Source: Candidatus Yanofskybacteria bacterium CG10_big_fil_rev_8_21_14_0_10_46_23 (GTDB lineage Bacteria; Patescibacteriota; Minisyncoccia; 2-02-FULL-40-12; IGHO2-12-FULL-4). From it: a stretch of DNA of 38,060 nucleotides. The stretch is taken from assembly GCA_002771135.1 (NCBI GenBank), contig PCXO01000005.1, positions 1 to 38,060 on the forward strand, in the 5' to 3' direction. Made by a program: the position numbers and the translations under genes. Position 1 is the first letter of the stretch; each line of letters begins with the position of its first letter. Shown piece after piece: positions 1 to 38,060 of the stretch. The notes below the pieces were generated by a model, which searched no databases, was not told the origin of the DNA, and worked only from the letters and a program-made list of their open reading frames with translations.

Positions 1-593
1 GGGATCGGCCACTCCCGCCCTTGGGCGACTAAGCTTTCAAGATGAAAATATTGTGCCTCCAGATCAATTGCCGGGGCTATCGCGTAGGCGCCCTTGAATA
101 GATCGGGGTTTCGCAAGGCCACCCCCAAAGCGCCGATCGCCCCATGAGAGCCTCCGGCTAAAAATCGATCAAGCTGGACGCCCAGAAGCGCCTCAACTCG
201 AGCAATCGCATCCAACACGTCCGTTTCCCCCGTGGGAGAGAACGGCGTATCAATATAGAAGGTGTGACCGAATCCCGACCCCATCTGGCGGGGCTCAAAA
301 AACAATATTGCTACCCCTTGAATCTGGGGTAGGACTGGGAAAAAGCTTTCACCCCAGCGCCATCTGGCGCCCGGTTCACTATAACCCGCCGGAAGCCAGA
401 CCAGCAGGCTGTGAATTGCCGGGCCCTCGGGCCGAAAATAGACAAAGGGCCGAATCTGGCCGTCAACTGAGGAGACAAAAAACTCCTCCTCAATTTGGCC
501 AAATTGGCTAAATTTCTCGCGCATCTCCGCCTCTTGGCTCAGAAGAAGCTTGGGCCAGAAAAGGAGGGCGACCAAAACGATTATTCTCCGCAT
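1..593 (-). CDS. Partial alpha/beta-hydrolase (esterase-like) with N-terminal signal peptide; 3' end outside window
   Basis: Reverse-strand reading from ATG at 593: MRRIIVLVALLFWPKLLLSQEAEMREKF...FLAGGSHGAIGALGVALRNPDLFKGAYAIAPAIDLE..., with a GxSxG-type nucleophile motif (GGSHG). No stop before the window edge, so it is missing from the ORF track. Confidence 0.75.
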   Translation of the reverse strand, partial: MRRIIVLVALLFWPKLLLSQEAEMREKFSQFGQIEEEFFVSSVDGQIRPFVYFRPEGPAIHSLLVWLPAGYSEPGARWRWGESFFPVLPQIQGVAILFFEPRQMGSGFGHTFYIDTPFSPTGETDVLDAIARVEALLGVQLDRFLAGGSHGAIGALGVALRNPDLFKGAYAIAPAIDLEAQYFHLESLVAQGREWPI

Positions 594-687
594 GTTGTTC
601 CTTTCTAGCCAGCGGGCCAGGTGACAGTTTTTTGGATTTTCAATATACTAGTTTCAAATTATAAATATATCTAGATAATGTCAATTA

Positions 688-1059
688 ATGGATTTTAAGA
701 AACCGGAGAATAATGCTAAATATTACTGGACCCGGCATTCTTTAATGAAAATGCAGTTTTATGGTCTTTCGGCGAGCCGAGTGATTCGAATCTTGCGTCA
801 CCCCAAAAGAATCGAAAAGGGGATTGCTCCCAAGACTGTCGCCGGCATGCAACCGGCCGGTTCGAAAAAAAATCCCATGGAGATTTGGGTCATGTATCAG
901 GAGCGAGGCCAAAAAAACAAAAAGAAGGACATTTTTAATCCTGACCAGAAAGTTATTATCTCCGCTTGGCGTTATCCGGGGGTTAGCCCGAAAAATAAGC
1001 CGATTAAGATTCCCGATGAGGTTTTAATTGATTTAGAATCAGCTTTGCAAGAAGTTTGA
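688..1059 (+). CDS. Conserved hypothetical protein (small, basic)
   Basis: ORF with a promoter-like GATAAT just upstream; family not recognised with certainty. Confidence 0.65.
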   Translation: MDFKKPENNAKYYWTRHSLMKMQFYGLSASRVIRILRHPKRIEKGIAPKTVAGMQPAGSKKNPMEIWVMYQERGQKNKKKDIFNPDQKVIISAWRYPGVSPKNKPIKIPDEVLIDLESALQEV

Positions 1060-1082
1060 TAATCGGTTAGAATAGCGACACA

Positions 1083-1823
1083 ATGAAAGCTTTAATTGTT
1101 ATTATCCTTGTTGCCATTGCCGTGACGGCCAGTTGGCTTTTGGTTCGGGATCAAAACACGGCAAAAAATATTATCGCCGAAGGGGGACTGAATCTTTCCA
1201 TAACGCCTTCCACTCAACCTAATAATTCCCCTGACCCCAATATGACCAACTCCAATCCCGACTCCGAGGCCGTGACCAATCCCGAAGATCTTCCCGAAAC
1301 GATAAAAGCGACGATTCGAACCAAGGTGGGTTCGATTACGCTGGACCTTTATCCGCAAGTTGCCCCTAAAACCGTGGCTAACTTTTTAAATTTGGCCAGC
1401 ACCGATTTTTACGCTGGGACGACCTTTCATCGCGTCGTCTCCGGATTTGTGATCCAAGGCGGTGACCCGCTTTCCAAAGATGCGGATCCTTCAAATGACG
1501 GAACCGGTGGTCCGGGCTATGTGTTTGAAGACGAGATAAACCCGCAGTCGCTTGGCCTAAGCGCTAGTCAGATTGCTCAACTTGAAGCCAGCGGTTATGT
1601 TTATGACGGGTCGCTGGAGTCAATCCCGATGAAAGCCGGGGTTATCGCCATGGCCAACTCGGGACCAAACACCAACGGAAGTCAATTTTTTATCGTTACC
1701 GAGAAAGATCAGCCCCACCTCGACGGTCGGCATACCGTTTTCGGACGAGTCACCGCCGGCCTAGATGTTGCTCGAGCGATTCAACAAGGTGAGGTTATTC
1801 AAGCAATCGAGGTCAGTCTTTAG
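1083..1823 (+). CDS. Peptidyl-prolyl cis-trans isomerase, cyclophilin type, with N-terminal membrane anchor
   Basis: Cyclophilin motifs TTFHRVVSGFVIQGGDP, GPNTNGSQFFIV, LDGRHTVFGRV. Confidence 0.93.
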   Translation: MKALIVIILVAIAVTASWLLVRDQNTAKNIIAEGGLNLSITPSTQPNNSPDPNMTNSNPDSEAVTNPEDLPETIKATIRTKVGSITLDLYPQVAPKTVANFLNLASTDFYAGTTFHRVVSGFVIQGGDPLSKDADPSNDGTGGPGYVFEDEINPQSLGLSASQIAQLEASGYVYDGSLESIPMKAGVIAMANSGPNTNGSQFFIVTEKDQPHLDGRHTVFGRVTAGLDVARAIQQGEVIQAIEVSL

Positions 1824-1843
1824 GGGCAAATGTAAGATGTAAT

Positions 1844-1975
1844 CATTAAAAGTTCTAATCAAGAAACCGTATCGCCTGTGGATTGCATGGTCCGCCTTGG
1901 GCGGAATCCATAGGCGATACGGAATGAACAAAACTCGCTGGGTTTTGAAATGTTTTCGGATTAGAACTTTTAGTG
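1844..1975 (+). repeat. Structured dispersed element copy A (three-stem hairpin element)
   Basis: Outer arms 1844-1860/1959-1975 (17 bp, one G-U); P2 1867-1884/1905-1922 (18 bp, one G-U); P3 1930-1946 AAAACTC-GCT-GGGTTTT; conserved GCATGG bulge. Confidence 0.85.
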
Positions 1976-2025
1976 AGAGAGGTCTCCGCCAAGGGGGCTT
2001 TTCTTTTTGTGTTATAATTTTGACA

Positions 2026-3501
2026 ATGATGGAGAGTAAAAATCAAGCCGTCGGGAAAATCACCGGCGAACATTTCTATAAATTTTTCCAGTGTCCGCAC
2101 TGGCTCTGGTACGATGTCTACGGCGAGGCCAAAAAACGCAAAGAGATTCCTCCGATTGTCGAGATGGTTCAGCGGGGCAAGGTGAAAGATGAGAAAAGAG
2201 CTCTCGGCAACTTTCCTTTTGAAGAAATCAGTCCGGAAGCTTACAAGGATTTAGATGAAGCCTTTTTGGCTACGGTGGAGCTGATGCGCCAAGGAAAAAA
2301 CATTTATCGGGGGGTTTTGCTTCATGAGAACTGGGCGGGGACCCCTGACTTGCTAGAGGCCCGTTCGGTAGCCGAACTGGGTACGGGCGTCCGCTCTCGT
2401 TTCGGAGATTATTATTATGTCGCCTATGATATCAGCAACAATCCGTTTATTTCCTATGGTCAGAAATTTCAGCTCGTTTTTTATAGCGTCATCCTAAATG
2501 AAATTCAGGGGATTCAGCCCAGACAAGCTTTCACCATAAATGTTGATGGTGAGACCCAGTCGTTCTTCGTTGATGACTATGTTGATCAGCTCCATATCGC
2601 CAAAGACGATATCGTGGATATTTTAGAAGGCAAAAAATTGGCCCCCTTCTTAAAGAGTGGCTGTAAGTCGAGCCCGTGGTTTGCTCTTTGTGAAGACGAG
2701 GCCCAAAGTTGCAACGATGTCTCATTAATTTATCGGCTCTCCCAGATGGAACAGCGCCTTTTTTATGATATTGGGATAAGAACAATTGAAGATCTAGCCA
2801 AGTCGAATATCGAAGAAGTTTATCGAGAATTGCCTAATTTGAATTTTGATCGTTTGGCGCACCATCACCTTCAGGCCCAAGCCTTGGCCAAAAATGAGTC
2901 CATCGTTTTAAGACAGTCGGAATTTCCCAAAGTTCGGCAGGAGATTTATTTTGACATTGAAAGTGATCCGACCGAGGGCATTGATTATCTTTTCGGGATT
3001 TATATAAACGAGGTTAAAACGGGAAGCGGGGAATATAAATATTTTTTTGCTGATGGCAAAGAGGATGAAAAACGAGCTTGGCAGGAGTTTGTCGACTTTG
3101 TCGACAAACTAGAGGATTTTGTTATTTACCACTACGCGCTGTATGAACAACTGGTCTTCACCAAACTGGCCCGACGCTACGGTACCCCGTGGCGGGTAGT
3201 TCGAAAATTTAAAGATAACGCCATTGATCTTCTTCGCTCCACCACGGAGGCGGTGGTTTTGCCTCTCTATTTCTACAGCTTGAAAGATGTTGGTCGATAC
3301 ATTGGCCATGAGTGGACGGCCAAAGATGCCGGGGGAGCCGAGTCTGTCGTTTGGTATAATGATTGGCAGGCGAGCAAGAGTAAAAAAATTTTTGACAAGA
3401 TTATTCAATATAATAAAGATGATGTTCTGGCAACGAAAGTCTTAAAAGAATGGTTGGAGCTTCAAAAGCCCCGAGAAAGCCATGAGCAATTGCCGGATTA
3501 A
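2026..3501 (+). CDS. TM0106-family RecB-like nuclease with RNase H-like exonuclease domain
   Basis: YFDIESDP...YHYALYEQLVFTKLARRYG...YNKDDVLATKVLKEWL. The ORF-track start at 1897 lies inside repeat A; ATG at 2026 (MMESKNQAVGKITGEHFYKF) is one nt after the predicted TSS of an extended -10 TGTTATAAT. Confidence 0.8.
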   Translation: MMESKNQAVGKITGEHFYKFFQCPHWLWYDVYGEAKKRKEIPPIVEMVQRGKVKDEKRALGNFPFEEISPEAYKDLDEAFLATVELMRQGKNIYRGVLLHENWAGTPDLLEARSVAELGTGVRSRFGDYYYVAYDISNNPFISYGQKFQLVFYSVILNEIQGIQPRQAFTINVDGETQSFFVDDYVDQLHIAKDDIVDILEGKKLAPFLKSGCKSSPWFALCEDEAQSCNDVSLIYRLSQMEQRLFYDIGIRTIEDLAKSNIEEVYRELPNLNFDRLAHHHLQAQALAKNESIVLRQSEFPKVRQEIYFDIESDPTEGIDYLFGIYINEVKTGSGEYKYFFADGKEDEKRAWQEFVDFVDKLEDFVIYHYALYEQLVFTKLARRYGTPWRVVRKFKDNAIDLLRSTTEAVVLPLYFYSLKDVGRYIGHEWTAKDAGGAESVVWYNDWQASKSKKIFDKIIQYNKDDVLATKVLKEWLELQKPRESHEQLPD

Positions 3502-3604
3502 AACGTCTTTTGTTTACTTATTTTATATTTCGTGTTAGGATGGGTCACAAGCTTAAAGAGGAGTGTAGGGCTTGAGGCTTTATGTTTCTCAATGACTTAA
3601 AAAT

Positions 3605-3832
3605 ATGGAAGGAATAGAAAACAACGACATGAACATGCCCGAGAAGAAAGACGGGGGCATGGAAACTCCCATGAACCCAAACATGCCCGAGGGTTCTGTG
3701 GAAGAAAAGGAAAAGAAAAAGACTCCCGCTATGGGGATGCCCGCCGACATGGATGAAGATTCAGAGGAGGATGAAAATCCCTCAGGAACTCCGAACATGG
3801 ATGGAGAGGCCAAGCCGGAAGCTGGAATGTAA
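3605..3832 (+). CDS. Small acidic Met/Pro-rich low-complexity protein
   Basis: ORF between a promoter-like TGTTAGGAT (3533-3541) and a strong terminator; composition dominated by M, P, E, K, G. Confidence 0.6.
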   Translation: MEGIENNDMNMPEKKDGGMETPMNPNMPEGSVEEKEKKKTPAMGMPADMDEDSEEDENPSGTPNMDGEAKPEAGM

Positions 3833-3848
3833 TCAGCTTTTCTCAAAT

Positions 3849-3898
3849 CAAAAGCCCCGACCCCATTGAATTTTCAGTGGCGGTCGGGGCTTTTGTTT
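3849..3898 (+). terminator. Intrinsic terminator
   Basis: AAAAGCCCCGACC...GGTCGGGGCTTTTGTTTT hairpin. Confidence 0.85.
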
Positions 3899-3937
3899 TC
3901 ATGGACAAAATTAATTTGTTCCGATATAGTTGGACGT

Positions 3938-5218
3938 ATGAAATTTGTGGCGATCTTAATCGGGGGGGTCCTCTTGGCCGGATTGGTTTATCCGCTTCCA
4001 GTTTTGGACTCTTTTCTTCCGCAGACTCCTTTTCGCTTGGGCCTCGATCTTCTAGGGGGGACCCATTTGGTTTATGAAGCCGATCTGACTCTCTCGGCCG
4101 ATCCGGAGCAAGCCATGGCCGGCGTCCGAGATGTTATCGAACGGCGAGTCAACTTCTTTGGCGTGACCGAACCCGTGGTTCAAGTCGAAGGCGAAAACCG
4201 CCTAGTGGTCGAGTTGGCGGGAATTGGCGATATAAATCAAGCTATCGCTTTGATCGGGGAGACCCCCTTTTTGGAGTTTCGAGAGGAAGTCGATCCCCAA
4301 GAGTCCCAAGCGATTCAAGAAGCTCAAGCGGTGGGGCAGAGGTTGGGCGAAGATCCCTTCTTTAAGCCGACGGATCTAACCGGTCGGCACATTCAAAATG
4401 CTCAAGTTAGTTTTCAAAAGCAAGTCGCCATTTCCCCGGAAGTTGTTTTAAATCTGACCGGCGAAGGGGCAACACTTTTTGAGGCGATTACGCAAAGAAA
4501 TCTTGGGAAGCAAATCGCCATCTATCTTGATGGCCAACCGATTAGCGCCCCGGTGGTCCAGTCCGTTATAAATGGTGGGGGTGCGATAATTTCCGGGAAC
4601 TTCACCTTGAATGAGGCCAAAGAGTTAGTCACTCGGCTCAACGCCGGAGCCTTACCCGTTCCAATCAATTTGGTTTCGCAACAGACGGTCGGCGCCTCGT
4701 TGGGGCAGGCCTCGGTCGGGCAGAGTCTCAAGGCCGGTCTTATCGGACTTCTCCTGGTTGCCCTCTATATGATCGTGTTCTACCGTCTTCCCGGTGGGGT
4801 CGCGGTTTTTGCCTTGGCGATTTACACGGTTATTGTTTTGATGATTTATAAGATTTTGCCGGTAACGCTAACTTTAGCCGGGGTGGCGGGCTTCATTCTC
4901 TCTTTGGGGATCGCGGTTGATGCTAATGTCTTGATCTTTGCCCGAATGCGCGAAGAATTAAAATCGGGCCGAGAAATTCGTTCGGCGGTTGAGGAGGGAT
5001 TTCACCGAGCGTGGCATTCAATTCGAGACACGCACGTCACGACGCTAATCGGGGCTATTGGGCTCTATCTGTTCTCGGCCTCAATAGTCAAAGGCTTCGC
5101 CTTGACTTTGGGAATTGGAGTTTTGGTTAGCTTGTTCACGGCCACGGTAGTTACTAAAGAAAGTCTTTTGATTCTTCTAAAGGGGCGACTGGCGAAGGTT
5201 CCGTGGCTTTTTAATTGA
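3938..5218 (+). CDS. secD: Protein translocase subunit SecD (compact form)
   Basis: FRLGLDLLGGTHLVYEADL, IAVDANVLIFARMREELKSGR. The track start at 3866 lies in the terminator; ATG 3938 follows TGGACA-N17-TATAGT. Confidence 0.93.
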   Translation: MKFVAILIGGVLLAGLVYPLPVLDSFLPQTPFRLGLDLLGGTHLVYEADLTLSADPEQAMAGVRDVIERRVNFFGVTEPVVQVEGENRLVVELAGIGDINQAIALIGETPFLEFREEVDPQESQAIQEAQAVGQRLGEDPFFKPTDLTGRHIQNAQVSFQKQVAISPEVVLNLTGEGATLFEAITQRNLGKQIAIYLDGQPISAPVVQSVINGGGAIISGNFTLNEAKELVTRLNAGALPVPINLVSQQTVGASLGQASVGQSLKAGLIGLLLVALYMIVFYRLPGGVAVFALAIYTVIVLMIYKILPVTLTLAGVAGFILSLGIAVDANVLIFARMREELKSGREIRSAVEEGFHRAWHSIRDTHVTTLIGAIGLYLFSASIVKGFALTLGIGVLVSLFTATVVTKESLLILLKGRLAKVPWLFN

Positions 5219-5222
5219 TAAT

Positions 5223-6125
5223 ATGCGGGGTCAATATAAAATTTTAATAGTTATCTCGGCGATTCTTGTTTTGGTTTCCGCCGGATTAATCGTGGGCTGG
5301 GGGCTTCCTCTGGGGGTTGATTTTAACGGGGGGAGCGTCTTGGAGGTGGAGTATATAAGCGCTCGGCCAACTCGAGATCAAATTGTTCAGAAAATCTCTG
5401 ATTTACAATTTGTCTCCGAATCCTCAATTCAATTAACCCAAGATCGCGGTATTTTAATCCGTTCAAACAACTTGAATGAAATTCAGCACCAAGCCGTCAT
5501 CCAAGCCTTGAGCAGTCTCGGGGAGATTCAAGAAAATCGTTTTGATTCGATCGGCCCAACGATTGGCCAAGAGCTCCGGGTTAAAAGCATTACCGCCCTG
5601 ATCGTTGTCTTCATCGCTATCACAATTTATATTGCGATTGTTTTTCGACGTCTCGGGGCCGTCTTATCTCCTTGGATCCTTGGCGCTTCGGCCTTGGTCG
5701 CGTTGGCCCACGACCTAATCATTACGGGCGGGGTTTTCGCGGCCTTAGGTCATTTTCAGGGTATTGAATTAAATTCTGTCTTCGTGGCGGCGGCGCTGAC
5801 CATTTTAGGTTACTCGGTTTCCGATACGGTCGTTATTTTTGATCGAATTCGAGAGAATGTTCTGCGCTTTGGCGCAAGTAACTTTGGGGAATTGGTCCAC
5901 CAGAGCGTAATACAAACCTTGAGTCGGTCAATCAATACCTCGGTAACGACGCTCCTGCCTTTAATCGCCATTTTCTTTTTTGGCGGAGAGTCAATCCGGC
6001 ACTTTGCCTTGGCCTTGATCGTAGGGGTTAGTTTAGGGACCTATTCTTCAATTTTTGTGGCCGCCCCACTGGTTGCTTGGTGGTCCGCCTCCGCTCCGCT
6101 TCGGCGAGACAAGTCCGCCTCCTGA
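5223..6125 (+). CDS. secF: Protein translocase subunit SecF
   Basis: GVDFNGGSVLEVEY, GYSVSDTVVIFDRIREN, SINTSVTTLLPL. Confidence 0.93.
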   Translation: MRGQYKILIVISAILVLVSAGLIVGWGLPLGVDFNGGSVLEVEYISARPTRDQIVQKISDLQFVSESSIQLTQDRGILIRSNNLNEIQHQAVIQALSSLGEIQENRFDSIGPTIGQELRVKSITALIVVFIAITIYIAIVFRRLGAVLSPWILGASALVALAHDLIITGGVFAALGHFQGIELNSVFVAAALTILGYSVSDTVVIFDRIRENVLRFGASNFGELVHQSVIQTLSRSINTSVTTLLPLIAIFFFGGESIRHFALALIVGVSLGTYSSIFVAAPLVAWWSASAPLRRDKSAS

Positions 6126-6153
6126 ACGTGAGAAGTAAATATCCACAATCTTC

Positions 6154-6181
6154 TTGACATTATGTTATATTGTGATATTCT
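6154..6181 (+). promoter_or_regulatory. Sigma70-type promoter: TTGACA - 16 - extended -10 TGA TATTCT
   Basis: Direct match to consensus; predicted TSS near 6188 gives a leader of about 85 nt. Confidence 0.65.
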
Positions 6182-6272
6182 TTGCGAATATAAATAAGCC
6201 CTACTAACCAGTAGAAAAGTTAATAAAATTAGTGCCTTTTAGGGGAAGGCCAGCAAAGGTAGTCTTACCCTT

Positions 6273-7316
6273 ATGACAGTAAAAAATTCAATCAATACAA
6301 AGAGCGTCGTGGCCAAATTACTTTCGGCACTTCCTGATAGAAACCGAGATATTGTCTCTCGGCGTTTTGGTTTAGCTGATGGCCAGAAAGAGACCCTTGA
6401 GTCAATCGGTAAAAGTTATGGCATCACCCGAGAACGGGTTCGTCAGATTGAAGAAGCCTCCCTAACGCAACTCCGAAAAGTAGTCGGTGATTATTCTCAG
6501 ATCAAACCGCATCTTGAGTTAGCCCAGTCCATCTTGGAAGAGCACGGCGGAATCATGAAAGAAGAAGATCTCTTTGAGCAGTTCAGCGGGGTTAGAAAGA
6601 ATAACAGCACTAATGCCGCTCTGGTTATCGCTATGACTTTAGACAATCAATTCAGCAACTCGGGTGATACCGATTCGATGCACTCCTTCTGGGCTTTAAG
6701 TGGTCGGCATATTCAAGAGGCCGGCAAATCGCTCATTTCTTTAGCTAGGGCCCTTGAAAAGACCAAAGAGCCGGTTATGGAGGCTGATTTGCATCAATTT
6801 TACCAGAAAAAGACTAACCAAACGATACATCCTAAAGCCTTGTTAGCGTATGCTTCACTTTCTAAAAGCATTGATAAGAATATCTTTGGTGAGATGGGCC
6901 TGAGTCATTGGCCGGAAATTAATCCTCGAGGAGTCCGAGATAAGGCTTATTTAGTTTTAAAACGAGCCAACAAGCCCCTTCATTTCCGGGAAATTACTGA
7001 GGGGATTAACACTGCCGGCTTTAATAATCGGAAAGCCAATGTTCAGACGGTTCACAATGAGTTAATCAAAGACAAGCGTTTTGTCTTAGTCGGCCGAGGC
7101 ATCTATGCGCTCTCGCAGTGGGGTTATAAATCCGGAACCGTAAAAGATGTTTTGGCCCAGATTCTGACTGAAACCAAGAAGCCAATGACGCGCGATGAGC
7201 TAATTCAAAAAGTTCTCGCGACGCGGTTTGTCAAAGAAAACACAATTTTGTTAAATCTCCAAGACTCTAAATTCAAAAAACTTAGCGATGGTCGCTACAT
7301 TATAAATACGGCCTAG
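6273..7316 (+). CDS. Sigma-70 region 4-like HTH protein with HARE-HTH (RpoE delta-like) C-terminal region
   Basis: LPDRNRDIVSRRFGLADGQKETLESIGKSYGITRERVRQIEEASLTQLRK is region 4. The C-terminal part (RGVRDKAYLVLKRANKPLHFREITEGINTAGFN..., TVKDVLAQILTETKKPMTRDELIQKV) resembles HARE-HTH. No sigma region 2. Confidence 0.8.
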   Translation: MTVKNSINTKSVVAKLLSALPDRNRDIVSRRFGLADGQKETLESIGKSYGITRERVRQIEEASLTQLRKVVGDYSQIKPHLELAQSILEEHGGIMKEEDLFEQFSGVRKNNSTNAALVIAMTLDNQFSNSGDTDSMHSFWALSGRHIQEAGKSLISLARALEKTKEPVMEADLHQFYQKKTNQTIHPKALLAYASLSKSIDKNIFGEMGLSHWPEINPRGVRDKAYLVLKRANKPLHFREITEGINTAGFNNRKANVQTVHNELIKDKRFVLVGRGIYALSQWGYKSGTVKDVLAQILTETKKPMTRDELIQKVLATRFVKENTILLNLQDSKFKKLSDGRYIINTA

Positions 7317-7337
7317 TTTAGAGAAAGATCTGAACCA

Positions 7338-7383
7338 AACACCCCCGTCCTTCGACAAGCTCAGGGCGGGGGGTTTGTTTTTA
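7338..7383 (+). terminator. Intrinsic terminator containing CCTTCGACAAGCTCAGGG core
   Basis: AAACaCCCCCgtCC ttcgacaagctca GGgcGGGGGGTTTgTTTTT. Confidence 0.75.
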
Positions 7384-7400
7384 ATGTGTAAGGCCTATTA

Positions 7401-7409
7401 TGGTATAAT
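7401..7409 (+). promoter_or_regulatory. Extended -10 promoter TGGTATAAT
   Basis: TGG TATAAT, 20 bp upstream of ATG 7430. Confidence 0.55.
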
Positions 7410-7429
7410 ATATAGAGATTTATTGGAAT

Positions 7430-8734
7430 ATGTTTTCAAACTTCGCCGCGATTAGTTATAGTCATGCCCTCGGCTCCATTTTGAGCTATTGGTGGGTTTT
7501 TTTGCCGGTAATTTTAGCCTTCACTTTATTCGAACTCTGGGTCTGGCATATTCGTCAAGAAAATTTGGCCGGTCTAGAGTGGTCACTTTTAGAGATTCGG
7601 GCGCCGGAAGGTTCAATTCGGAGTCCTCGCGTGATGGAGCAATTTTTTACCGGCGTTCATGGGGCGCTCCGACCTTTGACTTGGCGAGAAAAATTTTTTA
7701 AAGGCGTAATGACCGCTTGGTTTACCTTCGAAATTGTTGGGATCGGCGGAGATATTCGATTTTTTATCCGAACCCCCGCGGGGTTAAAAAATTTGATTGA
7801 AGCTCAATTTTTCGCTCAATATCCCGATGCTGAAATTGAAGAAGTTTATGATTATTTTAATGATTTACCGCCCCGAATTCCCAATGATGACTATGAGCTT
7901 TGGGGAGCGGAATTTAAATTAAATAATGACGATGTCTTTCCCATAAAAACCTACCTTGAGTTTGAGGAAGTTGGCAGTGGCCCCGATGAAGCCATTCGTT
8001 CCGATCCCCTTACCGCTTTTTTCGAGACTTTGAATAAGCTTCGTTCCGGGGAGTATATTACCATCCAAATCATAATTCAACCGACGGGTCCGGAGGTTGA
8101 AGACGAATGGCGGAAAGAAGGCGAGGCAATTATCAATAAGATTGCCGGGAAAGAGGAAAAGGCCCCGGGTCCTTCGGTCGGCGCGAAGCTTGCTTCGGGA
8201 ATTGATAAAACAATTGATCGGATTGTCGGAATTGAACCGCAAGTTTTTGAAGAAAAAAAGCCTGACGCCGGCCCAACCAAAGTTTCCGCTATCGATAAAG
8301 AGACCGCCGACGCCATTGCTCGCAGTATCAGCAAGTTAGGCTTTCGAAGTGGGATTCGTTTTTCTTACATTGCTCACAAGGATGTTTACAGCATAAGTCA
8401 TGTTGCCAGTATTATGGGTTCTTTCCGGCAATTTGCCTCGCAAAATCTAAATAGCTTCAGGCCGACGCGAATTACCGGAAGCGTCGGGACCCTGGCTCCA
8501 CTTTTCTTGTTTTCCGGCAAAGGTTTTGGGGCTGACAAAAAAACTTTGATTAAAAAATGGAATCATTATCGCGCCACGCGAGAACGAAGTCTTCCGTTTG
8601 AGCGACAATATATTTTGAATACCGAAGAACTGGCGACTCTTTATCATTTACCGAGCGCCTCGGATCGGGGCGCGATCCTGCCCAGCATCGGAATCCGCAA
8701 GGGTCCCTCCCCGGGCCGTTTGCCAACCAAATAG
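7430..8734 (+). CDS. Membrane-anchored protein adjacent to VirD4-like ATPase (conserved CPR hypothetical)
   Basis: N-terminal TM segment then a soluble domain; 3 bp from the downstream ATPase gene. Confidence 0.75.
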   Translation: MFSNFAAISYSHALGSILSYWWVFLPVILAFTLFELWVWHIRQENLAGLEWSLLEIRAPEGSIRSPRVMEQFFTGVHGALRPLTWREKFFKGVMTAWFTFEIVGIGGDIRFFIRTPAGLKNLIEAQFFAQYPDAEIEEVYDYFNDLPPRIPNDDYELWGAEFKLNNDDVFPIKTYLEFEEVGSGPDEAIRSDPLTAFFETLNKLRSGEYITIQIIIQPTGPEVEDEWRKEGEAIINKIAGKEEKAPGPSVGAKLASGIDKTIDRIVGIEPQVFEEKKPDAGPTKVSAIDKETADAIARSISKLGFRSGIRFSYIAHKDVYSISHVASIMGSFRQFASQNLNSFRPTRITGSVGTLAPLFLFSGKGFGADKKTLIKKWNHYRATRERSLPFERQYILNTEELATLYHLPSASDRGAILPSIGIRKGPSPGRLPTK

Positions 8735-8737
8735 AAT

Positions 8738-10327
8738 ATGAACAAAGACGAAGTTGTCTTATTTGCCGAAACTAATTTCCGAAATCAACGGCAACGTTTT
8801 GGGATTAGAACCGATGACCGGCGGCGCCACATGTACATCATCGGGAAGACCGGCATGGGTAAAACGGCTTTGCTTCGGAATATGCTTATCCAAGATATTC
8901 AAGAGGGGCGGGGTTTGGCTTTCATCGATCCGCACGGCGATGTAGCCGACGATCTTCTGGATTATATTCCCGAGGACCGGATTAAAGATGTCATCTATTT
9001 CAATCCCGTGGATACCGAATTCCCGGTCTCCTTCAATATTTTGGAAAAAGTTGACGCCAAGGATCGGCATTTAGTGGCTTCGGGATTGATGTCGGCTTTT
9101 AAGAAAATTTGGCAAGACCTCTGGTCGGCGCGAATGGAGTATATTCTCAACAATACAATTTTGGCTTTACTGGAGGTGGAGGGTTCAACCATTTTGGGGG
9201 TGAATCGAATGTTCGCGGATAAAAAATATCGGAAAGAAATTGTCGATCAAATTACGGATCCGATTGTAAAGGCTTTTTGGGTTAATGAATTCGCTCAGTA
9301 CACTGAACGACTCGCGGTTGAGGCGACGGCGGCCATCCAAAACAAAATTGGCCAGTTTACCTCCTCAACTCTAATCCGAAATATTGTTGGTCAGACCCAT
9401 ACGGCCTTTGATGTGCGCCAAGCCATGGATAGCAAGAAAATCATTATCCTGAATTTGGCCCGGGGTCGCATCGGTGAAGATGCCAGCCGTCTTTTGGGAA
9501 CTTTGTTTATAACGAAAATCCAACTTGGGGCGATGTCTCGAGCGAATGTCCCCGAATCTGAACGCGAGGATTTTTTCCTCTATGTTGACGAGTTCCAAAA
9601 CTTTGCGACGGAGTCTTTCGCCAGCATTTTATCAGAAGCGCGTAAATTTCGACTCAGTTTGACCGTAGCCCATCAGTATATCGCCCAGATGGAGGAGGAG
9701 GTTCGAGACGCCGTTTTTGGCAATGTCGGGACGATTATTACTTTTCGAATCGGGGCCGAAGACGCCGAAGCCATTGAAAAAGAATTTGAGCCGGAGTTTA
9801 TCGCTAATGATTTAATTAATCTGCCCAAATACGAGATTTATCTGAAACTAATGATCGATGGGGTGGCTTCGAAGGCTTTCTCAGCCCATACGATGCCGCC
9901 CCTTGAGGCGCCGGCGGTTAGCTTTCGAGATAAAATTGTGGAAACAACGCGAAGTCGTTATGGCACCCCGCGAGATCGAGTTGAAGATCAAATTTCTAAG
10001 TGGACAAAAGTTGAAGAAGCCCCAATTCGATCTCAGTCTGGCTCAAATAAGAAAAAATCAAATAATTATTCCCAGCCATCCACGCCTAAGGATAATCTAC
10101 CAAAGCCGACCCCTGGTGTCTTGCCATTGAAAGAGCCGGTTCAAACTCCCAGATCGGTCGTGACTCCACCGAAAGAGATGCCGGTTAGCCAGGCGCTAAG
10201 CAAGCTCCCGGTTGATTTTCGGGGCAAGAAGTTACCCGAAACAAAGACTATGACGGAAAGTATATCACCCAAAGCGCCGGACTTAGACAGTCTTCGGGAA
10301 ATTTTAAAAAAAGCGATGGGGGAATAA
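8738..10327 (+). CDS. VirD4/TraD-like type IV secretion coupling ATPase
   Basis: Walker A IIGKTGMGKTALLRNML, FIDPHGDVADDLL, Walker B-like DFFLYVDEFQNFATESFASILSEARKFRLSLTVAHQYIAQM. Confidence 0.88.
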   Translation: MNKDEVVLFAETNFRNQRQRFGIRTDDRRRHMYIIGKTGMGKTALLRNMLIQDIQEGRGLAFIDPHGDVADDLLDYIPEDRIKDVIYFNPVDTEFPVSFNILEKVDAKDRHLVASGLMSAFKKIWQDLWSARMEYILNNTILALLEVEGSTILGVNRMFADKKYRKEIVDQITDPIVKAFWVNEFAQYTERLAVEATAAIQNKIGQFTSSTLIRNIVGQTHTAFDVRQAMDSKKIIILNLARGRIGEDASRLLGTLFITKIQLGAMSRANVPESEREDFFLYVDEFQNFATESFASILSEARKFRLSLTVAHQYIAQMEEEVRDAVFGNVGTIITFRIGAEDAEAIEKEFEPEFIANDLINLPKYEIYLKLMIDGVASKAFSAHTMPPLEAPAVSFRDKIVETTRSRYGTPRDRVEDQISKWTKVEEAPIRSQSGSNKKKSNNYSQPSTPKDNLPKPTPGVLPLKEPVQTPRSVVTPPKEMPVSQALSKLPVDFRGKKLPETKTMTESISPKAPDLDSLREILKKAMGE

Positions 10328-10333
10328 ATAAGA

Positions 10334-10470
10334 GCCCGATCATTAAATCGAAAAACCGTGTCGGCTGTGGATTGCACGGTCCGACCAGCTCGGTGGGCGG
10401 AATCCATAGACGACACGGAATGAACATTTCTCGCTGGGAAATGGAATGATATTGAGATTAATGATCGGGC
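10334..10470 (+). repeat. Structured dispersed element copy B
   Basis: Outer arms GCCCGATCATTAA 10334-10346 / TTAATGATCGGGC 10458-10470; P2 10356-10373/10401-10418; P3 10426-10442 ATTTCTC-GCT-GGGAAAT; GCACGG bulge. Confidence 0.85.
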
Positions 10471-10500
10471 GAGTATCCACTTGCTAAAATAAATTTTATG

Positions 10501-10528
10501 TTGACAATTATATTCAGTATGATATAAT
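10501..10528 (+). promoter_or_regulatory. Strong sigma70-type promoter TTGACA-N16-TATAAT
   Basis: Exact consensus hexamers, 16-bp spacer. Confidence 0.8.
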
Positions 10529-10776
10529 GGCTCCAACGTGTTAGTAACTCTTCGTTGAGCCATCAGGGCTTAACAAAGCCAGTATCGTCTCTGATCTATA
10601 GCAGATTCGTTTCTTTCACTAGATTTAGGTAATTCTCAGGCCCTGGCACATCAAGCCATTTTATTTTTGGCCCGCGAGACTTCTCTAAATATTGGTTTTG
10701 TTAAACTCTGATTTTTCATCAAGTTTAAAAAGCCAAAACTAAAAACCCCATAAATGGGGCTTTTAGTTTTGATATG
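10529..10776 (+). ncRNA. Putative orphan structured small RNA
   Basis: Strong promoter with no ORF; 12-bp long-range stem TTAACAAAGCCA 10570-10581 / TGGTTTTGTTAA 10693-10704; GTCTC 10587-10591 / GAGAC 10676-10680; ends in a terminator hairpin. Confidence 0.55.
10734..10771 (+). terminator. Two-tier hairpin terminator
   Basis: CAAAACTAAAA a CCCCATAAATGGGG c TTTTAGTTTTG. Confidence 0.7.
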
Positions 10777-10808
10777 TCCACCACGTGATTGCGTAGCAAT
10801 TTTACGGG

Positions 10809-10821
10809 GTCCGCTCGGTAG
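10809..10821 (-). repeat. 13-nt direct repeat of tRNA-Lys 3' end (GTCCGCTCGGTAG on + strand)
   Basis: Identical to 11660-11672, spanning the tRNA-Lys acceptor/T-stem 3' end. Confidence 0.7.
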
Positions 10822-10915
10822 ACAACATCCGAACCCAGTACACAGGGGGGGGTAATCTAGTTTATTATGGGAACCCTATTGGAGCCCCATCCATATAATG
10901 AATCAGAATAAAAAA

Positions 10916-11158
10916 CTATTTATTATAAAAATACTGCATGAGTTCCGATTCGGAGATGTACTTTGAGGCTTGATTGAAAATTGCGCGAAGGGTTCCTTTA
11001 TCTAATTCTTTGTGATCCGGGATGGTGAGCGTTTGGTTTATTCCACTTATCGTTCTTTGGAGTTTAGCATGGCTGCCTTTTTGAGAAATTACGATGAAGT
11101 TAAAAGACTTAAGAATCTTTATCACGTCTTCACCCGATAAGACCCTGAGTCTAGGCAT
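10916..11158 (-). CDS. hicA: HicA-like toxin (YcfA/HicA family)
   Basis: MPRLRVLSGEDVIKILKSFNFIVISQKGSHAKLQR...LTIPDHKELDKGTLRAIFNQA. The track start at 11176 adds 6 aa. Confidence 0.85.
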   Translation of the reverse strand: MPRLRVLSGEDVIKILKSFNFIVISQKGSHAKLQRTISGINQTLTIPDHKELDKGTLRAIFNQASKYISESELMQYFYNK

Positions 11159-11375
11159 TAATCTGAGGAAGTTCAAAGTTCATTAAAACAGAGGGGTTAT
11201 GTTCAAAACCAAAATCAGCGGGGTTTTCTCCTTCTAAGTGCAGTTCAACTGCTTCTTGAATATTTTTGGCTAATTCATCAAGGGTTTTACCTTGAGTAAC
11301 TATCGGTAAATCAGCGCCTTTGGCAGTATAGTATTTGTCGCCTTTTGAGATATGGAATTGGATGATTCTTTTCAT
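11151..11375 (-). CDS. hicB: HicB-like antitoxin
   Basis: FHISKGDKYYTAKGADLPIVTQGKTLDELAKNIQEAVELHLEG; overlaps the toxin gene. Confidence 0.82.
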   Translation of the reverse strand: MKRIIQFHISKGDKYYTAKGADLPIVTQGKTLDELAKNIQEAVELHLEGENPADFGFEHNPSVLMNFELPQINA

Positions 11376-11498
11376 AATAACCCAAGTATATCAAATTAAA
11401 CCTGAATTTCCAATGTTTGGTTCGAGCCTCCAGATAATAGTGTAAACAAAGAACTATTTCATCTGCCCAAGGCGGACAGGTCCGAATCTATCTCTCCG

Positions 11499-11603
11499 GA
11501 CTCGGTCACAGATAATCTCTCGCCGTCGCTCGAGATTTCCGCGACCCCGCCTCGCGGTGATTTTAAGAAAATCACATCGCTCCGGCTTTCGAGTCCTACC
11601 GAG
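11499..11603. other. Cloverleaf-like set of inverted repeats downstream of tRNA-Lys
   Basis: Closing stem GGACTCG 11499-11505 / CGAGTCC 11590-11596 encloses ATCTC/GAGAT, CCGCGA/TCGCGG and GTGATTTT-AAG-AAAATCAC. Confidence 0.55.
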
Positions 11604-11616
11604 ATCAATCAACTCC

Positions 11617-11654
11617 GAACAACAAAACTCCCATAAATGGGGCTCTTGTTGTTC
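11617..11654 (-). terminator. Two-tier hairpin, probable tRNA-Lys terminator
   Basis: GAACAACAA ...CCCATAAATGGG... TTGTTGTTC; shares its inner core with 10746-10759. Confidence 0.6.
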
Positions 11655-11660
11655 GATCTG

Positions 11661-11732
11661 TCCGCTCGGTAGGACTCGAACCTACAACCAATGGCTTAAG
11701 AGGCCACTGCTCTACCATTGAGCTACGAGCGG
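11661..11732 (-). tRNA. tRNA-Lys (anticodon CTT)
   Basis: CCGCTCG TA GCTCAATGGTAGAGC A GTGGC CTCTTAA GCCAT TGGTT GTAGG TTCGAGT CCTAC CGAGCGG A; full cloverleaf, no encoded CCA. Confidence 0.9.
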
Positions 11733-11899
11733 ATATTTGAATCTTCCACCGCGTTTGATTATACAATGAACCCTAAAAATTTCAAATTTGTTTCAGGGCT
11801 ATTAATTTGACACTAGTGATTATATTTGTTTTAATATCAATGGTTTTTTAAGAATAATCTCGATGGAAGCTAGGAGAGACAAAGAAAGGAATAATAGAT

Positions 11900-12665
11900 G
11901 TGGGAAATAGAAAAAAGGTTTTGGGTTTGGCTCTTCTCGTGCTCTCTTTTGGGAGCGCAGTGGGTCAAAGCCCCGATGCTAGCGCCAAAAAAAAGCGCCA
12001 CCATTTTGAGGTTTCCGTCGGGTCGGCGTACGTCGGCCGAGCCATAGGGTTTGTTTTCTATGACAAGCCGGTGGTTCAGGTCAGTCTGACCCGGGACTGG
12101 GGGGCCGGTTTTTACACTGGTCTCTGGCAATCCCAGCCACTAGATGGCTCGGCGTGGTGGTCCAATTTCGGCTACGAAACCGACTTCACTGTCGGCTGGG
12201 CCAAGGGCTTTAAGGGAATAGACTTCGACTCCGGGTCTGGTCTATTTCTGGATCCACAATGATGATGTGGTCCGAGGTCACGTCCTGGATGCCTATTTGA
12301 GAGTCTCCAAGACCTTCAAATGGGGCACTCCGGCGATTCAGTATGATCGCTACTGGCTGACGCGATCGACTCAACAGGGCCACACCATCCCCGGTGGGAA
12401 CTTGCTGACTTTCTCGTTCGCGCGCGATTTTCCAATCGCCAAGCGAGTGTCGGTCACTCAGTTCGCCAAGGCAATTTACAGCCACGGGTCGGTCGGTCTG
12501 TTGGGCTTTGAGAACGGCTGGATTGGCCTTTACCAACCCGGCTTAACTTTGGCCCACTCGGACAATCTGACCTTCTTTGTTCGAGGCGACTTTGGCGGGG
12601 GCTTGAATGTCGGCGACAAGCCGGCCTTTCAGGAACTCGCCGTCGGGTTTAATTTCGTCTTTTGA
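11900..12665 (+). pseudogene. Exported outer-membrane-type beta-barrel protein interrupted by a frameshift near 12225-12240
   Basis: ORF 11900-12262 (signal peptide, alternating aromatic/hydrophobic strands) continues in the next frame as ...LVYFWIHNDDVVRGHVLDAYLRVSKTFKW... to a C-terminal ELAVGFNFVF. Confidence 0.65.
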
Positions 12666-12671
12666 GTTCTC

Positions 12672-12700
12672 GGCGCCATGAAAATGGCGCCTTTTGTTTT
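12672..12700 (+). terminator. Intrinsic terminator
   Basis: GGCGCCAT-GAAA-ATGGCGCC followed by TTTTGTTTTT. Confidence 0.85.
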
Positions 12701-12798
12701 TAAGGACTCGAACTCCCAGGGTGATATTCTAACCCAACCCCTCTCTTTCTTCGCCCCACCCAGCCCTGCCTGCTGGCAGTGTACGGCTTGCCTTGGGG

Positions 12799-12951
12799 TT
12801 AGTCTGAGCCGGAGGCCTTTCTTGGACCGCTTGAATCCCCAGCGAGGATTCTACGCTCGCCGTTTTTTATAAATTCCGCCCCTCTAAAACTATGGGCGGA
12901 CCATGCAATTTATAAAAAACAGCGTCCCGAAAGGCCTCCGGCTCAGACTAA
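12799..12951 (-). repeat. Structured dispersed element copy D
   Basis: 23-bp perfect outer arms 12799-12821/12929-12951; on the - strand GTTTTTTATAAATT-GCATGGTCCGCCC...GGGCGG-AATTTATAAAAAAC and P3 GAATCCTC-GCT-GGGGATTC. Confidence 0.85.
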
Positions 12952-13019
12952 TTTCAGAAGAGACCGAATGAAAATTAGTTTCGGTTGTCTAATTTAGTTA
13001 GATCAGTTAGTTTTTAAAT

Positions 13020-13235
13020 ATGAAATTTGAGGTTTTGTTAAAGCCCGGCTCATCGAGGCGAGCGATTATTCAAGCCAGTGCTGGTTATGAGGCTTGGGTT
13101 CATGGCCGACCCAATAATAATCAGGCCAACGAGGAACTTTTAGAACTTTTGAGTGAGTTTTTCGGGGTATCGAAGTCGCGGATTAAAATAGTTCGAGGTC
13201 TAACTTCTCGACGAAAAATTATCGAAATTTCATAG
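13020..13235 (+). CDS. DUF167 family (YggU-like) protein
   Basis: MKFEVLLKPGSSRRAI...VHGRPNNNQANEELLELLSEFFGVSKSRIKIVRGLTSRRKIIEI. Confidence 0.88.
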   Translation: MKFEVLLKPGSSRRAIIQASAGYEAWVHGRPNNNQANEELLELLSEFFGVSKSRIKIVRGLTSRRKIIEIS

Positions 13236-13282
13236 GGTTTTCCTATTGTCGAGTCAAAGGAAAGCGGTTATTATCAAGGAAC

Positions 13283-14728
13283 ATGTCAAATCGAGTTGCT
13301 ATTACCGAGGCGTCTCAGCGGATTGGTGAGCTCGTCGTTTTCCAGGGTTGGGTCCAAGCTCGTCGAGATCACGGGAAGCTTATTTTTATAGAGTTAAGGG
13401 ATCGAACCGGTCATGTTCAAGTCGTTTTTAATCCGAAAGATAGCGAAGCTCTTCACCAAAAAGCGACCCAACTTCGGGATGAGTGGGTTGTCGAGATTCA
13501 GGGCGAGGTCATCGAGCGTCCGGAATCAATGCGCCAATCCGACTCATCTAGCGGAGCGGTTGAGCTCAGGCCCAAGAGCTTGATTGTGCTAAGCCAAGCC
13601 CAAACCCCACCTTTCGAGGTTGTTGGCGACGGTTACAATATTGGCGAGGAGCATCGTTTGAATTATCGCTACTTGGACTTACGCCGTCCCCGGATGCGAA
13701 AAAATATTCGTCAGCGACATAAGGTGACGACGGCGATTCGAAACCACTTAAATAATTTTGAGTTTACTGAAATTGAGACCCCGATTTTAACCAAAGCGAC
13801 TTTGGAGGGGTCCCGAGACTTTGTTGTTCCGTCTCGACTTCAGCCGGGTAAATTCTACGCCCTCCCGCAGAGCCCTCAGCAGTATAAACAACTTTTAATG
13901 GTGGCCGGTTTTGAGCGCTACTACCAAATCGCTCGAGCGATTCGCGACGAGGACCCCCGAGCCGACCGAGGCTTTGAACACACCCAAGTTGACCTAGAGA
14001 TGAGTTTTGTCACGCGAGATGAAGTGATGAATTTTGTTGAGGAGATGATAAAAAGCCTCGTCGCTCATATCGGCGGGAAAACTTTGACGGCGGATCCCTT
14101 TCCGGTTTTAACCTATCGGGAGGCGATGACCAAGTTTGGGGCCGATAAGTTTGACGCTCGAGAAGATAAGGCCAATCCAAATGAACTAGCTTTCGCTTGG
14201 GTTGTCGACTTTCCATTTTTCAAAACCGTCGACAAGGGCGACGTAGCCGAAGTTCGGGACGGGAAAAGTGGCTGGACTTTTACGCACAACCCCTTTAGCC
14301 AGCCCAAGGAAGAATTTATTGACCAGCATCTAAAGGGCGATAATATTGGCGCTATTTTAACTTCGCAGTATGATTTAGTTTGTAACGGTTTTGAGGTCGG
14401 AGGCGGGAGTATCCGAGCGAGTGATCCAAAAATTTTAAGAGCAACTTATAAAATCATGGGCTATGATTCGGAAGAGATTGAGGCTAGTATCGGCCACATG
14501 CTTAAAGCTTTTGAGTTTGGGACACCGCCCCACGGGGGGATTGCTCTGGGGCTAGATCGTCTGGCAATGATTTTAGCCGGAGAAGAAAGTATGAAAGAGG
14601 TTGTTGCTTTCCCAATGTCGGGTACGGGTCGAACGGCGGTTATGGACGGTCCCTCAAAAATTAGCCCAGAGCAACTTGATGAGCTGGGGATCGCCCTAGT
14701 CTCGACCGAAGAAGATGAAAACGCCTAA
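13283..14728 (+). CDS. aspS: Aspartyl-tRNA synthetase, lacking the GAD insertion domain
   Basis: Class II motifs RYLDLRRPRMRKNI, FYALPQSPQQYKQLLMVAGFERYYQIARAIRDEDPRADRGFEHTQVDLEMSF, GGIALGLDRLAMILAGEESMKEVVAFP. Confidence 0.95.
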   Translation: MSNRVAITEASQRIGELVVFQGWVQARRDHGKLIFIELRDRTGHVQVVFNPKDSEALHQKATQLRDEWVVEIQGEVIERPESMRQSDSSSGAVELRPKSLIVLSQAQTPPFEVVGDGYNIGEEHRLNYRYLDLRRPRMRKNIRQRHKVTTAIRNHLNNFEFTEIETPILTKATLEGSRDFVVPSRLQPGKFYALPQSPQQYKQLLMVAGFERYYQIARAIRDEDPRADRGFEHTQVDLEMSFVTRDEVMNFVEEMIKSLVAHIGGKTLTADPFPVLTYREAMTKFGADKFDAREDKANPNELAFAWVVDFPFFKTVDKGDVAEVRDGKSGWTFTHNPFSQPKEEFIDQHLKGDNIGAILTSQYDLVCNGFEVGGGSIRASDPKILRATYKIMGYDSEEIEASIGHMLKAFEFGTPPHGGIALGLDRLAMILAGEESMKEVVAFPMSGTGRTAVMDGPSKISPEQLDELGIALVSTEEDENA

Positions 14729-15659
14729 GCTCGCCACAGTTATTTCGGCCTTGGTGATTTCGGGAGTTTTTGTGTTCTATTTTGTTCCGCGCGAGAAGGT
14801 TTCCATCGAAGAGTTCACCCAAAGTATTACCCCCCAAGTTCACAACACGCAGGCTTCTTTTATTAGCGCGGTAAACCAGCCGAGTTACTTGCCTATTCGC
14901 GACTGGTCTATCTTAGAGCCGGCGGTTTCGAGTAAGGCGGTCGTGGTGTATGATGTAGACAATAATAAGGTTCTTTTCCAGAAAAATTTAAAGACAAAGT
15001 TGCCGATCGCTTCGATTACAAAACTAGCCACCGCGATTGTTGTTGTCGATCTGGTTAATCCTGCCGAATTGGTAACTATCCCCATCGCCGTCACGACAAC
15101 CGATGATGATAGCGCTCCTGATTTCTTTGTCGATGATGAGATTCGAGCCGGTGATCTCCTCGGCGTGATGTTGGTAAAGTCCTCAAACGACGCGGCGGTT
15201 ACTTTTGAGGATCATTTGGCGCAACAGGGCATTGATCTCTTGACGGAGATGAATAAACGCGCCGATCGGCTCGGGATGACCTCAACAAACTTTAAGGATG
15301 TCTCCGGCTTGGATGACTCCGGCTATTCGACGGTTGAAGATCTGATCCTACTTATGAAGGCTTTGGATGGTTACCCTCAGATTGAGGCGGACCTTCGTCG
15401 CGGATCAATTTCTTTTACGTCCTTGGACGGTCGGAATCAATACAACTTTTCAACCACCAATCAGCTCCTAAATGTAGTCTCGGATGTTCAATCGGGGAAA
15501 ACGGGCTTTACGGAAGGCGCCCAAGGAGCCATGATTTTAAAGGTGAGGCCGGCCGATTCGGAGGTAACTCTAATCAGCGTTGTTTTGGGTTCTCCGGATC
15601 GTTTTGGCGAAACCCAATCTTTAATCAGCTGGGCTCAAAGAGCTCATCGTTGGAAATAA
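14715..15659 (+). CDS. D-alanyl-D-alanine carboxypeptidase (peptidase S11)
   Basis: SITKLATAIVVVDL (SxxK), SSNDAA (SxN), QSGKTGFTEGAQ (KTG). Confidence 0.9.
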   Translation: MKTPKLATVISALVISGVFVFYFVPREKVSIEEFTQSITPQVHNTQASFISAVNQPSYLPIRDWSILEPAVSSKAVVVYDVDNNKVLFQKNLKTKLPIASITKLATAIVVVDLVNPAELVTIPIAVTTTDDDSAPDFFVDDEIRAGDLLGVMLVKSSNDAAVTFEDHLAQQGIDLLTEMNKRADRLGMTSTNFKDVSGLDDSGYSTVEDLILLMKALDGYPQIEADLRRGSISFTSLDGRNQYNFSTTNQLLNVVSDVQSGKTGFTEGAQGAMILKVRPADSEVTLISVVLGSPDRFGETQSLISWAQRAHRWK

Positions 15660-15661
15660 TT

Positions 15662-16741
15662 ATGACGGAGCAAGCTTTCACAGTTTTTAATGTGGTTCGG
15701 ACCTTGATCTTGACGGGCTTTTCTTTTTTGGTGGCCATTTTACTAACACCGCTTTGGACGAAAATTTTATTAAAATTCAGACTCGGCAAGCAGATTCGAG
15801 CTGAGGGGGCTCCGGTTTTTCACGAGATGCACCAGAAGAAAGAGGGCACGCCAACCATGGGCGGGGTGGTGATTTGGGTTACCGTTATCCTAGTTGCCTT
15901 TATCTTTTGGCTTCTGTCGGGGACTAGCGACGGCTTTTGGTCAAAATTTAATTTCTTCTCGCGCGGTCAAACCCTCCTGCCTTTGGGGGCGATTTTGATT
16001 TCTGCTTTCCTCGGAATGGCGGATGATTTAATGGGGGTTTTCCGAGTGGGCTCAAAAGGGGGGGGGCTAAGCATGTTCCAGCGAATTATTCTCTACTCTC
16101 TTGTTGCGATTGGTGGCGCCTGGTGGTTTTTCTTCAAGCTCGAGTTTGACTCCATAAACATTCCTTTCCTCGGGGATGTTTTTGTCGGTTGGTGGTATAT
16201 TCTAATCGCTATTTTTGTTATCGTGGCGACCTCTTTTTCGGCCAATGAAACCGACGGCCTCGATGGTCTGGCCGGAGGCGTTTTTCTAACAATGTTTGCC
16301 GCTTATGGCGGGATTGCTTTTGTCCAGCAACGAATGGACTTGGTGGTTTTAATCGGAGTTATTATCGGGGCCTTAGTCGCTTTTCTCTGGTTTAATATCT
16401 ACCCCGCGCGCTTCTTTATGGGTGATACCGGCTCGATGCCTCTCGGGGTGGCCTTGGGGGTGATCGCCATGTTAACTAATACCATCTTTCTCCTCCCCCT
16501 GATTGGGATTATCTTTGTCTTGGAATCCGGCTCGGTCATAGTCCAAGTCCTTTCGAAGAAAATCAGAAAAAAGAAAGTTTTCCACTCGGCGCCGATTCAT
16601 CACCATTTTGAGGCCAAGGGCTGGCCCGAGACTCAGGTAACAATGCGATTTTGGATGATTTCTGCTATTGGGGCCTTATTAGGGTTAATCGTTTTCTTGG
16701 CGGATTCAAAAATCCCCCCGCTTTGGCAGGCTATCTTTTAA
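15662..16741 (+). CDS. mraY: Phospho-N-acetylmuramoyl-pentapeptide-transferase
   Basis: KKEGTPTMGGVV, FSANETDGLDGLAGG, FMGDTGSMPLG, APIHHHFEAKGWPETQV. Confidence 0.95.
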   Translation: MTEQAFTVFNVVRTLILTGFSFLVAILLTPLWTKILLKFRLGKQIRAEGAPVFHEMHQKKEGTPTMGGVVIWVTVILVAFIFWLLSGTSDGFWSKFNFFSRGQTLLPLGAILISAFLGMADDLMGVFRVGSKGGGLSMFQRIILYSLVAIGGAWWFFFKLEFDSINIPFLGDVFVGWWYILIAIFVIVATSFSANETDGLDGLAGGVFLTMFAAYGGIAFVQQRMDLVVLIGVIIGALVAFLWFNIYPARFFMGDTGSMPLGVALGVIAMLTNTIFLLPLIGIIFVLESGSVIVQVLSKKIRKKKVFHSAPIHHHFEAKGWPETQVTMRFWMISAIGALLGLIVFLADSKIPPLWQAIF

Positions 16742-16752
16742 ACTAAAACGCT

Positions 16753-17850
16753 ATGGCTAAAGTCGAGGCTCAAAATAAATCCTTTTCGATTTTGATAGGC
16801 ATCATTGTCCTATTTGGTTTGATTATCCTTTCCTCAGCCGGCGTCGTTGAAGGACAAAATAAGTTTGGCTCGGCTCAGTTCTACCTCGTCCATCAAATTT
16901 TATTTGGCTTGTTGCCCGGATTGGCCCTCTATTTAATTTTGAGCCGAATAAAATATACCCATTGGCGCCATTTCTCGTTGGCGATTCTCTTGGGGGCTTT
17001 GGGGCTTATGGTTTTAGTCCTGGTCCCTTCCTTGGGCGTCGTGGCCAACGGGGCCCAGCGCTGGCTAGCCTTAGGGCCGATTTCTTTCCAACCTTCAGAG
17101 TTTTTAAAATTAGGGATGATTATTTATCTCTCGGCGTGGTTAAGTCGAAAGGATAGTAAAATGAAAGATTGGTCTTATTCAACGGCGCCATTCTTCGTGA
17201 TTTTAGGTTTTGTCGGTTTGCTCTTGGTTTTACAGCCGGATATGGGAACGCTGGGAATGATTTTAATAATCGCCTTGGCGATGTATTTTTCAGCGGGCGC
17301 GAAAATGAGCCAAATTTTTATGGTCTTGTTGGTCCTCTCAATTTTGGCGGCGGTATTAATTTATCTCCAACCCTATCAATGGGATCGAATTACGTCTTTT
17401 GCCAATCCCGGTTCTGATATTCAAGGCAAATCTTATCATATTCGCCAAGCCATTATTAGCATTGGAAGCGGGGGGATATTTGGCGTGGGTTTTGGGAAGA
17501 GCACCCAGAAAATAAACTTTTTACCCGAACCCGTAGGGGACTCAATTTTTGCGGTCCTTGTCGAAGAGCTGGGGCTGATTGGCGGGGGGGCGCTGATTCT
17601 CTTGTTTTTAGCCTTAATGGTCAAAATTATAAAAATTGCTAAACGCGCTCCGGACTCCTTTAGCCAGCTGTTTGTTATCGGTGTCGGCGTTTGGATTATT
17701 GGTCAGGCCTTTATCAATATCGGGGCGATCTCCGGCCTTATTCCCTTAACCGGAATTCCTTTGCCCCTTGTTAGTTACGGGGGGACCTCTTTGGTCAGTC
17801 TTTTGGCGGCTTTAGGAATTGTCAATAATGTCGCCCGTTACGCCAAATAA
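16753..17850 (+). CDS. ftsW: FtsW/RodA/SpoVE (SEDS) family protein
   Basis: NGAQRWLALGPISFQPSEFLKLGMI, GSGGIFGVGFGKSTQKINFLPEPVGDSIFAVLVEELG; downstream of mraY. Confidence 0.9.
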   Translation: MAKVEAQNKSFSILIGIIVLFGLIILSSAGVVEGQNKFGSAQFYLVHQILFGLLPGLALYLILSRIKYTHWRHFSLAILLGALGLMVLVLVPSLGVVANGAQRWLALGPISFQPSEFLKLGMIIYLSAWLSRKDSKMKDWSYSTAPFFVILGFVGLLLVLQPDMGTLGMILIIALAMYFSAGAKMSQIFMVLLVLSILAAVLIYLQPYQWDRITSFANPGSDIQGKSYHIRQAIISIGSGGIFGVGFGKSTQKINFLPEPVGDSIFAVLVEELGLIGGGALILLFLALMVKIIKIAKRAPDSFSQLFVIGVGVWIIGQAFINIGAISGLIPLTGIPLPLVSYGGTSLVSLLAALGIVNNVARYAK

Positions 17851-17883
17851 AAATGCGCCGTATCGGCGCATTTTTATTTGGCG
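17841..17883. terminator. Bidirectional terminator: 20-bp perfect palindrome, 3-nt loop
   Basis: CGCCAAATAAAAATGCGCCG-TAT-CGGCGCATTTTTATTTGGCG; contains the stop codons of both convergent genes. Confidence 0.85.
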
Positions 17884-18149
17884 GGACTTTCTTGTTTGGC
17901 CAACAGACGCATCAATCGAGATTTATATCGACTGGCGGTGTTGCCTTTGATAGTGCCGTGCTTGGAGGCTTTATCTAGGGCTTTATAAACCACCGGGATC
18001 ATTTGTTTGGCTTGAGAAATTTGACTGTCTCTTACGGCTTTGCGGAACTCTTTTACGAGTTCTCGAAAACGACGCTTGTAGCGTAGGTTCAAAAGTTGGC
18101 GTTTGTCGCTTTGGCGGAGAGCTTTTTTGGCTCCTTTTGTAATCGGCAT
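17874..18149 (-). CDS. rpsT: 30S ribosomal protein S20
   Basis: MPITKGAKKALRQSDKRQLLNLRYKRRFRELVKEFRKAV...LDKASKHGTIKGNTASRYKSRLMRLL. Confidence 0.92.
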   Translation of the reverse strand: MPITKGAKKALRQSDKRQLLNLRYKRRFRELVKEFRKAVRDSQISQAKQMIPVVYKALDKASKHGTIKGNTASRYKSRLMRLLAKQESPAK

Positions 18150-18210
18150 ATTGAGTTCTGATATTAACAGGTTTCCAAATTAATTTCAAGATTATGGTAT
18201 AATTTCGATA

Positions 18211-18864
18211 ATGAAAAAGTATATTACTATTTTTGCTATTCTGGCTCTAATTTTACCCTTAGGCCTAGTCTGGGCCGAAGATAATGACTCGAAAGTTCGA
18301 AGTCGAGAGCTTTTGAAAGAACCCGAAAAAATTCTCCGAGAAACGGTTCGGGAAAAAGTAGACAAGGTTCAAGAGGAGGTCCGAGACGGTCTCCGAGAAA
18401 CCAAAAACGAGGTCAGAGACGAGATCGAGAGTCGGCGGGAGAAACTAGCCGATCAGGATAACCGTCGACACAATCTTTTGGTGAACATAAAGAATAAATT
18501 CAGCCGGATGATTCTTCGAAGTCAGGCGGCGGTTGCTCGACTGGATAATATTTTGGCTCGATTGACGACCCGAACCGAAACGCTCGAAGCGGACGGCCAT
18601 GAAGTCTCTGAGATTTTTGAATTGATTCGCGAGGCCGGAGCTAATCTGGATTTGGTCCGGGCTGATTTGAGAGAGATAAAGGCGACAATCGAAAACCTAG
18701 ATAATCTTGAAAATCAAAAAGAGGTCTTAGCGGGCCTGAAGGAAAAAATTCGATTGGTTGCCCAAAATCTTCGAGCGCTTCGGTCGGATCTTCGAGAGAT
18801 TCTAAATCAAATAAAAGCCGTTGTCGGCGATGATAATTCAGATGCCGACAGGGACGATAATTAA
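18211..18864 (+). CDS. Secreted coiled-coil hypothetical protein
   Basis: Signal peptide followed by charged heptad-like helices; leaderless promoter TGGTATAAT at 18195-18203. Confidence 0.65.
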   Translation: MKKYITIFAILALILPLGLVWAEDNDSKVRSRELLKEPEKILRETVREKVDKVQEEVRDGLRETKNEVRDEIESRREKLADQDNRRHNLLVNIKNKFSRMILRSQAAVARLDNILARLTTRTETLEADGHEVSEIFELIREAGANLDLVRADLREIKATIENLDNLENQKEVLAGLKEKIRLVAQNLRALRSDLREILNQIKAVVGDDNSDADRDDN

Positions 18865-18866
18865 TT

Positions 18867-19166
18867 ATGAGCAGGAATCACTCAACGGCTTTAGCTGTTA
18901 TTGCCGGCCTAGTTATTATCGGCGGAGCTTGGTGGTTAGCCTCCGGCTCAAAGTCGGAGACGGCGAATTTAAATCAAGAGTTGGATTCCGCCGATCCCCA
19001 AACACTGCCGGTGGCGGAGCTTCAGGCCGAGATTGAAGCTTTAGAGCAAACCGGATCTTCGAATGAGGTTGTAGCGATTGAAGCCGATTTGGAAGCAAGT
19101 AATTTTTCTAATCTTGATGCCGAGCTGGATCAATTGATTGGTGATATTAACTCGCTGGAATTTTAA
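18867..19166 (+). CDS. Hypothetical membrane-anchored acidic protein
   Basis: N-terminal TM, 2 bp after the previous ORF. Confidence 0.6.
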   Translation: MSRNHSTALAVIAGLVIIGGAWWLASGSKSETANLNQELDSADPQTLPVAELQAEIEALEQTGSSNEVVAIEADLEASNFSNLDAELDQLIGDINSLEF

Positions 19167-21160
19167 CTCATTTTTTCGATCTGACGACGGAGAAGATTAA
19201 ACTGTTCTCGGAGTCGAAGCGCTCGCTCAAATTGGAGCTTCTTGATTGAACTCTCAATTTCTCTTTGGAGGTGATCGAGTCGTTGACTGGGCGTTTTGGG
19301 GTAGTCTTTTATATCGAGAATCTCTTCGGCGGCTTGGCCGGTGTTGGTATTGAATTTGGTGGTGCTGAGTCTTTTTTTGATAGTACTGGGAGTGATCTTA
19401 TTTTTGCGATTGTGGGCTTCTTGGATCACCCGACGCCGATTCGTTTCCTCGATGGCGGCGGTCATTGATTTTGTCACTTTATCGGCATACATGATAACGT
19501 GACCATCCAAATTTCGAGCGGCTCGACCCATAGTTTGGATTAAGGTGGTCGTATTTCTCAGGAAGCCTTCCTTGTCGGCATCAAGAATTGCGATCAGAGA
19601 AACCTCAGGCAGGTCAAGGCCTTCTCGCAGAAGGTTCACCCCCACAATGACATCGTAGGTTCCCTTTCGGAGATCATTTATAATCTCGACTCGATCCAAG
19701 GTTTTAACATCGGAGTGAATATAATTAACGCGGATTTTCTTCTCGGCCAAATGCTCGGTCAGATCTTCAGCCATCCGCTTCGTCAGGGTGGTTACTAAGA
19801 CGCGCTGCTTTTGGGCGGTGCGGGCTTGAATTTGGCCCAAGAGATGCTCAATTTGCCCCACGGTGGGTCGAATCTCAATTGTCGGATCGGTCAAGCCGGT
19901 TGGCCGAATTATTTGTTCAGCGACCCATTTTTTCTTGGTTTGCTCTTGCTCATAACGGCCTGGAGTGGCCGAGACAAAGATTGATTGGTTAATCCTTTTT
20001 TTAAACTCAGGAAATTTCAGCGGGCGGTTATCAATAGCCGAGGGAAGACGGAAACCATGGGTAATAAGCGTCGATTTCCGAGAGTGGTCTCCGTGGTACA
20101 TCCCGCGGATTTGGGGGATAGTAATGTGGGATTCGTCAATAATGGTCAGAAAATCTTTTTTTGTTCTAAAAAAATCAATTAAAGTGTGGGGGGCTTCGCC
20201 GGGTTTCCGAAAATCGAGATGGCGAGAATAGTTCTCAATCCCGTAGCAATAGCCGGTTTGGCGAAGCATTTCCATGTCCCGTTCTGTCCGCTCCCGGAGC
20301 CGGGATGCCTTTTCCGTCTCGCCGGCTTTGCTGAGCATCTTAACTTGCTTTTGCATTTCGGCCAGGATGTTATCGATGGCGGTTGCGATCTTATCGTCCC
20401 TAGTGATCCAATATTTGGCGGGGTAGATTTGAGTTTCGACAACTTTACTAAATTTGGGCGGGTTAATCAGGGCGTCATCAATATTAATGTTATCGGCCAC
20501 CAAAATCTCCGCAATTTTATTTTCGCTCATTCTGATTTTGGTAATATTTTGACCGGTCGCCGAGGCAATCTCAAATTCATTTTGAGTTTTTCGAAAGCCC
20601 CCACGATTTAATTCAATATCGTGCTGATATTGGAGGCGCTGGAGTCGGGCGACTAAATCGTTGGTTGTAATTTCCTGACCCCGGAAGAGTTCTAGTCGCA
20701 TGGATTGGTACTCTTCGGGCGAGCCCAGATTATAGATGCAGGAAACTGAGGCGACAATGATAACGTCATCTCGACTGGCAACGGCTTGGGTCGCGCTGTG
20801 TCGAAGGCGGTCGATCTCTTCGTTGATCCGGGCATCTTTTTCAATATAGGTGTCGCTATGCGCCAAATAAGCTTCGGGCTGATAGTAGTCGTAGAAGCTG
20901 ACAAAGTAATGAACGGAGTTATCGGGGAAAAATTCCTTGAACTCCTGATAAAGTTGAGCGGCGAGGGTTTTATTCGGGGAGATAACTAGGGTTGGTCTCT
21001 GAGTTTTTTCAATAAGGTTGGCAATGGTAAAAGTTTTTCCTGATCCGGTCACGCCCAAAAGAGTCTGATGTTTTTCGCCAGACCTAATACCCCGCAGGAG
21101 TTTTTTTATAGCCTCCGGCTGGTCGCCGGTCGGTTTGAAGGGAGCGTGAAGTTTAAACAT
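19163..21160 (-). CDS. uvrB: Excinuclease ABC subunit B
   Basis: GVTGSGKTFTIANLIEK, FVSFYDYYQPEAYL, VGVNLLREGLDLPEVSLIAILDADKEGFLR; start set at MFKLHAPF because the track start lies in repeat C. Confidence 0.96.
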   Translation of the reverse strand: MFKLHAPFKPTGDQPEAIKKLLRGIRSGEKHQTLLGVTGSGKTFTIANLIEKTQRPTLVISPNKTLAAQLYQEFKEFFPDNSVHYFVSFYDYYQPEAYLAHSDTYIEKDARINEEIDRLRHSATQAVASRDDVIIVASVSCIYNLGSPEEYQSMRLELFRGQEITTNDLVARLQRLQYQHDIELNRGGFRKTQNEFEIASATGQNITKIRMSENKIAEILVADNINIDDALINPPKFSKVVETQIYPAKYWITRDDKIATAIDNILAEMQKQVKMLSKAGETEKASRLRERTERDMEMLRQTGYCYGIENYSRHLDFRKPGEAPHTLIDFFRTKKDFLTIIDESHITIPQIRGMYHGDHSRKSTLITHGFRLPSAIDNRPLKFPEFKKRINQSIFVSATPGRYEQEQTKKKWVAEQIIRPTGLTDPTIEIRPTVGQIEHLLGQIQARTAQKQRVLVTTLTKRMAEDLTEHLAEKKIRVNYIHSDVKTLDRVEIINDLRKGTYDVIVGVNLLREGLDLPEVSLIAILDADKEGFLRNTTTLIQTMGRAARNLDGHVIMYADKVTKSMTAAIEETNRRRVIQEAHNRKNKITPSTIKKRLSTTKFNTNTGQAAEEILDIKDYPKTPSQRLDHLQREIESSIKKLQFERALRLREQFNLLRRQIEKMS

Positions 21161-21179
21161 AGATAGTGTATTAGATTGA

Positions 21180-21318
21180 GAGACCACCGATTAACCCGAA
21201 AACATTCCAAAACCCAGCGAGTTTTGTTCATTCCGCATCGCCTGCGGATTCCGCCCCCCGGGCCGGTCGGACCTTGCAATCCACAGGCGATACGGTTTCT
21301 TAATTAATCGGCGGCCTC
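21180..21318 (-). repeat. Structured dispersed element copy C
   Basis: Outer arms 21180-21194/21304-21318 (15 bp, two G-U on - strand); core nearly identical to copy A, including AAACCGTATCGCCTGTGGATTGCAAGGTCCG and AAAACTCGCTGGGTTTT. Confidence 0.85.
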
Positions 21319-21359
21319 TTTTTTGTACAATATTTTAATCTTTTTGCTATACTGAGCCC

Positions 21360-21953
21360 ATGATCTCTTATCTGGCCGGGAAGGTGCTTGATATCGGCAA
21401 ATCGAGCGTAATTATCGAAGTAAATGGAGTGGGCTACCGGGTCACTCTTTCTGATAGAATTCGGAACAGTCTATCAAAAATTGGTGAGCCGATCAAGGTC
21501 TTTACCTACAGTGTAATTAACCTCCGGGATGGCGTTTTTAACCTCTACGGCTTTATTAAGTTAGAGGAATTACGCTTCTTCGAGCTTCTTATCACGGTCT
21601 CCGGGATCGGTCCCAGATTGGCTCAGACAATATTAGATAATATTGATCTGCCGACCCTCCAGCTGGCCATAATTAGAGAAGACGATTCTTATTTAAAAAA
21701 GATTTCCGGGATCGGCGCCAAAACGGCCAAACGAATGATCCTCGAGCTGAAAAACAAAGTTCTAGAGACGGATGTGCGGGAAGCCAGTCAGGGTCGAGAT
21801 TTGGCGAGTGAAGAAGAGGCGGTTGAGGCCCTGGTTTCTTTGGGGTATTCGACCTTACAAGCGCGGGAGGTTATTCGAGAAATTCCCGATAACTTGAAAA
21901 ATACCCAAGACCGTCTTAAGGAAGCCCTTAAAATTTTAGGGAAAAATAAATAA
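21360..21953 (+). CDS. ruvA: Holliday junction DNA helicase subunit RuvA
   Basis: MISYLAGKVLDIGKSSVIIEVNGVGYRVTL, GIGPRLAQTIL, ISGIGAKTAKRMILELKNKV. Confidence 0.94.
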   Translation: MISYLAGKVLDIGKSSVIIEVNGVGYRVTLSDRIRNSLSKIGEPIKVFTYSVINLRDGVFNLYGFIKLEELRFFELLITVSGIGPRLAQTILDNIDLPTLQLAIIREDDSYLKKISGIGAKTAKRMILELKNKVLETDVREASQGRDLASEEEAVEALVSLGYSTLQAREVIREIPDNLKNTQDRLKEALKILGKNK

Positions 21954-21973
21954 ACTATGTAAAATAAATATTT

Positions 21974-22125
21974 CGGGGCAGCGGTTATTTCAGAACATTT
22001 GAATCCCCCGCGAGGATTCGGCATTCCGTTATTCATGTGGATTTTGTTCGCCGTCTCAGATTAATTTTACGGCTCACAAGCCATGCAATCCACACGAATA
22101 ACGGTCTGAAATAGCTGCTGCCCCG
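21974..22125 (-). repeat. Structured dispersed element copy E
   Basis: Outer arms 21974-21994/22105-22125 (21 bp, two non-Watson-Crick positions); - strand P2 CCGTTATTCGTGTGGATT-GCATGG...AATCCACATGAATAACGG; P3 GAATCCTC-GCG-GGGGATTC. Confidence 0.82.
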
Positions 22126-22138
22126 CTAAAGACCCAAG

Positions 22139-23014
22139 ATGTCATTTTTACAGACAAAAGAATGGATGGATTTTCAAAAATCGCTCGGGCGGAAGGTTTT
22201 TCCGATTCAACTCAAGACGGAGATAATCTGGGCGGTTATACTGAACGTCTCTTTAGGAAAGAAATATCTTTATGTTCCCTATGGTCCGAGTCAGGCTGAG
22301 GGCTCCGCTCAGCTGAAAACCGAGCTAGAAATCATCGCCAAAAAGGAAGGGGCGATTTTCATAAAGATTGAGCCTCAGCAAGACGAAGTTGTGCAAGCTT
22401 TAATTAATCTCGGTTTTCGGTTTAACCCGATAACCGTTCAACCCCATCGAACTTTAATTTTAGACTTAACTAAAAGCGAGAGCCAACTCAATCAGGAAAT
22501 GCACCAAAAAACCCGCTATAGTATTCGAGTTGCCGAGCGTCACGGCTTGAAATTTAAAATTTTGTCGGAAGATACAAAACAGTCTTGGCCAATTTATGAA
22601 AAAACTAGTCGCCGGCAAAATTTCGGGATTTATCCAAGAGAATATTATCAAGCCCTTTTAGACTGCAAGGACTTAAATACTTTTCAAGCTGGGGTTTTTA
22701 AGGGTGAAAAAATAATTGCCACGGGCATCTTCTTAATCTATCGGAAAGAAGGCTTCTATCTTCACGGGGGGTCCGATTATAAAGAACACGCCCTAATGGC
22801 GCCCTATCTTCTTCACTGGAGTATCATCAAACACCTCAAAGAATGCGGGGTTCAAAGGTATGATCTTTGGGGGGTTGATAGCGAAGCCTATCCCGGCGTA
22901 ACTCGATTTAAACTTCGTTGGGGCGGACAAGTAATTGAATACCCGGGGGCTTTTGATTTACCGCTCAATCGTTTTTGGTATCGAGTTTATAATCTCTATA
23001 AAAAATTCCGTTAG
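22139..23014 (+). CDS. FemAB-like peptidyltransferase (GNAT fold)
   Basis: MSFLQTKEWMDFQKSLGRKVF, HQKTRYSIRVAERHGLKF, DLWGVDSEAYPGVTRFKLRWGG. Confidence 0.85.
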   Translation: MSFLQTKEWMDFQKSLGRKVFPIQLKTEIIWAVILNVSLGKKYLYVPYGPSQAEGSAQLKTELEIIAKKEGAIFIKIEPQQDEVVQALINLGFRFNPITVQPHRTLILDLTKSESQLNQEMHQKTRYSIRVAERHGLKFKILSEDTKQSWPIYEKTSRRQNFGIYPREYYQALLDCKDLNTFQAGVFKGEKIIATGIFLIYRKEGFYLHGGSDYKEHALMAPYLLHWSIIKHLKECGVQRYDLWGVDSEAYPGVTRFKLRWGGQVIEYPGAFDLPLNRFWYRVYNLYKKFR

Positions 23015-23092
23015 CTTCTTGACTTTTGTTCAACAAAGCGGGGGGAATCTTTTCCGTTGCGTCTTTAATCTCATTTTCGTATCCTGAGAAGA

Positions 23093-24322
23093 ATGAAAGA
23101 GGCTGGTTTGGAAAAAATTTTAAGACTTGGCCGGCGGTTGATCCCCCGCCAAATTTTCAAATTTTTTCAACCCGGCTATCACTGGCTCCTAGCTTGGTTT
23201 TTTGCCTTTCGCTACGGTCGCCCTTCGAATTCAATGGTTGTTATCGGCGTGACCGGGACCAAGGGCAAGTCAACCGTAGTTTATATCCTTACTAAGATTT
23301 TAGAAGAGGCCGGTTTGGCTGTCGGCGCGGTTGGCTCTCTGGGCTTTAAGATTAGAGACAAAGAGTGGCCCAACACCTTGAAAATGACCATGCCCGGCCG
23401 GGGCTTGATTCAAGCGCTGATGCGTCGCGCTCGAGATCAGGGTGTGACCCACTTTATTTTGGAGGTAACCTCGGAAGGAATTGCTCAAAAGCGACACCTG
23501 GGGATCAATTTTGACGTGGCGGTTCTAACCAATATTCATCCCGAGCACATTGAGAGTCACGGTTCTTTCGAAAATTATGTTTCGGCTAAAAAGAAACTTT
23601 TCCAAAAAGCCAAGAAAGTCCATGTTTTAAACGGCGATGATAAATTGATTGACGAATTTACGGCTATCCCGGCCAAGAAAAAAATAATCTATCAAGCCAA
23701 GGATTGGTCGAATTTAAACTTGACCACCAACTTAGAGGGGGATTTCAATAAACTTAATATCTTAGCGGCGACGCGGGCGGCCCAAGAATTGGGGGTAACT
23801 TTGGAAACAATTCAGTCGGCGATCACCAAGGTTAAGAGAATCCCGGGGCGAATGGATTTTGTCGAAAAAGGCCAACCATTCTCGATAGTAATTGATTACG
23901 CGCACACCCCGGACTCGCTCCGAGCCGTTTACCGTCATTTAAAAGGGAAATTAAACGAAGGCCAAAAACTTATCTGTGTCTTGGGGGCGGCCGGAGGTGG
24001 GCGCGATACTTGGAAGCGTCCCGAGTTTGGCAAAATTGCCGATGAGTATTGTGATAAAATTATTTTGACGAATGAGGATCCTTATGACGAAGATCCGCAT
24101 CGAATCATTGAAGAAGTTAAGCGGGGGGTTGCCGTCAAAACGCCGCAGGTAATCTTTGATCGACGCCAAGCAATGCGCAAAGCTATGACAGAGGCTTATA
24201 AAGGTGATATAGTTGTGATAACCGGCAAGGGTTCGGAGACCTCGATCGCCTTAGCGCAAGGCCAGAAAGTTGATTGGAGTGATCGGCGGATTGCCGAAGA
24301 ACTGCTCGAAGAAATTTTTTAG
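23093..24322 (+). CDS. MurE-like Mur ligase lacking the usual N-terminal domain
   Basis: GVTGTKGKSTVVYILTKIL, FDVAVLTNIHPEHIESHGSFENYVSAKKKLF, VIDYAHTPDSLRAVYRHL, NEDPYDEDPHRIIEEV. Confidence 0.85.
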   Translation: MKEAGLEKILRLGRRLIPRQIFKFFQPGYHWLLAWFFAFRYGRPSNSMVVIGVTGTKGKSTVVYILTKILEEAGLAVGAVGSLGFKIRDKEWPNTLKMTMPGRGLIQALMRRARDQGVTHFILEVTSEGIAQKRHLGINFDVAVLTNIHPEHIESHGSFENYVSAKKKLFQKAKKVHVLNGDDKLIDEFTAIPAKKKIIYQAKDWSNLNLTTNLEGDFNKLNILAATRAAQELGVTLETIQSAITKVKRIPGRMDFVEKGQPFSIVIDYAHTPDSLRAVYRHLKGKLNEGQKLICVLGAAGGGRDTWKRPEFGKIADEYCDKIILTNEDPYDEDPHRIIEEVKRGVAVKTPQVIFDRRQAMRKAMTEAYKGDIVVITGKGSETSIALAQGQKVDWSDRRIAEELLEEIF

Positions 24323-24334
24323 CATATTGATTTA

Positions 24335-24775
24335 ATGCCTTGGAAAAAATTCAATCAGCATCATTTTAATAACCGAGTTCAGGGCTATCTTTGGGTAGTC
24401 ATAGTTTTTCTTTTGGTAACTTTTAGCGCCTCGGTTTTTTTCTTTGACGATTATCGGAATTATGATTTTTCGGCTCTAGGGAATATCAGCACTAACATTG
24501 AAGGACCGGAAAGAGACACTCGTGTCTATTCGGTTTTTTATCGAAATCAGACCTTTAGCCCGACTAATTTGAGGATTCGAGTCGGGGACACAGTTCGATT
24601 TGAGAATCAAAGCCTTTTCGGGATTCATATTACTTCAAATGACCTCCCGGGTTTTGAGAGCTCTGGGAGTATCGCCGGTGATAGCGTTTTCTCCCATACT
24701 TTCACGGCTGAAGGGATTTTCAGTTACTATAACGTCGAGAACAAAAATGAATCAGGTCAGATAATTGTTCGCTAG
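24335..24775 (+). CDS. Membrane-anchored cupredoxin-fold protein
   Basis: FYRNQTFSPTNLRIRVGDTVRFENQSLFGIHITSND...FTAEGIFSYYNVENKNESGQIIV; copper ligands mostly absent. Confidence 0.7.
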   Translation: MPWKKFNQHHFNNRVQGYLWVVIVFLLVTFSASVFFFDDYRNYDFSALGNISTNIEGPERDTRVYSVFYRNQTFSPTNLRIRVGDTVRFENQSLFGIHITSNDLPGFESSGSIAGDSVFSHTFTAEGIFSYYNVENKNESGQIIVR

Positions 24776-24786
24776 CTAATTCATCT

Positions 24787-26145
24787 ATGAAGATTTCTTT
24801 TTGGGGCGGGGCTCAATCGGTTACGGGAGCAAACTATTTAGTGGAATCCGGACAGACCAAAATTATTATTGATTGTGGCCTGTTCCAAGGGTCAAAATTT
24901 GCCGAAGAACTGAATTACCAAAAATTTAATTATAACCCGGCCGAGCTACAGGCGGTTTTTGTGACGCACGCTCATACCGATCATATGGGCCGCCTGCCAA
25001 AACTCTTTAAAGAAGGTTTTCGAGGAGAGGTTTTTGCAACCGAACCGACAGCCGGGATGATTGCGGTTGCTTTACCCGACAACCTTTCCTTAATGAAGGA
25101 TGAAGCTCGCCGGGATAACCACCCGCCACTTTATGACCAAGAAGACGTTACCGGCATCTTGACTCTTTTTCGGCCCCAGAAATACTATGAGCCGATAAAA
25201 ATTTCTGAAGATATGACGGTGACGCTCTTTAATGCCGGCCACGTCCTTGGGTCAGCCATAATCGAAGTGATTGCCGAAGGGAAGAAGCTTTATTTTACCG
25301 GGGATTTAGGCAACCCCCCGATGCCCCTCTTGCCTCAGCCCGATAACCTTTTCGAGGCGGACTATGTCGTGATGGAGTCGGCCTATGGCGATCGATTACA
25401 TGAAGATCGAGAATCACGTCGAAATATATTGGAAGATGCGATCGAGGATGTCTTTAAAAGAAAAGGCACGTTAATGATTCCTTCTTTTGCCATTGAGCGA
25501 ACGCAAGAGATTCTTTTTGACTTGAATGGTTTGGTCGAGAATGATCGCATCCCGCGCTTACCTATTTTTATTGATAGCCCTTTGGCTATAAAAATTACCG
25601 AAGAATACAAGAAGTATCAGGCCTACTTCAATGAGGTGGCCTTAGATTTGATTAAGGCCGGAGATGAGATTTTTGATTTTCCGCAATTGAAGATGACGCG
25701 GTCCCCGGCGGAATCAAAGGCGATAAATAAAGTACCCGGACCGAAAGTCGTGATTGCCGGTTCCGGCATGAGCACGGGGGGCCGAATTTTACATCACGAA
25801 AAGATGTATCTGGATGATCCCAACAGCATTATTTTATTTGTCGGCTATCAGGTAAAGAATAGCTTGGGCCGGAGGATTCTTGATGGTGAAAAGGAGGTTA
25901 AAATTTTTGGAGAGCATATTTTCGTCAAGGCCGAGGTGCGCTCAGTCAGCGGTTATTCAGCGCACGCGGATCAAAGCCAGCTAGCCCATTGGCTGATGCA
26001 TGTCAATGAGAAAAAGACGGTCAAGCGTGCTTTTATCGTTCAGGGCGACGAAGAGGCGAGCCAATCTTTGGCGGTCCACCTCCGGGATAAGCTTTTAATT
26101 GATACCGTTGTTCCGAAACCGGGAGAGAGTTTTGAGCTCGATTAG
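24787..26145 (+). CDS. MBL-fold, beta-CASP, RMMBL RNA-specificity-domain hydrolase
   Basis: FVTHAHTDHMGRLPKLFKEGF, YFTGDLGN, GSGMSTGGRILHH, SVSGYSAHADQSQLAHWL. Confidence 0.93.
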   Translation: MKISFWGGAQSVTGANYLVESGQTKIIIDCGLFQGSKFAEELNYQKFNYNPAELQAVFVTHAHTDHMGRLPKLFKEGFRGEVFATEPTAGMIAVALPDNLSLMKDEARRDNHPPLYDQEDVTGILTLFRPQKYYEPIKISEDMTVTLFNAGHVLGSAIIEVIAEGKKLYFTGDLGNPPMPLLPQPDNLFEADYVVMESAYGDRLHEDRESRRNILEDAIEDVFKRKGTLMIPSFAIERTQEILFDLNGLVENDRIPRLPIFIDSPLAIKITEEYKKYQAYFNEVALDLIKAGDEIFDFPQLKMTRSPAESKAINKVPGPKVVIAGSGMSTGGRILHHEKMYLDDPNSIILFVGYQVKNSLGRRILDGEKEVKIFGEHIFVKAEVRSVSGYSAHADQSQLAHWLMHVNEKKTVKRAFIVQGDEEASQSLAVHLRDKLLIDTVVPKPGESFELD

Positions 26146-26183
26146 ATTTTGAGAGCCAAGGCGCTTTTGGTAGAATAAATTTT

Positions 26184-26774
26184 ATGAAGTACGCAATTGT
26201 TGTCTCGGGGGCGGCAGTGACGGATCACTGCGCTGTTGATGCCCACATTAAAACCGAGGAAATTGGTCGAGAGGTTGTTCGCCAAGGCGGTCTGGTTTTG
26301 ACCGGTGCCACTCATGGGATGCCTCTTTGGGCGGCTAAAGGGGCGAAGGCTGAGGGGGGGATTAGCATCGGAATATCTCCGGCGGCTAGCCACGCGGCGC
26401 ATGTTCGGAGTTATCGATTGCCGACCGAGTATATGGACTTCATTATTTATACTGGTTCCAATTACGCGGGCCGGAACCTTTTGCTGACTCGAGCGGGGGA
26501 TGCGGTGGTTATCACCTGTGGTCGGATGGGGACTTTAAACGAATTCACCGTTGCCTTTGAAGATAATAAGCCCGTTGGTGTGTTGGTTGAAACCGGGGGA
26601 ATGGCTGATGAGATCGAGCATATTATCGGCAAGGCAAAAAGAGGCCCGGGCAAGGTTATTTTTGATCCTGATCCGAAGTCGTTAATCACGCGATTGATAG
26701 AGATGATCGATCAGGAGCGCGCTAAGGTTGATCAGGGCCAGTTTGATGATTCTTTCGAAAAATCAGGCGAGTAG
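26184..26774 (+). CDS. LOG-family/Rossmann-fold nucleotide-binding protein (TIGR00725-like)
   Basis: GLVLTGATHGMPLWAAKGAK, VITCGRMGTLNEFTVAFEDNKPVGVL. Confidence 0.75.
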   Translation: MKYAIVVSGAAVTDHCAVDAHIKTEEIGREVVRQGGLVLTGATHGMPLWAAKGAKAEGGISIGISPAASHAAHVRSYRLPTEYMDFIIYTGSNYAGRNLLLTRAGDAVVITCGRMGTLNEFTVAFEDNKPVGVLVETGGMADEIEHIIGKAKRGPGKVIFDPDPKSLITRLIEMIDQERAKVDQGQFDDSFEKSGE

Positions 26775-26788
26775 GCAAAGACCTGAAA

Positions 26789-26815
26789 TTAGCACTCTTG
26801 ACGCAAGAGTGCTAA
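26789..26815. promoter_or_regulatory. CIRCE element (HrcA operator)
   Basis: TTAGCACTC-N9-GAGTGCTAA, exact match to the CIRCE consensus. Confidence 0.95.
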
Positions 26816-26836
26816 TTGTTATTATGGGGAAATATT

Positions 26837-29224
26837 ATGAAATTCAATAACACTCCTAAAGATTTAATTATTCCCGAAGAGCTCCCCTTAATCGCTATTA
26901 AAAACGCGGTCTTGTTCCCGCGCGTGGTCATCCCTTTAGTCATTCAACGACCCTCCTCTGTTTTCAGTTTGCAGGAGTCTCTAAAGAAGGATCGACTTGT
27001 CCTTTTTGTCTCTCAAAAAAATCTGGATGATAATGTCGAAGAAAAGGATATTTATGAGGTTGGGACAGTTGGCCGGATAATTTCTGTTGATAGTCTTATG
27101 GATGGCTCCTCCCGAATTGATGTCGAGGGGATAACCCGGGCGGAAATTTTAAAAATCACCCAAAGTAGCCCTTTTTTCAAGGCGACTATTCAGTCTTTCT
27201 CCTTAAAAGGGCAAGACGATGTCGAGTCCGAAGCTTTAATGCGCTCCGTTTTGGATTTGTATAAGAGAATAAGTGAAAACAATCGGATTATTCCCTCGAT
27301 GCTTTCCAATCTCTTGTCCATGCTCAGTAGCCAGAACGATCCGGAGCAAATTATTGACGTTATCAGCGCGAATTTGAATATTGGCGTGGCCGAACAGCAA
27401 GATGTTTTGGAGACTCGAGATACAAAAGAGGCGCTGAAAAAACTGAATCGAATTTTGACTCGAGAATCGGAGATTATCGATGCGGAGAAAAAAGTTGCCA
27501 AGGAAACCAAGAAACAGTTAGGCAAGATGCAGAAGGAAGCTTTTTTGAGAGAACAACTCAAGAGCATTGAAAAAGAGCTTGGCGTCGAGGATGACCGAGG
27601 AGAAATTGAAATTTTTCGGAAAAAAATCTTGAAGTTAAAAATGCCCCCGGCGATCGAAGAGAAGGCTCTAAAAGAGTTGGATCGCCTATCAAAACTCCCG
27701 CCGTTTAGCCCGGAGGTCTCCTATCTTCGAACCTATCTGGACTGGCTAGTGGAGATGCCTTGGAATAAAAAGAGTAAGACGGACATTGATCTCAAGAAAG
27801 CCTCCAAAATTTTAGATGAGGACCATTTTGGTCTTGAGAAAACCAAAGAGAGGATTTTAGAATATATGGCGGTTCAAAAACAAGTGGGCAAGATAAAAGG
27901 GCCTATCCTTTGTTTTACCGGTCCCCCGGGAACCGGCAAAACTTCGATCGGACGCTCTATCGCTCGGGCGCTTGGTCGCGAATTTGTTCGCGTTTCTTTG
28001 GGTGGAATTCGAGATGAGGCCGAGATTCGGGGTCATCGTCGAACTTACGTCGGAGCTTTGCCCGGCCGGATTATTCAAGGAATTCACACGGCTAAGACGA
28101 AAGATCCGGTTTTTATGCTTGATGAGATTGATAAAATTGGTCAAGATTTTCGCGGGGATCCCTCAGCGGCGCTTTTAGAGACGCTTGACCCGGAGCAGAA
28201 TAATTCTTTCTCGGATCATTATCTGGAGGTGCCATTTGATTTATCCGATGTTTTATTTATTGCTACGGCTAATGTTCTGGATTCAATTCCGCCGGCCCTC
28301 CGGGATCGACTCGAAGTCATTGACTTCTCTGGTTATACAGAAGAAGAGAAAAAAAATATCGCCAACCGACATCTCCTGCCTAAAATCTTGGAGAATCACG
28401 GCTTCAAGCCCAAGGATATTAATTTCACGAGCGAGGCGCTCAGCGACATTATTAATAAACACACCCATGAGGCGGGCGTCCGGAACTTGGAGCGAGAGCT
28501 TTCAAAGATCGTTCGAAAAATAACCCGCGAAACTTTGGATAAAAAATCAAAAAACATAAAAATTGATGAGGCTAAACTTCATAAGTACTTAGGCCCTCGA
28601 AAATATACCCACCAATTGGCGGAAAATAAAGACGAAATTGGGGTTGTCACCGGTCTGGCCTGGACACCGGTGGGGGGCGAAATATTGTCAATTGAGGCGA
28701 CCCAAATGCCCGGCAAGGGAAAGTTAATTTTAACCGGACATCTTGGCACGGTGATGAAGGAATCGGTTCAGACAGCCTTTAGCTATGTCCGAACAATCGC
28801 AAAGCGGGAGAAAGCCGAAACAGACTTTTATTCTCAAGATATCCATATTCATGTTCCAATGGGGGCGATTCCGAAAGACGGTCCTTCCGCCGGAGTGGCT
28901 ATGGTGACGGCGATAACCTCGCTTGTAATGGGCCGACCGGTCCGGTGGGATGTTGGAATGACCGGGGAGATCACGCTCCGCGGTAAAGTTTTAGAAATCG
29001 GGGGAATAAAAGAGAAAGTCTTGGCGGCTCGACGAGCGGGCTTGAAAATAGTTATAATGCCTAAAGAAAATGAAAAAGATCTCGATGAAATTCCCAAGGA
29101 AGTGAAAAAAGATATCGAGTTTATTTTTGCAAAACATTTTGATGACGTCATGAAAGTAGCTTTTCGATCCAAAAGTAAAAAAACCCAGAAAGGGAGAACT
29201 CAATCTTCAAAAAAGAAAGGATAA
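26837..29224 (+). CDS. lon: ATP-dependent Lon protease
   Basis: CFTGPPGTGKTSIGRSIARALGREFVRVSLGGIRDEAEIRGHRRTYVGALPGRIIQ, PKDGPSAGVAMVTA catalytic Ser motif. Confidence 0.97.
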   Translation: MKFNNTPKDLIIPEELPLIAIKNAVLFPRVVIPLVIQRPSSVFSLQESLKKDRLVLFVSQKNLDDNVEEKDIYEVGTVGRIISVDSLMDGSSRIDVEGITRAEILKITQSSPFFKATIQSFSLKGQDDVESEALMRSVLDLYKRISENNRIIPSMLSNLLSMLSSQNDPEQIIDVISANLNIGVAEQQDVLETRDTKEALKKLNRILTRESEIIDAEKKVAKETKKQLGKMQKEAFLREQLKSIEKELGVEDDRGEIEIFRKKILKLKMPPAIEEKALKELDRLSKLPPFSPEVSYLRTYLDWLVEMPWNKKSKTDIDLKKASKILDEDHFGLEKTKERILEYMAVQKQVGKIKGPILCFTGPPGTGKTSIGRSIARALGREFVRVSLGGIRDEAEIRGHRRTYVGALPGRIIQGIHTAKTKDPVFMLDEIDKIGQDFRGDPSAALLETLDPEQNNSFSDHYLEVPFDLSDVLFIATANVLDSIPPALRDRLEVIDFSGYTEEEKKNIANRHLLPKILENHGFKPKDINFTSEALSDIINKHTHEAGVRNLERELSKIVRKITRETLDKKSKNIKIDEAKLHKYLGPRKYTHQLAENKDEIGVVTGLAWTPVGGEILSIEATQMPGKGKLILTGHLGTVMKESVQTAFSYVRTIAKREKAETDFYSQDIHIHVPMGAIPKDGPSAGVAMVTAITSLVMGRPVRWDVGMTGEITLRGKVLEIGGIKEKVLAARRAGLKIVIMPKENEKDLDEIPKEVKKDIEFIFAKHFDDVMKVAFRSKSKKTQKGRTQSSKKKG

Positions 29225-29230
29225 AAGTTA

Positions 29231-30358
29231 ATGAAAAATAAGACCCTCCACTCGGCGACACTCCTTATTGGGACTACGGTTGGTATTGGGATGTTTGGAG
29301 TGCCCTTCGCTTTTTTGAAGGCTGGTTTTTTTTGGGGAATCTTTTTCTTGGGCCTGATAACGGCGATCACCTTGGTAATCAATTTGGCTTTAGGCGAGGT
29401 GGCCCTTCGAACTCGAGAGAATCACCAAATCGCGGGCTATGCCCATTTTTATTTAGGCACAGCTTGGAAAAAATTAGTTTTATTTTCTTTTACTTTGACC
29501 GTCTATTCGGCTCTTTTGGTCTACACTGTAATTAGCGGGGAGTTTTTGGCTAACATTTTGGCGGTTACCCCGATAGGATTTTCTCCTTTCACGCTTAGTG
29601 TCGTTTTTTTTATGGTGCTTTCGACTCTTGTTTATTTGGGATTGAACCAAATTTCCTGGCTGGAGCTGGTAATGACCATTTTCCTGATTGTTGCGGTGGG
29701 GGTTATTTTCATTGGGGGTGTTGGTAGTGTTAGTTTTGATAAATTTTCTTTTGCCGAACCGAGTTTTTGGTTCTTGCCTTACGGGGTTTTACTTTTTGCC
29801 TTACGGGGTTTTCCGGCAATTCCCCTACAGCGTGAATTTCTTCGCGGTAAGGAAAAATATCTCAAAAAATCAATAATTTGGGGAACCCTAATTCCAAGTC
29901 TGATATTCTTTATTTTTGCTTTTGTCGTGGTTGGAATCTCCGGAGAGTTAACGACCCCGGAAGCAATTTCCGGACTAGCCCCGTTCATCGGCTTTCCGAT
30001 TATTTTTATCGTTTCTCTTTTTGGGTTATTGGCGATTTCCACCTCCTACCTGGGCTTGGGTCTGGCCCTGCAGTCCATGTTTCAATATGATTTTTCAATT
30101 TCTAAACGACTGTCTTGGGCGTTGACTATTTTTATCCCCTTTCTTTTATTTCTGGCGGGGATTAGAAATTTAATTAATATAATGAGCCTCGCCGGGTCGG
30201 TGGCCATCGGGCTAGAGTCAATTATCTTTATTTTCCTCTACCAAAAAATTAAAAAGAAGGGGGATCGGATCCCGGAGTATTCAATGCGATTGCCACAGTG
30301 GTCCTGGTATGCCCTGATTCTTTTATTTGGGGCGGGGATTGTTTACGCGCTATTATGA
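29231..30358 (+). CDS. Amino acid permease (aromatic amino-acid/SLC38-like)
   Basis: LHSATLLIGTTVGIGMFGVPFAFLKAG, about 10 hydrophobic segments. Confidence 0.75.
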   Translation: MKNKTLHSATLLIGTTVGIGMFGVPFAFLKAGFFWGIFFLGLITAITLVINLALGEVALRTRENHQIAGYAHFYLGTAWKKLVLFSFTLTVYSALLVYTVISGEFLANILAVTPIGFSPFTLSVVFFMVLSTLVYLGLNQISWLELVMTIFLIVAVGVIFIGGVGSVSFDKFSFAEPSFWFLPYGVLLFALRGFPAIPLQREFLRGKEKYLKKSIIWGTLIPSLIFFIFAFVVVGISGELTTPEAISGLAPFIGFPIIFIVSLFGLLAISTSYLGLGLALQSMFQYDFSISKRLSWALTIFIPFLLFLAGIRNLINIMSLAGSVAIGLESIIFIFLYQKIKKKGDRIPEYSMRLPQWSWYALILLFGAGIVYALL

Positions 30359-31695
30359 AAATCTCACTGGAAAAAATTGAGCGCTGGTTACTGATCATTT
30401 TTTTGTTGGCGTTTTCTTTTCAAATCAGATTTATATTCGACTATGACGCTAGCTTTATCGAGTGGACGGGACGTTTTATCTATTTGTCGGATTTAATTAT
30501 CGGGGCCCTCTTTATCTCTAAATTTTATAGGTGGTGGAGGTTAAAATCGGAGAGAAAATTAAGTTTTCGACCCAGCGACTATCCGCTTATCGGTTTCCTT
30601 ATTTTTGCTCTTCTCTCGACCACGCAGGCGATTGAGGGCGCCATTGGTTTATTCCGTTGGCTTAAACTTGTCGAATTTGTCGGTTTGTTCTGGTACCTTC
30701 GATCAGAAGTCAGAAAGATTATCAGTCTGGAGCTGGTCTTCAAATGTTTGCTTTGGGGCGGGGTTATCCAAGGAGCTATCGGAATTTTGGAGTATATTCG
30801 GCAGGCCGATTTGGGGTTGCGATTTTTGGGAGAGACTATTTTGAAGCCAAGCATGGCCGGGGTAGCGACTTTCTTGGTTCAGGGCAACTTGATTTTAAGA
30901 AGCTATGGAGCCACTCCCCATCCGAATATTTTGGCCGGAGTTTTAGTTCTGGCTATATTTGGTTTTTATTTTAACTATCTGTTCCGGAGAGGTTTTGGAC
31001 CAAACTTAAAAAGTCTCTGGCCCTACTTGATTCTAGTCGTTGCCCTATTTCTAACTTTTTCTCGGGTCATTGAACTTTCTTGGATTTTGGCCGGGGTTCT
31101 CTTCCCGATTATTTTATACCGATTCAAGAAATTTTGGCTGAGTTCATTTCGATTGATTCCTCGCTTGGTAACGATATTTTCTGTTACCTTGATCGCCCTC
31201 CTTGTCCTTTTAGTCATTTTTTTCCCGGAAATCCAGAGTCGCGCCACATTCTCTGGGGGCACGGATCAAGCCTTGAATCTTAGATTATTTTACAACCAAG
31301 AGGGAATCTCATCTATTTATCTTCGGCCGTTATTCGGAGTGGGGATCGGAAATTTTTCACTGTCGCTGTTGAAAAATCAACCCGACCTTTTGGCTTGGCA
31401 GTATCAACCGATCCATAACATTTTCATTCTAATCGGGACGGAGATCGGTTTAATCGGGCTTGGTTTTTTTATAACTTTTTTAATCTTGCTTTTTCGAGAA
31501 TTTTGGCGCGCCACAAGGCTTGCCGATCCGAGAGACCCGTTTCTTCTTATCTTGGGGGGGCTGGTTGTCTTCTGGGGCCTGTTTGATCACTTCCCTGTGA
31601 CGATTCAACAGGGTATGATAATCTTCTGGTTAGTCTTGGCCCTCATGGCTTCAAGTAAAAGCGAACCAAGACTTATTGATATAAAAAATGGATAG
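30355..31695 (+). CDS. O-antigen ligase/polymerase-like membrane protein
   Basis: GATPHPNILAGVLVLA...RPLFGVGIGNFSLSL...QYQPIHNIFILIGTEIGLIGL (Wzy_C-like); start set at ATG 30355. Confidence 0.8.
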   Translation: MKISLEKIERWLLIIFLLAFSFQIRFIFDYDASFIEWTGRFIYLSDLIIGALFISKFYRWWRLKSERKLSFRPSDYPLIGFLIFALLSTTQAIEGAIGLFRWLKLVEFVGLFWYLRSEVRKIISLELVFKCLLWGGVIQGAIGILEYIRQADLGLRFLGETILKPSMAGVATFLVQGNLILRSYGATPHPNILAGVLVLAIFGFYFNYLFRRGFGPNLKSLWPYLILVVALFLTFSRVIELSWILAGVLFPIILYRFKKFWLSSFRLIPRLVTIFSVTLIALLVLLVIFFPEIQSRATFSGGTDQALNLRLFYNQEGISSIYLRPLFGVGIGNFSLSLLKNQPDLLAWQYQPIHNIFILIGTEIGLIGLGFFITFLILLFREFWRATRLADPRDPFLLILGGLVVFWGLFDHFPVTIQQGMIIFWLVLALMASSKSEPRLIDIKNG

Positions 31696-32368
31696 CATCA
31701 TTGAGTTTGTTCGGGATCATTTCCCCTTTTTGATCAATCAAATTTATCCGGTTTTGTTTTTTGGAAGTTTGTTTGAGGGGATGAACACTCATATCTTGGG
31801 CGGTTTTTTGGCTTCCTTCGGGAAGGTCCGATTAAGCTTCATTCTCCCTATTTTTATTTTGGGTCACACCTTGAATGGTTTTATGTGGTATTCAGTCGGA
31901 CGGCTGGGGGGAGCGAAAGCGCTTGATCGTTGGGGTTATAAGCACAAAGTTAGTCGAGATATGATCAGTAAAATTTCCAACTTTTTTGAGCGGCACTCGG
32001 GGAAGGCAATCGTTTTATCAAAATTTACTTTCAGTTTGGAGATCGCCACGCTAGTTTTCGCGGGCTCTATCCGATATAATTTAAATAAATTTGTTCGCTA
32101 CAATTTTATCGGGTCGGTGGGCTGGGTCGCGATCACAGTTTTCATCGGTTACTTCTTCGGGCAAAGTTACCAGTGGTTTTTCACGGTAGTAAAAAGCGCC
32201 GGCTTATTTATTCTTTTCTTTGGCTTATCGGTCGCGCTCATTTACATTCTGGGCTATAAATTTAAGGGGTTTTACGAGCGTTATGTCGATCGAGATCAGC
32301 GGGTACACCTTTGGAGTCAAAAGATTCAACATCAAATAGAACGGTTGTTCGGGAATGGGGATAAATAA
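31688..32368 (+). CDS. DedA/VTT-domain membrane protein
   Basis: FFGSLFEGMNTHILGGFLASFG...GHTLNGFMWYSVGRLGGAKALDRWG. Confidence 0.78.
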   Translation: MDSIIEFVRDHFPFLINQIYPVLFFGSLFEGMNTHILGGFLASFGKVRLSFILPIFILGHTLNGFMWYSVGRLGGAKALDRWGYKHKVSRDMISKISNFFERHSGKAIVLSKFTFSLEIATLVFAGSIRYNLNKFVRYNFIGSVGWVAITVFIGYFFGQSYQWFFTVVKSAGLFILFFGLSVALIYILGYKFKGFYERYVDRDQRVHLWSQKIQHQIERLFGNGDK

Positions 32369-32409
32369 CTTTTTCTTGACCCGGGGGCGTGCTAAAATAA
32401 GGTAAATCT

Positions 32410-33570
32410 ATGAAATTCAAAAAGTCTTTGTTGTTGCCGATGCTTGTCTTTCTGTTGATTCTTCCGACCTCGGGTTTTTCGGCCGAAAAAGATTCTAGCG
32501 CGGGGCGTTATATTGTTTATTCTGATAGTCTATTTTGGCGAAATACCTTGGGTAAGCGCCATGATTTTAAATCTTATTTTTCGACAGGTCTTTCTGAGTT
32601 TCAAGTTCGGTTGGTTAAGCTTTTCGGCCTGAAAATAGAACCGGTCGGGACGCTCTTTGTGCTCGAAGAGGATGCGGTCGCGGAGGAAGAGGCGACTGCC
32701 CCGAATTACCCGCAGGCGCGGGTTCCTTGGGGGGTCAGTTTATTGGGGAATGGTCTCGAGGCCGTTCCTTTTGGCGGTGATAAGATTCGGGTCGCGATTT
32801 TGGACACTGGCGTTGATACCGATCACCCGGATTTAGAATCGAGGGTCGCTCTCTGTAAAGACTTCTCTAACCCAAGCGTTGCTTTTGAAGACGGAGCCTG
32901 TGAAGATTTTAACGGTCATGGGACTCATGTCGCGGGCATAATTGGGGCTAACGGCGGTTCCCAAAAAGTCGGTATCTACGGGGTCGCCCCTCAGGCCGAA
33001 TTATTGGTTTATAAGACCTGTGATTCGACCGGGAAGTGTTTCGCTGATGATATTGCGGCGGCGATTGCCGATGCGCTCAAAGAGAGGGCCCAAATTATCA
33101 ATTTAAGTTTTGGGTCCGATGCGGACCTTGCAATTTTGAAAAATGCTATCAAGGCTACTTCTAGCAAGGATGCCATTGTGGTTTCGGGTTTGGGGAATGA
33201 TGGTCCCTACCCCGAGAGTATCGACTACCCGGCCGCTTATAGCCAAGTTTTAGGGGCCAGCGCTTTCAATATTGATCAAGAAGTTCCTGATTGGAGTTCT
33301 CGCTCAAGCGTCGCGGATTTCTTCGTCCTCCCCGGGGTTGATGTCCAATCGACTTGGATTGAAGGCAAATATAATATTGTTTCGGGAACCTCGGTGGCCG
33401 CGGCGCATCTCTCGGGTTTATTGGCCCGATACTGGCAAATTGAGTCAGACACACCGGCTAAGGCGACTCTCGATTTTGTAAAGAATTTAGTCACTAGCTC
33501 GGTCTCAAAAGAGGAGCGAGATTACTTTGGTCGCGGTTTTCCGCACGACCCTGTTAGTACGGAAGAATAA
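32410..33570 (+). CDS. Secreted subtilisin-like serine protease (S8)
   Basis: VAILDTGVDTDHPDLE, NGHGTHVAGIIGA, VSGTSVAAAHLSGLLA catalytic triad motifs. Confidence 0.93.
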   Translation: MKFKKSLLLPMLVFLLILPTSGFSAEKDSSAGRYIVYSDSLFWRNTLGKRHDFKSYFSTGLSEFQVRLVKLFGLKIEPVGTLFVLEEDAVAEEEATAPNYPQARVPWGVSLLGNGLEAVPFGGDKIRVAILDTGVDTDHPDLESRVALCKDFSNPSVAFEDGACEDFNGHGTHVAGIIGANGGSQKVGIYGVAPQAELLVYKTCDSTGKCFADDIAAAIADALKERAQIINLSFGSDADLAILKNAIKATSSKDAIVVSGLGNDGPYPESIDYPAAYSQVLGASAFNIDQEVPDWSSRSSVADFFVLPGVDVQSTWIEGKYNIVSGTSVAAAHLSGLLARYWQIESDTPAKATLDFVKNLVTSSVSKEERDYFGRGFPHDPVSTEE

Positions 33571-33582
33571 TCTTTTAAATTC

Positions 33583-34188
33583 ATGATAAATCGGGTTATC
33601 CGAAATTTAATTTGGTCTGATATTGCTCTTTGGTTTGCGATCGGCCTCTTAGCCCCAATCTTTGCAATTTTTGTAACGGAGAATATCTCGGGTGGCAGTC
33701 TTAGAACAGTTGGTTTGGCCGCAAGTTTTTATTGGATTGCTCGCTCGATCATAACTTTGCCGATTGGACGTTGGATGGATCGAGTCGGTGAGTTGGGCGA
33801 ATTTAAGGTAATGCTCCTAGGTTCCTATCTGATACCGCTGACTCAGTTTTGTTATATCTTCGTCTCTCAGCCTTGGCATATTTATCTTCTGGGCTTTATT
33901 CATGGCGCTTCGGCGGCAATGGCGGTTCCGGGCTGGCGAATTCTCTTCACGAACCATCTCGATCGAGGTTCAACAGGTTATGAGTGGTCCGTCGAGGATG
34001 TTGGGGTGGGGATCGCTATCGCCATTAGCTCTTACGTCGGAGCCTTTGTCGTGGAAAAATTTGGCTTTGATATCCTCTTTATTATTTTAGGAGTTGTCGG
34101 AGTCTTGGGAGTTTCGATTTTCATTTTGCCACTTAGAAAGCACCGCCATATAATTAGCAAAATGCGAACGAGGCATCTTCAGGAGTAA
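33583..34188 (+). CDS. Half-length MFS-like transporter (about 6 TM)
   Basis: TLPIGRWMDRVGELGEFKVM matches the MFS loop 2-3 motif; only 201 aa. Confidence 0.75.
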   Translation: MINRVIRNLIWSDIALWFAIGLLAPIFAIFVTENISGGSLRTVGLAASFYWIARSIITLPIGRWMDRVGELGEFKVMLLGSYLIPLTQFCYIFVSQPWHIYLLGFIHGASAAMAVPGWRILFTNHLDRGSTGYEWSVEDVGVGIAIAISSYVGAFVVEKFGFDILFIILGVVGVLGVSIFILPLRKHRHIISKMRTRHLQE

Positions 34189-34194
34189 CTCGCA

Positions 34195-35325
34195 ATGAAT
34201 TATCGAATACTTTTACTTGGGGGTGGCACGGGTGGACACGTTTTCCCTTTGATTGCGGTGGCTCAGTCACTGCGAATCCAAGCCGTTAATCAAGGGGTTG
34301 ATTTGGATCTTCGCGTTATGGGGGAAGGTCAATTCTTGAGTCACTCGGCCAATCAAAATGGTCTTAGATTTTATCCGGTCGCTAGCGCTAAGTGGCGTCG
34401 CTATTTTAGCCTTTTAAATTTTTTGGATATTTTAAAGATTCCTCTAATTACGGTTCAATCCCTCATTTATCTTTGGCTGATTATGCCCGACGTCATTTTT
34501 TCAAAAGGCGGTCACGCCGCTCTGATTCCGGCTCTGGTGGCAAAGATATTGATGATCCCAATTGTTACGCACGAGTCCGATGCGGTCCCCGGTTTGGCGA
34601 ATAAAATTATTGGTCGTTTTTCTGAAAAAGTTTTCATCTCGTTTGATTCGGCGGGCCCGTATTTCAAGGCCGATAAGACTAGATTGGTCGGCGCGCCTAT
34701 TCGCCGAGAATTTTTAGAAACGAATCTGACCCCGCAAGAAGCCAAGCAAAAATTTAAACTGGGCCTAAATTTACCGGTAGTTTTTGTTATGGGCGGGAGT
34801 CAGGGAGCGCAAAGAATCAATTCGACTATTTTAAAAATAATTGTTCCTTTAACCCAGAAATTTTCGGTTATTCATCAGGTGGGCGGATCAAATAAAGAAG
34901 AAGTTTCGGGTCGTCTCGAAGCCCTTAAAAATGAGGTGACGCAGGAGCAGGCTAAGGCAATATCGGAAAATTATCGCCTTGTAGGATTTTTAGACCCGCA
35001 AGCGATGGCGGAAGCTTATCAAGCAAGTGATATAGTTATCACCCGGGCCGGTGCGGGATCACTTTTTGAGATCGCTAATTTGGGCCGGCCCATGATTGTT
35101 GTCCCCCTGCCAAACTCCGCCGGAGATCATCAGCGAGCCAATGCCCGGGCGATCAGTCGATTTGGAGCGATAGTTTTGGAAGAATCTAACTTCACCCCCC
35201 ACGTTTTACTTGATCAACTCGAAGGTGCCCTTGAAAATTCAGAAATAATCTCGGCGAAGATAAAAAGATTCGCGAACCCAAAGGCGGGCGAGATTATTGC
35301 CCGATATCTGCTTTCGGCGGTGTAG
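34195..35325 (+). CDS. murG: UDP-N-acetylglucosamine--undecaprenyl-pyrophosphoryl-muramoyl-pentapeptide GlcNAc transferase
   Basis: LLLGGGTGGHVFPLIAVAQSL, VTHESDAVPGLANKII, VMGGSQGAQRIN, ITRAGAGSLFEIANLGRPMIVVPLP. Confidence 0.95.
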   Translation: MNYRILLLGGGTGGHVFPLIAVAQSLRIQAVNQGVDLDLRVMGEGQFLSHSANQNGLRFYPVASAKWRRYFSLLNFLDILKIPLITVQSLIYLWLIMPDVIFSKGGHAALIPALVAKILMIPIVTHESDAVPGLANKIIGRFSEKVFISFDSAGPYFKADKTRLVGAPIRREFLETNLTPQEAKQKFKLGLNLPVVFVMGGSQGAQRINSTILKIIVPLTQKFSVIHQVGGSNKEEVSGRLEALKNEVTQEQAKAISENYRLVGFLDPQAMAEAYQASDIVITRAGAGSLFEIANLGRPMIVVPLPNSAGDHQRANARAISRFGAIVLEESNFTPHVLLDQLEGALENSEIISAKIKRFANPKAGEIIARYLLSAV

Positions 35326-35427
35326 GCGAGCTTGTTGATAAATTCAGATAAAAGACTGTTATACTATTAGAGAAGTAGAAGCGTAAATACTCGGCAGGAA
35401 CAAATTGTTATTGCTGGGTTTAAAAAT

Positions 35428-35703
35428 ATGTCAGCAACGCAAATTATTATTTTAGTTGTTATTGTTGTTCTTGTTATTCTCTGGGTCTCCATGCGTCGCC
35501 GAGGCGGGCGGGGTCAGGGCGATATGCCTGATTCACCAATGACGGATGATTCATCTTCGAGCATGAAATCCGATATGGGGGCGGATAACATGAACAAGAG
35601 TGAGAACATGATGAATGAAAATCCATCGATGCGCTCGTCAATGTCCGATGAAAATAGCAACATGGACAGCTCCGCGGATAAGAACGACAACTCGATGAAC
35701 TAG
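35428..35703 (+). CDS. Single-TM protein with Met/Ser/Asn/Asp-rich disordered tail
   Basis: MSATQIIILVVIVVLVILWVSMRRRGGRGQGDMPDSPMTDDSSSSMKSDMGADNMNKSENMMNENPSMRSSMSDENSNMDSS; promoter TGTTATACT 35357-35365. Confidence 0.65.
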   Translation: MSATQIIILVVIVVLVILWVSMRRRGGRGQGDMPDSPMTDDSSSSMKSDMGADNMNKSENMMNENPSMRSSMSDENSNMDSSADKNDNSMN

Positions 35704-35704
35704 C

Positions 35705-35757
35705 CTTGAGAGCCACCGGCTGACGTCAAAAGACGTTGAAGCGAGGTGGCTTTTAAG
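35705..35757 (+). terminator. Intrinsic terminator
   Basis: AGCCACC...ACGTC-AAAA-GACGT...GGTGGCTTTT. Confidence 0.75.
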
Positions 35758-35777
35758 TTACTATAAATCTATCAATT

Positions 35778-36629
35778 ATGTGGGCGACTTTTGGCTTCGA
35801 GGCTATAAAGAGAGATTTAGGGAATCAGTTTAAGCGGGATGATTTAAATCAGGCTTATTTTTTCCATGGCCAAGAAATGATTGGTAAAAAAACTCTGGGC
35901 TTTGAGTTAATCAGGAAAGTCAATAAGATTGAAGATATTCTCCAGCACCCCGATTTTTTCTTGATTAGTTCAGAGGAAAACGATTCAAACCTGATTCACA
36001 TTGACCAAGTTAGAAATTTAAGAAAATTTCTTGCGCTCAAACCCCATTCCAGTCAATATCGCTTTGTTTTGATTGACGAGGCCCACGAGATGACTTTGGA
36101 ATCCGGGAACGCTATCTTAAAAATTTTAGAGGAGCCCCCCAGTCCGGCAATCTTTATCGTCGTTTCTTCTCGCCCCGATTTAGTTTTAAAAACAATTGTT
36201 TCTCGTTGCCAGTCAGTGTACTTTCCCCCGCACTCGGAGAAAACCATGACCACTTATCTAAATTCCCTAGAGGCTCTCTCGGAGAGCCAAAAGAAATTTC
36301 TCTCTCAATTTTCAAATGGTCGAATCGGTTTAATCCAATCTCTTTATGAGAGAAACGACTTCGATAAAATTAAAAAAGCCGTCGCTGATTTAAGAGAGAT
36401 CATTTCAGCCCCAATTTACCGGAGGCTGGACTTGATTGATTTAATTTTGAAAGAGAAACGAGGCTATCAGCCGATGGAGGCGATTATTTATTGGCTTCTT
36501 TATCTGCGGACGTTTACAAATAGAAAAAAGAATAGCATAGTGAACAATATCTTGAAATTAAGCCAAGACTTAGACAACCCGGCCCTCAATCAACGGCTTC
36601 TTTTCGAAGAAGCTTTCATCAGTTTTTAA
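35778..36629 (+). CDS. DNA polymerase III delta-prime-like subunit
   Basis: QAYFFHGQEMIGKKTLGFELIR, YRFVLIDEAHEMTLESGNAILKILEEPPSPAIFIVVSSRPDLVLKTIVSRCQSVYF. Confidence 0.85.
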   Translation: MWATFGFEAIKRDLGNQFKRDDLNQAYFFHGQEMIGKKTLGFELIRKVNKIEDILQHPDFFLISSEENDSNLIHIDQVRNLRKFLALKPHSSQYRFVLIDEAHEMTLESGNAILKILEEPPSPAIFIVVSSRPDLVLKTIVSRCQSVYFPPHSEKTMTTYLNSLEALSESQKKFLSQFSNGRIGLIQSLYERNDFDKIKKAVADLREIISAPIYRRLDLIDLILKEKRGYQPMEAIIYWLLYLRTFTNRKKNSIVNNILKLSQDLDNPALNQRLLFEEAFISF

Positions 36630-36633
36630 GTTT

Positions 36634-37191
36634 ATGTATCAAAGCCTGTTAAATGAGAATCGCCCTAATTTGGAAGCTCTAATGAGTCATTTTAGAGATG
36701 AAATTGCCAACATTCGAACGGGCCGAGCGACCCCGGCTATTGTCGAGGGAATTATGGTTTCGGCGTATGGCGCCAAGGCCATGCTGAAAGAGGTGGCCTC
36801 GATTGCTTCACCCGATTCGAGGAACTTGACCATCCAGCCTTGGGATAAATCTCTGATGGGTCCGATTCAAGAAGCTTTGGTTAGCTCTGATTTAGGAGTC
36901 AATCCGGTTGTTCAAGGGGAATTAATCCGACTGTCTTTCCCGCCCCTTACGGAAGAACGGCGGAAAGATTTTATAAAACTTTTAAAGCAAAAGTCGGAAG
37001 AGATTCGGATAAAAATAAGGAGAATAAGAGAAGACATTTGGCGGGATCTTCAGCAACTGGAAAAAGAAGGCCAAATTCGAGAGGATGATAAATTTCGGGC
37101 CAAAGATGAGCTTCAAAAGGTGATCGATGAATACATGGAAAAGTTAAAATTGATCGAATCAAAAAAAGAGACCGAGCTTCTCACAGTTTAA
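36634..37191 (+). CDS. frr: Ribosome recycling factor
   Basis: FRDEIANIRTGRATPAIVEGI, DSRNLTIQPWDKSLMGPIQEAL, LSFPPLTEERRKDFIKLLKQKSEEIRIKIRRIREDIW. Confidence 0.96.
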   Translation: MYQSLLNENRPNLEALMSHFRDEIANIRTGRATPAIVEGIMVSAYGAKAMLKEVASIASPDSRNLTIQPWDKSLMGPIQEALVSSDLGVNPVVQGELIRLSFPPLTEERRKDFIKLLKQKSEEIRIKIRRIREDIWRDLQQLEKEGQIREDDKFRAKDELQKVIDEYMEKLKLIESKKETELLTV

Positions 37192-37192
37192 A

Positions 37193-38060
37193 ATGACAAT
37201 TTTAATTTTTTTAATTGTCATCGCCCTTCTCGTATTTGTTCACGAGCTTGGTCATTTTATTATGGCCAAGCGAGCGGGCATGCGAGTTGATGAGTTTGGT
37301 CTCGGATTTCCCCCGAGAATATTCGGCTTCAAAAAAGGAGAGACTCTCTATTCGATTAACCTTTTGCCTTTTGGGGGGTTTGTCAGAATTTTTGGGGAAG
37401 ACGGTCAAGAAGCTAATCAACCCCGAAGTTTTGGCTCAAAGTCCGCCGGCGATCGGATCAAAGTTATTGTCGCCGGGGTTATCATGAACATTCTTTTCGC
37501 GGCGCTTCTTTTGGGGGTGGGCAATACGCTGGGCTCTCGCGTGGCTGTGAACGAAGATAATATCGATCAGGCTCGAGAGGTGGCGGTTCAAATCGCCGGA
37601 ATTGCTCCGGGCAGTCCCGCCGATACAGCCGGGCTAAGGGTTCTCGATACGGTCATTGGCTTCAAAAACGGCGAGGAAATTATCCCGACTCAAGAAATTG
37701 ATGAAATCCAGAAATACATTGGTAATAATCTAGACAGGCCCATCATCTTAATTGTCCAGAGGGGTACTGAATTATCTGGCATTGAGATTATTCCCCGTTC
37801 GGAGCATCCCGAAGAAGAGGGGGCGCTTGGGATTGCGTTAATCCCGACGGGCGTCATTTCCTACCCTTGGTATCAGTCAATTTATAAGGGGATTGAGCAG
37901 GCCGGAATTTTGACGGCCGCGACAGTTCAAGGCTATGCCTCAATTATTGCTAATATTTTCCAGAGTGGCAGTCCCGGAGTGACTGTCTCCGGGCCCATCG
38001 GTATTGCCATTTTTACGGGGCAAGCGGCGCGAGTGGGATTTTCCTATCTTTTACAGTTTA
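37193..38060 (+). CDS. rseP: RIP/site-2 zinc metalloprotease with PDZ domain (M50), truncated at window end
   Basis: MTILIFLIVIALLVFVHELGHFIMAKRAGMRV (HExxH), INLLPFGGFVRI, PDZ region, GPIGIAIFTGQAAR; no stop before 38060. Confidence 0.92.
   Translation, partial: MTILIFLIVIALLVFVHELGHFIMAKRAGMRVDEFGLGFPPRIFGFKKGETLYSINLLPFGGFVRIFGEDGQEANQPRSFGSKSAGDRIKVIVAGVIMNILFAALLLGVGNTLGSRVAVNEDNIDQAREVAVQIAGIAPGSPADTAGLRVLDTVIGFKNGEEIIPTQEIDEIQKYIGNNLDRPIILIVQRGTELSGIEIIPRSEHPEEEGALGIALIPTGVISYPWYQSIYKGIEQAGILTAATVQGYASIIANIFQSGSPGVTVSGPIGIAIFTGQAARVGFSYLLQF

Follow-up and report, generated by a model that had tools for sequence, protein, structure and literature searches.

A conserved rod-shaped RNA of Parcubacteria encoded in a Candidatus Yanofskybacteria genome

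Several described bacterial RNAs resemble the RNA reported here in outline. The 6S RNA (SsrS, RF00013) is the product of a free-standing gene of about 200 nt and forms a rod with paired ends, a junction in the middle and an apical arm, and two 6S RNAs occur in some bacteria. The bacterial SRP RNA (RF00169) is likewise rod-shaped, and that of E. coli also folds via a transient 5' hairpin. The tmRNA and RNase P RNA share with the new RNA a closing helix formed by the two ends of the molecule.

The RNA locus was found in a window of 38,060 nt (the whole stretch of DNA analysed), which belongs to a genome of 571 kb in 13 contigs, rated 95% complete, where the RNA is present as a single copy. Its features are as follows.

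10501..10528, + strand: sigma70-type promoter TTGACA-N16-TATAAT (12/12 match; promoters are common among relatives)
10535..10563, + strand: 5' leader, the start site being placed from the promoter, about 7 nt downstream of the -10 box
10564..10585, + strand: closing helix P1, 5' strand (22-bp helix with two-sided changes in relatives)
10588..10608 (approximate limits), + strand: hairpin H1, an optional element 5' to the junction (minimum-energy fold)
10634..10642, + strand: apical arm P2/P3, 5' strand (UCUC, A, GGCC), with conserved CAGGC (fold and relatives)
10644..10658, + strand: apical hairpin UGGC-ACAUCAA-GCCA (matched in three other genomes)
10669..10679, + strand: apical arm P3/P2, 3' strand (GGCC, short bulge, GAGA; fold and relatives)
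10689..10710, + strand: closing helix P1, 3' strand, partner of 10564-10585
10734..10771, + strand: terminator hairpin (seen in the window sequence)

A preliminary description, made from the window alone, had proposed an independently transcribed structured RNA of about 240 nt without a plausible ORF, placed between this promoter and this terminator; the promoter, the terminator and the structure were confirmed, and the reading as a separately transcribed RNA is supported. Inspection of the sequence also revealed TG preceding the second promoter hexamer, and no + strand ORF of at least 34 aa touches the locus. The + strand at 10529-10776 folds with -79 kcal/mol versus a mean of -48.2 for shuffles (z -7.0, reached by 0 of 200 of them), while the reverse strand folds less well (z -5.4). 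A second hairpin similar to the terminator is present elsewhere in the same genome. Directly upstream of the RNA, as had been noted, lies 'element B' (10334-10470), a structured dispersed repeat (z -7.2) outside the RNA itself; it also occurs at 1857-1942 and 21203-21320 and at further sites of the genome (L158, L157).

The locus had been considered an orphan, and a check of its conservation in sister genomes had been suggested. Plain DNA comparison with 58 related genomes returned short matches, of which the three in G018, G010 and G025 turned out to be complete RNA copies preceded by promoters, and a pattern search added a fifth sequence, from G014. A covariance model built from these four and the window sequence found further members, and a ten-sequence model gave matches in 23 of the 384 genomes of the class. 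With an E-value limit of 0.5, the latter model detected the RNA in 19 of 41 near relatives, so that the same gene is present in about half of them and the term orphan no longer applies; its detection in only half could reflect divergence or real absence. Carriers also occur in other families of the class, and a collection-wide scan yielded well-scoring copies in Yanofskybacteria, Harrisonbacteria and other Parcubacteria, along with two more copies from genomes of the same order. The members in families f8, f21 and f31 form a shorter subtype with a CCAGC..GGCUG apex and the same inner helix. Outside Parcubacteria, the collection-wide pattern scan found no convincing member: the best matches reached at most 26 bits, versus at least 49 for clear members, and are attributed to chance. 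One Parcubacterial match (L073) scores 23 bits. No convincing member was found in the viral contigs searched. Two loci (L035 and L048) and an apparently broken one (L047) were excluded from the member set. Taken as a conserved RNA gene, the locus leaves very little room for doubt.

In the window, the RNA is preceded by a gene for a TrwB-like coupling protein and followed by a hicA-type toxin gene. In family f3, the surrounding genes are serS, one of ftsQ type and a convergent one for a PMT-type glycosyltransferase, and unrelated genes adjoin it in other families; the serS-ftsQ-RNA arrangement persists in one family, as expected of a vertically inherited gene. No conserved same-strand downstream gene was found, the contexts differing between families. 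In 17 of 26 members, consensus matching placed a promoter 31-40 nt ahead of the helix. Since this spacing is nearly constant while the neighbours differ, the RNA has a free-standing gene, and the segment from 10535 to about 10775 is best read as such a gene, with its own strong sigma70 promoter, and as a member of a new family. A hicA-like gene with the same small upstream partner lies near the RNA both here (10916-11375) and in the distant genome G179 (L045), which is probably a coincidence.

The ends of the RNA pair in the closing helix P1. The 12-bp long-range stem reported earlier is present, being only the inner part of this 22-bp helix. Among 24 distinct sequences, 14 of the 22 pairs have changed on both sides and 96% of the cells are paired, and sliding the two strands by one base halves the pairing. 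The covariation score of 0.503 compares with 0.210 in shuffles, none of 500 of which reached the real value. The prediction of P1 came from the window, at a time when no relative was known, and sequence alone led to the first three relatives, while the later ones were picked with a model containing the helix, so that their pairing is partly built in. Because G-U cells (83) exceed A-C cells (13), the structure is selected on the + strand. Comparison of the members showed that the inner half of P1, AAAGCCAGUA/UAUUGGUUUU, is nearly invariant, with two preferred G-U pairs; the highest conservation thus falls in a double-stranded segment of the RNA.

Above P1, the junction varies between members and is flanked on either side by optional hairpins, of which the AGAUU-containing H1 is shared by the closest relatives and lacking in others. 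Two pairings had been proposed for the apical arm. The CTC..GGCC/GGCC..GAG pairing proved correct (10634-10642 with 10669-10679), while GTCTC/GAGAC would need the GAGA already used by this pairing and is disfavoured both by the minimum-energy fold and by the relatives, which prefer UCUC 10634-10637 with GAGA 10676-10679. Almost every member of the main subtype has CAGGC...GGCC and, on the 3' side, a short bulge that mostly ends in UA and is followed by GAAA. Examined by eye as a possible k-turn, the bulge lacks the second G-A pair, and this reading was abandoned. The apical hairpin recurs with a nearly identical loop in G018, Harrisonbacteria and G001.

The leader offers an alternative pairing. 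Its segment GTTGAGCC (10554-10561) is able to pair with 10567-10574, within the 5' strand of P1, and in many members, above all in family f3, a leader segment is complementary to this strand. Pairing between a leader and its own helix exceeded that of swapped leaders (0 of 2000 as good) and of shuffled leaders (0 of 500), although it is weak or absent in several members (G024, G014, G050 and the B subtype). A further leader motif resembles the boxA antitermination element of rRNA, GYTCTTTAANA (PMC5725501): GTTCTTTA-like sequences were detected in 16 of 26 members, versus 0.6 in shuffles, and lie almost equally far from the promoter in each. However, the window's own leader has the motif at best in a weak form, and the boxA-like 8-mer is absent from the 16S leader of G007, the one further genome examined. 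Since that leader lacks it and the 23S leader of the source genome contains one GCTCTTTA, the boxA idea remains a lead. In the 23S leader (L171), a boxA-like GGCTCTTTA was seen some 215 bases ahead of 23S. In G007, the 16S gene aligns as three pieces with inserts between them (L200 6057-9140).

The RNA is a rod-shaped free-standing bacterial RNA and a member of no known family among those tested. Rfam scans of the window and nine relatives, at the gathering score and at a relaxed E-value, returned only chance-level matches at the RNA locus, in agreement with the earlier remark that no tmRNA, SRP or RNase P signature was visible. Further Rfam scans, of the rest of the genome, recovered rRNAs, tRNAs, RNase P and tmRNA but no SRP RNA. 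The tmRNA (RF00023) and RNase P RNA (RF00010) of the source genome lie at G000:C9:25106-25459 and G000:C13:36444-36899, respectively, and no motif common to them and the new RNA was seen; ARAGORN likewise found no tmRNA at the locus. Unlike SRP RNA, the new RNA has neither the GGAA loop nor the AGCAG bulge. Searching the genome with RF00169 at E values as high as 1 gave no match, a scan for the SRP core GGAA/AGCAG motifs was empty, and no Ffh/FtsY-type GTPase motif was found in any frame of the genome stretches scanned, which is the result of a motif scan on a genome that is 95% complete. No earlier report of the RNA was found in a limited literature collection, in which absence is no proof.

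The likeness to 6S RNA, which the preliminary description had called loose, holds for the overall shape and not for the sequence: RF00013 has no match in the window, whether at the gathering score or with E relaxed to 10, nor at the loci of the relatives, and the apex of the new RNA lacks the GGGAG..CACCCACC motif. The Rfam 6S model found nothing at its cut-off in 142 genomes. A 6S-like model was built from sub-threshold RF00013 matches in five members of the class, and of the 306 class genomes searched with it, 123 have such loci. They include the source genome (G000:C13:59705-59830, L154; a moderate 35 bits) and five other carriers of the new RNA (G017, G023, G028, G050 and G087), where a separate RNA with a GGGAG..CACCCACC-type apex always lies in a different place. 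Because the 6S-like loci are elsewhere in all six genomes, the two RNAs coexist and differ. It is therefore unlikely that the new RNA is a second, highly divergent 6S RNA, that is, an open-promoter mimic binding sigma70-RNA polymerase with the inner helix as template for short product RNAs, even though the paired ends, the junction beside the most conserved helix, the own promoter and the existence of bacteria with two 6S RNAs would suit it. With junctions that differ between members, a hand check for -10-like bases opposite the helix gave no consistent element and failed in members with a 3'-side hairpin.

A trans-acting regulatory RNA whose loops pair with messages is similarly doubtful, if marginally less so. 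A free-standing gene with a terminator would be expected of it, and ACAUCAA, CAACAAC and like loop segments are conserved within subgroups, but the loops vary between subgroups, while the double-stranded core is common to all. It is improbable that the RNA acts in cis, as leader or attenuator for a gene downstream: the leader/helix pairing does resemble a two-state switch, and in G018 a same-strand ATG with a ribosome-site-like GGAGG lies downstream, but the downstream genes vary and are often convergent, and in the window, G010 and G014 a terminator directly follows the RNA. With element B adjoining it, the locus might be suspected of being an inverted repeat, a miniature transposon or a similar DNA element rather than an RNA gene; its single copy in the source genome, the strong G-U versus A-C asymmetry and the promoters at a near-fixed distance make this extremely improbable.

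The pattern of conservation suggests another role, as a constitutive RNA bound by protein, to which we assign an evenly balanced likelihood, since conservation peaks in a double-stranded segment, as is usual for protein-bound RNAs. In such a scheme, the leader would first pair with the 5' strand of P1 as a transient hairpin, from which the 3' strand of P1 would then displace it to form the rod; the conserved inner helix and the bulge would provide a putative protein-binding site, and the RNA would act within a constitutive ribonucleoprotein rather than by pairing with messages. More tentatively, one could hypothesise that the RNA is a housekeeping ribonucleoprotein component which only Parcubacteria have and which is as fundamental to them as 6S or SRP RNA is elsewhere, with an obligatory leader-to-rod exchange and a partner protein not yet linked to RNA.

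The separate 6S-like loci suggest that the 6S-like RNA of this group has been overlooked by the standard model. Parcubacteria genomes are very small, so that an RNA gene kept across families with a strong promoter is probably needed, and this RNA gives access, in a concrete and testable form, to the RNA biology of bacteria that are for the most part uncultivated.
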